A stretch of DNA of 64,000 nt from the NCBI GenBank assembly GCA_910575705.1, contig CAJTFG010000001.1, forward strand, positions 558,001 to 622,000. Direction: 5' to 3'. The notes beneath the pieces are model-generated. The model made no database searches. It had not been told where the DNA came from and was given only the letters and a program-made list of their open reading frames with translations. Of the stretch, positions 1 to 64,000 are shown piece after piece. This DNA comes from Erysipelotrichales bacterium (GTDB lineage: Bacteria > Bacillota_I > Bacilli_A > Erysipelotrichales > Erysipelotrichaceae). Both the position numbers and the translations under genes were made by a program. Each line of letters opens with the position of its first letter. Within the stretch, counting starts at the first letter, position 1.

Positions 1-277
1 AACCGGTAATCTTGTCGATGTCCTCGGATTTGGCAGACAGCATGATGATCGGAAAATCATAAGTTTCTCTCAGTTTCATCGTCATGGCGATGCCATCCAT
101 GACCGGCATCATGATATCAACGATCGCCAGATGGATACTGTGCTGTTTTGCCATGTCCAGTCCTTCTGCACCGTTATATGCCTTGAATGTCTGATATCCC
201 TGACTTTTTAAATATATTTCGATAGCATCGGCAATTTCGACTTCATCCTCAACGATTAATATGTTGTGCGTATTCAT
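1..277 (-). CDS. Response regulator receiver domain, OmpR-like (3' end outside window)
   Basis: About 92 N-terminal residues are present. They start MNTHNILIVEDEVEIADAIE and contain the acidic pair after the first strand (VEDE), the phospho-acceptor Asp in AIVDIMMPVMDG and the LSAKSED stretch that follows strand 4. This is a standard receiver of a two-component regulator. The ATG at 275-277 follows a good AGGAAG ribosome site. The output domain lies beyond the left edge, so DNA binding of the OmpR type is inferred from the receiver only. Two very short membrane-peptide frames lie just upstream on the same strand. Confidence 0.85.
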   Translation of the reverse strand, partial: MNTHNILIVEDEVEIADAIEIYLKSQGYQTFKAYNGAEGLDMAKQHSIHLAIVDIMMPVMDGIAMTMKLRETYDFPIIMLSAKSEDIDKITG

Positions 278-324
278 ACATCTTCCTCATTTCTATCCCT
301 TATTATATAACAGCTATCTGAAAA

Positions 325-399
325 TCACGAATCCCCATGCAGAAGAAAGCCCATAAAGCTGCAGCTCCCTAATACAAACAGCAGAATATACACATTCAT
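325..399 (-). CDS. 24-residue hydrophobic peptide, possible
   Basis: The frame begins MNVYILLFVLGSC and is almost wholly hydrophobic, enough for one membrane segment. Its ATG overlaps the TGA of the preceding 37-residue frame (TTATGA), the usual sign of translational coupling. I recognise no family. The support is the overlap, the hydrophobicity and the position upstream of a response regulator gene; the short length keeps confidence low. Confidence 0.35.
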   Translation of the reverse strand: MNVYILLFVLGSCSFMGFLLHGDS

Positions 400-509
400 A
401 AGCGTTCCTTCTTTCGTGATGATTTTCGCTGTATACTGGAAAACAGTGTTATCCCGCTACATATGGAAAGCACGATGATAAAAACCATATAAATCAGATA
501 TGACAACAT
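396..509 (-). CDS. 37-residue single-span membrane peptide
   Basis: Starts MLSYLIYMVFIIVLSICSG after an AAAGGGGTGAT ribosome site and ends with a basic tail (RKSSRKKERL), the pattern of a small type I membrane peptide. It overlaps the next small frame by ATGA and precedes the response regulator gene. The longer upstream in-frame extension has no ribosome site. KdpF-like or sensor-linked accessory peptides are possible comparisons; no homology is claimed. Confidence 0.45.
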   Translation of the reverse strand: MLSYLIYMVFIIVLSICSGITLFSSIQRKSSRKKERL

Positions 510-624
510 GATATCACCCCTTTGTAACATCAGTATAAAAAACGAAATTAAAATCCTTCCTGTGATAAAACGAAAGAATTTCAAAAGATTGTGGGAAATG
601 CCGTTATTTGTGTGTTCCAAGGGA

Positions 625-653
625 TTGTAAAAAGAAAAGGACTATTCTACAAT
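625..653 (+). promoter_or_regulatory. SigA-type promoter of the NagA-like gene
   Basis: TTGTAA, 17 nt, TACAAT, ending 23 nt before the start codon and followed by a TAGGAGG ribosome site. Confidence 0.6.
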
Positions 654-676
654 ATTTTATATAGGAGGATGTCGCT

Positions 677-1786
677 ATGAGAAAGATAATCGAAGATGTA
701 AGATTTATTCAGGATGGGACGATGGTGTTTGGTGATATCCATCTAGAAGATGGTTTTGTAGAACGGATCGACTATAAGTCGCTGAAAATGAATTCCGATT
801 ATGCGATCAGTGGTTTTGTCGATATACATACGCATGGATTTTGCGGGATCTGCTGTGATAATACGGATGTGGATGAACTGCATAAACTGGCGGAGGAATA
901 TGCACGAAGGGGAACCGTGGGTTTTTGTCCTACACTTTCCGTAAGGTCTTTGAAAGAGTATGAAGCGATCATCAATGCTTATCGGGAAGCTTTTCAGGGG
1001 GAATATAAAGGCGCGCGGTTTTTAGGGTTTCATTTGGAAGGGCCTTATGTGAATCCGGCGATGGTCTGCGATGAAAATAAAAAGCGTGTACCGTCGATCG
1101 ATCTGGGAGAATTGGAAGCATTCATGAAAAAGCATCATGATATGATCGCGATCATGACGATCGCTCCGGAGTTGGATCATGCGATGGAAGCGATACGTAT
1201 TTTGCATCGTTATGGCATTATCATCTCACTGGGATATTCTTGTGCGGATTACGAAACGGCTCTTCAGGCGATCCGGGAAGGGGCTTCCCATATTACGCAT
1301 GTATGCAATCACATGAATGAGATCGATTATCGCCGTCCCGGTTTAATCGATGCGGCATTGGTGCAGGATGTCATGTGTGAGCTTGATATGGATGGCGTTC
1401 ATGTGAATGAAGTCATGCTGCGGTGGCTCATGAGACTGCTGGGTCCTAAACGGGTGATGGCGATTTCCAATGGCGGAAAATACTGCGGATTTGAGTATCC
1501 GGATGGTTTTGAACTGGAAGACGGCGGTATCGTAAAAAACAGGGTCGTCTATCGGGAAGAAGCGGAGACGGAAAGTACGAAGGATTTGTTAGAAACATTT
1601 CAGTTCCTTTTCCATACAAACGATTATGATCTCTATGAATGTATTCGGATGACATCGTTAAACGCATTGCAGCGTCTGCGGATATTTACCGGAGAGATCA
1701 GCTTAGGGAAAAAAGTGAATTTGGCGGTTATGACGCATGACATGGAAATAAAGGATGTTGTCATTAACGGAAAAAGCATTTATTAA
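677..1786 (+). CDS. NagA-like amidohydrolase with altered active site
   Basis: The 369-residue protein has the layout of N-acetylglucosamine-6-phosphate deacetylase (usually 370-390 aa): HTHG at 51-54, HLEGP at 119-123 with the metal-ligand Glu, THVCN at 207-211 and DGVH at 239-242. Two key places differ. The GHSxA motif that supplies a metal-ligand His reads GYSCA (Tyr187), and the TDA motif carrying the catalytic Asp reads SNG (Asn265). By family knowledge these changes should impair classical deacetylation. The protein may use another substrate, be regulatory or be inactive. It has its own promoter, a strong AGGAGG site and a terminator, so it is a single-gene unit. Confidence 0.8.
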   Translation: MRKIIEDVRFIQDGTMVFGDIHLEDGFVERIDYKSLKMNSDYAISGFVDIHTHGFCGICCDNTDVDELHKLAEEYARRGTVGFCPTLSVRSLKEYEAIINAYREAFQGEYKGARFLGFHLEGPYVNPAMVCDENKKRVPSIDLGELEAFMKKHHDMIAIMTIAPELDHAMEAIRILHRYGIIISLGYSCADYETALQAIREGASHITHVCNHMNEIDYRRPGLIDAALVQDVMCELDMDGVHVNEVMLRWLMRLLGPKRVMAISNGGKYCGFEYPDGFELEDGGIVKNRVVYREEAETESTKDLLETFQFLFHTNDYDLYECIRMTSLNALQRLRIFTGEISLGKKVNLAVMTHDMEIKDVVINGKSIY

Positions 1787-1810
1787 AGACGGCGTATGCT
1801 GTCTTTTTTA
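1785..1810 (+). terminator. Intrinsic terminator after the NagA-like gene
   Basis: AAGACGGC pairs with GCTGTCTT around a GTAT loop, followed by a T run. It starts inside the stop codon. Confidence 0.75.
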
Positions 1811-1962
1811 GAGGAAGAACGTCGAAAAACCATATATATTGTAAAATTATAGTATAATAATAAGATAATATAATGCTGCGGATCCCTGCTCTTATGAGAA
1901 GTCATGCGATGCATATGCGGTAGGCGAATAATTGCGTGAAATATGACGGTGTTTACGTGGTA

Positions 1963-1995
1963 GCATATCCTCACGATACGGAAAGAAGGATATGC
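1963..1995 (+). promoter_or_regulatory. 5'-UTR hairpin covering the ribosome site of the adhesin gene
   Basis: GCATATCCT (1963-1971) pairs perfectly with AGGATATGC (1987-1995), and the start codon follows at 1997. The Shine-Dalgarno AAGAAGGA is in the loop and 3' arm, so translation should depend on opening the stem. The 110 nt upstream are also rich in short inverted repeats (GTCAT/ATGAC) but match no riboswitch class I can recall. Confidence 0.5.
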
Positions 1996-1996
1996 G

Positions 1997-3793
1997 ATGA
2001 AAAAGATACTATGGAAGATTTTATTTGCGATGATAAGTATGCTCATGTTCCTACAGACAGCCGCCGCTGAAGAGCTGTCTGTGCAGGAGAATACCGAGAG
2101 AGAAGGAACGCCGGTTCCTTATAGTTATGCCGGTATGGAAGCCGGTACGATACTGGATTTGGGAACGGGCTTATATATTTACGAATATGGGAAGAATTCG
2201 GTTACGATAGAATATCAGGGACGCACCAGCCCTGCGATGCTGATGGAGTTGTTTTTACATGGGGAGAGGGTATTTTGTATTGAACCGGAAATATATACCA
2301 AAGAAGGAGAAGGGTATTCTCCGGGTGTGATCGATCATGTATTGAGTGCGGAAGAACAGCGCCGTTTAGGTCTTATCGCTTATTACGGATACGGCTACCA
2401 GCATGATGTTTCCGCGGAGATGAGCGCCGCGACGATCGTTGCCGTATGGATGGAGAGAGGACGAAAGGTTTCCGATGTAAAAGAAAGCGTCATGGAGAAA
2501 GTGCGCGTTATTCAGGATCGTGTGGCACGTGCGGATATCCAGCCTTCTTTTGCGAAAGAGACGCTGACGTTGACGGGATATGGCAAAGAACATGCTGTTA
2601 CGCTGACGGATCATAATAACGTATTGACAGATTATCACGTATATGATGACGGGGGATATCACATAGAGAAAAAAGGCGATACGCTGACCATATGGCTGGA
2701 TGCCGGAAGGCAGACAGAGGGATCTATCATATTGGATCGCATTCCCAGGGAGAGTCAGGGAACTTCTGTTGTTTATGTGAATGCGCAAGATCGTCAGAAA
2801 CTGATGCGCATTTATCCGCAAGATGCGGAAAGCATACAGCTGAATGTGAAAATGGCTCCGGCTTCCCTTCGTATTTGTAAACAAAACGAAGACGGACGTC
2901 CGGTTGCCGGTGCTGTTTTTGCGTTAAGCTATCAGGAGGATATGAGCGATCGTATCGGGACGTTTGAAACCGATGCATCAGGATATGCCGAGATCCCGCA
3001 GCTGTTGCCGGGACCTGTATATATAAAAGAGATCTTCGTCCCGGAACCATATATATTGGATGAGACGGTAGAAAAAGCGGAGCTGCATGCGAATGATACG
3101 GTGGTATATACAAAGGTGAATTATGTTAAAAAAGGTACTTTACGTATTTTTAAAACGGATGAGAAAGGAAATGGTATTGCCGGCGTTGCGTTTGAGATTG
3201 CTTCCGACCGTGAATTTCTTACGATCTTGGGCAGCGGCATGACCGATGAACGAGGATATTTATCGTTTACAGGGCTGCGATACGGTACATACTATGTGCG
3301 AGAGAAAACGACTGGGGAAAGCTTTGTGTTGGATGAAACGATCCATGATATCATCGTTGGGAAGGATTTTGAAGAACTTTCCATAGTAAACAGGCTGCGT
3401 CTGTCATCTATAAAGGTATATAAGTATGATCAAGAGACGGGGCAGCCGCTGGCAGGAGTAGAATTTACGTTATATGATGCATTTGGAGATATTTTGGATG
3501 TGCAGAAGACGGATGCATGCGGTATTGCAATATTCGAGAATTTAAAAAACGGTACGTATTATATCAAGGAAACGGGACCGTTAGCCGGTTACTATCCGTT
3601 GAATGAACCGCTGTCTGTGGTTATTGCCGGAAATGATGAGGGGCGCGTGTACGAATATGAACTTGTTAATAAACCGATCGTCCATACCGGAGTACATGAC
3701 GATCCTATGCCGTATAAGATGGGATGCCTGTTGTCATCTGGGGTACTTTGCGCTCTGCATAAAACAAAGCGCCGAAAGAAAAAAGAGATGTAA
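1997..3793 (+). CDS. Cell-wall adhesin: thioester-like N-domain and three SpaA-type repeats
   Basis: The 598-residue protein begins with a signal peptide (to about residue 24). A domain resembling the TQXA thioester fold has the Cys in FCIEPE (Cys94), but the second motif reads ATIVAVW (145-151), so the Gln that would close the thioester appears to be Ile. Three Cna-B/SpaA-like Ig repeats follow at roughly 290-375, 382-465 and 472-560, each starting LRxxK/IKVYK and ending YIKE or YVRE; these Lys and Glu are the usual isopeptide residues. The C-terminus has IVHTG in place of a canonical LPxTG, a hydrophobic stretch and a basic tail, consistent with sortase anchoring. A surface adhesin or pilin-like subunit is likely; the ligand is unknown. 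Confidence 0.75.
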   Translation: MKKILWKILFAMISMLMFLQTAAAEELSVQENTEREGTPVPYSYAGMEAGTILDLGTGLYIYEYGKNSVTIEYQGRTSPAMLMELFLHGERVFCIEPEIYTKEGEGYSPGVIDHVLSAEEQRRLGLIAYYGYGYQHDVSAEMSAATIVAVWMERGRKVSDVKESVMEKVRVIQDRVARADIQPSFAKETLTLTGYGKEHAVTLTDHNNVLTDYHVYDDGGYHIEKKGDTLTIWLDAGRQTEGSIILDRIPRESQGTSVVYVNAQDRQKLMRIYPQDAESIQLNVKMAPASLRICKQNEDGRPVAGAVFALSYQEDMSDRIGTFETDASGYAEIPQLLPGPVYIKEIFVPEPYILDETVEKAELHANDTVVYTKVNYVKKGTLRIFKTDEKGNGIAGVAFEIASDREFLTILGSGMTDERGYLSFTGLRYGTYYVREKTTGESFVLDETIHDIIVGKDFEELSIVNRLRLSSIKVYKYDQETGQPLAGVEFTLYDAFGDILDVQKTDACGIAIFENLKNGTYYIKETGPLAGYYPLNEPLSVVIAGNDEGRVYEYELVNKPIVHTGVHDDPMPYKMGCLLSSGVLCALHKTKRRKKKEM

Positions 3794-3857
3794 ACGATAC
3801 CGGTATATTGATTCTGTATGCGGAACGCTTATAATAATAGATGTTAGGAGGATATGT

Positions 3858-4169
3858 ATGAATATGTTTCGAGGTTTTTCCTATCGTTTGCTAAGGACGT
3901 TTGCGCTGACAACGGGCGGGAGTGCTGCTTTGTTGCTGTATATGGCATTTCAAGCGCTTCGCGGTAATCAGGTGTTTTTCATTGCCGGCGTTGTGATGCT
4001 TTTGGTGACAGTGTTGTTTGCATATGCCTCTTGGTATAATTATCAGCGAAGACCGCTTTCTTTGCATGGGAGCAGTATAGTTTATTCACGGGTTTGTCCG
4101 GTATGCAAAGAAATGCTGGAAGAAGATATGTCTGTATGCCCGCATTGCGGTCAGCCGTTGGATTCTTAA
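3858..4169 (+). CDS. Small membrane protein with C-terminal zinc ribbon
   Basis: 103 residues, starting at the ATG preceded by TTAGGAGGATATGT. Two membrane segments occupy about residues 15-32 and 39-57. The C-terminus carries CPVC and CPHCG, a zinc-ribbon pair seen in many small Bacillota membrane proteins. It follows the adhesin gene by 64 nt on the same strand and may share its transcript. The function is unknown. Confidence 0.7.
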   Translation: MNMFRGFSYRLLRTFALTTGGSAALLLYMAFQALRGNQVFFIAGVVMLLVTVLFAYASWYNYQRRPLSLHGSSIVYSRVCPVCKEMLEEDMSVCPHCGQPLDS

Positions 4170-4240
4170 AATGTGCATAGGATTCGATTTTCCATATTGT
4201 ATATATGTTCGTTCACATATATAATAAACGTGTCAAGATC

Positions 4241-4274
4241 CAAAAGAAAGGGACAGGCTGCTCCTGTCCCTTTC
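4241..4274 (-). terminator. Strong hairpin, terminator when read on the minus strand
   Basis: A perfect 12-bp stem (GAAAGGGACAGG at 4246-4257 with CCTGTCCCTTTC at 4263-4274) is followed on the minus strand by TTTT. The plus-strand side has no T run, so it probably ends a short minus-strand transcript from 4.3-4.5 kb. Confidence 0.6.
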
Positions 4275-4316
4275 GCATTGGTGGTATCAAGATCCGGGAA
4301 TAGAAATACGGTTAGT

Positions 4317-4379
4317 TTATTTCCGCATACAACTGATGATTCCCAAAATGGAAATGTACACCAGCAAATACAGAATCAC
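4317..4379 (-). CDS. Possible 20-residue hydrophobic peptide (toxin-like)
   Basis: The frame from a GTG reads VILYLLVYISILGIISCMRK, a single membrane span with a basic end, like type I toxin peptides. An AAGGAGG ribosome site lies 16-22 nt upstream and also serves a four-codon TTG frame that overlaps this GTG. The minus-strand terminator at 4241-4274 lies downstream. A longer overlapping 36-codon frame starting near 4425 is less hydrophobic. The remainder of 4170-4563 holds nothing else I can identify. Confidence 0.25.
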   Translation of the reverse strand: MILYLLVYISILGIISCMRK

Positions 4380-4563
4380 TGAGTATCCAATATTTCCTCC
4401 TTGATACGTTTAAGAATCCCATATCATGTACCTCCACTATATCCATACCGATTAAACCTAGAAAATCCTGACTTTTATGAAAATTGCAGGCAGGATGCGA
4501 ATTCGATTTATCTTGTGGACAAGGTGTATTTTCTATATAATTGTTGTGAAAAGCGGTGATGAA

Positions 4564-6426
4564 ATGACAGATATAATCGTAGTAGGCGGCGGACATGCCG
4601 GTGTGGAAGCGGCGCTGGCATGTGCGCGTCTGCATAAAGAAACGATCTTATATACCTTGCATACGGATATGATCGCCAGCATGCCATGCAATCCCAGCAT
4701 AGGCGGTCCTGCTAAGGGGATCGTCGTGCGCGAGATCGATGCGCTCGGCGGAGAAATGGGAAGAGCGGCAGATGCGACGGCACTGCAGTTTAAAATGCTG
4801 AATACAACCAAAGGGCCGGGCGTGCAATGCCTTCGTGTTCAATCGGATAAGATCGCATATAAGAAATATATGCAGAAAACACTGCAAAAGCAGGAGCATC
4901 TGGAAATACGCGAGATGATGGTACAGAAGATCTTCATGGAAGACGGAAAGATCAAGGGGATTGTACAGGAGGATGGAGTGATCGTAGAATGCAGGGCATT
5001 GATCATTACTGCCGGAACTTTCATGAGTTCACTGGTCATGGTTGGACATGAAGCAATACCGAGCGGACCGGAAGAAGAACCGACAACGAATGATCTTTCT
5101 CAAAGCCTTCGTGATGCCGGTATCACTACGTTCCGGCTGAAGACGGGAACGCCTGCTCGGGTAAAGACCGATACCATTGATTTTACAAAAACGCAGCGTC
5201 AGCCGGGAACGGAATCGTTTGTATGTTTTTCCTACGAAACGAAAGAGATCCGTCCCATCGAACGGCAGTATGACTGTTATCTTACTTATACAACGCCGCT
5301 TACGCATCAGATCATTCGTGATAATCTGACAAAGAGCGCTATGTATTCCGGACTTGTCAAAGGGGTCGGCCCGCGGTATTGCCCCAGTATTGAAGACAAG
5401 CTTGTCCGTTTTGCGGATAAACAGCGGCATCAGATATTTCTGGAGCCGGAAAGCGAACAGTTGAATACGACATATATTCAAGGCTTTTCTACATCTATGC
5501 CATATGATGTCCAAGAGCGGATGGTACATTCTCTGCCCGGTTTGGAGCATTGCGAAATAGAGAAATACGCATATGCGATCGAATATGATGCGATCGATCC
5601 GCTGCAATGTTTGCCTACGCTGGAAAACAAGATCGTTGAAAACCTCTATACGGCAGGGCAAATCAACGGTACCAGCGGATATGAAGAAGCGGCGGCACAG
5701 GGACTGATGGCCGCAATCAATGCCTGTCGCAAGCTGGATCGAAAAGAACCGCTGATACTTTCCCGAGATGAGGCATATATCGGCGTTATGATCGATGATC
5801 TGGTAACGAAAGGCACCAATGAACCGTATCGCCTTTTAACATCGCGGGCGGAATATCGTTTGTTATTGCGCCATGATAATGCGGATACGAGACTTCGTAC
5901 GTACGGCTATGAAACCGGTCTGGTAAGCGAAGAACAATACAGCGCGTTTCAGCAAAAACAGCGTCAGATTGCTGAGCTTCTGGAAAAGTTGAAGAATACG
6001 CGATTTACTCCGAGATCTTCGATCAACGAGGAATTGATACATAAAGGAAGCGATCCTCTGAGCGAAGGAATATGTGCATATGACCTTATAAAACGACCGG
6101 ATGTACATATTGAAGATCTGCGATCCTACATAGCGTTAGATGAAGATGACGAGATCATTCAAAGAGCACAGATCGAAATAAAGTATGAAGGATATATAAA
6201 AAAAGCGCGTCGTGATGCACAGCATCTGAAGCAATTGGAAGCTCATAAGCTGTCGAAGGATATCGATTATCAAAACATTGAACATCTGTCCTTGGAAGCC
6301 AGGCAGAAGCTTGCCCAAGTACGTCCTCTTACAATGGGACAGGCTTCTCGCATATCCGGTGTGAATCCGGCGGATATTGCTGTTTTGGCAGTGTATCTGG
6401 AACAGCAGAAACGCTCACCTTCATAA
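4564..6426 (+). CDS. mnmG: tRNA uridine-34 carboxymethylaminomethyl-modifying enzyme MnmG
   Basis: 620 residues (family about 620-630). An N-terminal FAD-binding GGGHAGVEAA follows MTDIIVV; GPRYCPSIEDK and NGTSGYEEAAAQG are the family signatures; the C-terminal helical domain is complete. With MnmE, encoded at 22053, it installs the 5-carboxymethylaminomethyl group on wobble uridine of tRNAs. The ATG at 4564 fits the family N-terminus; the upstream in-frame extension adds about 29 atypical residues. The ribosome site is weak. Unlike many genomes, mnmE is not adjacent but lies 15.6 kb away. Confidence 0.95.
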   Translation: MTDIIVVGGGHAGVEAALACARLHKETILYTLHTDMIASMPCNPSIGGPAKGIVVREIDALGGEMGRAADATALQFKMLNTTKGPGVQCLRVQSDKIAYKKYMQKTLQKQEHLEIREMMVQKIFMEDGKIKGIVQEDGVIVECRALIITAGTFMSSLVMVGHEAIPSGPEEEPTTNDLSQSLRDAGITTFRLKTGTPARVKTDTIDFTKTQRQPGTESFVCFSYETKEIRPIERQYDCYLTYTTPLTHQIIRDNLTKSAMYSGLVKGVGPRYCPSIEDKLVRFADKQRHQIFLEPESEQLNTTYIQGFSTSMPYDVQERMVHSLPGLEHCEIEKYAYAIEYDAIDPLQCLPTLENKIVENLYTAGQINGTSGYEEAAAQGLMAAINACRKLDRKEPLILSRDEAYIGVMIDDLVTKGTNEPYRLLTSRAEYRLLLRHDNADTRLRTYGYETGLVSEEQYSAFQQKQRQIAELLEKLKNTRFTPRSSINEELIHKGSDPLSEGICAYDLIKRPDVHIEDLRSYIALDEDDEIIQRAQIEIKYEGYIKKARRDAQHLKQLEAHKLSKDIDYQNIEHLSLEARQKLAQVRPLTMGQASRISGVNPADIAVLAVYLEQQKRSPS

Positions 6427-6432
6427 GAATAA

Positions 6433-6461
6433 TTGACAAATTTTTATGTTTTCGCTAGAAT
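6433..6461 (+). promoter_or_regulatory. purA promoter
   Basis: TTGACA, 17 nt, TAGAAT. The predicted start of transcription, near 6468, coincides with the base of the hexaloop stem that follows. Confidence 0.8.
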
Positions 6462-6468
6462 GGATAAT

Positions 6469-6522
6469 GGACAAAGACGTTCAGGCAATATGCTTTTTCG
6501 CATATGCAGGAGCGTCTTTTTT
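6469..6522 (+). promoter_or_regulatory. purA leader: ANTAR-type hexaloop and overlapping terminator
   Basis: GGAC/GUUC closes an AAAGAC hexaloop (6473-6478; A at position 1, G at position 4). The alternative fold pairs AAAGACG (6473-6479) with CGTCTTT (6513-6519) followed by a T run, with an inner ATATGC/GCATAT stem. The two folds exclude each other, so binding of the hexaloop would allow read-through into purA. Confidence 0.6.
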
Positions 6523-6543
6523 AGTTGGAACGGAGGAAATCAT

Positions 6544-7830
6544 ATGTCTGGCTATGTTGTAGTAGGAACGCAATGGGGAGATGAAGGGAAAGGAAAAATC
6601 GTTGATGTATTAAGTGAAAAAGCAGATATGATTGTACGTTTTCAAGGCGGCAATAATGCCGGTCATACCGTTGTAGTGAATGGAACGAAACATATCTTGC
6701 ATCTGCTTCCGTCAGGATGTCTGCATCCTCATGCGCAATGTATCATCGGACCGGGAGTTGTCGTTGATCCCTTTGTATTTCTTCAGGAACTGCAAGTTCT
6801 GGAGAAAAAAGGTATTGATACCGGTCATATTTATATTAGTGAAAGGGCTCATATTCTTATGCCCTACCATATTTTGATCGATCAGCTGCAGGAGGAAAGA
6901 GCCGGATATTATAAAATCGGTACAACCAAAAGAGGAATTGGCCCTTGCTATGCGGACAAGTACGAACGTGTTGGTCTGCGCATGCATGATCTGTGTCATT
7001 TTGAATCGTTTCAAAAGAAGCTGTATCATAATTTGCAACAGAAAAATGCTTATATAGAAAAAGTATATGGTGCAAAACCATTTGTTTATGAACAACTGGT
7101 AAAGAATTTTTCAGATATACGAGACCGGCTTCTGCCACGTATCATAGAGACGACTGCCCGTATTCATCAGGCATTGAAAGAAGATCGATTCGTATTATTT
7201 GAAGGGGCGCAGGCAGCTATGCTGGATATTAATTACGGTACTTATCCTTATGTTACATCCTCCTCTCCTACAGCTGCCGGAGTATGCACGGGAGCCGGTG
7301 TTTCTCCACAGTCGCTTACGCGTATCATCGGTGTTATGAAGGCGTATTCCACACGAGTGGGAGAAGGACCTTTTGTCAGTGAATTGCTGGATGAAAAAGG
7401 AGAATATTTAAGAAAGAAAGGCGCGGAATTCGGGGCGACTACCGGACGTCCGAGAAGATGCGGATGGTTGGATCTTCTTGCGGTAAGACATGCGGCAATG
7501 ATCAATGGACTGACCGATCTGGTGGTCACAAAATTGGATATCTTATCGGGAATGGAAGAGATCAACGTATGTATCGGATATGAGATTCATGGCAGCATAT
7601 ATGAATATATGCCTGCCGCATTAGAAGATCTGCAATGCGCAAAACCGGTATATAAAGTATGCAAGGGATGGAAGGAAGATATACGCAACATAACAAATTA
7701 TCATGAACTTCCGGATAACTGCCGAGCATATCTGCGATTCATAGAAGAATTCACGGATGTTCCGATATCCATGATCTCAGTGGGGCCGGACAGAACACAT
7801 AATATTTTCGTAAAAGATCTGACGAAGTGA
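6544..7830 (+). CDS. purA: Adenylosuccinate synthetase PurA
   Basis: 428 residues, full family length. GTQWGDEGKGKIVDVLSE gives the GTP-binding and catalytic Asp/His loop, NNAGHTVV follows, and FGATTGRPRRCGWLD is the IMP site. It joins IMP and aspartate at GTP cost; purB (16834-18264) completes AMP synthesis. The start follows GGAGG by 7 nt. It is monocistronic, with its own promoter, attenuator-like leader and terminator. Confidence 0.96.
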   Translation: MSGYVVVGTQWGDEGKGKIVDVLSEKADMIVRFQGGNNAGHTVVVNGTKHILHLLPSGCLHPHAQCIIGPGVVVDPFVFLQELQVLEKKGIDTGHIYISERAHILMPYHILIDQLQEERAGYYKIGTTKRGIGPCYADKYERVGLRMHDLCHFESFQKKLYHNLQQKNAYIEKVYGAKPFVYEQLVKNFSDIRDRLLPRIIETTARIHQALKEDRFVLFEGAQAAMLDINYGTYPYVTSSSPTAAGVCTGAGVSPQSLTRIIGVMKAYSTRVGEGPFVSELLDEKGEYLRKKGAEFGATTGRPRRCGWLDLLAVRHAAMINGLTDLVVTKLDILSGMEEINVCIGYEIHGSIYEYMPAALEDLQCAKPVYKVCKGWKEDIRNITNYHELPDNCRAYLRFIEEFTDVPISMISVGPDRTHNIFVKDLTK

Positions 7831-7853
7831 TATCCTATCGGATATCTTTTTTT
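7829..7853 (+). terminator. Terminator of purA
   Basis: GATATCC/GGATATC stem with a TATC loop and seven T. Confidence 0.85.
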
Positions 7854-7873
7854 ATGTAAATGATGGGAAATGT

Positions 7874-7905
7874 AAAAAGAAAAGGAAATGCATAATCGCA
7901 TTTCC
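7874..7905 (-). terminator. Terminator of glnN
   Basis: GGAAATGC (7884-7891) pairs with GCATTTCC (7898-7905). Read on the minus strand it is followed by TTTTCTTTTT, placing it 60 nt after the glnN stop and convergent to purA. Confidence 0.75.
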
Positions 7906-7965
7906 GTGTATTCTGATCACCTATGAGGGAAGTCAGAAATAGGAATATTAGGATATGAGGAAATC

Positions 7966-10035
7966 TCATAGGTGATACAGAAGCTGATAATAAGAAGGAT
8001 ACGGCCACTTCTTTGTCGGGATGATCTCTTCCAGCTGATCAGCATATGCCCTGATTTCTTTCATGCATGGCAGTATATTCGTCTGATATTGCAATGCACA
8101 TGTATGAGGATTCGGATCATGACTGGAAGATAAGAGTTCTTCTAATAAGATTGTTTTTTCATAAAGCTGTCGGCAATAGGTTTGAAGAGCGCCGGCAATT
8201 TCGCTTTCCAGTGTTTGGCAACTGCTGAGAGAAGCGATTGTCAGCAGTTCCTTTTCATAAGAAAAAGCAGCGGGGAGTACGTCCTGCAAGATCATCTTTT
8301 TCAAGACAGAAGCTTCGATATGAACGGTTTTATAATATGTTTCGTAAAGTATCGTATCCCGGGCAATCAGTTCTGATTCGTTATAAATATGATGCTTTTT
8401 AAATAGTGTGATATTTTTAGGTGCGATATAATGCGGTATGGCTTCCGGAGTGGAAGGGATATTCAGAAGACCGCGTTTTTCTGCTTCTTTTAGCCATTCT
8501 TCACTATAACCGTTACCGTTGAAAAGGATATGCTTATGCTTTTGGATAGTTGTACGGATGATCGAATTCAATTCTTTTTGAAAATCCTTTGCTTGTTCCA
8601 GCTGATCGGCAAATACCGATAGCTCCTCTGCTACGATTGTATTTAATATGATATTCGGACAGGATATGGATAAGGAAGAACCGAGCATACGGAATTCAAA
8701 TTTATTTCCGGTAAACGCAAATGGAGAAGTGCGGTTGCGATCCGTCGTATCTTTCGGAAAGGCAGGAAGCACGTCGGAACCGATCGTCATGGATTTTGTA
8801 AAGGTCTTGTCATAGGGTCGATCATGCTCGATAGCTTCTAAAACCGCATATAATTCTTCACCTAAAAAGACAGATATGACCGCGGGCGGCGCTTCATCCG
8901 CTCCCAAGCGATGATCATTTCCGGCAGTTGCCACACTGACACGCAGCAAATCTTGATATTCATCCACAGCTTTGATGACCGCAGTTAAGAATAAGAGAAA
9001 ACGAGCGTTGTCATAAGGTGTTTGTCCCGGATCCAGAAGATTGATCCCGGTATTGGTTGTCATTGACCAGTTATTATGTTTTCCGCTGCCGTTGAAACCG
9101 GCGAAGGGCTTTTCATGCAGAAGACACTCCATACCATGACGTATAGCTGTTTTACGCAAAATTTCCATCATCAATTGATTGTGATCGGCCGCAAGATTAG
9201 ATGTTGTAAATATAGGCGCAAGCTCAAATTGACCCGGAGCAACCTCCTTATGCTCCGTTTTCGCAAAAACACCGAGCTTCCATAGCTCTTCATCTACATC
9301 CTTCATGAAATCAATGACTTTTTGCGGCATATTTCCGAAATAGTGATCATCTAATTCCTGTCCTTTCGCAGGGGCGGCGCCGATGAGCGTTCGGCCGCAT
9401 AGTACCAGATCGGGACGTTTGCGGTATAATTCCCGATCTATTAAAAAGTATTCTTGCTCCGGACCTACTGTCGTCATAACATCGGTGATCCCCTCGTCGG
9501 GGAACAGTCGGATGATACGCATTGCTTCTTTATTGAGGGTTTCCATGCTTCTTAGCAGCGGAGTTTTTTTGTCTAAGGAAGATCCGTCGTAGGAACAAAA
9601 AGCAGTTGGTATATATAAGGTATGATCCTTTAAAAATGCATACGAAGTCGGATCCCATGCGGTATAGCCTCTGGCTTCAAAGGTAGCTCGCAATCCGCCG
9701 CTTGGAAAACTGGATGCATCCGGTTCGCCTTTGATTAGTTCCTTTCCGGAAAATTCCATCAGAACATGAGAATCCTCCTGTATGCTTAAAAAGCTTTCAT
9801 GTTTTTCCGCTGTAATACCGGTCATCGGCTGGAACCAATGTGTATAATGTGTAGCCCCTTTTTCTACGGCCCATTCCTTCATCGCTTTTGCTACCGCATT
9901 TGCAATGCTGATATCTAACGGTTTGCTATGCCGGATAGTATCTTTTAATTTTCGATAGACATCTTTGGGCAAGCGCTGTCGCATAGCGGTATCATGGAAA
10001 ACATTACAGCCAAAATACTCGTCAATCTGTTTCAT
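7966..10035 (-). CDS. glnN: Type III glutamine synthetase GlnN
   Basis: 689 residues, the size of GSIII (about 700-730) rather than GSI. Family blocks include a Gly-rich GGLRATFEARGYTAWDP early on, GPEQEYFLID, KTEHKEVAPGQFELAP and GFNGSGKHNNWSM. It makes glutamine from glutamate, ammonia and ATP. The start ATG has AGGAGG 5 nt upstream. It is divergent from the type I gene glnA and has its own hexaloop/terminator leader, so the two synthetases share a 357-nt control region and probably one regulator. Confidence 0.93.
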   Translation of the reverse strand: MKQIDEYFGCNVFHDTAMRQRLPKDVYRKLKDTIRHSKPLDISIANAVAKAMKEWAVEKGATHYTHWFQPMTGITAEKHESFLSIQEDSHVLMEFSGKELIKGEPDASSFPSGGLRATFEARGYTAWDPTSYAFLKDHTLYIPTAFCSYDGSSLDKKTPLLRSMETLNKEAMRIIRLFPDEGITDVMTTVGPEQEYFLIDRELYRKRPDLVLCGRTLIGAAPAKGQELDDHYFGNMPQKVIDFMKDVDEELWKLGVFAKTEHKEVAPGQFELAPIFTTSNLAADHNQLMMEILRKTAIRHGMECLLHEKPFAGFNGSGKHNNWSMTTNTGINLLDPGQTPYDNARFLLFLTAVIKAVDEYQDLLRVSVATAGNDHRLGADEAPPAVISVFLGEELYAVLEAIEHDRPYDKTFTKSMTIGSDVLPAFPKDTTDRNRTSPFAFTGNKFEFRMLGSSLSISCPNIILNTIVAEELSVFADQLEQAKDFQKELNSIIRTTIQKHKHILFNGNGYSEEWLKEAEKRGLLNIPSTPEAIPHYIAPKNITLFKKHHIYNESELIARDTILYETYYKTVHIEASVLKKMILQDVLPAAFSYEKELLTIASLSSCQTLESEIAGALQTYCRQLYEKTILLEELLSSSHDPNPHTCALQYQTNILPCMKEIRAYADQLEEIIPTKKWPYPSYYQLLYHL

Positions 10036-10046
10036 AGGTTCCTCCT

Positions 10047-10098
10047 TTTATAAAAAGAAAAAGGTGCAGAAACATCGTTTCAGCACCTTTGCTATTAC
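10047..10098 (-). promoter_or_regulatory. glnN leader: ANTAR-type hexaloop and overlapping terminator
   Basis: On the minus strand AGC/GCU (plus a U-G pair) closes an AAAGGU hexaloop (10085-10090). The competing terminator pairs AAGGTGCTGAAAC with GTTTCTGCACCTT and runs into TTTTTCTTTTT just before the ribosome site. The layout is the same as for purA and purC. Confidence 0.6.
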
Positions 10099-10104
10099 GC
10101 GGTA

Positions 10105-10133
10105 ATTATAAGTTTAATTTTCAGATATGTCAA
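10105..10133 (-). promoter_or_regulatory. glnN promoter
   Basis: TTGACA (10128-10133), 17 nt, TATAAT (10105-10110) on the minus strand. The 10134-10260 stretch beyond it is AT-rich with no further recognisable element. Confidence 0.8.
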
Positions 10134-10274
10134 TAAAAATATAAAATTTATGAAAGGCAATGGGAATAAAATCATATTTTTCATTGAAATATTGAAATTT
10201 ATAGGGAAGATCATATGATTTTTTTAAGTTTTTATATAAATTTAAGAAATCTCTTATAAAATGCCGGAAGACAA

Positions 10275-10303
10275 TTGACAAACTGCGTATGTCTCGGTAT
10301 CAT
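10275..10303 (+). promoter_or_regulatory. glnA operon promoter
   Basis: TTGACA, 17 nt, TATCAT. Transcription is predicted to start near 10310. Confidence 0.75.
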
Positions 10304-10309
10304 GAAAAA

Positions 10310-10375
10310 GAACAAAGGCGTTCATCAGCGAGGCAGAAAACATTTGTTTTACTGACGGCGATGGACGCTGTTTAT
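10310..10375 (+). promoter_or_regulatory. glnA leader: ANTAR-type hexaloop and long hairpin
   Basis: GAAC/GUUC closes an AAAGGC hexaloop (10314-10319) at the very 5' end. The competing fold pairs GCGTTCATC (10318-10326) with GATGGACGC (10360-10368); an inner AAAAC/GTTTT stem fills the loop. The T run after it is poor, so termination here may be weak or the control may act otherwise. Confidence 0.5.
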
Positions 10376-10392
10376 ATTGATGGAGGTGCATT

Positions 10393-11631
10393 ATGGATAG
10401 TACGACACAGGAAGTCATCACATTTATCGAAGAAAATGATGTGAAATTTATCCGTCTTGCTTTTTGCGATGTGCTTGGCAGACAAAAAAATATATCGGTG
10501 ATGCCATCGCAGATCACCCGTGTTTTTGAAGACGGCATTTCTTTTGATGCCGCCGCTGTTCTCGGTTTTAAAGGCATTGCGGAATCCGATTTGTTTTTAT
10601 TTCCGGATGCAACAACTCTGGATATTTTGCCTTGGCGTCCTCAGGTGGGAAGAGTTATCCGTTTTTTCTGTGATATTCGTTATGGAGATGGAACGCCGTT
10701 TGAAAACGATACACGGTCTTTACTGAAAAACAAGCTGTATGTGATCAAAGAGAAAGGCATGCGGGTCATGACAGGCATGGAATGCGAGTTTTATTTATTT
10801 TCCTTGGATGAAAAAGGACAGCCGACATTGCGGCCGATGGATCAGGGAGCTTACTTAGATATAGCGCCGAAGGATAAAGGAGAAGATATCCGTCGTGAGA
10901 TCTGTTTGACTTTAGAAGAGATGGGAATTATGCCGGAGAGTTCACATCATGAACAGGGACCGGGACAAAATGAAATTGATTTTCATTTTGATGAAGCGCT
11001 TATCAGCTGTGATCATTATATGACGTTTAAATGGGCGGTAGAAACGATTGCCGACAGCAATGATCTATATGCTTCTTTTATGCCGAAACCGCTGAAGGAT
11101 AAAAGCGGCAGCGGATTACATATTAATCTTTCTTTAGCAAAAAACAATCGCAATATTTTCGCAAAGGAACAGCCGGAGCTGTTTCATCAATTTATTGCCG
11201 GGATCCTTGCGCATATCCGTGAGATCACATTATTTTTGAATCCCGATCGCAATTCTTATGAACGCCTTGGAGAATATGAGGCGCCCATGTATATCAGCTG
11301 GTCACATCGCAATCGCTCGGCTTTGGTACGTATTCCGGATGCATCACCGGCGTATATGCGTTGTGAGGTGCGAAGCCCCGATAATTTATGTAATCCGTAT
11401 TTGGCGGTTTATCTGCTTTTATGTGCCGGCATGGAGGGAATAGAAAAACAGTTGGTGCTTCAGGAAGAATCTCACGGAGATTTGAATGCGAAAGGGAGCG
11501 AGTTTCCCACCATACCGCTGTCCTTGGAAGAAGCGCTTGACTGTGCGAAAGAAAGCTCTTTTTTAAAAAAGCATCTGCCGGAAAGCTTATTGGAATTTTA
11601 TCTTACATATATGAAAAAAGAACATAGATAA
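10393..11631 (+). CDS. glnA: Type I glutamine synthetase
   Basis: 412 residues, shorter than the usual 440-470. Catalytic blocks are present: MECEFYLF, HHEQGPGQNEIDF, GSGLHINLSL, NPDRNSYERL and RNRSALVRIP. The C-terminal region with the adenylylation Tyr is absent, as in the unadenylylated GSI-alpha class. The start ATG has GGAGG 5-9 nt upstream. It leads an operon with an ANTAR regulator, pyrG and purF, two of whose products consume glutamine. A gamma-glutamyl-polyamine synthetase cannot be ruled out, but the operon favours glutamine synthesis. Confidence 0.88.
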   Translation: MDSTTQEVITFIEENDVKFIRLAFCDVLGRQKNISVMPSQITRVFEDGISFDAAAVLGFKGIAESDLFLFPDATTLDILPWRPQVGRVIRFFCDIRYGDGTPFENDTRSLLKNKLYVIKEKGMRVMTGMECEFYLFSLDEKGQPTLRPMDQGAYLDIAPKDKGEDIRREICLTLEEMGIMPESSHHEQGPGQNEIDFHFDEALISCDHYMTFKWAVETIADSNDLYASFMPKPLKDKSGSGLHINLSLAKNNRNIFAKEQPELFHQFIAGILAHIREITLFLNPDRNSYERLGEYEAPMYISWSHRNRSALVRIPDASPAYMRCEVRSPDNLCNPYLAVYLLLCAGMEGIEKQLVLQEESHGDLNAKGSEFPTIPLSLEEALDCAKESSFLKKHLPESLLEFYLTYMKKEHR

Positions 11632-11646
11632 GGCAGGTGAACGCCT

Positions 11647-12222
11647 ATGGCGCGTATTTTGATTTTATCAAGATCACAAGACAGTCTTTTGCTTATGAAA
11701 AATTTTCTTTTGGCACATCAGGAAAGCGATATTCATGTTTTTCAGGATCCATTCGGAGCAAAAGCGTTTGTAAAGCATCATTACTTTGACATCATTTTGT
11801 ATGATTATCCTTTTTTGAATGAACGTCATGAGCTGTCTTTTCTCATATCGCTTGCGGAAAACAGCAGTGCTTTTGTGATAACGGCAGCGGCAAGATCTGC
11901 TTATGAAACCATTTGCCGAAAGACAGAACATTTCGGGATGTTTACGATCATCAAACCGATTCACAGCGATCTGTTGTATCAGTTAATTAATTTTGCGAAA
12001 GCGGCTGCCGGCCGATACTCGGCATATGAAAAAAAACAGGAACGTTTGTTGGATAAGATTAAAGAGATCAAACTTGTCGATCGGGCGAAATGTTTATTGA
12101 TTGAACATGAATTACTCAGTGAGCAGGAAGCGCATAAGAAAATAGAGCGCACAGCGATGAATAGCCGTATGACCAAATATGAAATAGCTCAAAAAATTAT
12201 CAACGCATATGAAGAAGGATAG
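11647..12222 (+). CDS. ANTAR-domain response regulator (RNA-binding antiterminator)
   Basis: 191 residues. Residues 1-115 form a receiver-like domain (DIILYDYP with the Asp, TIIKPI with the Lys; the N-terminal acidic pair is missing). A short coiled linker follows, then an ANTAR domain at about 135-188 with the conserved Ala pattern (AKCLLIEHELLSEQEAH and AMNSRMTKYEIAQKII). ANTAR proteins bind hexaloop RNAs with A at position 1 and G at 4 and prevent terminator formation. Such loops begin the glnA, glnN, purA and purC transcripts, so this protein is the likely regulator of all four. It sits 15 nt after glnA and 12 nt before pyrG. Similar proteins are often annotated NasR/AmiR-like. Confidence 0.88.
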   Translation: MARILILSRSQDSLLLMKNFLLAHQESDIHVFQDPFGAKAFVKHHYFDIILYDYPFLNERHELSFLISLAENSSAFVITAAARSAYETICRKTEHFGMFTIIKPIHSDLLYQLINFAKAAAGRYSAYEKKQERLLDKIKEIKLVDRAKCLLIEHELLSEQEAHKKIERTAMNSRMTKYEIAQKIINAYEEG

Positions 12223-12234
12223 GAAGGGGATCTT

Positions 12235-13848
12235 ATGAGCAAGTACATTTTTGTGACCGGTGGTGTCGTCTCCGGTTTAGGAAAAGGCATTACTGCGGCC
12301 TCCTTAGGCAGACTGTTGAAAGAAAGAGGTATAAAAACAACGGCTCAGAAGCTGGATCCTTATATTAATGTGGATCCCGGGACGATGAGCCCGTATCAGC
12401 ATGGAGAAGTGTTTGTGACCGAAGACGGTTCGGAGACAGATTTGGATCTGGGGCATTATGAGCGGTTCATGGATGAAAATCTTACGAAATATTCCAATCT
12501 GACGACCGGCAAGATCTACTGGAATGTATTAAAAAAAGAAAGAGAAGGCGAGTATTTGGGGGAAACGGTACAAGTCATACCGCATATTACCGACGAGATA
12601 AAAAAGTTTATATATCAGGCTGCGCAGATGATGCACGCGGATGTCATCATTACCGAGATCGGCGGAACTGTCGGAGATATCGAAAGCCAGCCGTTTTTGG
12701 AAGCTGCTCGGCAGATCATCGATGAACAAGGTCGTGATCACTGTATCAGTATTCATGTCGGACTGGTTCCTTATTTGAAAAGCAGCGGCGAATTCAAGTC
12801 AAAGCCGATTCAGCATTCGGTAAAGGAACTTCGCTCTTATGGAATCATACCGGATATCATCGTTGCCCGCTGTGAAACTTCTTTACCGGCATCTATCGTG
12901 GAAAAGCTGTCCTTGTTTTGCAGCATTCCGCAAGAATGCGTGATTGAAAACAGAGATCTGGATTCTTTGTATGATGTTGTCTTGATGCTGGAGAAGCAGG
13001 GACTTGCTGAGATCGTTTGTCAAAGGCTTTCCCTATCATCGTTTGCCGTGGATCTGAGTGAATGGAAGCATATGCTGAAAACGATCGGAAATTGTCATAA
13101 AAAGGTTGTCATTGCCTTGATTGGAAAGTATGTACAGCTTCATGATGCATATTTATCGGTTGCGGAAGCGTTGCGCCATGGTGGTTTTGCGAATGCCTGT
13201 CATGTGGAGATCGATTGGATCGATTCCGAAGAGATCAATGAGCATAATGTAAAACAAAGGCTTCAAAGTGCGGATGGTATTCTTATTCCGGGAGGATTTG
13301 GAAGCCGGGGCATCGAAGGCAAGATCATCGCAGCTCGTTATGCCCGAGAGAACGATATTCCGTATTTAGGAATTTGCTTGGGAATGCAGATCGCATCCAT
13401 TGAATTTGCCCGCCATGTACTGGGATTTCAAGATGCTGATTCCATTGAATTCAATACATGCACCAAGCATGCGATTATCCATTTTATGGAGGATCAAAGC
13501 GAGGATATCAAAAAAGGAGGAACGATGCGTCTTGGGGCATATCCATGCCATATCCATGATGGTACAAAACTGTATGAATGCTATTCTAAAAGTGATATAT
13601 CCGAACGTCACCGCCATCGTTATGAATTTAATCTCGCATATCGGAAATTATTTGAAGAACACGGTATGACGATTTGCGGAACATCTATGGAAGATCGGCT
13701 TGTGGAGGCGATAGAATACCGCCCTCATCCGTTTTATATCGGAGTTCAGTTTCATCCGGAATTCAAAAGCCGTCCAAACCGTCCGCATCCTCTGTTTATC
13801 GGCTTTATTCGCTATGCTGTTTTACATCATGATAAAAAATACGTATAA
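12235..13848 (+). CDS. pyrG: CTP synthase PyrG
   Basis: 537 residues, full length. The N-terminal synthetase domain starts [20 protein letters not shown]. The C-terminal class I glutaminase has the nucleophile in GICLGMQ and the His/Glu pair in [10 protein letters not shown]. It aminates UTP with glutamine-derived ammonia. GGAAGGGGA precedes the ATG. It lies third in the glnA operon, as expected of a glutamine consumer. Confidence 0.96.
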
Positions 13849-13875
13849 TACTTACATGAAAACAGGAGGCATATT

Positions 13876-15306
13876 ATGAGGCGCTTTATCGATGCGGAAA
13901 AAGAACTGCATGAGGAATGCGGCGTTTTCGGCATTTTTCAAAATGAGGATGCTGCCCAGCTGACATATTATGGACTGCATGCCTTGCAGCACCGCGGGCA
14001 GGAGGGCTGCGGTATTGTCAGCATGGATGCATGCGATCTTCATGCTTATAAGGGAAAGGGGCTTGTCAGCGAGGTATTTGATGATCGGTGTCTTTCTCAG
14101 TTGACCGGCTGTTATGCAATCGGGCATGTGCGCTATTCTACGGCAGGAGGCAATGAAATTGAAAATGTACAGCCGCTTGTCGCAAATCTTCAAAGACATA
14201 AATTTGCCGTTTGTCATAACGGACAGATCGTCAATGCCAAAGAACTACGTTTAGAGCTGGAAAAACAAGGCTGTATATTTCAAGGAAGCAGCGACAGCGA
14301 GATCATTTTGCATCTGATACAAAAAGGTGCCGGAACATTTTTACAACGTATAAAAAACGCTTTTCAGCAGCTGGAAGGTGCATTTGCCTGTCTGATCTTA
14401 TGCGAGGAAGGTATTTACGCGATCCGTGATCATAACGGTTTGCGTCCGCTTTCTTATGCAGTGATGAAAGAAGGCATTTGTATCAGTTCCGAATCTTGTG
14501 CTTTTGATGTGATCGGGGCTTATGATATGGAAGATGTAAAGCCGGGGGAGATCGTCTGTATTTTGCAGGAGGGTATTATAAAGACGAATTATTGCGATCA
14601 TGTGCAAAACCGCATGTGTGCAATGGAATATATTTATTTTTCACGTCCCGATAGTGTGATTGATGGTATCAATGTACACGATGCCCGCAAATTAAGCGGT
14701 ATTTACATGGCAATACAGGACTATGATGATCAAGATACCAAGGCGGACATTGTGATCGGAGTACCGGATTCCAGTACTTCGGCGGCGATCGGCTATGCGC
14801 AGTCCAGCGGTCTTCCTTTTGAAATCGGATTGGTCAAAAATCGCTATATCGGAAGGACCTTTATTCAGCCGACACAGGCGCAGCGAGATCGTGGCGTCCG
14901 TATGAAGCTGTCTGCCATAGAAGCGATCGTTAAAGATAAAAGCGTTGTGATGATTGATGATTCCATCGTTCGGGGAACCACTTCAAAGAGGATCGTTCAG
15001 CTGTTAAAAGAAGCGGGAGCAAGGGAAGTGCATGTGCGTATTGCATCACCGGCTATTCGTTTTCCGTGCTTTTACGGTGTAGATACGTCTTCTTATGAAG
15101 AACTCATATGTGCACGGATGGATGAGCGAGCCTTGTGTGAATATATTCAGGCGGATTCTTTAAAGTTTTTTACAATAGAGGGATTGCGGAAATGTTTACA
15201 TGAAAAATCGCTCTGTACGGCTTGTTTTGACGGTCGATATGTAACTTCTCTATTCAGCTACGGGCAGTTGAAAGACAGTTTACATAAATACGATGAAAAC
15301 GCTTAA
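13876..15306 (+). CDS. purF: Amidophosphoribosyltransferase PurF
   Basis: 476 residues. A 14-residue leader (MRRFIDAEKELHEE) precedes the catalytic Cys in ECGVFGIF, so propeptide cleavage as in the Bacillus enzyme is likely. The PRPP motif is VMIDDSIVRGTTSKR, and late Cys residues (SLCTACFDG) fit the Fe-S type. It carries out the first committed step of purine synthesis using glutamine. It is last in the glnA-ANTAR-pyrG-purF operon, 27 nt after pyrG, with AGGAGG upstream. Confidence 0.95.
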   Translation: MRRFIDAEKELHEECGVFGIFQNEDAAQLTYYGLHALQHRGQEGCGIVSMDACDLHAYKGKGLVSEVFDDRCLSQLTGCYAIGHVRYSTAGGNEIENVQPLVANLQRHKFAVCHNGQIVNAKELRLELEKQGCIFQGSSDSEIILHLIQKGAGTFLQRIKNAFQQLEGAFACLILCEEGIYAIRDHNGLRPLSYAVMKEGICISSESCAFDVIGAYDMEDVKPGEIVCILQEGIIKTNYCDHVQNRMCAMEYIYFSRPDSVIDGINVHDARKLSGIYMAIQDYDDQDTKADIVIGVPDSSTSAAIGYAQSSGLPFEIGLVKNRYIGRTFIQPTQAQRDRGVRMKLSAIEAIVKDKSVVMIDDSIVRGTTSKRIVQLLKEAGAREVHVRIASPAIRFPCFYGVDTSSYEELICARMDERALCEYIQADSLKFFTIEGLRKCLHEKSLCTACFDGRYVTSLFSYGQLKDSLHKYDENA

Positions 15307-15360
15307 AAATAATAGATAATTTGAAAGTTTTGCATGGAAATGCAAGAAATTTAATTATGT

Positions 15361-15389
15361 TTGATTTTTGTATAGATATTTGATATTAT
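15361..15389 (+). promoter_or_regulatory. Promoter of the lipoprotein gene
   Basis: TTGATT, 17 nt, TATTAT. A TTGCAT/ATGCAA hairpin just upstream (about 15331-15346) may weakly end the purF operon. Confidence 0.6.
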
Positions 15390-15418
15390 CCTTTCGTAAA
15401 GATAAAGGAGATAGACAA

Positions 15419-15889
15419 ATGAAAAAATTATTAGGATGCGCTTTAGCGCTGATGATGCTTACAGCATGCGGAAGTAAAGATGAAGGTGGAAATTCGGCAG
15501 CAAAAGAGACAAAAAAATGTACAGTGGCAATGTCCGGTATGGATATTGAGTTCAATGTAACAGGGGCAGATGACACAGCAGAGACAATTGAAATTGTTTA
15601 TACTCTTCCTTTGAAGAGCATGGGTGCTACAGAAGATGTAATCGCTAATATTACACAGGAACAGTTGGATGAGATCGGTAAACAAGCTATGAAACAACAG
15701 GGTATTAAAGAAGGCGACGGTATTGATGCTAAATTCAAGTTAGAAGACAGCAATTTGGTTATGACGATGACGGTTGATCTGAAAGAGGGAAATGCAGATG
15801 CATTGGAATCTTCTTTCGGCATTAAAGGTGATCAGAAGATCAGTGAGATCGTAGCAGGTATGGAAGCTGGCGGGGCTACCTGCAAGTAA
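15419..15889 (+). CDS. Lipoprotein resembling the DUF1307/YehR family
   Basis: 156 residues. A lipoprotein signal (MKKLLGCALALMMLTACGSK) has the modified Cys at 17. The mature part starts with a Ser/Lys-rich linker, then a small beta-rich domain with one Cys near its start (KKCTVAMSG) and one at the end (ATCK), suggesting a disulfide. It is exported and membrane-anchored; the function is unknown. It has its own promoter and terminator. The family call rests on size and general pattern, so it is tentative. Confidence 0.65.
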   Translation: MKKLLGCALALMMLTACGSKDEGGNSAAKETKKCTVAMSGMDIEFNVTGADDTAETIEIVYTLPLKSMGATEDVIANITQEQLDEIGKQAMKQQGIKEGDGIDAKFKLEDSNLVMTMTVDLKEGNADALESSFGIKGDQKISEIVAGMEAGGATCK

Positions 15890-15901
15890 TAATAGTAAAC
15901 G

Positions 15902-15927
15902 AAAAGAGGCATTGCCTCTTTTTTTAC
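15902..15927 (+). terminator. Terminator of the lipoprotein gene
   Basis: AAAAGAGGC/GCCTCTTTT with an ATT loop and a T run. Confidence 0.85.
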
Positions 15928-15992
15928 GATAGGAGAAATAATCGACAAAGAGGTATAAGATAGGGGTATCTGTTGTGTGATCTCGGTTCTAC

Positions 15993-16021
15993 GTGACATT
16001 ACATACGATGTGCGCTACAAT
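15993..16021 (+). promoter_or_regulatory. Promoter placing the HAD gene on a leaderless transcript
   Basis: GTGACA, 17 nt, TACAAT ends 6 nt before the ATG at 16028, exactly where transcription should start. No ribosome site is present. Confidence 0.55.
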
Positions 16022-16027
16022 ATGCAT

Positions 16028-16798
16028 ATGATAAAGATAATATTTTTTGATATTGACGGGACTTTACTGAAACTCGGTGCGAAAGAGATGACACCACGCA
16101 TTAAGGAAACATTGCAGATATTGCATAAAAAGGGAATTAAGCTGGTTTTAGCAACCGGCAGACCGTCGTTTGTCGTACCTTCTTTTCCGGATGTGGTATT
16201 CGATGGTACGCTTTCTTTTAACGGACAGTATTGTTTTAACGATCATGAAGTCATCTATAAAAATCCGATGAATAAGGATGATGTGACGCGTATTATCCGC
16301 AATGCTGCCGATCTCGCGCATCATGTTCAGGTCGCAACATCCAAACGGATGGTTGCTAATGGTTATGAAGCGGATCTGGAGGAGTATTTTACGATAGCGA
16401 ATCAGCGTTTATATGTAGCGGATAATTTTGACGAAGCTATTCAGACAGAAGTTTATCAGGTCATGGCAGCGGCTAAAGCTTCGGAACATGAAGCTCTTTT
16501 GCAAGGAACGAAAAATGCTAAGATCGTCTGCTGGTGGCCCAAAGCGGTGGATATTATTCCGGCGGATGGCGGAAAAAATATAGGAATGGAAAAGATGCTG
16601 GCATATTATGGGATCGATCGCAGTGAGTGTATGGCGTTTGGCGATGGTGGCAATGATCAGGATATGCTCGCATATGCCGGTATCGGTGTAGCGATGGGCA
16701 ACGCTTTAGAAGAGATAAAGAAAATAGCGGATCATGTAACAGACAGTGCTGATGAAGACGGTATTTACACAGCATGTAAACATTTTGGGTTATTGTAA
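16028..16798 (+). CDS. HAD-superfamily sugar-phosphate phosphatase (Cof type)
   Basis: 256 residues. Motif I is FFDIDGTLL (the two Asp), motif II ATGRPS, and motif IV AFGDGGNDQDML followed by GVAMGNA, all of the Cof/YidA class with a large C2-type cap. It probably dephosphorylates a sugar or nucleotide phosphate; the substrate cannot be read from sequence. I chose ATG 16028 because the promoter ends 6 nt upstream; ATG 16022 lies directly against the -10 box. Confidence 0.85.
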   Translation: MIKIIFFDIDGTLLKLGAKEMTPRIKETLQILHKKGIKLVLATGRPSFVVPSFPDVVFDGTLSFNGQYCFNDHEVIYKNPMNKDDVTRIIRNAADLAHHVQVATSKRMVANGYEADLEEYFTIANQRLYVADNFDEAIQTEVYQVMAAAKASEHEALLQGTKNAKIVCWWPKAVDIIPADGGKNIGMEKMLAYYGIDRSECMAFGDGGNDQDMLAYAGIGVAMGNALEEIKKIADHVTDSADEDGIYTACKHFGLL

Positions 16799-16808
16799 GC
16801 TTTGAAGT

Positions 16809-16836
16809 AAAAAGGTACTCGAAAGTACCTTTTTTA
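16809..16836. terminator. Bidirectional terminator between the HAD gene and purB
   Basis: AAAAGGTACT/AGTACCTTTT with a CGAA loop, with A and T runs on both sides. The genes converge here and it overlaps the purB stop. Confidence 0.8.
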
Positions 16837-18264
16837 TACGCATATAGAAGTATTCATACCTAACGATGCTTTTTCTTTTTCCAGCATTGGTAAGATATAT
16901 TCCGTGTTATATTCTTCTACTTGTTGTATACTTCTTCCGATAAAGACAGAGGGCTCCATGATCGTGTAAAGATCCTCAAGAGATTGAGGAAAGGCAGGGT
17001 CTGCGGCGATCCTTTCTAATAAGTCGTTTCTTTTTCCTTCCTCTTTAACCAGACTGGCAGCCTGCATGGAATGGATCCGTATCCGCTCATGCAGTTCCTG
17101 ACGGTCACCACCGGCTTTTACGGCATCCATAAGGATCGTTTCCGTTGCCATAAAAGGAAGTTCTTCCATTAAATGCTTATGAATGACGTTTGGATATACA
17201 ACGAGATTTTTAGAAACATTTAAGTAGAGATTCAGGATGCCATCCACGGCAAGAAAAGCTTCGGGTATAGCAATTCGTTTATTTGCGGAATCGTCTAGTG
17301 TCCTTTCCAACCATTGCGTAGATGCCGTTATCGCAGGATTCAGCGCATCGCTGATCACATAATTTGCTAAGGAAGCCATGCGTTCGCTGCGCATTGGATT
17401 ACGCTTGTATGCCATGGCGCTGGAGCCGATCTGATGCTTTTCAAACGGTTCTTCTACTTCTTTTAAATGCTGCATGAGCCGTATGTCATTTGAAAATTTA
17501 TGAGCGCTTTGTGCAATTGCAGATAATGTATTTAAAATGCTCGTATCTATTTTGCGGGAATATGTTTGACTGCTCACAGGATAACAGGCAGCATATCCCA
17601 TCTTTTTCGCAATCAAAGCATCCAGTTGCTTTACTTTTTCATTATCCTGATCAAACAGTTTCATGAAGCTGGCTTGTGTTCCGGTCGTTCCTTTGCAGCC
17701 TAATAATTTTTTATGAGCTAAAAGAAAATCGATTTCTTCCAGATCCATCATCAGATCCTGCATCCATAAGGCAGCTCTTTTGCCGAGGGTGGTTGGCTGT
17801 GCAGGCTGAAAATGTGTAAAAGCTAGGGTGGGGAGACTTTTATATGTAAGAGAGAAGTCCGATAACTGTTTTATGATATTGATTATTTTCCTGCGAATCA
17901 GCCGGAGCGCTTCATGCATGATGATTAAATCGGTGTTATCGCCTACGTAACAGGATGTGGCACCCAGATGAATGATTCCTTTTGCTTTCGGACATTGTAT
18001 GCCATAAGCATATACATGGCTCATCACATCATGGCGTACTTCCTTTTCTCTTTGTATGGCTGTTTCATAATTGATATCTTCCTGGAATTGCTTCATCTGC
18101 TCGATTTGTTCATCGCGGATGGGAAGTCCTAATTCCTTTTCACTTTCTGCCAATGCGACCCATAATTTTCTCCATGTTGTGAATTTCTTTTCCGGAGAGA
18201 ATATATAGTTCATTTCATTGCTGGCATATCGGTTGGATAGCGGCGATTCGTATGTATGTTTCAT
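16834..18264 (-). CDS. purB: Adenylosuccinate lyase PurB
   Basis: 476 residues, all-helical fumarase/aspartase superfamily. The signature GSSAMAYKRNPMRSER contains the catalytic Ser loop, and TSCYVGDNTD is an active-site block. It acts on SAICAR and adenylosuccinate. It follows purC by 12 nt in a purC-purB operon, so consecutive steps are co-expressed, and GAAAGGAG precedes the ATG. Its product works downstream of PurA. Confidence 0.95.
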   Translation of the reverse strand: MKHTYESPLSNRYASNEMNYIFSPEKKFTTWRKLWVALAESEKELGLPIRDEQIEQMKQFQEDINYETAIQREKEVRHDVMSHVYAYGIQCPKAKGIIHLGATSCYVGDNTDLIIMHEALRLIRRKIINIIKQLSDFSLTYKSLPTLAFTHFQPAQPTTLGKRAALWMQDLMMDLEEIDFLLAHKKLLGCKGTTGTQASFMKLFDQDNEKVKQLDALIAKKMGYAACYPVSSQTYSRKIDTSILNTLSAIAQSAHKFSNDIRLMQHLKEVEEPFEKHQIGSSAMAYKRNPMRSERMASLANYVISDALNPAITASTQWLERTLDDSANKRIAIPEAFLAVDGILNLYLNVSKNLVVYPNVIHKHLMEELPFMATETILMDAVKAGGDRQELHERIRIHSMQAASLVKEEGKRNDLLERIAADPAFPQSLEDLYTIMEPSVFIGRSIQQVEEYNTEYILPMLEKEKASLGMNTSICV

Positions 18265-18276
18265 ATAAGCTCCTTT

Positions 18277-18981
18277 CTAAAGTTTCATACGGCGATAAAC
18301 TTCATGATAAGCATCTTCTATATTGCCCAGATCTCTGCGAAACCGGTCTTTATCTAAATGATCGCCGGTGGTCATATCCCATAGACGGCATGTATCGGGA
18401 GATATTTCATCCGCTAGGATAATCGTATTATGAAAACGTCCGAATTCCAGTTTAAAATCGATCAGCTGAATTTGAATAGATGCCAAATATGTTTGTAGGA
18501 CACTATTGATCTTTTTGCTGTATTCTTTAACCGCGGCAATTTCATCGGATGTTGCCAGTGACAGAGAAACAGCAATGGAAGAATTTATTAACGGATCACC
18601 TAACGTATCGTTTTTATAGGAAAATTCAATGGTGGGCTGTTTCAGCCCGGTACCTTCGGCAATACCGTATCGTTTAGAAAAACTTCCGGCGGCAATATTG
18701 CGGATGATTACTTCTAAGGGAATGATATCAACTTTTTTTACGATTGTTTCCCGTTCGCTTTCTGCTTTGATGAAATGTGTCGGTATATCATGTTTTTCTA
18801 AGAGCTGAAACAGATGGTTGCTTATGGCATTGTTTATGATTCCCTTTTGATGAATCGTTCCTTTTTTTAAACCGTTAAATGCGGTAGCATCATCTTTATA
18901 AGATACAAGTACCTGATCCTCACAAGGCAAGGCATATACCTTTTTCGCTTTTCCTTCATATAACAGTGTTAAATTTTTCAT
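18277..18981 (-). CDS. purC: SAICAR synthetase PurC
   Basis: 234 residues (family 235-240). It starts MKNLTLLYEGKAKKVY, with EVIIRNIAAGSFSKRYG and the late DFKLEFGR block. It couples CAIR with aspartate. Three ATGs in a row precede the coding sequence; the third has AAGGGAG at the right distance, so I place the start there. It is first in the purC-purB operon, behind a hexaloop leader shared with the glutamine synthetases. Confidence 0.95.
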   Translation of the reverse strand: MKNLTLLYEGKAKKVYALPCEDQVLVSYKDDATAFNGLKKGTIHQKGIINNAISNHLFQLLEKHDIPTHFIKAESERETIVKKVDIIPLEVIIRNIAAGSFSKRYGIAEGTGLKQPTIEFSYKNDTLGDPLINSSIAVSLSLATSDEIAAVKEYSKKINSVLQTYLASIQIQLIDFKLEFGRFHNTIILADEISPDTCRLWDMTTGDHLDKDRFRRDLGNIEDAYHEVYRRMKL

Positions 18982-18996
18982 CATCATTCTCCCTTT

Positions 18997-19043
18997 CATG
19001 AAAAAAACGCACGAAACCGAAGTTTCAGCGCCTTTGCTGATAT
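18997..19043 (-). promoter_or_regulatory. purC leader: ANTAR-type hexaloop and overlapping terminator
   Basis: On the minus strand UCAGC/GCUGA closes an AAAGGC hexaloop (19030-19035), the most stable of the four copies. The competing stem is GAAAC/GTTTC capped by TTCG and followed by TTTTTTT. The hexaloop's 3' arm and the terminator's 5' arm share bases. Confidence 0.65.
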
Positions 19044-19049
19044 GTAACC

Positions 19050-19078
19050 ATTATAATGTTCGATTGTATTTGTGTCAA
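19050..19078 (-). promoter_or_regulatory. purC-purB promoter
   Basis: TTGACA (19073-19078), 17 nt, TATAAT (19050-19055) on the minus strand: near-consensus. Confidence 0.85.
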
Positions 19079-19103
19079 TCGTATCTTTTGCGGATAAAAA
19101 ACC

Positions 19104-19135
19104 AAAAAACAACATAAAGCAGGATGTTGTTTTTT
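19104..19135. terminator. Symmetric hairpin with A and T runs
   Basis: AAAAAACAACAT pairs perfectly with ATGTTGTTTTTT. It sits between the divergent purC promoter and the next gene and would stop stray transcription in either direction. Confidence 0.5.
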
Positions 19136-19176
19136 GTATGCAAAATGTTCTTAACCCTTTTGTTTATAGGCATAAT

Positions 19177-19205
19177 TTGATATCCGATAACAACTGTGAT
19201 AGAAT
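19177..19205 (+). promoter_or_regulatory. Promoter of the 3D-domain lipoprotein gene
   Basis: TTGATA, 17 nt, TAGAAT, then AAAAAAGGAGG before the ATG. Confidence 0.7.
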
Positions 19206-19232
19206 ATTTTTGCTAAAAAAGGAGGCCGCCTT

Positions 19233-20072
19233 ATGAAATCCAGACATATTGCTGCTGCATGGATCGCCATGGCTTTTGTATTGAGCGGCTGTGTTTCCGC
19301 TTTGCCGATGGATAATAAGCAGATCGTACATTCTATTTATCATCCGATAGAAACGGCAACGGTTTCAGCAGAGGCAGAAGTTGTTGCGCCTGTTTTAACG
19401 ACCAATGTAGAGCGTGTTGAAACAATCGTGAGTCAAGCGCCGGAAGGTACGGTGTTTGATTCTGCCCAGACAGGAGGAGGTTTATCGTGGTTGATATCCG
19501 TTACCAAGGAAGCTTCACCTACCCTTCAGATAGAGGAATTTGAGATTGTAACGGATCAGGATGGCAATATCGTTTCTAAGAAATATTTGGAGGATCGCTA
19601 TCAGCTGATCGAAGGATCCCCGCAGATATCTTCATATGGGGGCGATGTCGTTGAGGGAAGTTATTTCTTTCCGAAGATGACAACATACGGTGTCGATTGT
19701 AAAGGTTGCGGCGGTGAGGTGACGGGCAGAGGCGGTACGGCATTGGGGATCAAACTTGATATACAAAAGGGCGTAAGACAGGCGGATGGTACTTATTTGG
19801 AAGGTATTACTTATAATGGATACTATCTTGTCGCAGCAGATAAAAATATACCATTAGGTTCTATTTTGGAAATAACGGAGCATAGTTTCAGCGGAGAAGG
19901 ATTGGTGCCGGGAGAACCTTTTAAAGCGATCGTTGCCGATCGCGGCGGTGCCGTTAACGGGGCTCATCTGGATATTTATGTAGGCAGTCAAAAAACGGGA
20001 AAAGTCACGAGGACCGGAGGCAGACAGGTAAAAGCTACGATTATATGTGTAGGAAGAAGCTGTTATCAATGA
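19233..20072 (+). CDS. 3D-domain lipoprotein, likely peptidoglycan-active
   Basis: 279 residues. A lipobox (FVLSGC) ends the signal peptide. A low-complexity linker is followed by a C-terminal 3D domain (double-psi beta barrel): MTTYGVDCKGCGGEVTGRGG, then VADRGGAVNGAHLDIYVG with the conserved Asp residues of the MltA/YabE/YuiC type. Such domains cleave or bind glycan strands outside the cell. Two Cys pairs suggest disulfides. Its TGA overlaps the ATG of the next gene. Confidence 0.8.
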   Translation: MKSRHIAAAWIAMAFVLSGCVSALPMDNKQIVHSIYHPIETATVSAEAEVVAPVLTTNVERVETIVSQAPEGTVFDSAQTGGGLSWLISVTKEASPTLQIEEFEIVTDQDGNIVSKKYLEDRYQLIEGSPQISSYGGDVVEGSYFFPKMTTYGVDCKGCGGEVTGRGGTALGIKLDIQKGVRQADGTYLEGITYNGYYLVAADKNIPLGSILEITEHSFSGEGLVPGEPFKAIVADRGGAVNGAHLDIYVGSQKTGKVTRTGGRQVKATIICVGRSCYQ

Positions 20073-20437
20073 GCGATAGTATAGAAAAAGATATCATACG
20101 TTTTTATGAAGCTTGTTTGTTTTCAAAAGAGTTTTGTCAAAAGGAAGACAATTTGCGAGGTCTTATTCATGAAGATTATATGGAATACGGAGCCAGCGGA
20201 AAAATCTATTGTCGACAAGAAGAGCTGAATTATCTCCTTTGTCTGAAAGAAGACCGTCCTATTGAAATTACTGATTTTCATCAAGAATATATAAAGGAAG
20301 ATGTTGTTCTTGTTCATTATCGTTCTAAACATTTAGATAAACAAACAGAAGCATTGCGTACTTCTGTTTGGGTGAAGACAGATGAAGGATGGAAGATCAA
20401 GTTTCATCAAGGTACTTGGATACTGGATATAACATAG
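20069..20437 (+). CDS. NTF2-like (DUF4440/SnoaL-type) protein
   Basis: 122 residues, starting at the ATG that overlaps the preceding stop (ATGA) with AGGAAGAAG upstream. The alternating Asp/Glu-rich strands, LIHEDYMEYGASGK near the start and VWVKTDEGWKIKFHQGT at the end, are the cone fold of DUF4440-like proteins. It is cytoplasmic, has no catalytic signature and its role is unknown. Cassette V1 follows 43 nt later. Confidence 0.65.
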   Translation: MSDSIEKDIIRFYEACLFSKEFCQKEDNLRGLIHEDYMEYGASGKIYCRQEELNYLLCLKEDRPIEITDFHQEYIKEDVVLVHYRSKHLDKQTEALRTSVWVKTDEGWKIKFHQGTWILDIT

Positions 20438-20479
20438 GAATTATGAGGGAAACCGAGAAAAAGGTTTTCTTTTTTTATG

Positions 20480-20739
20480 CAGAGCCGGACGCTGATAGAG
20501 ACCGGAGATATCCGATATATTATCGATTGTTCGACTAGTAAGATCAAGGCGACCTTTGGAATGTGCTGTTGCGGCATTTTGTATTCCGCTTGGACTGGAA
20601 TCCCATGCTTCTTCCCAAGGCTTTTGAGGCATAATACGAGGCCATGACATATTGGGTATTGCGGGAACTTCACAATTACTATCCGAATCAATACAATCAT
20701 TTTGCAAGGGGATCGTGTGGGCATATACAGAAATCGTGC
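20480..20739 (-). other. Variable cassette V1
   Basis: 5' box 20728-20739, 3' box 20480-20494, core 233 nt. The frame reads TISVYAHTIPLQND to GLYQRPALH without a stop. It has no hairpin element after the 3' box, where it abuts the host gene's end. The core is homologous to decayed V9. Its 5' flank is of the type encoding LFKAIGLGF. Confidence 0.8.
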
Positions 20740-20823
20740 CCTCATTATAATGAACCCCAGCCCAATAGCTTTAAACAAGGTTCCCCTTATGTATAAAATT
20801 TCATCCTTATTTTTCTGCCTTTC

Positions 20824-21093
20824 CCTCTGCATTGCATACCCCATGATAATGCTTATTATAATGATCGGATGCATTTATCAGAGCCGGACGCTGTACTCTG
20901 GTACTTCCAATGGAGTTAGAAGCAGAATCCCCGATATCTCCCCTGTTGGATGTAACATAAACAGGAAGACTTCGATTGGAGAAACTGGACATGTAGAAAA
21001 GCTCATAAGTACCGTTGGTAGTTTTCCATTGCAGATTTCGATCATAAGATTGTGCAAAAGTATATGCAATATAATGATGATAAGAAATCGTGC
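20824..21093 (-). other. Variable cassette V2
   Basis: 5' box 21082-21093 (one base changed), 3' box 20879-20893, core 188 nt. The open frame goes from TISYHHYIAY to RVQRPALINAS. The inverted-repeat element (20824-20878) is imperfect. It abuts the 5' flank of V1, so the two lie head to tail. Confidence 0.8.
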
Positions 21094-21173
21094 ATTTTAT
21101 GAAATAACCGCAATCCCTACCTATTAAAGTATAACCAGTCTGTTAAGAATATAAAATATAATTTAACAATATT

Positions 21174-21953
21174 CTATGATGAGAATATAGAGGTTATAAA
21201 GCCTTTGTATCCTTTTTCATAGATGGATATCAACCTTTGGATGCCCTCTTCCCGATATATATCAAATAAGTAAAACATACCGCCTATGGCAGTACATGCA
21301 TCCCAGAAAGAAGCTTGTTTCAAGTAGTTTAAAATATCTTTTTGCCGCAGGGGATCCTCTTCTTGTATAAATACAGATAGATAACCAAACGCATGCTCCT
21401 TGCGGGAATCGTAAGAAGGTTTATGAAATGGATATGTTTGGATGTCCTCATTCCAAGCCGTCAGAAGAGAAAATCCTTCGATGAAGGCTTCCCGATCCAG
21501 ATGATCTAAATAAGATTCGGGAACAGGGAGTCCTCGCTTTTTTATACATGATCTCATACATAACCGGCTTATATGATGCATCAAAATATAGGTCATCTCG
21601 GTAACGATCGGTGTATGATCGGCGATCTGTATCAGATCGATGAAGATATGATCTTGAAAATCGGATACCGTATGGTAGATATCAAAGCCGGAAGGCGCGT
21701 TTACCATGAGATGGACATGCATGCGATTCAGTATCTCATCATAGCTTTTTTCCAGTTCTCTGCACAGTGTGTGATTATAAAAGCGGTTCTCTTTTAAAAC
21801 CGGCAGGATGCGGCTGTGCAGTTCCATTACGATATCTTTTCGCTTAGGATCCGCCTTTGTTGTTTGCGGTGCTGCCGGATAATCGGCATAGACGCTTTCA
21901 TTAATTGCCTTATCTTCGATAAATTGCCGTATGACTTCATCGTGAACGATCAT
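21174..21953 (-). CDS. Hypothetical cytoplasmic protein, mostly helical
   Basis: 259 residues with no signal peptide or membrane segment. A central TEMTYILMHHISRLC stretch vaguely recalls a degraded HExxH-type zinc peptidase helix, but the Glu is missing and I would not assign one. AGGAGCG precedes the ATG. It is divergent from mnmE and convergent on cassettes V1-V2. No family recognised. Confidence 0.6.
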   Translation of the reverse strand: MIVHDEVIRQFIEDKAINESVYADYPAAPQTTKADPKRKDIVMELHSRILPVLKENRFYNHTLCRELEKSYDEILNRMHVHLMVNAPSGFDIYHTVSDFQDHIFIDLIQIADHTPIVTEMTYILMHHISRLCMRSCIKKRGLPVPESYLDHLDREAFIEGFSLLTAWNEDIQTYPFHKPSYDSRKEHAFGYLSVFIQEEDPLRQKDILNYLKQASFWDACTAIGGMFYLFDIYREEGIQRLISIYEKGYKGFITSIFSS

Positions 21954-22052
21954 AACGCTCCTCCTTTTTGAAGATTATAACATAAGAAATCCGGTTTATT
22001 ATTGCGTTACAAGAAAATAAAAAATATAATAGGACAGGAGAGAAGGGATACT

Positions 22053-23387
22053 ATGCTGAATGATACGATCGCGGCAATTGCGACCGGTGATGTAGACGGT
22101 GCGGTTTCTATCGTACGGTTAAGCGGAGACAGGGCAATAGAAATTGCAGATACGCTGTTTTCCGGTGATCTTTTGCATGCGGCATCGCATACGGTACATT
22201 ATGGATACATCATAGATCCGGTAAACGAGGAAGCCGTTGATGAAGTGCTGGTATCTGTTTTTCTTTCACCGAAGACGTATACATGTGAGAATGTGGCAGA
22301 GATCAACTGCCACGGTGGAAGATTTATTACAAAAAAAGTACTTCGATTATGTCTTTCTGCCGGGGCTCGTTTAGCAAAGCGCGGTGAATTTACACAGCGG
22401 GCTTTTTTAAACGGAAGGATCGATCTTACACAGGCAGAGGCGGTAAACGATATGATTGCGGCGGAAAATAATGCGCATGCACAGTTTGCGCTCAGCGGCA
22501 TCCGAGGCAGTGTTCAAAGGCTTCTGGATCCTTTTCTAGAAGAGCTTTTGGATATGATTGCCGTGATTGAGGTAAATATCGATTATCCCGAATATGATGA
22601 TGTGGAACATGTAACGAAAGAGATATTGCTGCCGAAGGCAGAGGCATGGGTTCATCGCATCGATGAGATTTTGAGAAAGGCTGAAAGCGGACAGATCGTG
22701 AAAGGTGGTATCCGCACGGCAATCATCGGCAAGCCGAATGTCGGTAAAAGCAGTCTTTTGAACGCTTTGCTGGAAGAAGAAAAGGCGATCGTAACCGATA
22801 TTGCGGGAACGACGAGAGATATTGTAGAAGGATATGTGCATTTGGATGGCATTACGCTGAACTTGATCGATACTGCGGGCATCCGTGAAACAGAAGATGC
22901 GGTAGAAAAGATCGGAATCACCCGTTCTTTACAGGCGATGGAAGAAGCGCAGCTCGTGATACTCGTATTGGATGGCTCCAAGCCGCTGGAGGAAGAAGAC
23001 AAGCGCTTGTTGGAAAAGGTGCAGGGAAAAACTTGTATTATCGTCTGCAATAAGGCGGATCTGGGGATCTTGCAGGAAGATCACATTTGTATTAGCGCTG
23101 CCAATCATGCGATCGACCCGCTTTTACATAAGCTTCGTGCGTTGTATGAAAAGCATCTGCTCGTATTGCAGGAGCCTTCCTTGCATAATGAACGTCAGAT
23201 CGCATGGATGATGCGGGCGAAACAAGCGATGCTGCAGGCGGTGTCTTCGTTACGTGCGGGAATGGAAGTTGATCTGATCGCTATCGATCTACAGGAAGCA
23301 TATACATCGTTAAAGGAAATATTAGGAGAGGTTCATAGAGACGATCTTTTAGATACGCTGTTTGCGAACTTCTGTTTAGGAAAGTAG
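22053..23387 (+). CDS. mnmE: tRNA modification GTPase MnmE
   Basis: 444 residues. The N-terminal folate-binding domain (MLNDTIAAIATGDVDGAVSI) is followed by helices and an inserted G domain: GKPNVGKSSL, DIAGTTRD, DTAG, NKAD. It ends FCLGK, matching the C-terminal CxGK motif needed for activity. It is partner of MnmG (4564-6426). The start was chosen at the ATG after GGAGAGAAGGGATACT; an upstream in-frame extension lacks a ribosome site. Confidence 0.95.
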   Translation: MLNDTIAAIATGDVDGAVSIVRLSGDRAIEIADTLFSGDLLHAASHTVHYGYIIDPVNEEAVDEVLVSVFLSPKTYTCENVAEINCHGGRFITKKVLRLCLSAGARLAKRGEFTQRAFLNGRIDLTQAEAVNDMIAAENNAHAQFALSGIRGSVQRLLDPFLEELLDMIAVIEVNIDYPEYDDVEHVTKEILLPKAEAWVHRIDEILRKAESGQIVKGGIRTAIIGKPNVGKSSLLNALLEEEKAIVTDIAGTTRDIVEGYVHLDGITLNLIDTAGIRETEDAVEKIGITRSLQAMEEAQLVILVLDGSKPLEEEDKRLLEKVQGKTCIIVCNKADLGILQEDHICISAANHAIDPLLHKLRALYEKHLLVLQEPSLHNERQIAWMMRAKQAMLQAVSSLRAGMEVDLIAIDLQEAYTSLKEILGEVHRDDLLDTLFANFCLGK

Positions 23388-23395
23388 GGATATCG

Positions 23396-24169
23396 ATGAT
23401 CATAGATACACATGCGCATATTACTTGTGATGCGCTGTACGCAAGAAAAGAGGAAGTCATAGAACAAGCCAAGGCAGCGGGCGTTGGCAGGATACTGATC
23501 GTATGTACGAATGCGGCAGAGGGTGAAAGAGCCTTGCGATTAGCGGATACAGATGATATGTTCGATGTTGCCATAGGGTTTCATCCGTGTGATTTATACG
23601 ATGTGGAGGAAAGCGACTGGCAGCGGTTGGAAGCTATGCTGGCTTTGCCGCAAGTGGTTGCGGTAGGGGAGATCGGCTTAGACTATCATTGGAAAGAGGT
23701 GGATAAAGATACGCAGAAGCGGGGATTTATCCGGCAGATAGAAATGGCGAATGCGATCGGCAAGCCTGTTTCCATACATATGCGAGAAGCAACGAGAGAC
23801 ACGCTGGATGTTTTAAAAAAGCATCTTCATGTATCCGGGATCATGCATTGTTTTAACGGAAGTGAAGAAACGGTGCGTGAGATTTTGGATATGGGGATGT
23901 ATATTTCCGTCGGAGGTCCGCTGACCTTTAAAAATGCCCGAGGACTTCCCGAAGTGATAAAAAGCGTTCCTTTGGATCGTCTGTTTGTGGAAACGGATTG
24001 TCCGTATCTTACACCGCATCCGCATCGGGGAAAACAAAATGAGCCGAAGTATATCGTTCATACGTTTGCTAAGCTTTGTGAATTAAAAGAAACGACAGTA
24101 GCGCAGGCAGAAGCGCAGATGCTTGAAAACTATCAGCGGTTATTTCGTAATGGTTGTGCATCCTCTTGA
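23396..24169 (+). CDS. tatD: TatD-family metal-dependent DNase
   Basis: 257 residues. Metal ligands sit in IIDTHAHI, VGEIGLDYHW, SIHMREA, MHCFNGS and ETDCPYLTPHPHRG. A TIM-barrel hydrolase acting on DNA ends or tRNA-type substrates. It follows mnmE by 8 nt and probably shares its transcript. Confidence 0.9.
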   Translation: MIIDTHAHITCDALYARKEEVIEQAKAAGVGRILIVCTNAAEGERALRLADTDDMFDVAIGFHPCDLYDVEESDWQRLEAMLALPQVVAVGEIGLDYHWKEVDKDTQKRGFIRQIEMANAIGKPVSIHMREATRDTLDVLKKHLHVSGIMHCFNGSEETVREILDMGMYISVGGPLTFKNARGLPEVIKSVPLDRLFVETDCPYLTPHPHRGKQNEPKYIVHTFAKLCELKETTVAQAEAQMLENYQRLFRNGCASS

Positions 24170-24184
24170 TGAGGATGCTTTTTT
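24158..24184 (+). terminator. Terminator of mnmE-tatD
   Basis: GCATCCTC/GAGGATGC with a TTGAT loop that contains the tatD stop codon, then six T. Confidence 0.85.
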
Positions 24185-24299
24185 GGTGGATAGCGTATAG
24201 AAAAAAGGTAGCGGCACATGATAATTTCAAGATATGCGTCTTCTTTTCTTCATTGCCGTCTGCATGGTTGTGATTCTGTTGTGTTTCTTTTAGATTTCT

Positions 24300-24328
24300 T
24301 TGTATTTTAAAATGCGGTTTGTTATAAT
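24300..24328 (+). promoter_or_regulatory. Promoter of upp-atp
   Basis: TTGTAT, 17 nt, TATAAT. The following genes run without a terminator to 31.8 kb, so this may be the main promoter of the ATPase operon. Confidence 0.6.
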
Positions 24329-24366
24329 ATAAACAGTATGTAAATGGAAATAAAAGGAGACATATT

Positions 24367-24987
24367 ATGCTGCATGTATTAGAACATCCGCTGATTACGC
24401 ATAAGCTGACACAGATGCGTAAAACGACAACGGGAACAAAGGATTTTCGTCAGAATCTGGATGAGATTGCTGGTTTGATGGCATATGAGATTACCAGAGA
24501 TCTTCCGGTAAAGCCGGTTCGTATTGAAACGCCGGTCAGTGCTTGTGATACATATGAATTGGAAAAGGATATCATTTTGGTACCGATCCTGCGTGCCGGT
24601 CTGGGTATGGTAAACGGCATTTGCGATCTGATTCCTACGGTGAAAGTGGCGCATGTCGGTTTATACAGAGATGAAGAAACGCTGGAACCGCATGTATATT
24701 TTGAAAAGTATCCGAAAGAGATCAAGGATGCGGTTGTTATAATCGTGGATCCGATGCTGGCTACGGGAGGAAGTGCCTGTGCCGCGATTGACATGGTAAA
24801 GCGTCAGGGTGCTAAAAATATCCGCCTCGTTTGTCTGGTAGGGGCACCGGAAGGCGCAAAAGAAGTGGAAAAGCATCATCCGGATGTGGATATCTATCTG
24901 GCTGCTTTAGATGAAAAACTAAATGAAAAAGGTTATATTGTACCCGGATTAGGGGATGCTGGAGATAGAATTTTCGGAACGAAATAA
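24367..24987 (+). CDS. upp: Uracil phosphoribosyltransferase
   Basis: 206 residues, full length. The PRPP loop is [15 protein letters not shown]; the N-terminus [18 protein letters not shown] is typical. It salvages uracil to UMP. Its place just before the atp genes is a common Bacillota arrangement. AAAAGGAG precedes the ATG. Confidence 0.95.
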
Positions 24988-24988
24988 T

Positions 24989-25180
24989 ATGAGCAGTTAC
25001 CAAAAAGCGCTTCGTTTGATCTCTTCTATGGCGGTATCATCGGTATTGGCGATCTTTATCGGCAACTGGCTGGACGGCATCTTCGGGACAAGTCCATGGA
25101 TTTTGCTGGCCTTGCTTGTCTATGCGATCGGCGGCAGCTTGTATTTGCTTATTAAGGATCTTGGTGATGAGAATGGATGA
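24989..25180 (+). CDS. AtpZ/AtpI-type small membrane protein
   Basis: 63 residues with two membrane helices (about 10-27 and 37-56) separated by the short loop DGIFGTSPW. Small proteins of this kind open many atp operons and help Mg2+ entry or c-ring assembly. It begins 2 nt after the upp stop and overlaps the next gene. Confidence 0.75.
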   Translation: MSSYQKALRLISSMAVSSVLAIFIGNWLDGIFGTSPWILLALLVYAIGGSLYLLIKDLGDENG

Positions 25181-25544
25181 ACAAAGCATATATCGGGAAA
25201 TACGGAAGTACTCATATGTATTTATGTTGGTATGCATATTGCTGGGCAGCGCTTTGTTTTTGGATCAGGCTAAGGAGATCACCGTTGGTATCATTATCGG
25301 AACGCTATGTGGCATCATGGGGTTTCAGATGATCATTCGTTTCAGTGAGAAGATCCATGGGGACAGCGTTAATGTCAAAGGGGGAAGCTATTCCTCTTAT
25401 CTCAGACGGTACTTGCTGTATGCGATCGTGTTTGGGGCATGCGCGTATGTGGAGATCCCCTTATTGGCTGTATTGACAGGATATCTGTGTCATAAGGCAG
25501 CCATTGCATATTATTCGTTTATTCATAGAAAGGAGGATGATTAG
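25167..25544 (+). CDS. atpI: ATP synthase accessory subunit I-like membrane protein
   Basis: 125 residues with four membrane helices, the size of AtpI. It overlaps the preceding gene by 14 nt and ends directly before atpB. Starts at 25167 (MRMDEQ) or 25173 (MDEQ) are both possible; AAGGA lies 9 nt before the first. Position and topology support the call more than sequence does. Confidence 0.65.
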   Translation: MRMDEQSIYREIRKYSYVFMLVCILLGSALFLDQAKEITVGIIIGTLCGIMGFQMIIRFSEKIHGDSVNVKGGSYSSYLRRYLLYAIVFGACAYVEIPLLAVLTGYLCHKAAIAYYSFIHRKEDD

Positions 25545-26252
25545 ATGGAACATCTGGATGGCATCGTTCTTACATTGTTCGGATATGATATCGAGATCCA
25601 GGCTGCTGTTTTAAACTGGTTAGTCCTCGGGGCGGTTCTGTGTATGATGCTCATCATAATGGGAAAACGCTTTGAACGAGCGGATGCATCGCAGGCTCCG
25701 AAAGGGATCATGCTTGTAGTGGAGATGATCGTCGGTCTATGCCGCAACATCGTCGGTGATAATCTGAAAGATAAAACCAGTCATTACCTTCCGTTTTTCG
25801 GAACGCTGATCATCATGATGGCGGTAAGCAACCTTTTGGGACTTATCGGATTGCAGCCTCCCACATCCAATCTGAGCGTCAATATTACATTGGCAGTGAT
25901 GATGTTTCTTTTGATCCAGTATAACGGTATGCGCAAAGCGGGTATCCGCGCGCGTTTGAAAGAATTGACTGAACCGATGGTATTGTTGACACCGCTGAAT
26001 GTGATCGGTGAATTTGCTTTGCCGATTTCTTTATCCATGCGTCTGTTCGGTAATATATTGGCCGGTTCCATCATCATGCTGCTGGTATATACAGTCATGA
26101 AATCATTGTCTTGGGCAGGAATTTTCGGGTATATCGCAGCACCGCTGCTGCATTGTTACTTTGATATTTTTTCCGGTCTTATTCAGACATATATATTTTT
26201 TACATTGGCTAGTTTCTTTCTCTCACAGCAGGTTGTGGATGAGGAAGATTAG
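25545..26252 (+). CDS. atpB: F-ATPase subunit a
   Basis: 235 residues, multi-span. The conserved Arg helix is present (ISLSMRLFGNILAGSII), facing the c-ring carboxylates. ATG follows AAAGGAGGATGATTAG. It forms the ion half-channels with AtpE. Confidence 0.95.
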   Translation: MEHLDGIVLTLFGYDIEIQAAVLNWLVLGAVLCMMLIIMGKRFERADASQAPKGIMLVVEMIVGLCRNIVGDNLKDKTSHYLPFFGTLIIMMAVSNLLGLIGLQPPTSNLSVNITLAVMMFLLIQYNGMRKAGIRARLKELTEPMVLLTPLNVIGEFALPISLSMRLFGNILAGSIIMLLVYTVMKSLSWAGIFGYIAAPLLHCYFDIFSGLIQTYIFFTLASFFLSQQVVDEED

Positions 26253-26272
26253 TATAAATCACATAAATTTAG

Positions 26273-26530
<258 letters not shown>

Positions 26531-26562
26531 GAATACGTGAAGCTTAAGAAGGAGGCAAGTGT

Positions 26563-27090
26563 ATGGGCGGTTTGAATTTTGATATCAACAGCTATCTGCG
26601 TCTGGATGTAATGGATATACTGATGACTTGTATTTCTACGCTGATCATCGTTTTTATCGCAAAGCGGTTCTTTTGGGATAAGGTAACGGATTACCTTAAT
26701 CGCCGTCATGCGGTCATACAGGAAGAATTGGATGCGGCCGCCAAAGAGCGCACGGAAGCAGTGCAGCTGAAAGCGCAATACGATATGCAGATGGCAAATG
26801 CCAAGGCGGAAGCTCATAAGATCGTAGAAGCAGCGAAAGATACGGCGGCTGCCGAAAAGAAAGATATTTTACAGAAAGCTGCGGTTCAGGCAGAAAGCAT
26901 CAAAGAAAAAGCTTTTGCGGACATTGAACGGGAAAAGCAGCAGGCGCAAAAAGAGATGAAAGATGCGATCACCGACGTCGCTTTCGAAGCGGCGAAGAAG
27001 ATCGTCAAAGCGGAATTGGATGAAGCGAAGCAAAAGCAGTACATCAAGGATTTTATGGAACATGCGGGTGATGATTCATGGCCGGCATGA
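26563..27090 (+). CDS. atpF: F-ATPase subunit b
   Basis: 175 residues: an N-terminal membrane helix (about 17-37) then a long charged coiled coil with Ala/Glu/Lys repeats, the peripheral stalk. AAGGAGG precedes the ATG. It overlaps atpH by 13 nt. Confidence 0.93.
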   Translation: MGGLNFDINSYLRLDVMDILMTCISTLIIVFIAKRFFWDKVTDYLNRRHAVIQEELDAAAKERTEAVQLKAQYDMQMANAKAEAHKIVEAAKDTAAAEKKDILQKAAVQAESIKEKAFADIEREKQQAQKEMKDAITDVAFEAAKKIVKAELDEAKQKQYIKDFMEHAGDDSWPA

Positions 27091-27644
27091 TCGCACAGAA
27101 TTATGCAGATGCGTTGTTTTCTATAGGAAAAGAAGAACATAAACTGGATGCTTTTCGGGAACAGCTGAAGAGCGTGGAAGACAGCTTGCAAAAAGAACCG
27201 CAGTTTGCGCATCTTCTTACCCATCCGAAGATGGATAAGGAACAGAAGAAAAAAATGCTTACGTCGGTTTATGAGAAGACAGTCGATACAACGGTATTGA
27301 ACTTTATGAAGCTGCTCGTTGATAAAAGCCGTTTTTCGCATATTCGGGAAATATGTCAGGCGTTTTACGGCTTATATCATGAAGAGTATCAGATCGAAGT
27401 GGCATATGTGAGCACAGCGGTGCCTTTGCAGGAAGAAGATATCGCTCAGTTGAAACAGGTATTGGAACATAAGATAAAGAAAAAAACAGAGCTCGTCATC
27501 ACAGTAAATAAAGAAATGATGGCAGGGATCCGTGTGAAAATAGGTGATCAGGTAATGGACAACTCGGCTTCTGCCCGTTTGGCAAATCTGAAGGAAACGG
27601 TTGTGCGTTCTGAATTTACCAGTAAGCGAGGTGAAGGTGAATGA
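27078..27644 (+). CDS. atpH: F-ATPase subunit delta
   Basis: 188 residues. [17 protein letters not shown] is the typical N-terminal helix, and the end ([19 protein letters not shown]) is the family signature. It links the stator to F1. It overlaps both neighbours. Confidence 0.93.
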
Positions 27645-29161
27645 GCTTGAGACCGGAAGAGATCAGTAAGCTGATCAAAGAGCAGATCAAGCGCTATGAC
27701 GAAGTGCTGGAAATTGATGAAACAGGCAGTGTCATTACCATCGGTGATGGAATTGCGCTTATATATGGATTGCAGAACGCTATGGCAGGAGAATTGCTGC
27801 TGTTTCCGGGGGATGTCTATGGAATGGTACTGAACTTGGAAGAGGAGCATGTCGGAGCGGTATTGATGGGTGACGATACGAATATTCGGGAAGGCGATGA
27901 AGTCAAGCGCACCGGAAGGATCGTGGAAGTGCCTGTCGGGGATTGCATGCTGGGACGTGTTGTCAATGCGCTGGGACAGGCGATCGATGGAAAAGAGCCG
28001 ATCCGCAGTGATGTATATCGTCCGGTAGAACGTGTGGCGCCGGGTGTTATGACGCGTAAGAGCGTACATCAGCCGGTACAAACCGGTTTGAAGATCATTG
28101 ATTCTATGATCCCGATCGGACGGGGACAGCGTGAGCTGATCATCGGGGATCGTCAGACGGGAAAGACGGCGATCGCGATCGATACGATCATCAATCAGAA
28201 GGATACGGGCATTTACTGTATTTATGTGGCGATCGGACAGAAAGCGAGCACGGTTGCGCAGATCGTGGAAAAATTAAGAAGCCACGGAGCTTTGGAATAT
28301 ACGACGATCGTTTCTTCTACGGCATCGGAAGCTGCGCCTTTGCAGTACTTGGCGCCGTATGCCGGCTGTGCCATCGGTGAAGAATGGATGGAACAGGGAA
28401 AAGACGTATTGATCGTCTATGATGATTTAAGTAAGCATGCCGTTGCATACCGTACGATGTCTTTGTTGTTGAAGCGTCCGCCGGGACGTGAAGCATATCC
28501 GGGTGATGTCTTTTATTTGCATTCTCGTTTATTGGAGCGTGCTGCGAAATTAAACGATGAATTGGGCGGCGGATCCTTGACGGCATTGCCGATCATTGAA
28601 ACGCAGGCCGGTGATATTTCCGCTTACATACCGACGAATGTTATTTCGATCACGGATGGACAGATCTTCTTGCAGACAGAGCTGTTTAATGCCGGTATAC
28701 GTCCTGCTGTAGACAGCGGTTTGTCGGTATCCCGTGTAGGTTCTGCGGCGCAGATCAAAGCGATGAAGCAGGTTTCCGGCTCTTTAAAGCTGGAATTGGC
28801 GCAGTTTAAGGAGATGCAGGCGTTTGCGAAATTCGGAAGCGATTTGGATACCGCAACGAAAGACGTGCTGGATCATGGAGAGCGCTTAACGCAATTACTC
28901 GTTCAAAATCAGTATGATCCGATGCCGGTAGAAGAACAGGTGCTTTCTCTTTTTGCGGCAAATCACAAATATCTGAAAAAGATAGATCCGGATAACGTCG
29001 CGGAATATGAAAAAGAGATGCTTTCTTTTATGAAGCGCCGTCATGCGGATATCGTATGTGATATAAAGGAAAAAGGAAAGCTGGATGATGCGTTAGAAAC
29101 GAGTATTTGTGCGGCTCTTGATGAATTTGCTTTAGAATTTGACAGCCGGATGGAAGGATAA
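27641..29161 (+). CDS. atpA: F-ATPase subunit alpha
   Basis: 506 residues. Degenerate nucleotide-site P-loop [11 protein letters not shown]; ends with the helical domain. It forms the hexamer with AtpD. Start GAATGAGC overlaps the atpH stop. Confidence 0.96.
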
Positions 29162-29163
29162 TT

Positions 29164-31817
<2,654 letters not shown>

Positions 31818-31823
31818 TAAAAA

Positions 31824-31874
31824 CAGCAGCATGTAACGTATGTTTCTGAGAGACGTACGTACGGCTGCTTTTTA
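31824..31874 (+). terminator. Terminator of the atp operon
   Basis: AGCAGC pairs with GCTGCT around an inner GTAACGTA/TACGTAC stem, followed by TTTTTAATTT. Cassette V3's end element starts 5 nt later. Confidence 0.7.
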
Positions 31875-31878
31875 ATTT

Positions 31879-32217
31879 CCTCTGTATGGTATACAGAACT
31901 ATGATGCTTATCATAGTTATCTTACATCAACAGAGCCGGACGCTGTATACGATGTACATACGTATTGTTCAAGCTGCTTCCGGGATAAAAGATATAATAG
32001 CCGGAATTGCCGATTGTCCATGCGCCACCTGAAGGAGAACCATAAGGCCTCACTATAGGAGTTGATGTCCAAGATTCATCATATAAGAATCCGTTAGAAA
32101 CCGACCAAGATAGAACAGGCAGTAAGTTTCCATTGCAAAACTGAGGACCTGCGTTCGTGCCAACTGAACAGCTTGTCGTATAAACAGGAAGTACTTTACC
32201 ATAGGCAGAAATCGTGC
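31879..32217 (-). other. Variable cassette V3
   Basis: 5' box 32206-32217, 3' box 31931-31945, core 260 nt, open from TISAYGKVLPVYTT to HRIQRPALLM. Inner arms of the end element are AACTATGAT and ATCATAGTT. The core resembles V17 (DESWTSTPIV versus EEIWMSTPIA). The 5' flank continues in frame as GRLFILLFPSWISYS, shared with V8 and V10. Confidence 0.85.
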
Positions 32218-32415
32218 TATAGCTGATCCAAGAAGGGAACAAGAGAATGAAAAGCCTACCTTTATAGAAAGGATACCAAATAATATACAAAAAATTATTA
32301 GTAAATATTGGAAATGCATATCCTCTCCATGGTAAACGAATCCCACCTTACAACGGAACCCCGCTCCTCACCATATTAACCGAATCCCTGCCCTCATTAT
32401 CTTCTTTCTACCTTT

Positions 32416-32712
32416 CCTCTATGTCTTATATAGAATCATAATACCTATTATAGCTTTCTAATTTATACAGAGCCGGACGCTGATAGGAATAATTGCGTGC
32501 AGATGAAGAGCCGGTGCTTAAGGCATCAGGCACTCCTAATGGAGAAATTGCACTGGCCCATTTTCGAGGATCTTCATTCGGGCGATAACTAGAGTTCCAG
32601 TAGCATTCAAACTGAATTGAGGTAAATGGTTTCCAGCGAAAATATAAATCTTGACTTCCGTTCCAGCTAACACCCGAAATCACAAATATTCGGTGATAGA
32701 CAGAAATCGTGC
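32416..32712 (-). other. Variable cassette V4
   Basis: 5' box 32701-32712, 3' box 32468-32482, core 218 nt. The open frame runs TISVYHRIFVISGVSWN to ARNYSYQRPALY and continues through the hairpin as KLESYNRYYDSI. Inner arms ATAAT and ATTAT. Its 5' flank matches that of V7 on the other strand. Confidence 0.85.
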
Positions 32713-32867
32713 TGTCTTAGAAACGAACTCACCTTATAATGGAACCCCAGTCCGAGTTTTAAACACAGTCTTCCTATGCATAAAAATTTATCCACTATTT
32801 CATTTTAACCTACCTATAAAATAACGATAACAGAATTTATAAAAATATGCAGGTAAAAAAGAAAGAT
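32713..32867 (-). repeat. Cassette flank repeated upstream of V20
   Basis: The stretch around ATAACGATAACAGAATTTAT and TGCAGGTAAAAAAGAAAG is nearly identical to 63490-63585. Together with the end elements, V5 and V20 share about 165 nt of flank while their cores are unrelated. Confidence 0.75.
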
Positions 32868-33174
32868 CCTCTGTATGCTATGTGAAATTATAATGCTTAC
32901 TATAATTATTTATTATACCTACTATGGATTATATACAGAGCCGGACGCTGATGAAAGCCTTCTTTTGAGTTTAGGTTAGGATAATCATGTCCCGGTCTAC
33001 CTTTAATATCCCATGCAAAGGAACCTGATGAATAAGAAGATGAGCCCCATACAGTATCATATACATAATTGGTTTCGCTATATTGGAAATATAAATCGTT
33101 GACATTATTACATAACCCTCCGCTGCAATGTGCCAGCGGTTTATAAACGATGTTATGAAATACGGAAATCGTGC
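32868..33174 (-). other. Variable cassette V5
   Basis: 5' box 33163-33174 (one base changed), 3' box 32936-32950, core 212 nt, open from TISVFHNIVYKPLAHCSGG to EGFHQRPALY. Inner arms AATTATA and TATAATT around ATGCTTAC, with an extra 17 nt before the 3' box as in V20. Confidence 0.85.
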
Positions 33175-33351
33175 GCATAGCAGAATCAAGCATTCATCCA
33201 CTTTCTCCTTTACTTTGTAATTTTATCATAAGAAATAAAATATAGTGTTAAATAAATAAAATGGGTATATTTGTAAAGGGATCGCATAGGGATGTCTTTG
33301 CTTTTTAATATGCGTATGGTAAAATAAATATGGCAACAGGAGGTTACCGAT

Positions 33352-34773
33352 ATGAATAAATTTGAATTTGATTCTAAAGACAATGAATCCTCATTGTCCA
33401 ATATGATAAATGAATATGACAGTGATAACGCATTGCGAAATAAAATAGAATCGATAAAAAAACAGAAAGCGATGGAAGAGGAAAAAAGGCAGCGTCAATG
33501 GGAAGAAACTCCGCGCGGTGACGTTAGAGAAGAACGTGAAGCGTCTGTACATGAGACAACAGAAATGCCGCCAATGGGTGCATCTTCCCGTCCGTTTATG
33601 AATGCGGATGCGGAGATGACACAAGTATTTCATGCCGATCGTCCGTCTGCAGACGGTGATGGGGACAAAACATTGGTTATCATGGATAATAAGATCCAGC
33701 GCAATTACGGAGAGTATGAACCGACAGCGATGGATGTCCGTTTAGAAGAGGGCTATGAAAGTGATAATGACGAACGGTTAGCGCCGGAGTTTGAGATCAA
33801 TAATGAAAAAATAACAGAAGAAGATATCGAAGAATACTTGCCGGAAGATAATAAACAGAAACCTAAAAAAGAAACAGATTCTACGAATAAGGCGATTACC
33901 TATGCGATCATCGGTGTTATCAGTCTTTGTGTGATCGGATTAGCGATATTCGGATTGAATGCATTAGGTGTTTTCGGAGGAAAAGATGACAGCACATCAT
34001 TGAATTTGGATGAAGTAGTTGTCAGCGAAGAGAATAAAGAAGAGATCGGGGCTAATCATTTTTCTATCAAAGAGAGCGAAGTTGAAAAGATTACCGATGC
34101 TCGTTTGATATCTTTGGCAGAAGCGGAAGCGAGAAGTACCGAAGAAGGAACAAAGGTGCAGATCACTACGGTGGATAAGTCTGATCTGAAGAGTGAAAAA
34201 GGAACGTATAAAGTTACGTTCTCTACGCGAAAAGGAACCGAAGTAACGGTAAAAGCTACGGTGACAGCATCGGATAAAGATGATGAAGAGGATGACAAGA
34301 AGGATAACAGTGCGAAGAGAACAGAGCTGGAAGGACAGATCAAGGTGTATCAAGATCGGATTGCGGCTTTGGAAGCAGAAAATACTGCGGATAAAGATTA
34401 TATCGATACCGCCGGAGAAGCAAAAGCAAAGATCGTGAACGGATATAATGAACGGTTAATGGCGGCTAAGCGCGAATACGGCAGTGCGGAAGCAATGTTT
34501 AATACCGCGAAAGCGGAACTGGACAATGCCAATGCATCGGGGGATGCGGATAGCATCGCCGCTGCTCAGGAAAAATATGCGACAGCAGAAGCGGCATTGA
34601 ATACGGCCGGTAATAACCTTACTGCTTTAGAAGCGGAAATATCCGGCAAACAAAATGAGATCGATGCGGAAGTCGTCAATAAACAAGCGGCGACTTCACA
34701 GAGAAATCAGGAGATCATCAATTTACAGAATGAAATAAAAAGTTTGCAGGATCAGCTGAATAATCTGGACTGA
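33352..34773 (+). CDS. Single-span membrane protein with extracellular coiled coil
   Basis: 473 residues. The N-terminal 180 residues are acidic and cytoplasmic, a membrane helix spans about 183-210 (AIIGVISLCVIGLAIFGL), then a Ser/Thr/Lys region and a long coiled coil rich in Ala, Glu and Gln (about 325-473). It has no lipobox or sortase signal. ACAGGAGG precedes the ATG. The shape suits a cell-envelope or division-associated tether; no family assigned. Confidence 0.75.
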   Translation: MNKFEFDSKDNESSLSNMINEYDSDNALRNKIESIKKQKAMEEEKRQRQWEETPRGDVREEREASVHETTEMPPMGASSRPFMNADAEMTQVFHADRPSADGDGDKTLVIMDNKIQRNYGEYEPTAMDVRLEEGYESDNDERLAPEFEINNEKITEEDIEEYLPEDNKQKPKKETDSTNKAITYAIIGVISLCVIGLAIFGLNALGVFGGKDDSTSLNLDEVVVSEENKEEIGANHFSIKESEVEKITDARLISLAEAEARSTEEGTKVQITTVDKSDLKSEKGTYKVTFSTRKGTEVTVKATVTASDKDDEEDDKKDNSAKRTELEGQIKVYQDRIAALEAENTADKDYIDTAGEAKAKIVNGYNERLMAAKREYGSAEAMFNTAKAELDNANASGDADSIAAAQEKYATAEAALNTAGNNLTALEAEISGKQNEIDAEVVNKQAATSQRNQEIINLQNEIKSLQDQLNNLD

Positions 34774-34779
34774 TATACG

Positions 34780-34814
34780 AATGACTCCCTTTGCATAAAG
34801 AGAGTCATTTTTTC
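34780..34814 (+). terminator. Terminator of the coiled-coil gene
   Basis: AATGACTC/GAGTCATT with a T run. Confidence 0.8.
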
Positions 34815-34954
34815 GTATGTATGCATATTATGAATAAAATACGGCTATATATATTATGAGGATATAAGGGTATCTTTCATTATTGTAATATTAATGACAT
34901 TGCTTAAGCGCTTATAATAATGGTATAATAAATCCGCTGATAAGGAGGTAACAG

Positions 34955-36148
34955 ATGGAACGTATAAAGCGTTTTCTTCATCGTAAATTAGATGGTTATA
35001 CGATTGATGAATACATTGTCATGGGCATCTGTATCTCTATTTTTTTACCGTTTTATATCACGCTGGCAACTATTTTGCTTGCGATCACATATTTGTGTTT
35101 TACAGGAAAGATCAAGGCGGTTCTTACGTCCGTACCGAAAGCGGGGTACTTGTATTGTTTTATCTTTATGATCACGCTGTTGTCGCTGATAAGCGGCAAT
35201 GATCTCGGCGCTTTATGCTCTGTTGGGATCCTTGTCATCTTTATCTTTATCTTATACTTTCGAATGACGGTCACAAAGCGTTTGTTTGAATTTATCATGG
35301 ATGCCTGTTGTCTTCTTTCTTGGTTTTGCGCACTGTTCGCATTTACCGAATTTTATGGGATATCCCATGCTTTAGGATTTCGTTTTTTGAAGTTTGCGGT
35401 CGTTGATGATCCGAATTTTCGTATCAATTCCACATTCTTTAACGCCAATTATTACGCTATGATGATCGAGTTCCTCATTCTCATCTGTATATATAAGATG
35501 ATGAAGGTACAATCCTTCCGCAGGATCGTCTATTATCTGATCACGATCGCATGCAATCTCATGGCGTTGTATTTATCCGGATGCCGTACGGCATGGGCAC
35601 CGTTTGCGATCACGATCCCGCTGATGTTTTTTCTTAATCACAAAACGCTGTACTTTCGGACGACGATGGCGATCTACGGTATAGGGGCGCTTATCCTCGT
35701 GATAAACCCTGATTTATTTCCGCGGTTTGATACGTTAGTGGAATATTTTGTCATTCGTGTCGATATATGGAAAGCGGCTTGGCGGGGTATTGTGGAAAGC
35801 CCGTTGTTTGGAAAGGGACCTTTGACCTATTTCCATACGTATGCGGAATTGGGCGGTCCTTACACTCAGCATGCGCATAATGTCATGCTGGATCCTTTGT
35901 TGAGTTTCGGTGTAATACCTATTTTATTTGCAGGAGTATATATGTATGATCGCTGTAAAGAGATATGGCAGTTGTATTCACAGCGAATCAATATCCGTTT
36001 GTTTTCTTTGATCATCGGTTTTATCCTGACGGTACTTTTACACGGTATCTTTGATTACACGATATTCTGGGTGCAGACGGCATTGCTGTTTCTGGTTGTG
36101 ACAGCTTCGCCTAGCATGTATATAAGAGAAAGAGATAAGACCGAATAG
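34955..36148 (+). CDS. O-antigen ligase/polymerase-like (Wzy-C) membrane protein
   Basis: 397 residues with about ten membrane helices. The large extracellular loop holds the conserved late pattern WRGIVESPLFGKGPLTYFH and the His-rich YTQHAHNVMLD, as in Wzy_C ligases that attach or polymerise glycans on a lipid carrier. ATAAGGAGG precedes the ATG. A TagO/WecA-type transferase lies 4.6 kb downstream, but no glycan cluster is present here, so the substrate is unknown. Confidence 0.8.
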   Translation: MERIKRFLHRKLDGYTIDEYIVMGICISIFLPFYITLATILLAITYLCFTGKIKAVLTSVPKAGYLYCFIFMITLLSLISGNDLGALCSVGILVIFIFILYFRMTVTKRLFEFIMDACCLLSWFCALFAFTEFYGISHALGFRFLKFAVVDDPNFRINSTFFNANYYAMMIEFLILICIYKMMKVQSFRRIVYYLITIACNLMALYLSGCRTAWAPFAITIPLMFFLNHKTLYFRTTMAIYGIGALILVINPDLFPRFDTLVEYFVIRVDIWKAAWRGIVESPLFGKGPLTYFHTYAELGGPYTQHAHNVMLDPLLSFGVIPILFAGVYMYDRCKEIWQLYSQRINIRLFSLIIGFILTVLLHGIFDYTIFWVQTALLFLVVTASPSMYIRERDKTE

Positions 36149-36160
36149 GTCTTATTTTTA
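36135..36160 (+). terminator. Terminator of the Wzy-C gene
   Basis: ATAAGACC/GGTCTTAT with a GAATA loop overlapping the stop codon, then T-rich sequence. Confidence 0.75.
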
Positions 36161-36177
36161 CTTATATATGAAATATT

Positions 36178-36205
36178 TTGACATTTAATGGAATATATAT
36201 ATAAT
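36178..36205 (+). promoter_or_regulatory. Promoter of the DUF1146 gene
   Basis: TTGACA, 16 nt, TATAAT. Confidence 0.6.
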
Positions 36206-36229
36206 ATAGATGGCATAAACGGAGGAACT

Positions 36230-36424
36230 ATGACTGATTATTTTATTATGAAAACCGCCCTTCATCTGCTTTCTTTTATCGTATCGTTTTATGCATTGAG
36301 CGGTATACGTTTGGATAAGGTGTTTCAAGTGCATGAGCCTTTAAAAGCACAGATTTTGCTGATACTGTCATCTATGGGATTGGGGTATACCGTCGCTCAG
36401 TTTTTACTGGCGCTGTCATTTTAA
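36230..36424 (+). CDS. DUF1146/YwzB-type membrane protein
   Basis: 64 residues with two membrane helices and the linking motif ALSGIRLDKVFQ, then LKAQILLILSSMGLGY, typical of DUF1146. The start chosen has CGGAGGAAC upstream; a longer frame from 36188 runs through the promoter. In Bacillus this gene lies near atp, murA and spoIID; here it precedes the AraC regulator and spoIID. The function is unknown. Confidence 0.75.
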   Translation: MTDYFIMKTALHLLSFIVSFYALSGIRLDKVFQVHEPLKAQILLILSSMGLGYTVAQFLLALSF

Positions 36425-36445
36425 CGTGATATAGGGAGAAAGCGT

Positions 36446-38014
36446 ATGTATAAGGTTTTATTCATCGGTGATGATGCGATCCGCAAAACGACGGCTGCCT
36501 GTATGCCGGATCAGTCTTCTTATGATTGGCAGATGCTCCATGTCGTTATGGATATGCAGGACGTGTGTGAACAGCTGCGTAAGGACCGGTTTGATATGAT
36601 CATTATGGAATATGATGGTAAGGGTGGAAAGAGTTTGTCTTTGATCGAAGAGATAAAAAAGAGAAATCATCAAATACCGATCATCATCGTATCGGATTTC
36701 GATGATTTTGATTCTGTCAAAACAGCGTTGAAAGCAGGAGCCTTTGATTTTCTGCAGCGGCGGTTTTTAACAAAAGAAACGCTGTCTGCTTCGATGATTC
36801 AGGCGTTGAAAAATGCACAAACGAGCAGTACGGTCGAAGAAAATGCATTTGAACGGCTTCAGCAATGTCTGATCTTGATAAAAAACCGCCATGTCGTTGA
36901 ACCTTCGGAATTTCAAAGCGTTTTAGAGCTTCCTGCTTTCGATAGGTACCGTACGGGAATGCGGCTGGCATATTTCCGTATCGATAATATTCATCTGCTG
37001 TATCGGCTTTATGATTTGAATCACGGCAATATTCATCATACGTTAAAAAAGATGATCCGGGATATACTTGTGGAAACTTCTCATCACAGTATTTTTATTT
37101 CCAATCATTCCGGTGTTATATTATTTCATCAGGAAGAAGAACAGCACATTCATGCTTTATGTCAGAAAATCCTATATCATGTACATCATGTTATGGGGAT
37201 GCATGTATCGATCACGTTGTCTGCTGTCTTACCTTCTTTGTCACAGTTTCATTCTTGCTTCTGTCATCTTTTAGACATTCATGACATGCGTTTTTATGTC
37301 GGCGAGGGTATTTTGATGCAAGCGGATGAAAGAGAAGCGTTTTACCATTTGGATTATCAGAATGTTCGCTTTCATTTACAGATGATCGAACAGGTGGAAC
37401 AGCGTATCTTTTCACATCTGTCCGCTTTGATAGAAGAAACGCTTGTTTACATGAAAGATCATCGTATTCATCCGGATGATGTGCGGAATTATTTTGTTTT
37501 CATCTTTAATAATATAGAAGGCAATGCGATCATCAAAGGCATGCGGAAAGCATTTCATTTTGATCTCATCCACACACAGCTGCAAGAATGTGAAACGATG
37601 GAGCGGCTGAAGGAAATTGCCGAGAAGGCATTTCAGCAGCTGCATGAATGGATGCTGGATGCAAGTCAGAACCGTTACCGCAAGGATATTATGGAGATCA
37701 TAGCGTATGTGGAAGAACATTATACAAAGAAAGTATCCCTGCATATGATCGCTTCTCATTTCAATATCAACGAGAGCTATTTAAGCCGGATATTTAAGAT
37801 GGAAACCGGGAAAACACTGATCTACTTTATCAATGAACGAAAGATGAAAAAGGCACGGGAACTTTTATGTGATCCCGATATCATGATCAAAGAAGCGGCC
37901 TATCAGGTAGGGATCGAAGATCAGTTTTATTTTAATAAAGTATTTCGTAAATTTTATGGCATCTCTCCGAGCGCCTATCGGAAAAAGATACGATCGGAAT
38001 TGGAAAAAGCATAA
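36446..38014 (+). CDS. AraC-type regulator with a degenerate receiver domain
   Basis: 522 residues. Residues 1-115 resemble a receiver (IGDD at 7-10), but the phospho-acceptor position in MIIMEYDGKGG is Glu55 and the conserved Lys near the end is Arg (LQRRF), so phosphorylation is doubtful. A long middle region links to a C-terminal AraC double helix-turn-helix (about 410-515: SLHMIASHFNINESYLSRIF, EAAYQVGIEDQFYFNKVF). Such YesN-like regulators usually sit beside a sensor kinase; none is here. It ends in a hairpin that overlaps the spoIID start. Confidence 0.85.
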   Translation: MYKVLFIGDDAIRKTTAACMPDQSSYDWQMLHVVMDMQDVCEQLRKDRFDMIIMEYDGKGGKSLSLIEEIKKRNHQIPIIIVSDFDDFDSVKTALKAGAFDFLQRRFLTKETLSASMIQALKNAQTSSTVEENAFERLQQCLILIKNRHVVEPSEFQSVLELPAFDRYRTGMRLAYFRIDNIHLLYRLYDLNHGNIHHTLKKMIRDILVETSHHSIFISNHSGVILFHQEEEQHIHALCQKILYHVHHVMGMHVSITLSAVLPSLSQFHSCFCHLLDIHDMRFYVGEGILMQADEREAFYHLDYQNVRFHLQMIEQVEQRIFSHLSALIEETLVYMKDHRIHPDDVRNYFVFIFNNIEGNAIIKGMRKAFHFDLIHTQLQECETMERLKEIAEKAFQQLHEWMLDASQNRYRKDIMEIIAYVEEHYTKKVSLHMIASHFNINESYLSRIFKMETGKTLIYFINERKMKKARELLCDPDIMIKEAAYQVGIEDQFYFNKVFRKFYGISPSAYRKKIRSELEKA

Positions 38015-38020
38015 ATTATC

Positions 38021-38057
38021 ATCACCTTCATACAATGATGTGAGGGTGATTTTTTTG
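38021..38057 (+). terminator. Hairpin terminator that contains the spoIID ribosome site and start
   Basis: ATCACCTTCA (38021-38030) pairs with TGAGGGTGAT (38041-38050), followed by TTTTTT. The 3' arm supplies GAGGGTG and the T run supplies the TTG start, so ending the AraC transcript and starting SpoIID translation compete for the same bases. Confidence 0.6.
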
Positions 38058-38984
38058 AAGACATTCTTGCGTTTTTCTGCCGTTATTTTGATGATTGCGA
38101 CTTCTTTTTATCTGTGGTCACATCCGAAAAAGAACGAAGATAAAACAGAACCGGTAAAACCGGTAAAAGAAGAGACGAAAACAGAGGCAAAGATGTATAC
38201 GGTAAAGCTACATAGAAGCGATGGCAGCGAAGTTACGCTTGATCTGGAAGAATATTTGGAAGGTGTGGTAGGCAGTGAGATGCCGGCAGCATTTGAGATC
38301 GAAGCGCTGAAATCCCAAGCTGTGGCAGCCCGGACATTTGCCGCAAACCGAGGGTTTGAAGTAGATGATACGACGAGCTCGCAGGTGTATCAGGATGAGA
38401 GTCAGCTGAAACAAGTGTGGGCGGAAAGCTACGATGAACGAAAACAGAAGGTGCATGAAGCGGTATCCTCGACTTGCGGAGAAGTTATGAAATATCAGGG
38501 AGAGATCATCACTGCGCCTTTCTTTTCCAGTTCTCCCGGGAAAACGGCAAATTCCCAGGAATATTGGAAAGGGGAGACTCCGTATTTGAAAAGTGTGGAG
38601 TCGCCATGGGATGATCAAGTGAATGAAGGAAATACGCAGCGTGCGGAGTTTGACATATTGTCGTTTTCCCAAGCTTTGGGATTTCAGAATCCGGTGACGG
38701 AAATAGGGCAACCCGTATATTATGACAGCGGTTATGTAAAGGAAATCACGATCGATCAGATCACATTCAGCGGAAGAAAGATACGAGAAGCGTTAAAGCT
38801 TCGTTCCAGCTGTTTTGAGATGCAAAGAAACAAAGATACGATCGTGATAACAACAAAGGGATTCGGTCATGGAATCGGCATGTCACAATATGGCGCTCAG
38901 GGGATGGCGTTGGAAGGATATGACTATAAGGAAATTTTAAAGCATTACTATACGGGGATAGAAATCGTTTCTCTGGATGAATAA
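38055..38984 (+). CDS. spoIID: SpoIID-family lytic transglycosylase
   Basis: 309 residues from a TTG; the only plausible ribosome site is GAGGGTG. One membrane anchor near the N-terminus, a Lys/Glu linker, then the SpoIID domain: EEYLEGVVGSEMPAAFEIEA, LKSQAVAARTFAANRG, APFFSSSPGKT and the late GFGHGIGMSQYGAQGMA. It cleaves septal peptidoglycan during engulfment together with SpoIIQ, encoded next. The longer frame starting inside the AraC gene is not supported. Confidence 0.9.
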   Translation: MKTFLRFSAVILMIATSFYLWSHPKKNEDKTEPVKPVKEETKTEAKMYTVKLHRSDGSEVTLDLEEYLEGVVGSEMPAAFEIEALKSQAVAARTFAANRGFEVDDTTSSQVYQDESQLKQVWAESYDERKQKVHEAVSSTCGEVMKYQGEIITAPFFSSSPGKTANSQEYWKGETPYLKSVESPWDDQVNEGNTQRAEFDILSFSQALGFQNPVTEIGQPVYYDSGYVKEITIDQITFSGRKIREALKLRSSCFEMQRNKDTIVITTKGFGHGIGMSQYGAQGMALEGYDYKEILKHYYTGIEIVSLDE

Positions 38985-39005
38985 AGAAAAGAATGCAGGG
39001 AATAA

Positions 39006-39024
39006 TCATCACTAGAGGTGATGA
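39006..39024 (+). promoter_or_regulatory. Hairpin over the spoIIQ start region
   Basis: TCATCAC (39006-39012) pairs with GTGATGA (39018-39024); the loop and 3' arm hold GAGGTG and the ATG at 39021. Translation initiation would need the stem opened. Confidence 0.5.
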
Positions 39025-39662
39025 ACTTGTACAGCTATACAAAGAAAAAGAACAACGCAAAGAAAGTTATGATATTCTCTCTTGGATTTTTACTCGTACT
39101 GAGCGTAGGCGTGCTGACATATTCCTTTCAGTCGATGAATAAAGAAGAGGATACACCGGTATTTAATGAAAACCCCTTGCCGGTTATTGCGCTTCCGGAT
39201 ACGGAAACAGAAGCACCGACGGAAGAAAAAGCGATTCGGCCGTATACCGTGGAAGCGGTGATCGCATTGAAGCATTATGATCCTAACAGTGAGGATTCCG
39301 ATGATGTGACTTTATTTGAAGGAAAGTACCGCGGAAATGAAGGAATCGATTATTCCTATAATGATGAAGCGTTTGATGTATGCGCCATCTTTTCCGGAAC
39401 GGTCAGCGATGTAAAGGAAGATCCGTTATTCGGACACAGCCTGACGATTACCAGCGGTGATATTGCGATCACGTATCAGAGTTTGGACGGTGTCGCTCTG
39501 GAAAACGGTGCACAGGTAAAACAAGGTGATATTTTAGGAAAAGCAGGTGTCAATGTTTACAACAAAGATCTGAACCATCATCTGCATGTTGTAGCGAAAA
39601 AAGGAAGATCGCTGCTGAATCCGGAATCCTTGTATGATAAGACCGCTTCCGAAATAAAATAG
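39021..39662 (+). CDS. spoIIQ: SpoIIQ-like M23-fold protein
   Basis: 213 residues. N-terminal membrane anchor, an acidic linker, then a LytM/M23-like domain with GNEGIDYSYNDEAFDVCAIF, GHSLTI and HHLHVVAKKG. The first zinc ligand His of active M23 enzymes reads as Asp (GNEGIDY), as in Bacillus SpoIIQ, so it is probably a structural partner of SpoIIIAH rather than an enzyme. TTG 39027 has better ribosome-site spacing than ATG 39021. The order spoIID-spoIIQ-MreB homologue is conserved in spore formers. Confidence 0.8.
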   Translation: MNLYSYTKKKNNAKKVMIFSLGFLLVLSVGVLTYSFQSMNKEEDTPVFNENPLPVIALPDTETEAPTEEKAIRPYTVEAVIALKHYDPNSEDSDDVTLFEGKYRGNEGIDYSYNDEAFDVCAIFSGTVSDVKEDPLFGHSLTITSGDIAITYQSLDGVALENGAQVKQGDILGKAGVNVYNKDLNHHLHVVAKKGRSLLNPESLYDKTASEIK

Positions 39663-39687
39663 TACCTGGAAAGGTACTATTTTATTT
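39658..39687 (+). terminator. Terminator of spoIIQ
   Basis: ATAGTACC/GGTACTAT with a TGGAAA loop, then TTTTATTT. Confidence 0.8.
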
Positions 39688-39747
39688 AATATATTGTAAA
39701 ATTCATGATATAATATATTAGATTTTAGAAATGGAGGTATACGTAAT

Positions 39748-40737
39748 ATGATGTTTTCAAAAGAAGTAGGTATTGACTTAGGTACCGCCAATTTACTAAT
39801 GTACGTAAAAGGCGAAGGCGTCGTGATCGATGAGCCTTCTGTCGTAGCGATAGATGCAGAGACGAAACGCTGTCTGGAAGCCGGACAGAAAGCAAAAGAA
39901 ATGCTGGGAAGGACACCGGGAAAGGTGTTGGCAATACGTCCTTTAAAAGACGGGGTGATCGCTGATTTTGAAGTGACGGAGATCATGCTGAATTTCTTTT
40001 TTAAGAAGCTTGCGATCAAGGGCATGTTCAAGCGTCCTACCATTTTGATCTGCTGTCCAAGCAATATTACGAGCGTTGAGCGAAACGCGATTCGCGATGC
40101 GGCATATCGTGCCGGAGCGAAGAAAGTATATATTGAAGAAGAACCGAAGGTAGCGGCTGTCGGTGCCGGTCTTGATATCAGTAAGCCGAGCGGATGCATG
40201 GTATTGGATATCGGCGGCGGAACGACGGATGTTGCCGTATTGTCTCTTGGAGAGATCGTAGCGTCTACATCGCTGAAGGTTGCCGGTGACACGCTGGATC
40301 GTGATATTACCAAATATGTAAAAGAAGAAAAGAAGCTTTTGATCGGTGATCGCACAGCAGAGGAAATTAAAAAGTCCATCGGTACCGCATGGCGCGGCAG
40401 TCACTTGGAAACGATGGAAGTGAGCGGACGAGATCTGGTTACCGGTCTTCCACATACCGTTTCTTTGACAAGTGAGGAGATTGAGGGCAGTATGTCCGAT
40501 AGTCTACAGAAGATCGTATTGGCATGCCGCACGGTTTTGGAACAGACGCCTCCGGAATTGGCAAGCGATATCGTAACGCGCGGAATCGTGCTGACGGGCG
40601 GCGGCGCTCTTTTGCACGGGTTGGATGAATTGCTGCGCAATGAGCTGCATATCCCCGTATATGTAGCCGAGAATGCCCTTCGCTGTGTAGTAGAAGGAAC
40701 GGGAATTATGTTGGAGAATCTGCATTTCGTAAAATAA
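39748..40737 (+). CDS. mreB: MreB/Mbl-type bacterial actin
   Basis: 329 residues. Actin-fold phosphate loops EVGIDLGTANLLMY and LDIGGGTTDVAV; the adenosine motif is GIVLTGGGALLHGL. It guides cell-wall synthesis along the cell. In Bacillus, mbl lies just after spoIIQ and spoIIID; here spoIIID is missing from between. GGAGG precedes the ATG. Confidence 0.93.
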   Translation: MMFSKEVGIDLGTANLLMYVKGEGVVIDEPSVVAIDAETKRCLEAGQKAKEMLGRTPGKVLAIRPLKDGVIADFEVTEIMLNFFFKKLAIKGMFKRPTILICCPSNITSVERNAIRDAAYRAGAKKVYIEEEPKVAAVGAGLDISKPSGCMVLDIGGGTTDVAVLSLGEIVASTSLKVAGDTLDRDITKYVKEEKKLLIGDRTAEEIKKSIGTAWRGSHLETMEVSGRDLVTGLPHTVSLTSEEIEGSMSDSLQKIVLACRTVLEQTPPELASDIVTRGIVLTGGGALLHGLDELLRNELHIPVYVAENALRCVVEGTGIMLENLHFVK

Positions 40738-40760
40738 GTAGTAAGTGAGGTATCATCAAT

Positions 40761-41873
40761 ATGGTGGATATGACTTGGTTCTATTATCTTATCGTTCCAT
40801 TTACATTATCCGTTATCATTACGCCGATTTTAAAAAAAGTGGCATATCATCTCGATATTTATGCGGAGATGAATGAGAGGACGGTACATACGCATAAGAT
40901 CGCACGAATAGGCGGTGTGGCTATTTATGTTGCTTTCATCATATCTATGGCCATGTATGCCAGTGTGGATGCATCGATCAACGGAGTGCTTGTTGGCGGA
41001 ACGATCATGTTTATCGGTGGGTTGATCGATGATATGGTAAACCTGCGTCCGCGTTATAAACTTGCTTTTCAATGCATGGCGGCGGTCGTTTTGATGGGAA
41101 TGGGCGGTATTACCTTAGATGTTATACGCTTGCCTTTCGGCATTACTTTTTCTATGGGTATCATTTCTTATCTTGTTACCTTTTTCTGGATCATCGGTAT
41201 TACCAATGCCGTCAATTTGATTGATGGGTTAGATGGTCTTGCCGGAGGAATCAGCGTGATCATTCTGATCGTCATTGCGACGTTGTCGGTAATCGAAGGA
41301 AGATTTGATATTCAGATGCTGAGTTTGCTGCTGGCAGGTGCAACACTTGGATTTTTAGTGTATAATTCACATCCGGCATCCATATTTATGGGTGACTGTG
41401 GCGCTTTGTTTTTAGGATTTATCATATCTGCCATTTCTCTGATGGGATTTAAGAGTTCTACCTTTATTACACTAGGACTTCCCATCTTATTGCTGGCGAT
41501 TCCTATCGTAGATACGATAAGCGCTATTCTGCGTCGTAAACTGAGCGGCAAAAGCTTTAGTGATGCGGATAAAAATCATTTGCATCACGTATTGATGCGC
41601 CGTTTCGGCCATCGTAATACCGTTCTTATTTTATATGCGGTCACCGCCGCTTTCGGTATTACCGCATATATTTATATTATTAATAAAGCGATCGGATTGT
41701 TCGTTTTATGTTTTATTGCCGTATGCGTGGATATCTTTATTGAAGTTACCGGCATGATTTCTCCGCAGTATCATCCGGTTATTTCTGCCGTTCGATTGGT
41801 TTTTCATAAAGATATTAAAGCGGACTTAAAAAATGCTACGGAAAAGATGGTTCCGGAAGATATCAATGATTAA
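40761..41873 (+). CDS. TagO/WecA-type undecaprenyl-phosphate sugar-1-P transferase
   Basis: 370 residues with about eleven membrane helices. It carries GLIDDMVNLRPRYKL, TNAVNLIDGLDGLAGG, FMGDCGALFLGF and the DADKNHLHH loop, all of the MraY/WecA superfamily and closest to the GlcNAc-1-P transferases that start teichoic acid or capsule lipid carriers. It starts 23 nt after the MreB homologue and shares its transcript. Confidence 0.88.
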   Translation: MVDMTWFYYLIVPFTLSVIITPILKKVAYHLDIYAEMNERTVHTHKIARIGGVAIYVAFIISMAMYASVDASINGVLVGGTIMFIGGLIDDMVNLRPRYKLAFQCMAAVVLMGMGGITLDVIRLPFGITFSMGIISYLVTFFWIIGITNAVNLIDGLDGLAGGISVIILIVIATLSVIEGRFDIQMLSLLLAGATLGFLVYNSHPASIFMGDCGALFLGFIISAISLMGFKSSTFITLGLPILLLAIPIVDTISAILRRKLSGKSFSDADKNHLHHVLMRRFGHRNTVLILYAVTAAFGITAYIYIINKAIGLFVLCFIAVCVDIFIEVTGMISPQYHPVISAVRLVFHKDIKADLKNATEKMVPEDIND

Positions 41874-41875
41874 TA

Positions 41876-41905
41876 AATTCTGTATAACGGATACAGAATT
41901 TTTTT
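41876..41905 (+). terminator. Terminator of the MreB-transferase unit
   Basis: Perfect 10-bp stem AATTCTGTAT/ATACAGAATT with an AACGG loop and five T. Cassette V6 begins 55 nt later. Confidence 0.85.
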
Positions 41906-41960
41906 ATGTGGTATGATAAGATGAAAAAGGTAAAGAGATCAAGGTTTCGCTTCTATGACA

Positions 41961-42260
41961 GCACGATTTCTGTTGCCGATTTCACCATTGTAAAACCTGC
42001 TTGGTCATTAAAAGGAAGTTCGGTGTCTTCTTTGAACTGGATACCAATGGGATATGGAGATGGGGAATCCTTTTGGTTAAGTAGTATAACCGTTCTTTCC
42101 GATTTTCAGCGTAGAGCTGCTTTTGTAGGATACAACGGTGCTATTGATGAATCTTGGACAAGTGAATACCGACAAGACTTAGGAATTGCTTTTCAGCGTC
42201 CGGCTCTGTACATATTCGACAATTATAATAGGGATTATAATTCTACATAAGATACAGAGG
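41961..42260 (+). other. Variable cassette V6
   Basis: 5' box 41961-41972, 3' box 42194-42208, core 221 nt. The frame is open for 114 codons from an ATG at 41906 through TISVADFTIVKP and IAFQRPALYIFDNYNRDYNST. Inner arms are AATTATAAT and ATTATAATT (loop AGGG), the longest perfect pair in the set. Confidence 0.85.
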
Positions 42261-42322
42261 GAAAGGTAGAAAGAAAAATGAGGAGCGGGGTTCTGTTGTA
42301 AGGTGAGTTCGTTTCTAAGACA

Positions 42323-42643
42323 GCACGATTTCTTATCATCAGAGGATATCGGTTACCCATTCAACTGGCTGTACTGCTCTGTACGAATGCACCGGCAATT
42401 TGAATCCCGCTTTCTATTATCCTTCGATCCTAAGAGTAGATTGGGAATTAAATTGGAGTTCATCTGCCGGAAACCATTCCTTTGCATCTACCATTCCTAT
42501 TTACTACGGCCAGTCCGGTTATAACTGCATCAATCTCGGCGCACATTTTGAAGCCCACCCTAGCATTACTATGTATCAGCGTCCGGCTCTGTTATTATGA
42601 AATGACGGCAGTAAGCATTGTCGTCTTATGTAAAATACAGAGG
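42323..42643 (+). other. Variable cassette V7
   Basis: 5' box 42323-42334 (last base T), 3' box 42577-42591, core 242 nt, open from TISYHQRISVTHSTG to TMYQRPALLL. Inner arms are GACGGCA and TGTCGTC, G/C-bearing unlike the others but still paired with one G-T. It lies head to tail with V6. Confidence 0.85.
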
Positions 42644-42715
42644 AACTTTTTTATTTTGCAGAAAATTTAGGTATTTTTCTCTTTATTGCGTAAAAGGTAA
42701 TAGAGGAGGTGACGT

Positions 42716-43282
42716 ATGGAAGTCAAACTTTTACAGCAGTACTTGCAGATGGCACATAAAGAAAACGGGATTCAACAAGGGAAATGGCATATGCTCTGTG
42801 AGAACTATCTGAAAGAGCATGAGGAAGAATATCTGCATATGCCGGCGGAGGCAGCGATTCCAAGGCTGATCAGCGCACAGAATTTAAAAGATCGAAGAAA
42901 CCTGCTTTCATGTGAATCTTTAGGCGTTCATATTTCGATCGGTGATATTTGTTTTATTGATTTCGGCGATGCGTATTTACAGGAGATCGGTTACCAGCAT
43001 TTCGGATTGATTGCGGCAATGTATCATGGGAAAGCTTTCGTAATTCCCATGAGCGGAAATTATAATGCTTATTTGCAGGCATACAGCAGGCAGAATCCGA
43101 ATGGTAAACAGCATTTGATGCAGTTAGGGAAAATAGCAGGAATGAGGAAGCCGTCCGTATTATTTATAAATGATGCAAAATGGATCAATACAGCGAGGAT
43201 TATAGATGTAAAAGCACACTTGGATAAAGACAGCGAGCTATTTAAGGATATAAAAGAACGCGTGAAGCGTTGCTTGGACTAA
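42716..43282 (+). CDS. PemK/MazF-like protein
   Basis: 188 residues. After a helical N-terminus, the stretch HISIGDICFIDFGDAYLQEI, followed by HFGLIAAMYHGKAFVIPMSG and later VLFINDAKWIN, matches the MazF/PemK beta barrel (GDIxxxDFG near its start). No antitoxin gene lies beside it; the N-terminal 60 residues may serve as a built-in regulator. An mRNA-interferase role is possible but unproven. AGGAGGTGACGT precedes the ATG. It lies directly before spoIIE. Confidence 0.65.
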   Translation: MEVKLLQQYLQMAHKENGIQQGKWHMLCENYLKEHEEEYLHMPAEAAIPRLISAQNLKDRRNLLSCESLGVHISIGDICFIDFGDAYLQEIGYQHFGLIAAMYHGKAFVIPMSGNYNAYLQAYSRQNPNGKQHLMQLGKIAGMRKPSVLFINDAKWINTARIIDVKAHLDKDSELFKDIKERVKRCLD

Positions 43283-43344
43283 TATCATAGCATATGCCGC
43301 ATATTCACATGATATGCATAGTTTGTATAAATTGTTATGGACAC

Positions 43345-43361
43345 TGACAAATAATGACAGA
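43345..43361 (+). promoter_or_regulatory. Possible Spo0A boxes upstream of spoIIE
   Basis: TGACAAA (43345) and TGACAGA (43355), exactly 10 nt apart, approximate the TGNCGAA box of Spo0A. They lie 46-62 nt before the spoIIE start. Known spoIIE promoters are Spo0A-activated; the match here is imperfect. Confidence 0.3.
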
Positions 43362-43406
43362 AGTTGGACATTGTGCCTTATAGAATAGGGGCAAGAGGTG
43401 TTATAA

Positions 43407-45302
43407 GTGGAAACGACAACAATGACAACAAAAAAAAGAGCAGTATCCATAGTAGGAAAGGAGGATCTGCAGAATGCTGTGTGTTCCATAATGTTAGGCA
43501 TGATGACGGAGCCTTTTTCTTTCTGTATGATTTTACCGTATCTTTCCTATACTTATATGAAAAGACAGAGAGACTGTTTGTTTGCCTGTGTTTTGATCGC
43601 ACTCTGTGCGGTATTAAGAGAGAGGCAGTGGGCCTATGTATACGCAGTGGGTTTTACTTTATTTTTTCTGATCATCTCCATCTTACGTATGTGGGATAAA
43701 AATACATATCGGTATTTACCATGGGTGACCAGTTTATTATCCGTTCCCTTTGCTGTTTTGTTTTTTGGTTCGGATACGAAAGCCTTTTTTGCCGTCCTCG
43801 TTACTATGATTCTCGCTTTTGAACTGCATAAAGAAGAAAGCTGGATCCATCAGCGATATCATATAGATCCTATGATTTATGCTTGTATCATATTTTCAGC
43901 GATGATGCTTTTGAATACTGCTACACAGGATATGTTCTTCTTTCCTGTTATGACAGGTTTTTTTATCTTATTATCTTTGATTTGTGATAGCAAGGTGTTG
44001 CTGACATTCATTTTGATCAGCTACTTATTTCTTCCTTTTGACATCGTGGATTGGTATTTTCCGGTAATTTGGATGAGCCTGTGTATCTTTCGCAAGGAAA
44101 AAATGGTTGCGATCATGGTGTTAGCAGGTGCGCTCTTGATGAATCCGAGCTTTTACAATGCGATCTATGCGTTTTTGGCAGGAGGGTCTCTGCTCCTGTA
44201 TAAAGAGGAGTATATTCCTTTTTTAAAAGTAAAAAAGGACGTGATGGAGCAAACGCTTGGAAGTGCGAATCAACTGTTAAGAAGACAGATCAATAATTTT
44301 TCCAGTATCTTTGATTCTCTCTCCGCTTATTATCAGAAGAATAACACAATAGAAGCGGAGATGCTGGCAAATATGGCACAGGCATTGAAATACTGTGCCG
44401 ATGAAGTAAAGAGGATCAGTGAACGGGAACCGGTAAAAGAACGTATATTGCATGCATTGGAAGGTTACCAATATGAGGTCTCTTATTTCATGATGGAAGA
44501 GATTAAAGAAGGCATTTTACATTTGGAACTGGATATTAAAAATATCAAGAAGGCAGAAGTAAAAAATACGTTGCTGCCGCTTTTGGAAATACTTCTTCAT
44601 ACGAATCTGAAAATATGTAATTTACAGCATATCCGTTTTACACATGGCTTCTATCATATCGTTTTAGAAACATGTGTACCGTTTGTGATCGATTGTTATG
44701 GCACAAGTCTTAAAAATCCATTTGAAGAAAGCGGCGATGCATATTCTGTTTTTCGATTTCGGCAAAGTGTCGTTTGCATGATCTCGGATGGTATGGGGAT
44801 CGGAAGAAAAGCCGGTGATGCATCTCGGCTTATTACGAATATCTTTCAGCGTATGATCGTATGCGGTATGGCGCAGATAGAAGCTATTAAGTGTATCAAT
44901 AAACTGATACAAAGTGAATCCTATGCTACGTTGGATGTCTTGAGCTTTGATCAGGGGCAGGGGAAAGCCTATATTTTGAAGTCGGCAGCTTGTCCTACTT
45001 ATCTAATAAGAGAAAATGAGCTTCATATGATCAACGGAACTTCTTTGCCGATCGGTATCATTTCGCAGATAGAGCCTGATTGCTACCAGATGGATATTAA
45101 GGAAAATGATGAGTTTTTAATGGTGAGCGATGGCGTGACTGAAAAAGAAATCATGCAATGGTTATCTATGAGAAAAAAAGGCACGGCAAAAGAAAGTGTC
45201 AGCGTATTTTTGGAATTGCTGAAACAAAAAGAACGCAGAGATGATTCTACGATATTGTATGCTAATGTAAGCAGTGCCGGTAATCAGAAAAAAGCTGCTT
45301 AA
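43407..45302 (+). CDS. spoIIE: Stage II sporulation phosphatase SpoIIE
   Basis: 631 residues (Bacillus about 827, so a shortened N-part). Eight to ten membrane helices fill residues 20-280, a helical linker follows, and the PP2C domain (about 420-630) carries CMISDGMGIGRKAGDASR and the late FLMVSDGVTE with metal-binding Asp. It dephosphorylates SpoIIAA to activate the forespore sigma factor. The start is a GTG 6 nt after AGAGGTG. The gene order spoIIE-tilS-hpt-ftsH is preserved but interrupted by cassettes V8-V10. Confidence 0.92.
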   Translation: METTTMTTKKRAVSIVGKEDLQNAVCSIMLGMMTEPFSFCMILPYLSYTYMKRQRDCLFACVLIALCAVLRERQWAYVYAVGFTLFFLIISILRMWDKNTYRYLPWVTSLLSVPFAVLFFGSDTKAFFAVLVTMILAFELHKEESWIHQRYHIDPMIYACIIFSAMMLLNTATQDMFFFPVMTGFFILLSLICDSKVLLTFILISYLFLPFDIVDWYFPVIWMSLCIFRKEKMVAIMVLAGALLMNPSFYNAIYAFLAGGSLLLYKEEYIPFLKVKKDVMEQTLGSANQLLRRQINNFSSIFDSLSAYYQKNNTIEAEMLANMAQALKYCADEVKRISEREPVKERILHALEGYQYEVSYFMMEEIKEGILHLELDIKNIKKAEVKNTLLPLLEILLHTNLKICNLQHIRFTHGFYHIVLETCVPFVIDCYGTSLKNPFEESGDAYSVFRFRQSVVCMISDGMGIGRKAGDASRLITNIFQRMIVCGMAQIEAIKCINKLIQSESYATLDVLSFDQGQGKAYILKSAACPTYLIRENELHMINGTSLPIGIISQIEPDCYQMDIKENDEFLMVSDGVTEKEIMQWLSMRKKGTAKESVSVFLELLKQKERRDDSTILYANVSSAGNQKKAA

Positions 45303-45309
45303 TGACGAT

Positions 45310-45617
45310 CCTCTGTATGTTATTTGAACTATGATGCCTATCATAGCTATCCAATATGTGCAGAGCCGGACGCTGCCAGTGATATATGAAAGAAGAGGCA
45401 TGGTCGATAACACTATAGCCGCTAAAAGAATGTCCATATATAAAGCGAGTGGTAGAGGCAGTGGAACCGGGAGTAAACTGAGGTTTACGATCTGGGAGAT
45501 TTTGTAAAGAGTAGTGAAAAGAGGTGTCTCTGCTGGCATCGTTTTGACATGAACCGTCAATTATTGAGCATGAACCACCTGCAATAACTTTAATTTGATG
45601 ATGAACAGAAATCGTGC
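45310..45617 (-). other. Variable cassette V8
   Basis: 5' box 45606-45617, 3' box 45361-45375, core 230 nt, open from TISVHHQIKVIAGGSC to IYHWQRPALHILDSYDRHHSS. The 66 nt at its 3' end (45310-45375) are identical to those of V10, and the 5' flank is also shared, yet the cores differ. Confidence 0.9.
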
Positions 45618-45720
45618 TATAGCTGATCCAAGAAGGGAAAAAGAAGATAGAAAGCCTACCCATAAGAAAAGAATACCAGATAATATTGAAATAAATTCTA
45701 GTAAATATTGGAAATAAAAA

Positions 45721-46032
45721 CCTCTGTATCTTATATAGAACCATAATACGTATTACAGTTATCAAATGTATACACAACCGGACACTGAAAGTATGCCCAA
45801 TCTGCACCTATTGTGTGAATTGTAAAATTCGTAAGGTAAATACGTTCTTTGGAATATGTGTCTGCCGCTTGCCGCGGTCCGATTGGTGTAGAATCCCATG
45901 CTATTTCTCAGTGCTTTTGTGGCATAACGCGGGGCCATGATATGTTTACCAGTGCGGGTGTTCGGTATTGAGATTCCGGTAGACTGCATGTATCATGCTG
46001 CACTACAAGGTTGTTATGAACAGAAATCATGC
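45721..46032 (-). other. Variable cassette V9, decayed
   Basis: Both boxes are mutated (3' box CACAACCGGACACTG at 45773-45787; 5' box with ATCATGC at 46021-46032). The core is 233 nt, the same length as V1, and shares ISWPRVMPQK and AWDSTPIG with V1's MSWPRIMPQK and AWDSSPSG. A TGA replaces V1's Trp codon after MPQK, and QRPALY reads QCPVVY. A homologous copy in decay. Confidence 0.75.
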
Positions 46033-46180
46033 GCCTTACAATGGAACTCCTAACCTCTTTTCATTTCTATCCACCATATTAAGCGAACTCCAATCTAATC
46101 ATTTTAAACAAGGTTCCCCTTATGCATAAAATTCTATCCTCATGTTTCCCTTCTCCTCACCTTTGTGACCGAACACCAAT

Positions 46181-46473
46181 CCTCTGTATGTTATTTGAAC
46201 TATGATGCCTATCATAGCTATCCAATATGTGCAGAGCCGGACGCTGATATCTGGTATCGTGTATCACAGCCATACCACAATCAATATTCCCAAGTTGGTA
46301 AATAGCCCCAACTGTCTTGAGGATGAGTCTATCTTCGCGAATTCCCGGAGAAGAAAGGAAAGCACCTTCGAAGGAATTTTCAGGAAGCAATGCCCATTGA
46401 AATACTGGATCTGATGTTCCTGAGAAATTGGCGCCGACAATAGGGATTATTTTATGCCTAAGAGAAATCGTGC
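46181..46473 (-). other. Variable cassette V10
   Basis: 5' box 46462-46473 (first base changed), 3' box 46232-46246, core 215 nt. It is open for 131 codons from an ATG at 46552 (MISIIICYPFYKGRLF) through TISLRHKIIPIVGAN and DTRYQRPALH. The hydrophobic N-terminus encoded by the 5' flank could be a membrane anchor. Confidence 0.9.
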
Positions 46474-46555
46474 TATAGCTGATCCAAGAAGGGAACAAGA
46501 GAATGAAAAGCCTACCTTTATAGAAAGGATAACAGATAATGATAGAGATCATATA

Positions 46556-46582
46556 AAAACTGTCATTTATTATGACAGTTTT
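46556..46582 (-). terminator. Terminator of the 46570-46917 gene
   Basis: AAAACTGTCAT/ATGACAGTTTT with the stop codon in the loop. Confidence 0.8.
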
Positions 46583-46917
46583 GAATTATATTCGTGCTGC
46601 ATCTGTGTGATCTTGTTCAGATTATAAAACAAAATTCCTCCAACCAACAGAAGCGGGAAAATGATGATCCATATAGTATTGAAATTGCATTTATAAAGCA
46701 TATAGATAAACGGGGGAACCAGCATGAGCATACCGTACATTTTCAGAGTGACCGCGCGGGATTCCTGAATAAAGGTCCCTTTTAAGTCTTCCGGAAGCTG
46801 TTCCAGAAATTCGGAATCATTGCTTAACAGCATGGTAATACCGCTTTTATATGCTTTTCTGGTTTGATAGATACAAAAAATCAGAACAATTTCCGCAACG
46901 ATCAATGCTATTTCCAT
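46570..46917 (-). CDS. Small membrane protein, unknown
   Basis: 115 residues with three membrane segments (about 3-20, 65-80 and 83-102) and an amphipathic middle (SNDSEFLEQLPEDLKGTF). The ATG at 46917 has GGGGTGACTAT upstream. A GTG at 46947 behind AAGGAAGG would add ten residues. An ACCGATC/GATCGGT hairpin lies in the 5' region. It is inserted between spoIIE and tilS with the cassettes; the family is unknown. Confidence 0.6.
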   Translation of the reverse strand: MEIALIVAEIVLIFCIYQTRKAYKSGITMLLSNDSEFLEQLPEDLKGTFIQESRAVTLKMYGMLMLVPPFIYMLYKCNFNTIWIIIFPLLLVGGILFYNLNKITQMQHEYNSKLS

Positions 46918-47041
46918 ATAGTCACCCCGGTATATGCAAAGAGGCACATACCTTCCTTTCTGTTACACCGATCTTCTGGTCGTACATGGATCGGTTTCTT
47001 CTTTGTACATAATCATAACATAAAATCCCATGTTGAAAAAG

Positions 47042-47070
47042 TTGTAATTCATATCTTGGTTTTGTATAAT
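47042..47070 (+). promoter_or_regulatory. Promoter giving a leaderless tilS transcript
   Basis: TTGTAA, 17 nt, TATAAT ends 6 nt before the tilS ATG (47077), the expected transcription start. There is no ribosome site. Confidence 0.6.
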
Positions 47071-47076
47071 ACGCAT

Positions 47077-48288
47077 ATGGTAGAATTAGAAGATATCATG
47101 AAAAAAGGAAGATGGATCGTCGGTGTATCCGGTGGCAGCGATTCTATGGCGCTTTTGGATATGTGTTATCGCGCAGGAATAAAAACGATCGCCGCTCATA
47201 TGAATTATCAGATGCGGGATACGGCAAAGCGGGATATGAACATCGTAGAAGAATATTGCCGCCAGCGTGATATCCCTTGTTGCATCAAATATCAAGAAGA
47301 AGTTTGCAAGCATAATTTTCAGGACTTTGCCAGAAAAAAGCGATATGCCTTTTATCATGAATTGATCGAGAAGTATCATGCGCAAGGTGTCTTGATCGCA
47401 CATCAGATGGATGATGTCTTAGAGACATTTTTTATGCAGGAGAAAAGATGCTCGATCCCGGAATATTATGGTATCAAAGAAGAATGCGATGTTATGGGGT
47501 GTCATGTAAAGCGTCCTTTGTTGGGGTATACCAAAGAGGAACTGAACCAATATTGCCGTCAAAACCAGATAAGATTCGGCGAAGACGAAAGTAATTTTCA
47601 GCGTAAGTATATGAGAAACCGCATTCGCATGGATGTTATCGGGAATATGACAAGATGTGAGAAAGAAGATGTGCTGAAAGAGATTGCATTGCGAAATCAA
47701 AAGCGTCAGGATTTTTTGAAGCAAATAGAAAATTTCTATAAAAACTGGGATCATCGGATAGATTCCTTCATGCAGCTGGAAGAAGATCATCAACTTGGTG
47801 TTTTGGATCATATGATTTATGAGGCGATTCATCGCCATGTATCAAGAAAAGAGCGAAAACAGATCATCGTCTCTCTTTCCGGCGGAAATTTTCGCCGCCC
47901 GATCGGTGACCATATATTTCAATATAGTTATGGTGTGCTCAGCATGGAAAAAGAAGAAGCCGGTTATGCATATGTTTTTCATAGCGTGGAATATCAAAAG
48001 ACGCCGTATTTTGAAATCGGCGCAAGCGGACAAAAGATCGAATCGGTGACATTGAAGGAAAGCGATTTTCCGATAACAGTAAGAAACGCAAGAAAGGAAG
48101 ATCGCATCCGCTTGCGGTTCGGCACAAAAAGTGTTCATCGCTGGTTTATCGACCGAAAAATACCGGCAAATGAACGAAAAATATGGCCTGTTGTAGAAAA
48201 TGCGCAGGGAAATATCGTTTTTGTAGCAAAAATCGGCTGTGATATTGAACATTACTCTAACAATCCCACATTGTTTGTGTTAAAATAA
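47077..48288 (+). CDS. tilS: tRNA(Ile)-lysidine synthetase TilS
   Basis: 403 residues. The N-type ATP pyrophosphatase loop is VGVSGGSDSMALLD, with AHMNYQMRD and AHQMDDVLET as catalytic neighbours; C-terminal TilS substrate domains follow. It modifies C34 of the AUA-reading tRNA and is essential. The start was set at 47077 by the promoter spacing; the longer frame extends into the neighbouring divergent gene. It precedes hpt by 28 nt. Confidence 0.9.
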   Translation: MVELEDIMKKGRWIVGVSGGSDSMALLDMCYRAGIKTIAAHMNYQMRDTAKRDMNIVEEYCRQRDIPCCIKYQEEVCKHNFQDFARKKRYAFYHELIEKYHAQGVLIAHQMDDVLETFFMQEKRCSIPEYYGIKEECDVMGCHVKRPLLGYTKEELNQYCRQNQIRFGEDESNFQRKYMRNRIRMDVIGNMTRCEKEDVLKEIALRNQKRQDFLKQIENFYKNWDHRIDSFMQLEEDHQLGVLDHMIYEAIHRHVSRKERKQIIVSLSGGNFRRPIGDHIFQYSYGVLSMEKEEAGYAYVFHSVEYQKTPYFEIGASGQKIESVTLKESDFPITVRNARKEDRIRLRFGTKSVHRWFIDRKIPANERKIWPVVENAQGNIVFVAKIGCDIEHYSNNPTLFVLK

Positions 48289-48316
48289 TCTATATGCCTA
48301 TACAGGAGGATTTTAT

Positions 48317-48856
48317 ATGCATAAGAATATTGATCATGTTTTGGTATCTGCGGAGCAGATAACAGATAAAGCCAAAGAACTTGGCAGACAGATAACCGAA
48401 GAATATAAGGAAAGAAAAGAAGTGCCTCTGTTAGTAGCCTTGCTGAAGGGAAGCGTGCCTTTTTTATCCGAGCTTGCAAAACATATCGAATTAGATATAC
48501 AGATCGATTTCATGGATGTATCCAGCTATGAAGGTACCGAATCTATCGGAGACATCAAGATTAACTTGGATTTGCACTGTTCTGTTAAAGGGGTATCCAT
48601 ATTGTTGGTGGAAGATATCGTCGATACGGGAAGGACTTTAAAAGAAGTAACGCGCCTTTTGAAAAATAAAGGAGCGAAGGAAGTGAAAGTCGTATCTTTG
48701 CTGGATAAGCCGGATCGGCGTGTCGTTGATATCAAAGCGGATTATGTGGGATTTACGATTCCTAATGAATTTGTTGTTGGATTTGGTTTAGACTATAATC
48801 AGAAGTATCGCAATCTGCCGTATATAGGTGTTTTGAAAAAAGAAATATATGAATAG
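48317..48856 (+). CDS. hpt: Hypoxanthine phosphoribosyltransferase
   Basis: 179 residues. The PRPP motif is LLVEDIVDTGRTLKEV; VPLLVALLKGSVPFLSEL and DFMDVSSY are typical. It salvages hypoxanthine and guanine, complementing the purine genes at 6-19 kb. It lies in the conserved tilS-hpt-ftsH order. ACAGGAGG precedes the ATG. Confidence 0.95.
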   Translation: MHKNIDHVLVSAEQITDKAKELGRQITEEYKERKEVPLLVALLKGSVPFLSELAKHIELDIQIDFMDVSSYEGTESIGDIKINLDLHCSVKGVSILLVEDIVDTGRTLKEVTRLLKNKGAKEVKVVSLLDKPDRRVVDIKADYVGFTIPNEFVVGFGLDYNQKYRNLPYIGVLKKEIYE

Positions 48857-48875
48857 ATAAATTGGAGGATCGGGC

Positions 48876-50795
48876 ATGAATCGTAAGAATACTGGATTTT
48901 TAAAAAATTTTGTGCCTTACCTGGTCGTCGCTCTTGTGATCGTTATACTGGTGAATTTTGGCCAGGGAAGCTCTACGAAGAACTTTACATACAATGAGTT
49001 CTTTGCCAATGCTGAAAATATGAAATTTGAGCGTACAGAGATGTCTGTCGGAAATACCGTCGTTGATGTCACTGGTAAGTACTTGGAAGGGAATACGCAG
49101 ATTCCTTTCGCTGTGAGTGTTCCTAACACTCCGGAAAATATCGCAAAGCTGACGGAATGGTTTGCACAGGACAGCAATAAATCGGTTGTTCTGGATGCCA
49201 ACCGTGAAACGGTGATGACGATCATATTGAAAAATCTGCCGTTTTTGATCTTGATTATAGGTATTATCTACATGCTTTCCAAGATGAATACCGGCGGCAG
49301 CAATAAGGCTTTTGAGTTTTCAAAGTCAAGAGCTCGCATAGAAGGGAATATCAAGGTACGTTTTAAAGACGTAGCCGGGTGTGATGAAGAAAAAGAAGAA
49401 GTTAAGGAAATCATTGATTATCTAAGGGATCCGCAGAAGTTTACGGAAATGGACGCGAAGATCCCGAAGGGGATCTTGATGGTCGGCCCTCCGGGTACCG
49501 GTAAGACGCTTTTGGCGAAAGCGGTAGCAGGAGAAGCCGATGTACCGTTTTTCTCTATTTCCGGTTCTGATTTTGTGGAGATGTTTGTCGGTACCGGTGC
49601 CAGCCGTGTGCGTGATCTGTTTAAAAAAGCGAATCAGGCTGCTCCGTGTATCATCTTTATCGATGAGATCGATGCGGTAGGAAGACAGCGTGGAGCCGGT
49701 ATGGGCGGCGGAAATGATGAACGTGAACAAACATTGAACCAGCTGCTTGTGGAAATGGACGGTATGGGTGAAAATAAAGGTATCGTTATCATCGCGGCAA
49801 CCAATCGCCCGGATGTGCTTGACCCGGCATTATTGCGAAGCGGACGTTTTGATCGTCAGGTCATGGTAAATCTTCCGGATAAAAAAGGACGTGAAGAGAT
49901 TCTGCAAGTGCATGCCAGAAAGAAAAAGCTGGCAGCAGATGTCAGCTTAGAGAGTTTAGCGAAGCGTACACCGGGATTTTCCGGCGCCGATCTGGCTAAT
50001 GTGTTGAATGAAGGCGCTATTCTTGCCGTTCGTGAAAAGAAGAAAAAAATCACGATGGATCATTTGGATGAAGCGATCGACAGAGTTATGATGGGGCCGG
50101 CAAAAAAATCTAAGAAATATTCGGAAAAGGAAAAAGAACTCGTGGCCTATCATGAAGCGGGACATGCCGTTATCGGGTTAAAGCTGGATAGCGCAGATAC
50201 CGTTCAGAAAATAACGATCATTCCGCGAGGAGAGGCTGGCGGTTATAACTTGATGACACCGGAAGAGGAAAAGATGATGCCGACAAAGAAAGATTTCTTG
50301 GCGCAGATCACGGGTCTGCTTGGCGGACGCGTTGCCGAGGAAGTCGTTTTTGATGAGATCTCTGCCGGAGCATCTAACGATATTCAAAGAGTTACGAAAA
50401 TCGCCAAGGCAATGGTAAAGAGCTTCGGTATGTCTTCTTTGGGGCCGGTACAGTATGATGATAATTCCGGGAATGTATTCTTAGGAAGAGATTACGGAAA
50501 AGGAAATGACTATTCCAGTGAGATCGCATTTGAAATCGATAAGGAGATCCGCCGTATCGTAAATGCGTGTCATGAAGATTGTACAAAGATCATCAAAGAA
50601 AACAGAGATCTTTTGGATCTGATTGCGAAAACATTGATTGAAGAAGAAACCATCACGTTTGAGCAGATCCGAAATCTGGTTGATCATGGTACGATTCATC
50701 CACTGGAGACAAAAGAGGAAGAAACGCCGTCTATGAAAAAGATCGATATTCTTCCTAGTGAAGGAGCTCCTGTAGAGAAGCCTTCTGAAGAATAG
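48876..50795 (+). CDS. ftsH: Membrane AAA+ metalloprotease FtsH
   Basis: 639 residues. Two N-terminal membrane helices flank an extracellular region. The AAA module has [31 protein letters not shown] and the [22 protein letters not shown]; zinc site HEAGH near residue 427. It degrades membrane and regulatory proteins. It follows hpt by 19 nt. Confidence 0.97.
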
Positions 50796-50801
50796 TTTGT
50801 A

Positions 50802-50833
50802 AAGCAGTATCGCATAAGCGGTATTGCTTTTTT
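50802..50833 (+). terminator. Terminator of tilS-hpt-ftsH
   Basis: AAGCAGTATCGC pairs with GCGGTATTGCTT (two G-T pairs) around ATAA, then a T run. Confidence 0.8.
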
Positions 50834-50955
50834 CTTTATAGGAAGTGTGTTACGATGTTAACGTAAGGCAGGGAAAAAGAAAAATGAGGATGAAATTTTA
50901 TACATAAGGGGAACCTTGTTTAAAGCTATTGGGCTGGGGTTCCATTATAATGAGG

Positions 50956-51227
50956 GCACGATTTCTGTGCATCATGAAATATGTATTATATTATACGAAA
51001 GCAAAGATCCATATTTTCAATTTTCTCCTTTTTCTTCTGCCGATGAAAATAAAGTATATTTGGGCTCACCGGATATTCATCAACTGGATCACGGAAATGC
51101 TTTTGGATTCAAAAATGATGGTTTGATATGGTGTCCATCCGTTCCGTCCGTGAGATATGCTCAGCGTCCGGCTCTGTATCGTTTAAACAGTATAGTATGC
51201 ATTATGCTGACATATGAATACAGAGGA
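50956..51227 (+). other. Variable cassette V11
   Basis: 5' box 50956-50967, 3' box 51162-51176, core 194 nt. The frame from a TTG at 50916 (behind AAGGGG) reads LFKAIGLGFHYNEGTISVHH to VRYAQRPALYRLNS and is open for 112 codons. Inner arms CAGTATA and TATGCTG. This is the best-preserved example of the LFKAIGLGF 5' flank. Confidence 0.9.
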
Positions 51228-51325
51228 ACATTATATTATAATAATGGAATATAATATTATTTTATTTTATGAAAAAAATGAGGATATGGTATACTATAAC
51301 TGTTGTATTTAAAAGGAGTGGTTTT

Positions 51326-52216
51326 ATGAAAGATACATTGATAAAGGCAATGGCTTGTGATGGACATGTGCGTATTTATATGTGTTCTTCTACGCATCTG
51401 ATAGAGGAAGCAAGACAGCGTTTCGATTTATGGCCGACAGCAAGTGCGGCTTTGGGAAGAACGCTTACAGTTGCATCTATGATGGGCAGTATGCTGAAAG
51501 ATGAAAAAGAACAGCTGACGATTAAGATCAACGGAGGCGGTCCGATCGGCACGATTCTGGTAGATGCTTATCCGGATGGACATGTACGTGGGTTTGTCAG
51601 CGATCCGCATGTACATTATCAATATAACGATACAGGCAAGCTGGCAGTAGGTATTGCCGTTGGCTGTGATGGAACTTTGGAAGTTGTAAAACATATGACG
51701 AAACGTGATAACTGGCGCGGTGTTGTGCAGTTGCAGTCCGGTGAGATCGCGGAAGATTTTGCCCGTTATTTTACCGAAAGTGAACAGACGCCTTCTGCAG
51801 TATCTTTAGGAGTGCTTGTTGATACGGATCATCATATCCTTTCTGCCGGAGGTTTTATCATCCAGATGATGCCGGGTGCGGAAGAAGAGGATATCGTAAA
51901 AACAGAAGAATTATTAAAAAGAATACAGCCGATATCCGCATTGATCAAAGAACACGACTCTCTGCAGGATATATTGATGAACTTTTATGATGATGTTCGC
52001 ATTTTGAGTGAACAGCCTATTGAATTTCGCTGTCACTGCTGTGAAGCTACGATGAAGCGCGTGCTGACAACTCTTCCGAAAGAAGAAAGAATGGCGATGA
52101 TCGAGCAGGATCATGGTTGTGAGATCACATGTAATTTCTGTAATGAACGCTATCACTTTAATGAACAGCAGCTGCGTGAGTTGGAGGATTTTTTAGATGT
52201 CCATGCGAAGCACTAG
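51326..52216 (+). CDS. hslO: Redox chaperone Hsp33
   Basis: 296 residues. N-terminal ATASAAL-type substrate fold; C-terminal redox zinc centre with RCHCCEA and CNFCNERY (four Cys). It is activated by disulfide formation under oxidative stress. AAAAGGAG precedes the ATG; a longer frame lacks a ribosome site. It overlaps dusB by 20 nt. In related genomes hslO follows ftsH directly; V11 has been placed between them. Confidence 0.93.
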
Positions 52217-53201
52217 CTGGAATATAGGGGATGTTATCATTCCCAATCCTATCGTAATCGCACCGATGGCAGGCATATCCAACGCGGCATTTCGTACGAT
52301 CTGTAAGGAATTCGGTGCCGGTTTGATCTATACGGAAATGGTATCCGATAAAGCTTTGTATTATCAGAATGTAAAAACTCTCGGTATGACAGGCGTAGAA
52401 GATAGCGAGCATCCGTTGACGATGCAGATATTCGGGCATGATATCGAGAGCATGGTATTTGCTGCTGGGCTTTTGGATACCCAGACGGATTGTGACATCA
52501 TCGATATCAATATGGGCTGTCCGGTACATAAGATCGTAAAAAGCGAAGCCGGGAGTGCATTGATGAAAGATATTGATCATGCTGTACGCATGACAGAAGC
52601 GGTTGTGCAGAAAGTAAAAAAACCGGTTACCGTAAAAATGCGTATCGGTTGGGATGATGCTCATATCAATTGTGTAGAGTTGGCAAAGCGATTGGAACAG
52701 GTTGGTGTTTGCGCGCTGGCGGTACATGGCAGAACGAGAAAGCAAATGTATGAGGGGAAAGCCAACTGGGAATATATACGTATGGTAAAAGAAGCAGTTT
52801 CCATACCAGTTATAGGAAATGGCGATATTCGCAGTGCGCAGGATGCCGCGGCGATGATGCAGCAGACAGGCTGTGATGCTGTTATGATCGGACGCGGTGT
52901 TTTAGGTGATCCTTGGTTGATCAAAGAGTGCATGGAGTTTTTAGAAACAGGAAATATCGTATCGGAAGCAAGTATTGAGGAAAAATTTCTGTTTGCCAGA
53001 AAGCATGCGCAGCGACTTTGTTCACTGAAAGGAGAGCATGTAGGCATAAAAGAAATGCGGGGACATGCTGCATGGTATGTAAAAGGATTAAAAAATAGTC
53101 ATCATCTGAAACAGGCATTATCTCAGATGAATACCTATGATGAGTTTGATAAGCTGTTACGGGAATATGAATCTATGCATGTTAAAAGACATCTGTTATG
53201 A
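52197..53201 (+). CDS. dusB: tRNA-dihydrouridine synthase DusB
   Basis: 334 residues. FMN TIM barrel: [39 protein letters not shown] with the catalytic Cys, [15 protein letters not shown] and [13 protein letters not shown]. The start overlaps the end of hslO, with GGAGG 10 nt upstream. Confidence 0.94.
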
Positions 53202-53211
53202 TGTCTTTTTT
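53184..53211 (+). terminator. Terminator of hslO-dusB
   Basis: AAAAGACATC/GATGTCTTTT with the dusB stop next to the loop. The end element of V12 begins 5 nt later. Confidence 0.8.
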
Positions 53212-53215
53212 CGAT

Positions 53216-53512
53216 CCTCTGTGTGTTATGTAGAGCTACGATACTTACCATAGCTACCGAATATGTACAGAGCCGGACGCTGTAGGCGATTGTTTTCACG
53301 AGATTGCCCTGCATATGTGGAGCCTCCCGTATGAGTGATCGCATAAACACTGCGTGTTCCATAAGCAGCAGAGTTAAGAGGAGTTGAATGAAACATCCAA
53401 TCTCCGTATGGGGATATCGGAAGAATGCTTTCCCATTGTAAAGCTGTGTCTTTTGATCCCTTGTCAGCACCTTGCATGTTTACCGATATTTGATGATACA
53501 CAGAAATCGTGC
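53216..53512 (-). other. Variable cassette V12
   Basis: 5' box 53501-53512, 3' box 53268-53282, core 218 nt, open from TISVYHQISVNMQGADK to NNRLQRPALYIFGSYGKYRSST. It contains FQW-like LQWESILP and the STPL motif seen in several other cores. Inner arms are partly mispaired. Confidence 0.85.
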
Positions 53513-53631
53513 CCCGAAAGTGACCGAACCACTATATTAAGCGAACCCCAATCCTCACAATGTCAAACGAACCCCTCATCCTCACCATATTAACCGAATC
53601 CCTTTCCTCACCTTTGTGACCGAACCCCAAT
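53513..53631 (-). repeat. Tandem short phrases in the 5' flanks of V12/V13
   Basis: Units of about 26-30 nt ending in variants of AACGAACCCCAATCCTCACC follow one another (53520-53631). The same phrase family recurs at 55624-55810, 63061-63184, 46040-46180 and 32335-32410, in different combinations. Confidence 0.6.
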
Positions 53632-53903
53632 CCTCTGTATGTTGTTTGAACTATGATACCTATCATAGTTATCTTAGATCATCAGAGCCGGACGCTGGGA
53701 TGTTATATATTTGGTATACGTATAGTTCATCCAGCCATGCCCATCGCGCATTAAGTTCCAGAAGCACGTAGGATGCCCTTCCCATAGAACAAAGGTAGAC
53801 ATGGATACCGGCATATCGGTTTGATAACGCAAACTGTTGTCAAAACCGGTTGTTGTGTCATTTCCATAGCTGGCTAAGATATAGTGATATTGTGAAATCG
53901 TGC
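53632..53903 (-). other. Variable cassette V13
   Basis: 5' box 53892-53903 (GTGAAATCGTGC), 3' box 53683-53697, core 194 nt, open from TISQYHYILASYGN to YITSQRPALMI and stop. Inner arms AACTATGAT and ATCATAGTT. It belongs with V16 and V19 by its end element. Confidence 0.85.
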
Positions 53904-53934
53904 AAAAACAAACGAGGAGTCATGCTCTACCTTT

Positions 53935-54247
53935 CCTTTGCAAGCCATACGACATTGTAATACCTACTACAATATATGGATATGATACAAAGCCGGACGC
54001 TGATAAGGTTCTGTTTGTGAAGTGTTTCCCATAACCGAAGCAGTACCTAGATATCGAATTGCATATGCGGATTTAGGAACCCATTGTTTTCCAACGACGA
54101 CAGGGGAGGCTTCATAAAATGTATTATGACAGTCCGTGAGACCTGGATCAGGCTGAAAAATAGATTTCCATTGAAAGGAAACGTCTGCACTTCCGGTGTT
54201 ATTAGCTCCCATAACTACAGGAATTCTATGATGTACAGAAATCGTGC
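53935..54247 (-). other. Variable cassette V14
   Basis: 5' box 54236-54247, 3' box 53988-54002 (one change), core 233 nt, open from TISVHHRIPVVMGANNTG to TEPYQRPALYHIHIL. The end element diverges (CCTTTGCAA for CCTCTGTAT), yet the inner arms still pair: ATTGTA and TACAAT. Confidence 0.85.
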
Positions 54248-54386
54248 CGAATATATAAACAAGATGTCCTGCTTTTTTATTTTATCATCATATAAAGATA
54301 TTTGCATTCATGTAATCATTTAGTATTTCTTTTTTTATTTTTACATAATACGCAGATTCGTAGTATAATCATTTAGGGAAACAATT

Positions 54387-55382
54387 ATGCAGGTTACATA
54401 TCAAGGGAAAACGTATACATGGCAAATAAAGAAATGGTATGATGAAGAAGGAAAGGCGGTATCCTCCTCCTTTGGTCGTGAACTTCATAGCGAATATGCG
54501 CGTACTGCGATATTGGACTATGAACATTTGCAGGAGCATTTAGCTTATGTGCATCATTTGGTACAGTGGAAGCAATTCGAGAGTGCTATTCTGCTTTATT
54601 ATAAATTGCTTCGTTCTGCTAAAAAAGAACTTCTTTTAAAAGATATGGATATGATATTATCCAATATGTGTACTACATTCGGTTATATGGGTTATCATAA
54701 AGGCGCTGTTGATCTATATGAAAATTATGGAAGAAACAGAAATTTAAAGTATTTTCATGAAAAGATGCGAGATCGGTTTCCAAGAGAATATGAAAAACTG
54801 AATAATAAGTTTGATCGTGAAGCTAAGGCAGCCGAACTGCAGACAGCAGATGGCCGCGTTCGTCGGCATGTGAATATGAAGATATGGGCTGGTTTTGATT
54901 ATATGGATAAAATGGGACAATTTGTAGTCATATTGGAATGCGAAGGATCTTACCGCATGCTGAGGGTCAGAGATATTCGCCATTGTACATCGGCTTCTCA
55001 AATATTGCTTCTGGCTTATGGATATGCGATCGCATCATTGAAAGAGCCATGTACAATAGCATTGCAGGCAAATGCGCCAACTGGATTGGCTAACATTTTC
55101 GATAAGCGTTATCCGACAAAATTGATTAAACCGAATATAGCGAATGCAAGGAAAAAAATTGATGTAAAAACGCGTATCGTCCAAGGAAAACATATTGTCT
55201 TAAAAGAGGGGACAAAAGCTACGCGTGAAGAGATTGAAGAAATTATCCTTCATAAGAAATTGAATATGACCGGTGATAAAGAAACATTTTTAAAGGTGTA
55301 TAAAAGTCAGATGAGAGAAGAATTAAAGGAAGCGCAGAAAAAAGAGGATCACCGAAAAGGTAATGTAAAAGCAGATACATAA
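54387..55382 (+). CDS. Hypothetical protein, helical N-half
   Basis: 331 residues, soluble and basic. Residues 1-130 look like a helical, TPR-like solenoid. The middle (about 180-240: FVVILECEGSYRMLRVRDI, ALQANAPTGLANIFDKR) alternates strands and a helix and could be an RNase H-like or sensor fold, but I see no catalytic set. The C-terminal 60 residues are highly charged, mostly Lys and Glu. A TATAAT lies 20 nt upstream and GGGA before the ATG. It is enclosed by cassettes V14 and V15. Confidence 0.6.
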   Translation: MQVTYQGKTYTWQIKKWYDEEGKAVSSSFGRELHSEYARTAILDYEHLQEHLAYVHHLVQWKQFESAILLYYKLLRSAKKELLLKDMDMILSNMCTTFGYMGYHKGAVDLYENYGRNRNLKYFHEKMRDRFPREYEKLNNKFDREAKAAELQTADGRVRRHVNMKIWAGFDYMDKMGQFVVILECEGSYRMLRVRDIRHCTSASQILLLAYGYAIASLKEPCTIALQANAPTGLANIFDKRYPTKLIKPNIANARKKIDVKTRIVQGKHIVLKEGTKATREEIEEIILHKKLNMTGDKETFLKVYKSQMREELKEAQKKEDHRKGNVKADT

Positions 55383-55414
55383 AAATGTATTTGTTTTTTT
55401 TATATGGTTATATG

Positions 55415-55623
55415 CAGAGCCGGACGCTGTTGTCTTGGCTTTACGGGAGCACCGTATACCGGAGAGTTGGCGCTTCCGTTTTGCAGCCATAGACCCCGTG
55501 AGGAATTGTATTGAAAAGAAGAAGTGGATAATGGAACATATAGAGAAGAAGAGGGGTATGCTGGGACACGCATATACGATTGCTTGTCTTTAACAGCGAT
55601 TGTCTGACAGACAGAAATCGTGT
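55415..55623 (-). other. Variable cassette V15
   Basis: 5' box 55612-55623 (last base changed), 3' box 55415-55429, core 182 nt, open from TISVCQTIAVKDKQSY to RQQRPALHITI and stop. Like V1 it lacks the nested inverted-repeat element and abuts the end of the preceding gene. Confidence 0.85.
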
Positions 55624-55810
55624 CTCCAAAGCGACCGAACCTCTGCCCTCACCATGTCAAACGAACCTCTGTCCTCTTTTCATTTCTATCCACCATATTA
55701 AGCGAACTCCAATCCTTACCGCTTTAAACGAATCCCAGTCCGAGTTTTAAACACAGTTCCTCTTATGTATAAAATTCTACCATTTCCTCACCATTTGAAC
55801 GAATCCCGTT
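55624..55810 (-). repeat. Longest run of tandem flank phrases
   Basis: At least six related units lie between V15 and V16 (GACCGAACCTCTGCCCTC, AACGAACCTCTGTCCTC, AGCGAACTCCAATCC, AACGAATCCCAGTCC and others). No gene fits here. The pattern looks like successive 5' ends left behind. Confidence 0.6.
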
Positions 55811-56103
55811 CCTCTGCATGTTATTTGAACTATGATACCTATCATAGTTATCTCATTTCATCAGAGCCGGACGCTGAGAGTGATTGGAAGCAGTTGTGAC
55901 AATATCGGACCATACAGAGCCATTGCCGGCGTACCACATAACGGATCTATTTGCGAATGTATTATTATGATAAACAGTAGAATAGGTACTGGCAAAAAGA
56001 CGTTCGCCCTCTGTTGCTTGTCCGAAGCGAAAAGAGGCATCAAGGGAGGCATTACCGGCGACTCCTGCTTTTGTGAGAATATGATGGCTGTAAGAAATCG
56101 TGC
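55811..56103 (-). other. Variable cassette V16
   Basis: 5' box 56092-56103 (first base changed), 3' box 55862-55876, core 215 nt, open from TISYSHHILTKAGVAGN to ASNHSQRPALMK and stop. Inner arms AACTATGAT and ATCATAGTT. Confidence 0.85.
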
Positions 56104-56212
56104 CCTCATTATGATGGAACTCCTAACCTCTTTTTCCTTTTTTAACCTACCTTTATAGAAAGCATACCAGATGATGTGTAAAGATTTAATTCTAAACACT
56201 GGGAATAAATGT

Positions 56213-56260
56213 CCTCTGCACGGGATATGCCATTATAATATTCGAGTAATTTACCTTGTT
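56213..56260 (-). repeat. Remnant end element without a core
   Basis: CCTCTGCAC and a short CCATTATAATATTCG follow the usual GGGAATAAATGT flank, but neither box nor core comes after. Probably a lost cassette. The rest of 56104-56484 holds only AT-rich sequence with likely promoter elements for the next gene. Confidence 0.4.
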
Positions 56261-56484
56261 TTCGGGATATATAATGTAATATCCGATATCCTCGACGGTC
56301 GGGATTCATCATATCGGCAAGTAAATATTTGTATTTTTAAATTTACTTATAAAAAAAGAATACTATAAATAAAGATAAAAATTTTGAAAATGTAATCATT
56401 TATTGAGATAAAGAATTGTTTGATTTATAATTAAATTAATAAAGTAAATGTTTATAAAAAAATCAGAAAGGAAGGATCGATCCT

Positions 56485-58185
56485 ATGAAACTTGTTGTTG
56501 TTGGAGGTGTGGCCGGGGGTGCCAGCGCTGCGGCACGCGTTCGGCGCTTGGATGCCAAAGCGAATATCGTGATGTTTGAAAAGGGGGAACATGTTTCTTT
56601 TTCAAACTGTTGTCTGCCGTATCATTTAAGCGGAACGGTAGCGGACAGTGAATCTTTGGTACTGATGAATCCGACAAAGTTTCAAAAGCAGCATGATATT
56701 GATGCGAGAGTAAACAGTGAAGTCATTGCGATCAACCGGGAAGAAAAGAAGGTCGTTGTCAGAAATTTGGTAACAGATGAAGAATATGAAGAATCTTACG
56801 ATAAGCTGGTGCTTGCGCCCGGCGCAAACCCGATTTTACCGAAAAGCATTGCGGGTATTGATCGTGACAATGTTTATGTTATACGCAATGTGACGGATAT
56901 CCGCAAATTAAAAGCCGCAATAGACTCTGATGCTGTAAAACATGTAGCCGTTGTCGGCGGTGGATTTATCGGCGTGGAAACTGCGGAAAACTTACAGATG
57001 GCAGGAAAACAAGTATCGCTTATTGAAGGAACGGATCAGATCATGGCACCATTTGATTATGATATGGTGCAGATCTTACACAAGGAATTGGATGATCACG
57101 GCATTGAATTATACGTATCTTGCAGTGTTACGGCTGTGGAAGACGGTTTTGTGAAGGCGACAAAAGAGAATAAAGAAATACAGATCCCTGCTGATGTTGT
57201 CGTTATGGCGGTCGGTGTAGCGCCGGAAATAAAATTGGCAGTGGATGCCGGTCTGGATATCGGAGAGAGCAGAGGAATCAAGGTTAACCACAATTATCAG
57301 ACTAGTGATCCGAATATTTATGCGGTCGGTGATGCCGTGGAGATCTATAACGCGCTTACTCATTGTGCAGGACGTTTGGCATTGGCCGGTCCGGCACAGC
57401 GTCAGGCAAGAGCGGCGGCAGATCACATGTATGGTATTCCTCATAATAATACCGGATATATCGGGTCTTCCTGTATTCGCGTATTTGAACAGAATGCGGC
57501 ATCTACGGGATTGAATGAGAAGATGGCAAAGAAAGCCGGATATTGCTATGACAGTGTGCTGTTGTTCCCGAATGATAAAGTAGGATTGATGCCGGAAAGT
57601 CACTATATGGCATTTAAGCTGATTTTTGAAGTGCCGACCGGTAAGATCTTAGGAGCACAGGCAATCGGCAAAGGTGCGGTCGATAAACGTGTAGATGTGA
57701 TTGCGGCGATGATAACGATGCATGCAACGCTGGAAGATCTAAAAGAGCTGGAGCTTTGCTATTCACCGGTATTCGGAACAGCGAAAGATATCGTGAATTT
57801 TGCGGCATTGGTAGGATTGAATATTTTATACGGTGTGTATCAGCAGGTACATGTTGATCAGGTAAGAAATTTGGTAGAACAAGATGCATATATCGTGGAT
57901 GTACGAGAAGAAGCAGAATTTGCGGCTGGACATATCATTAACGCGCATAACATTCCGCTGTCCCAGCTGAGGGAGCGTATGAATGAAATACCGAAGGATG
58001 TGCCGGTGTATGTACATTGCCGTTCATCACAGAGAAGCTACTATGCCTTATGCTGTTTGAAAGGAAACGGCTATGACAATATCATAAATATCAGCGGCTC
58101 TTATTTAGGTATCAGCTTATATGAATATTTCAACGATCAGAAAGGAAACCGGACACCGATCGTTACGAAATATAATTTCAATTAG
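56485..58185 (+). CDS. CoA-disulfide reductase fused to rhodanese (CoADR-RHD)
   Basis: 566 residues. N-terminal FAD/NAD(P)H oxidoreductase: VVVGGVAGGASAAARVRRLD, catalytic Cys in SFSNCCLPYH (Cys42; a second Cys43 where Gly or Ala is usual), NAD motif VAVVGGGFIGVETAENL and FAD motif NIYAVGDAVE. The C-terminal rhodanese (about 460-550) has VDVREEAEFAAGHI and the active loop VHCRSSQRS. It likely reduces CoA or persulfide disulfides. GAAAGGAAGG precedes the ATG. The next gene, also Cys-rich, probably shares the transcript. Confidence 0.88.
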   Translation: MKLVVVGGVAGGASAAARVRRLDAKANIVMFEKGEHVSFSNCCLPYHLSGTVADSESLVLMNPTKFQKQHDIDARVNSEVIAINREEKKVVVRNLVTDEEYEESYDKLVLAPGANPILPKSIAGIDRDNVYVIRNVTDIRKLKAAIDSDAVKHVAVVGGGFIGVETAENLQMAGKQVSLIEGTDQIMAPFDYDMVQILHKELDDHGIELYVSCSVTAVEDGFVKATKENKEIQIPADVVVMAVGVAPEIKLAVDAGLDIGESRGIKVNHNYQTSDPNIYAVGDAVEIYNALTHCAGRLALAGPAQRQARAAADHMYGIPHNNTGYIGSSCIRVFEQNAASTGLNEKMAKKAGYCYDSVLLFPNDKVGLMPESHYMAFKLIFEVPTGKILGAQAIGKGAVDKRVDVIAAMITMHATLEDLKELELCYSPVFGTAKDIVNFAALVGLNILYGVYQQVHVDQVRNLVEQDAYIVDVREEAEFAAGHIINAHNIPLSQLRERMNEIPKDVPVYVHCRSSQRSYYALCCLKGNGYDNIINISGSYLGISLYEYFNDQKGNRTPIVTKYNFN

Positions 58186-58204
58186 TCAAAGGAGGTACAA
58201 AGAA

Positions 58205-58657
58205 ATGGCAGAAAAGATGACAGTTGAAAAAGCAGGGGAGATTTTGGGTAAAGGATTTCATTGTTCTCAGTGTGTAATGTGGCATGCGGCTGATAAATTA
58301 GGTCTGGATAAAGATATGATGCTGCAGGTGAGCGGCGGATTGGGAGGCGGATGCTTCCATGGAGAAATCTGCGGTGCCGTAAGCGGAGGCGTTATGGCGA
58401 TCGGTGCCAAATATGGGTATCATACACCGGAAGGTGCTGTTGCGAATAACCCGAAACTGATTGCGAAAACACAGGAATTTGAAAAGAAATTCAAAGAGAA
58501 GTACGGAACGGTTGTTTGTAAAGAACTGTTAGGCGGGTATTCCTTTGCGAATCCGGATGAGATGGCAAAGATCATGACAGAAGGTTTGACTAGAAATTGT
58601 CCGGGATTCTGTGCCGGAGCGTGTGATATTTTGGATGAAGTTCTGGATGAAGAATAA
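58205..58657 (+). CDS. C_GCAxxG_C_C-family redox protein
   Basis: 150 residues. GFHCSQCVMWHAAD, GGGCFHGEICGAVSGG and the late NCPGFCAGACDIL give the Cys pattern of this family, often next to redox or sulfur genes. AAAGGAGG precedes the ATG at 58205; the longer frame overlapping the upstream gene is not supported. It lies 19 nt after the CoADR gene, suggesting a shared persulfide or thiol role. Confidence 0.85.
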   Translation: MAEKMTVEKAGEILGKGFHCSQCVMWHAADKLGLDKDMMLQVSGGLGGGCFHGEICGAVSGGVMAIGAKYGYHTPEGAVANNPKLIAKTQEFEKKFKEKYGTVVCKELLGGYSFANPDEMAKIMTEGLTRNCPGFCAGACDILDEVLDEE

Positions 58658-58662
58658 TTGAA

Positions 58663-58694
58663 AAAACAGCTGAGGTCATACTTCAGCTGTTTTA
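58663..58694 (+). terminator. Terminator of the CoADR unit
   Basis: AAAACAGCTGA pairs with TCAGCTGTTTT. Confidence 0.8.
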
Positions 58695-58745
58695 CTTGAC
58701 ATGATAAAATGAATATAGGCAAGGCGGAAAGGACGTAGGATTTGT

Positions 58746-59945
58746 ATGAAACAGAAACAGTTAGCTACGACATTGATCCATACGGGAGAAGTGGAATATG
58801 CAAAAAAAATGGCGAAGCAGGTTTCACAGCCGAAAGTATTGCCGATTTATATGAACTCGGTTTTTTCTTTTGATGATGTGGAGATGCTGGATGCAGTATA
58901 TGAACAGCGAGCGGAAGGATACGTATACTCCCGCATGTGTAATCCCGGATCGGATGCGGTACAGGAAATTCTTGCGAAAGCAGAAGGCGCTGATGATGCG
59001 TTGGTGTTTTCTTCCGGAATGGCAGCTATTACAACGACTTTTTTATCACAAGTACAAGCCGGCGATCATATCGTTGCGTCATCGGTGCTGTATGGCGGTG
59101 TATATGATTTTTTAAAAAATGAATTGCCTCGTTTTCAGATTGAAGTGGATTTTGTGAATTTTGATACGGAAGATATCGCTTCCTATGTTAAAGAAAATAC
59201 GAAAATCATTTATACGGAAACGATATCGAATCCATTGATGGAAGTAGCTGATATTAAGAGATTAGCAGATATTGCTCATCAGCATCAATGCAAGCTGATC
59301 ATTGATAATACGTTTGCGACAGCAGCGGTTGTAAGGCCTCTTGCACTAGGCGCTGATATCGTTGTATACAGTGCGACAAAGTATTTGGGCGGGCATAGCG
59401 ATTTTACAGGCGGTGCTGTAATCTCCGATGCTAAGACGATGGGGCATATTCATCGATATTTTACATTATATGGCGGAATGATGAGTCCGTTTGATGCTTG
59501 GCTTTTGGCAAGAAGTCTTCGCACATTGGATCTGCGTATGAAGCGCCATAGCGAAAATGCCGTAAAGGTAGCAAAGTTTCTGGAAAGTCATCCTTGCGTA
59601 GAACGTGTATATTATCCGGGTCTTTTGGATTCTCCGTATTATGCGTTAGGTCAGCGGCAGTTTACAGAGGGAAGATGCTCGGGAATGTTGAGTGTGGATA
59701 TAAAAGGGGGAGAGGCCGGAGCCAGCACATTTATCAAAGCATGTAAAACGATAAAGCTGGTACCGAGTCTGGCAGGCGTATCCACGACGATTTCCTATCC
59801 TGCGAAAACATCTCATCGCTCATTAAGTGAACAGGAAATGAGAAAAGCGGGTATTTCTATGGGACAGCTTCGTATTTCTGTAGGATTGGAAGATGCTGAT
59901 GATATTCTTGCGGAATTGGAGTATGCGTTAGAAACGATGCTTTGA
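58746..59945 (+). CDS. Cys/Met-metabolism PLP enzyme (methionine gamma-lyase type)
   Basis: 399 residues, fold type I. PLP Lys in YSATKYLGGHSDFTGG; YSRMCNPGSDAVQEILA and the SSGMAAI block are typical of the MetC/MegL/CysB group. The order with two thiol-redox genes suggests release or handling of H2S or methanethiol, but lyase and synthase members cannot be told apart here. A degenerate TTGACA lies upstream. Confidence 0.85.
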   Translation: MKQKQLATTLIHTGEVEYAKKMAKQVSQPKVLPIYMNSVFSFDDVEMLDAVYEQRAEGYVYSRMCNPGSDAVQEILAKAEGADDALVFSSGMAAITTTFLSQVQAGDHIVASSVLYGGVYDFLKNELPRFQIEVDFVNFDTEDIASYVKENTKIIYTETISNPLMEVADIKRLADIAHQHQCKLIIDNTFATAAVVRPLALGADIVVYSATKYLGGHSDFTGGAVISDAKTMGHIHRYFTLYGGMMSPFDAWLLARSLRTLDLRMKRHSENAVKVAKFLESHPCVERVYYPGLLDSPYYALGQRQFTEGRCSGMLSVDIKGGEAGASTFIKACKTIKLVPSLAGVSTTISYPAKTSHRSLSEQEMRKAGISMGQLRISVGLEDADDILAELEYALETML

Positions 59946-60052
59946 TTATCGGCAGTATTTATCGATATGAAATTTCATTTGAGCGGTTATATAGAGGAGC
60001 GGACTATCTGAAGCAGTACCACAAGATTACATATCCCAATCTTAGACAGACT

Positions 60053-60084
60053 AACGGCGGTAGAGATGAACTACCGCCGTTTTA
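60053..60084. terminator. GC-rich bidirectional terminator
   Basis: Perfect 11-bp stem AACGGCGGTAG/CTACCGCCGTT, between convergent genes. Confidence 0.8.
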
Positions 60085-60088
60085 AAAG

Positions 60089-60427
60089 TTATTTTATTAT
60101 TCTGTTCTTATCGCCCCACTCACACATACCGTCCAAAATAGGAATGAGTGACTTTCCGCGTTCTGTCAAACTATACTCGACTTTTGGGGGGATTTGGGGA
60201 TATTCTTCTCTATGCACAAGTTGGTCTGCTTCCAATTCCTTTAAAGACAAACTCAATGTTTTAAAAGAAATTCCACCGATATATTTTTTCATTTCATTAA
60301 ATCGGACAACGCCAAATTCCATTAGTGTATATAGAATTGTCATTTTGTATTTTCCATTTATCAACGATAACGTATAACTGAAACCTGTTGTTGCTAAGCA
60401 TTCTGTTGAAATGCAATGTTCGTTCAT
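60089..60427 (-). CDS. HxlR-family transcriptional regulator
   Basis: 112 residues with the winged-helix HxlR pattern: an N-terminal Cys pair (CISTECLATTG), LINGKYKMTILYTLM, RFNEMKKYIGGISFKTLSLSLKELE and VHREEYPQIPPKVEYSLTERG. Such proteins sense electrophiles or oxidants through the Cys. It is divergent from two flavin-reductase-like genes, its likely targets. GGAGAGTGC precedes the ATG. Confidence 0.9.
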   Translation of the reverse strand: MNEHCISTECLATTGFSYTLSLINGKYKMTILYTLMEFGVVRFNEMKKYIGGISFKTLSLSLKELEADQLVHREEYPQIPPKVEYSLTERGKSLIPILDGMCEWGDKNRIIK

Positions 60428-60565
60428 TTTGCACTCTCCTTTTAGTAAGTATATAACAATAATGTGCGTACTTGATTAAAGGATAATTCTAGTTATGATT
60501 ATAATATGGAGTAACATGGAAGTCAACGTGCTCCTCAAATTATAAAATAGATTGGAGATTGCGAA

Positions 60566-61111
60566 ATGAGTAAAAAAATTGTAGTAATCACTGGAAGTCC
60601 GCGCAAAAAAGGGAATAGTTTAAGTATGACGGAAGCATTTGTTGAAGCGGCACTTAAAAATGGACATTCCGTTATAAGGTTCGATGCGGCGCAAAGCAAT
60701 GTTGGGGGATGCCATGCTTGTGAAACTTGCTACCATTTGGGAAAGGCTTGCAGTTTTGATGATGATTTTAATAAAATTGCAACGGATATTTTTCAAGCAG
60801 ATATGATTGTTTTCTCAATGCCTGTCTATTGGTATTCCATTCCTGCGCAAATTAAATGTGTGATTGATAAATTATTTTCTTTTGTAGTAGGTGGTAAAGA
60901 CATAGTGGGAAAAGATTGTGCCTTGATCGCTTGTTGTGAAGAAGATGATATGTCTGTTTTTGATGGTGTCCGTATCCCAATCGAGCGTTCAGCGGCTTTA
61001 CTGAAATGGAATATGGTAGGCGAGGTACTTGTACCTGGAGTGTTAAATGTTGGTGATATTGAAAAAACGGACGGTTGCAAAAAGGCTGCCGCTCTTGCAG
61101 AAAGCATATAA
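60566..61111 (+). CDS. Flavodoxin-fold NAD(P)H-dependent FMN reductase
   Basis: 181 residues. Starts KKIVVITGSPRKKGNSLSMT (the FMN phosphate loop), with a Cys-rich GGCHACETCYHLGKACSFDD that may bind a metal or form a disulfide, and FSMPVYWYSIPAQIK. It is divergent from the HxlR regulator and 17 nt before a paralogue. AT content and codon choice differ from the core genes. Confidence 0.88.
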   Translation: MSKKIVVITGSPRKKGNSLSMTEAFVEAALKNGHSVIRFDAAQSNVGGCHACETCYHLGKACSFDDDFNKIATDIFQADMIVFSMPVYWYSIPAQIKCVIDKLFSFVVGGKDIVGKDCALIACCEEDDMSVFDGVRIPIERSAALLKWNMVGEVLVPGVLNVGDIEKTDGCKKAAALAESI

Positions 61112-61128
61112 GAAAAGAGATTGGGTAT

Positions 61129-61677
61129 ATGAGCAAAAAAATAATAATACTGAATGGAAGTCCGCGTAAAAAAGGAAATACAGCTGCATTAACAGCTGCA
61201 TTTAAGAGAGGGGCGGAAAAAGCAGGAAATCAAGTTACAGAATTCTTCCTTGGAGAAATGAATATCAATGGCTGCAAAGGATGTTTCGGCGGCGGTAAAG
61301 ATTATAATAGCCCTTGTGTGCAGAAGGATGATATGGAAATAATTTATCCGGTTTATCGTGAAGCGGATATTGTAATTCTTGCATCACCTTTATATTATTG
61401 GACGATTAGCGGGCAATTAAAAACTGCATTCGACAGGCTGTTTGCTGTTGCGGAATGTGATCCTAATTATCGAAATCCTAAAAAGGATATGGCTTTGATT
61501 ATGGCAGCAGAAGGGTATGGTTTTGAAGAAAGTGAATATTGGTATGACCGCCTTGAACGGCACCTTGGATGGAAAAACATAGGAAAGGTTCTTTGCGGTG
61601 GAGTTATGAATATTGGTGATATTTCAAAAAACGAAAAATTGAATGAAGCATATCAGCTCGGTGTGTCCATTCAATAA
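61129..61677 (+). CDS. Second flavodoxin-fold FMN reductase
   Basis: 182 residues. Starts KKIIILNGSPRKKGNTAAL; GCKGCFGGGKDYNSPCVQKDD and ILASPLYYWTISGQLKTAFD match the iron-sulfur flavoprotein/Azr group. It is a paralogue of the preceding gene and probably co-transcribed under HxlR control. The start is the ATG after AAAGAGATTGGGTAT. Confidence 0.88.
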   Translation: MSKKIIILNGSPRKKGNTAALTAAFKRGAEKAGNQVTEFFLGEMNINGCKGCFGGGKDYNSPCVQKDDMEIIYPVYREADIVILASPLYYWTISGQLKTAFDRLFAVAECDPNYRNPKKDMALIMAAEGYGFEESEYWYDRLERHLGWKNIGKVLCGGVMNIGDISKNEKLNEAYQLGVSIQ

Positions 61678-62226
61678 AATCTGAAAATGAACAAAGATAC
61701 TTTTTGGCTGTTATGTTCTGCTTGCAACGGGAAAACACGTGACAGAATAAGAAAAGATACAGTTTTGAAATATTATCCTCTTTACTGACCAAAGTTTAAG
61801 AAGAAAACACTGATTGAAGGAAAAAATTTATATACGGCAGTCATCATAGAGCCAGACACATAGATGCGGAGCCAATGAACAAGTGGGCAATCATCACAGT
61901 TCGTTGGTTCTGTTTTATTTCATAAGGATTTAAGGCGAACGCCCACCGTATAAAAAGCGGTGTTTTGGTGGGCTGCTTGCCATGTCTAAAAGGAATTAAC
62001 AGACACTCTCCGACCTGTTTTGAAGTTTAGGGAGATTTTTAATATTCTTTTTCGGGCGGTTATGTATTTGTTTATACAAAATAATGTTTATCTGTACATA
62101 GTATATTGAGGATTGGCGGGAAGTCATCTAAAAAATCCCTGCCCATGCAATACTGCTTCTCACTCATTCTTTATATATGATATCTCTTTATATGTTCTCT
62201 AATGGAATTATACAGATATAAAAGGT
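61678..62226. other. Gene-free stretch, possible mobile-element scar
   Basis: 549 nt with no convincing frame. It contains a GCCCACC/GGTGGGC inverted repeat (about 61938-61974) and a base composition unlike the cassette flanks. Together with the HxlR/flavodoxin cluster it looks like acquired DNA that has lost its mobility genes. No transposase or integrase piece is readable. Confidence 0.4.
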
Positions 62227-62551
62227 CCTCTGTATTTTATATAGAACTATGATGCTTACCTCAGTTATCTAATATGTACAGAGCCGGACGCTGAAGTCGT
62301 GTTACCCATGCTAGGTTTCCAGTGTTAGCAGGATAAGAAAGAACATAACCGGAACTCCCCATATTCCATGCTCCGCTTTGATTGCCCACATTTGTTGATG
62401 CAATAGGTGTAGACATCCATATTTCTTCAAAAGGCACATTGTGTGTGATCTTCCACTCTGTAGCCGATACTTCACTTCCTGTACAAGAGAGCGGACCATC
62501 TTCACATAAGGATGGGGTTGGAATAATGTTGCTATATATAGAAATCGTGCT
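62227..62551 (-). other. Variable cassette V17, frameshifted
   Basis: 5' box 62540-62551 (first base changed), 3' box 62279-62293, core 246 nt, the only complete core out of step with the common frame. The frame stops after ISIYSNIIPNPILM because of one extra C near 62519; removing it restores SLCEDGPLSC to TRLQRPALY, homologous to V3. Either a recent frameshift or a sequencing error. Confidence 0.8.
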
Positions 62552-62760
62552 ATAGCTGATCCAAGTACTTGGGTATTGATGACGCTATATCCTACCTTTT
62601 TTCTATATCATAACAGAAAACATAGATAGTATCCTTAACAATATATGAAAACTATTATATAGGAAGATCGAATATATCGTTTGATTAAATCTTGTATATA
62701 AAATAATCCTATATAAAAACATTGCAAACTACTGCATACCAAATACGTAATATTCTTTTC

Positions 62761-63060
62761 CCTCTGTATCTTATATACAACTATGATATATACCATAGTT
62801 TCCTAACATTTACAGAGCCGGACGCTGAAGAAAGGCTGTTTCCCCAACGATATAGTGACTTGTACCTCCCATATCTGCAACACCTTGATAGCTGACCATG
62901 TAGGTCACGTTCGGTAAAGATCTATTAATGGGAGATGCCGTCCAGAAACGCTCCCAAGTGTAGTCTGGGAATGTACGGTTCCAAGCAAAAGCACGATCTC
63001 TGGAACCCTTGTCCTGAGAAGATGGCAGTATGACAATGCCGTGATGAACAGAAATCGTGC
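62761..63060 (-). other. Variable cassette V18
   Basis: 5' box 63049-63060, 3' box 62813-62827, core 221 nt, open from TISVHHGIVILPSSQDKG to TAFLQRPALYMLGNYGIYH. It shares WTASPI with the STPI/SSP motif of other cores. Inner arms AACTATG and CATAGTT around ATATATAC. Confidence 0.85.
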
Positions 63061-63184
63061 CCCCAAAGTGACCGAACCTACCTTAGAAACGAACTCCAAT
63101 CCTCACCGCTTTAAACGAATCCCAGTCCAAGTTTTAAACAAAGTTCCCCTTATGCATAAAATTCTATCTTTTTTTCTACTTTTT

Positions 63185-63444
63185 CCTCTGTATGTTATTT
63201 GAACTATAATACCTATCATAGTTATCCTAAATCATCAGAGCCGGACGCTGATAGCGAGGAGAGATAGCGCCAGGGAAACCACTGGTGCCATCGGGATGCA
63301 CTGCAAAGATCTGATTGTGTATATTGTCTGCAGGGGAAGAAGAAACTATTTCAAATTCGAAATCATTTCCTTTATAGGAGCCAAAACCTATTGATAGAAC
63401 AGCCCCATTTTTAGGAACTACCAAACTTTTTACAGAAATCGTGC
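63185..63444 (-). other. Variable cassette V19
   Basis: 5' box 63433-63444, 3' box 63236-63250, core 182 nt. It is open for 90 codons from an ATG at 63499 (MHRRILSKTIGLGFHYKV) through TISVKSLVVPKNGA to SPRYQRPALMI. An AGGAGG lies inside this start region, before an in-frame TTG. Confidence 0.85.
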
Positions 63445-63585
63445 GCACCTTATAATGGAATCCCAGTCCAATGGTTTTAGACAAGATCCTCCTATGCATA
63501 AAATTCCATCCATTATTTCATTTTAACCTACCTCTGAAATAACGATAACAGAATTTATGAGAATATGCAGGTAAAAAAGAAAGAT

Positions 63586-63892
63586 CCTCTGTATGCTATA
63601 TGAAATTATAATGCTTACTATAATTATTTATTATACCTACTATGGAATATATACAGAGCCGGACGCTGAGGATCTTCCGAATAATAAGAGTCCTGACAGT
63701 TCCAAGTAGTACCGAGATTGCCAATAGAGTAACAATGTTCGCCCATACTAGGAGAGGAAAGAGAGACAACACCATTACGAGTGAACGACAATCCTGTTAC
63801 AGGATAATAGAAAGTCCTATCAAAGCTTCCCGTTGTTCCTTTGTTGCAGTCGCCTATAATAGGGACAATAAAATGCCCGGCAGAAATCGTGC
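63586..63892 (-). other. Variable cassette V20
   Basis: 5' box 63881-63892, 3' box 63654-63668, core 212 nt, open from TISAGHFIVPIIGDCNKG to EDPQRPALYI. End element and flank are nearly identical to V5 while the core is unrelated. FYYPVTGLSF and SLSSPSMGEH fit the shared core pattern. Confidence 0.9.
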
Positions 63893-63913
63893 CCTCATTT
63901 TTCTTTTACCTTT

Positions 63914-64000
63914 CCTCTGTATCTTATATCGAATCATAATACTTATTATAATTATCGAATATGTACAGAGCCGGACGCTGCGGATCTTGCGTCCATCGAG
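63914..64000 (-). other. Variable cassette V21 (cut by window end)
   Basis: End element and 3' box (63966-63980) present; only 20 nt of the core are seen. Inner arms ATAAT and ATTAT with loop ACTT. The array continues beyond the window. Confidence 0.8.

Follow-up and report, generated by a model that had tools for sequence, protein, structure and literature searches.

The repeated elements V8 and V10, which lie at 45308-46495 of the window (the 64,000-nt stretch of DNA analysed here, C1:558001-622000 in a genome of 1.85 Mb), are two of about 130 cassettes. Each cassette consists, in order, of a short upstream border, GCACGATTTC, an open core of 54-92 codons, a downstream border, CAGCGTCCGGCTCTG, and a conserved hairpin predicted to form in RNA. 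The cores are almost certainly copied into one gene that encodes a giant surface protein, as judged from the identity between that gene and a cassette. The copying machinery is probably a DGR-derived reverse transcriptase (RT) and Avd pair, which would have turned from a mutator into an accurate copier of a template library with this giant surface gene as its one target. Below, we describe the library, the expression site and the RT-Avd locus, and weigh this reading against alternative explanations.

A genome-wide library of cassettes

A whole-genome pattern search for the downstream border (CAGCGTCCGGCTYTR, at most one mismatch) returns 139 copies against 0 for a reversed-pattern control, which places the sequence sharing between V8 and V10 far beyond chance. 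A recognisable core is present in 128 copies, one of them the expression site; this number is a lower bound drawn from the DNA stretches fetched, whereas the 139 border copies come from the search of the whole genome. The upstream border starts 127 of the 128 cores, the median core length is 76 codons, and at 80% DNA identity the cores form 104 clusters. Cassettes are distributed over 64 loci, either singly or in arrays of up to seven, with one orientation per array and a median spacing of 419 nt. Scanning the genome with a covariance model of border and hairpin yields 124 full-length sense copies. The hairpin model has no matches in 272 further genomes from the family that were searched, and searches for relatives by DNA, by the N-terminus of the giant protein and by the hairpin model return essentially none. 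Plasmid and phage collections gave no DNA match, and an Rfam gathering scan of the window gave no match.

V8 and V10 as members of the library

The functional strand of V8 and V10 is the minus strand. The 5'/3' orientation assigned in the earlier note is therefore inverted: the 'CAGCGTCCGGCTCTG + palindrome' is the downstream end of each cassette, and 'CCCTTCTTGGATCAGCTATAGCACGATTTC' the upstream end. Read on the minus strand, V8 begins with the upstream border at 45608-45617, the same 10 nt found in 127 of 128 cassettes. Its 232-nt core (45376-45607) is an open frame, TISVHHQIKVIAGGSCSIIDGS...IYHW followed by QRPAL, which is silent and attached to no gene. QRPAL is encoded by the downstream border at 45361-45375, which occupies an IMH-like position, and the predicted RNA hairpin at 45309-45365, in sense with the core, has an outer stem and an 8-bp apical stem closed by a 4-nt loop. 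V10 has the same layout, with an upstream border at 46464-46473, a 217-nt core at 46247-46463 (open frame TISLRHKIIPIVGANFSGTSD...HDTRY, then QRPAL), a downstream border at 46232-46246 and, at 46180-46236, a hairpin identical to that of V8. Both open frames have TIS at the start and QRPAL at the end, and the V10 core is 96% identical to the core of cassette C1:631107 and 90% identical to that of C1:648833.

The identity between 45310-45375 and 46181-46246 that first drew attention to the pair is confirmed, and its true extent is 68 nt (45308-45375 and 46179-46246). A matching flank had also been noted at the other end; it measures 33 nt (45607-45639 and 46463-46495), includes TATAGCTGATCCAAGAAGGG and spans the upstream border. 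Between these flanks the cores are, as claimed, unrelated in DNA, with a local alignment score of 15 against a shuffled mean of 17.1 and 440 of 500 shuffles equalling it. Simple tandem duplication of V8 and V10 is ruled out, since the cores align no better than shuffled sequence. Whole-core homology at normal divergence, which the earlier note had named as the sign of such a duplication, fails at the DNA level; the cores belong to one very diverged protein family, detected in 95 of 102 cases, which likewise speaks against a simple duplication.

Between V8 and V10 lies V9 (45720-46032, minus strand), a decaying cassette with a stop in its core. Both of its borders are altered, the downstream one to CAGTGTCCGGTTGTG (QCPVV) and the upstream one to ATGATTTC, and its hairpin is intact. 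The inter-cassette DNA upstream of cores, for example at window positions 45640-45720, is modular, with ATTGGACTGGGGTTCCATTATAAGG, GAAATTTTATGCATAAGG and similar blocks variously combined.

Exchange of cores between fixed borders

Two explanations had been offered for identical flanks around different cores, namely the exchange of cores between fixed ends and the homogenisation of flanks by recombination. The first holds genome-wide. Cores more than 86% alike occur in 17 cassette pairs; in 15 of these the upstream flanks (60 nt) are only 42-59% alike, and random pairs have a median similarity of 50% with a 95th percentile of 64%. The downstream flanks of the same 17 pairs are mostly at background too. 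In the 14 pairs first examined, exact identity mostly ends 0-2 nt from the upstream border. In four pairs the cores match at 100%. Three of these pairs are embedded in unrelated sequence on either side; in the remaining one (C1:489543 and C1:621980) only the downstream flank is common to both members. Homogenisation of flanks alone cannot yield identical cores inside unrelated flanks. V8 and V10 present the converse pattern, unrelated cores inside identical flanks, and both patterns are what the replacement of whole cores between fixed borders would produce, in cassettes and gene alike. Judged by sequence comparison, cores and flanks assort independently and cores move as units. Substitutions between related cassettes are of the transition type and have no adenine bias (288 involving A, 299 others).

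Cores are silent protein segments

Several features indicate that the cores are maintained as protein-coding sequence. Firstly, they contain 2 stops in 9,647 codons; in the first 108 cores examined, the coding frame has 3 stops versus 285-551 in each of the other five frames. Secondly, pN/pS is 0.30 for substitutions between 15 related core pairs among those first 108 cores. Stops are common immediately outside the borders, indicating that the cores are not ordinary genes, and selection on silent cores as protein requires their repeated passage through an expressed gene. Finally, when profiles are built from four-fifths of the cores, 95 of the 102 cores left out are recovered at E<0.01, and 0 reversed decoys are hit. 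The cores are one very diverged protein domain, mostly without DNA similarity between members. Its recurrent residues are TIS at the beginning, SSP and G mid-domain and QRPAL at the end.

Pfam searches of the cores and of the giant protein's variable domain returned nothing meaningful, and NCBIfam searches of the variable domain and a PDB profile search returned no match. An hhalign comparison of the cores with canonical DGR VR domains shows weak similarity (probability 11%); a C-type-lectin fold of the target was assessed by these sequence profiles.

A giant surface-protein gene is the expression site

The cores are coding on the strand opposite to that considered in the earlier note, and a single expression site receives them; both points had been missed. 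This site is a gene at C3:197065-176531 encoding a protein of 6,844 residues whose start resembles a signal peptide and whose C-terminus carries a membrane anchor. Cassette borders and a core occupy approximately residues 309-390. Over 247 nt (15 + 215 + 17) the gene equals cassette C1:632819, about 10.8 kb past the right end of the window, with 0 mismatches, and all 65 adenines of the copied core are unchanged. There is no similarity between gene and cassette on either side of this identity. The cassette hairpin is absent from the giant gene and, unlike in BPP-1 targets, no clear stem-loop follows the border. Among the loci inspected, no second copy is continuous with a large gene across both borders. 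One expressed gene accompanied by silent partial copies is the arrangement that characterises silent-cassette systems such as vls and pil.

Five cassettes (C1:519084, C2:118932, C1:395967, C1:347305 and C1:620293) have a longer upstream sequence in common with the giant gene, TCAATACCCAAGTACTTGGATCAGC, and four of these also match it further upstream (ACCTATGGATC.. or similar), as though the expression site had been the source of these copies. The gene directly upstream of the giant gene, on the same strand, encodes an ECF-type sigma factor that has a long extension at its C-terminus (PF08281; L029 4182-5258, on C3); this factor may control the expression site.

A conserved hairpin and a promoter-like motif flank the cores

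The hairpin downstream of the cores is conserved. In an alignment of 54 copies, 95.1% of cells are paired, and compensatory changes with both sides altered are seen at 8 pairs in 52 cells. None of 500 shuffles reaches any of five measures, and the structure collapses when slid. On the coding strand, the apical stem has G-U in 65 cells versus A-C in 8 (74 sequences), or 53 versus 7 when 59 distinct haplotypes are counted. A DNA cruciform would not be expected to distinguish G-U from A-C, so the excess favours sense RNA over a cruciform. Together these patterns point to a conserved RNA in sense with the core. The loops are mostly AAGN or AGGN. Some cassettes are followed by a longer hairpin of about 83 nt, a second variant that lies, for example, at window positions 32884-32950 and 63585-63668. 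At the other end, an extended -10 motif (TGnTAnnnT) followed by an AAGGTAG-type sequence precedes 22 of 63 leading cassettes versus a mean of 0.2 in Markov-shuffled flanks, an excess that is somewhat flattered because the motif was chosen on the same data on which it was tested.

An orphan RT and Avd of DGR type

The genome has a single PF00078 match (E 2e-16), an RT gene at C2:179012-180247. It is preceded, across a 12-nt gap, by an avd gene (PF22296, bAvd, E 1.1e-11), and the pair spans C2:179012-180805, on a different contig from the cassettes of the window (C1). No template repeat is present at the RT locus, which has no similarity to any fetched cassette or target DNA. The closest RTs, 42-45% identical in amino acids, are DGR RTs from uncultured gut Tenericutes and Clostridia assemblies, and Avd is about 40% identical to the Avd of these canonical DGR relatives. 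The orphan RT keeps the SQ of motif 4 and YMDD, and its assignment to the DGR clade is by nearest relatives.

The nearest relatives are canonical DGRs with the layout avd, 80-nt TR, RT and target, and nearly all their TR/VR mismatches fall at template adenines (for example 12 of 12, 13 of 13 and 12 of 13). Their VRs end in ARPAL, the cassettes in QRPAL. After the TR they have a 9-bp hairpin whose loop, AAGN or AGGT, is like the AAGN/AGGN loops of the cassettes. The cassette covariance model, R1, does not find these canonical spacer hairpins at a meaningful E-value, so the likeness of the loops is a resemblance, its homology unproven. A further relative in the same family, L162 (G277:C554), has an Avd 44% identical to the orphan one beside a DUF6273 protein ending ..GAVRPSLRIHP; this protein, at the contig end, is apparently a canonical DGR target.

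The sequence (I/V/L)GxxxSQ is the signature of DGR RTs, and a role in setting adenine infidelity has been proposed for it (PMC3521204). The orphan RT departs from it: its motif 4 is QGNLVSQ, with Q at a position that I, L or V occupies in 76 of the 77 readable relatives. Accurate RTs have Q in motif 4, in the form QGxxxSP. The glutamine may be what spares the adenines in the copied core. A classical DGR with adenine mutagenesis is ruled out by the 0 mismatches over 247 nt and the absence of an A bias between cassettes.

A proposed mechanism and its alternatives

In BPP-1, the folded spacer after TR recruits bRT-Avd, and cDNA synthesis starts at the IMH* border (PMC12875486), while 8 bp of identity is enough at the upstream end for homing (PMC3240598). 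The short upstream identity, the core, the GC-rich border and the RNA hairpin of the cassettes fit each of these steps, which suggests that RT-Avd copies the RNA of a cassette and that the copy homes into the giant gene; we consider this RNA route likely. Each cassette would represent an alternative 54-92-residue segment of the giant protein's amino-terminal variable domain. It would be transcribed in the sense of the core, starting near AAGGTAGG and reading through the hairpin, so that the RNA carries the hairpin just past CAGCGTCCGGCTCTG. The orphan Avd and DGR-type RT would copy this RNA, starting at the border or hairpin, and the cDNA would take the place of the resident core, either in the giant gene or in another cassette, by means of the matching 15-nt downstream border and at least 10 nt of upstream border. 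Switching may alter the binding or recognition of the surface protein. In evolutionary terms, a DGR would have given up its private template along with its adenine infidelity and become an accurate cassette switcher.

The most serious alternative is gene conversion at the DNA level, through homologous recombination of the RecA type or another kind, as in vlsE and pilE/pilS, with the hairpin and RT-Avd uninvolved. A 247-nt exact copy without adenine mutations could arise in this way, and cassette switching by such a route is well known (PMC2632889, PMC11499132). We nevertheless regard it as rather improbable here, since many cassettes share only about 10 nt upstream and 15 nt downstream with the target. 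Identities of this length are short for RecA-type exchange. Furthermore, exchange at the fixed borders involves whole cores, whereas conversion in vls affects random segments within cassettes that are about 90% alike (PMC11499132). Nor does gene conversion account for the sense-strand RNA hairpin or the cassette promoters.

Alternatively, the cassettes could be mobile elements (non-autonomous retroelements or MITE-like) that spread intergenically, with the match in the giant gene a captured fragment rather than the recipient of a donor. The 64 dispersed loci, the single-orientation arrays and the palindromic end would suit such elements, but decaying mobile repeats would not be expected to form 104 core clusters with open frames and a pN/pS of 0.30, nor does a captured fragment account for a match that runs exactly to the cassette borders and lacks the hairpin; we therefore consider this very unlikely. 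An integron-like site-specific system, in which the hairpins are folded single-strand attC-like sites and a recombinase shuffles the cores, would explain cassette arrays with an imperfect palindrome after each unit, but is hardly credible given that the core moves between borders without the hairpin, whereas an integron cassette carries its attC, and that pairing is biased to sense RNA (G-U 65, A-C 8).

Relationship to known systems

Silent-cassette switching and DGRs are each already known separately. Copying of cassettes by RT-Avd would share several features with DGRs, represented by BPP-1 and the gut avd-TR-RT-target DGRs (L176-L192): the same RT family with Avd, a VR ending in RPAL, a template RNA followed by a hairpin spacer, and a non-coding template with a coding recipient. 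Unlike DGRs, which have one adjacent TR, the present system has approximately 130 dispersed templates and an RT-Avd locus without a TR; its templates differ wholesale rather than at adenines, adenine mutagenesis is absent and the RT motif is QGxxxSQ. The Treponema denticola DGR is likewise chromosomal with targets far from the RT, and its numbers are the reverse, with one TR and seven targets (PMC4891356) against about 130 templates and one target here.

The vls/VlsE system of Borrelia similarly has many silent cassettes, one expression site and cassette-to-gene copying. The vls cassettes form contiguous array(s), have about 90% identity to the expressed cassette and undergo segmental conversion (PMC11499132). 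The cassettes described here, in contrast, occupy 64 chromosomal loci and comprise more than 100 core types, mostly without DNA similarity; the extended homology and segmental exchange typical of vls and pil are not seen, and whole cores are exchanged at two short borders of 10 and 15 nt. Integron cassettes also form arrays of units, each with an imperfect palindrome, but the present cores are internal protein segments instead of entire genes, and the palindrome does not move with them.

In the literature searched (open-licence papers), we found no DGR that combines about 130 library templates, a single target and an absence of mutagenesis. Mutagenesis at adenines has been regarded as an inherent property of DGR reverse transcriptases (PMC8144416). 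With a little more reserve than for the copying route itself, we favour placing the system in a class of non-mutagenic retroelement, in which a DGR-derived RT-Avd would install pre-made variants from about 130 transcribed template cassettes and diversity would come from an inheritable repertoire rather than random mutation. If this is correct, retrohoming has been separated from mutagenesis in nature, and motif 4 becomes directly testable as a fidelity switch. Antigenic variation by gene conversion would gain an RNA-mediated counterpart, one whose repertoire greatly exceeds that of the vls locus with its 15 silent cassettes (PMC3585125). For gene editing, a mechanism that accurately homes unrelated cores of about 160-280 nt between 10-nt and 15-nt borders would be useful. 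Exchange of this kind may also account for scattered 'same ends, different middle' repeats in other genomes.

Other cassettes in the window

The window contains further cassettes on both strands. Those on the plus strand lie at 41961-42260 (core FWLSS..AAFVGYNGAI..QRPAL), 42323-42643 and 50956-51228. On the minus strand, borders and a core are found at 20480-20739, and additional cassettes at 20879-21093, 31879-32217 and 32416-32712 (the latter two with a hairpin), 32884-33174 (with the long hairpin variant), 53216-53512, 53631-53903, 53936-54247, 55810-56103, 62227-62550, 62761-63060, 63184-63444 and 63602-63892. The minus-strand cassette at 55415-55623, like copies at C1:78569, 95838 and 221519, has borders and an open core with no hairpin match; these may be dead-end or last-in-array copies. 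The final cassette (63914-64000, minus strand) runs past the end of the window, and its core is 100% identical to that of cassette C1:489543.
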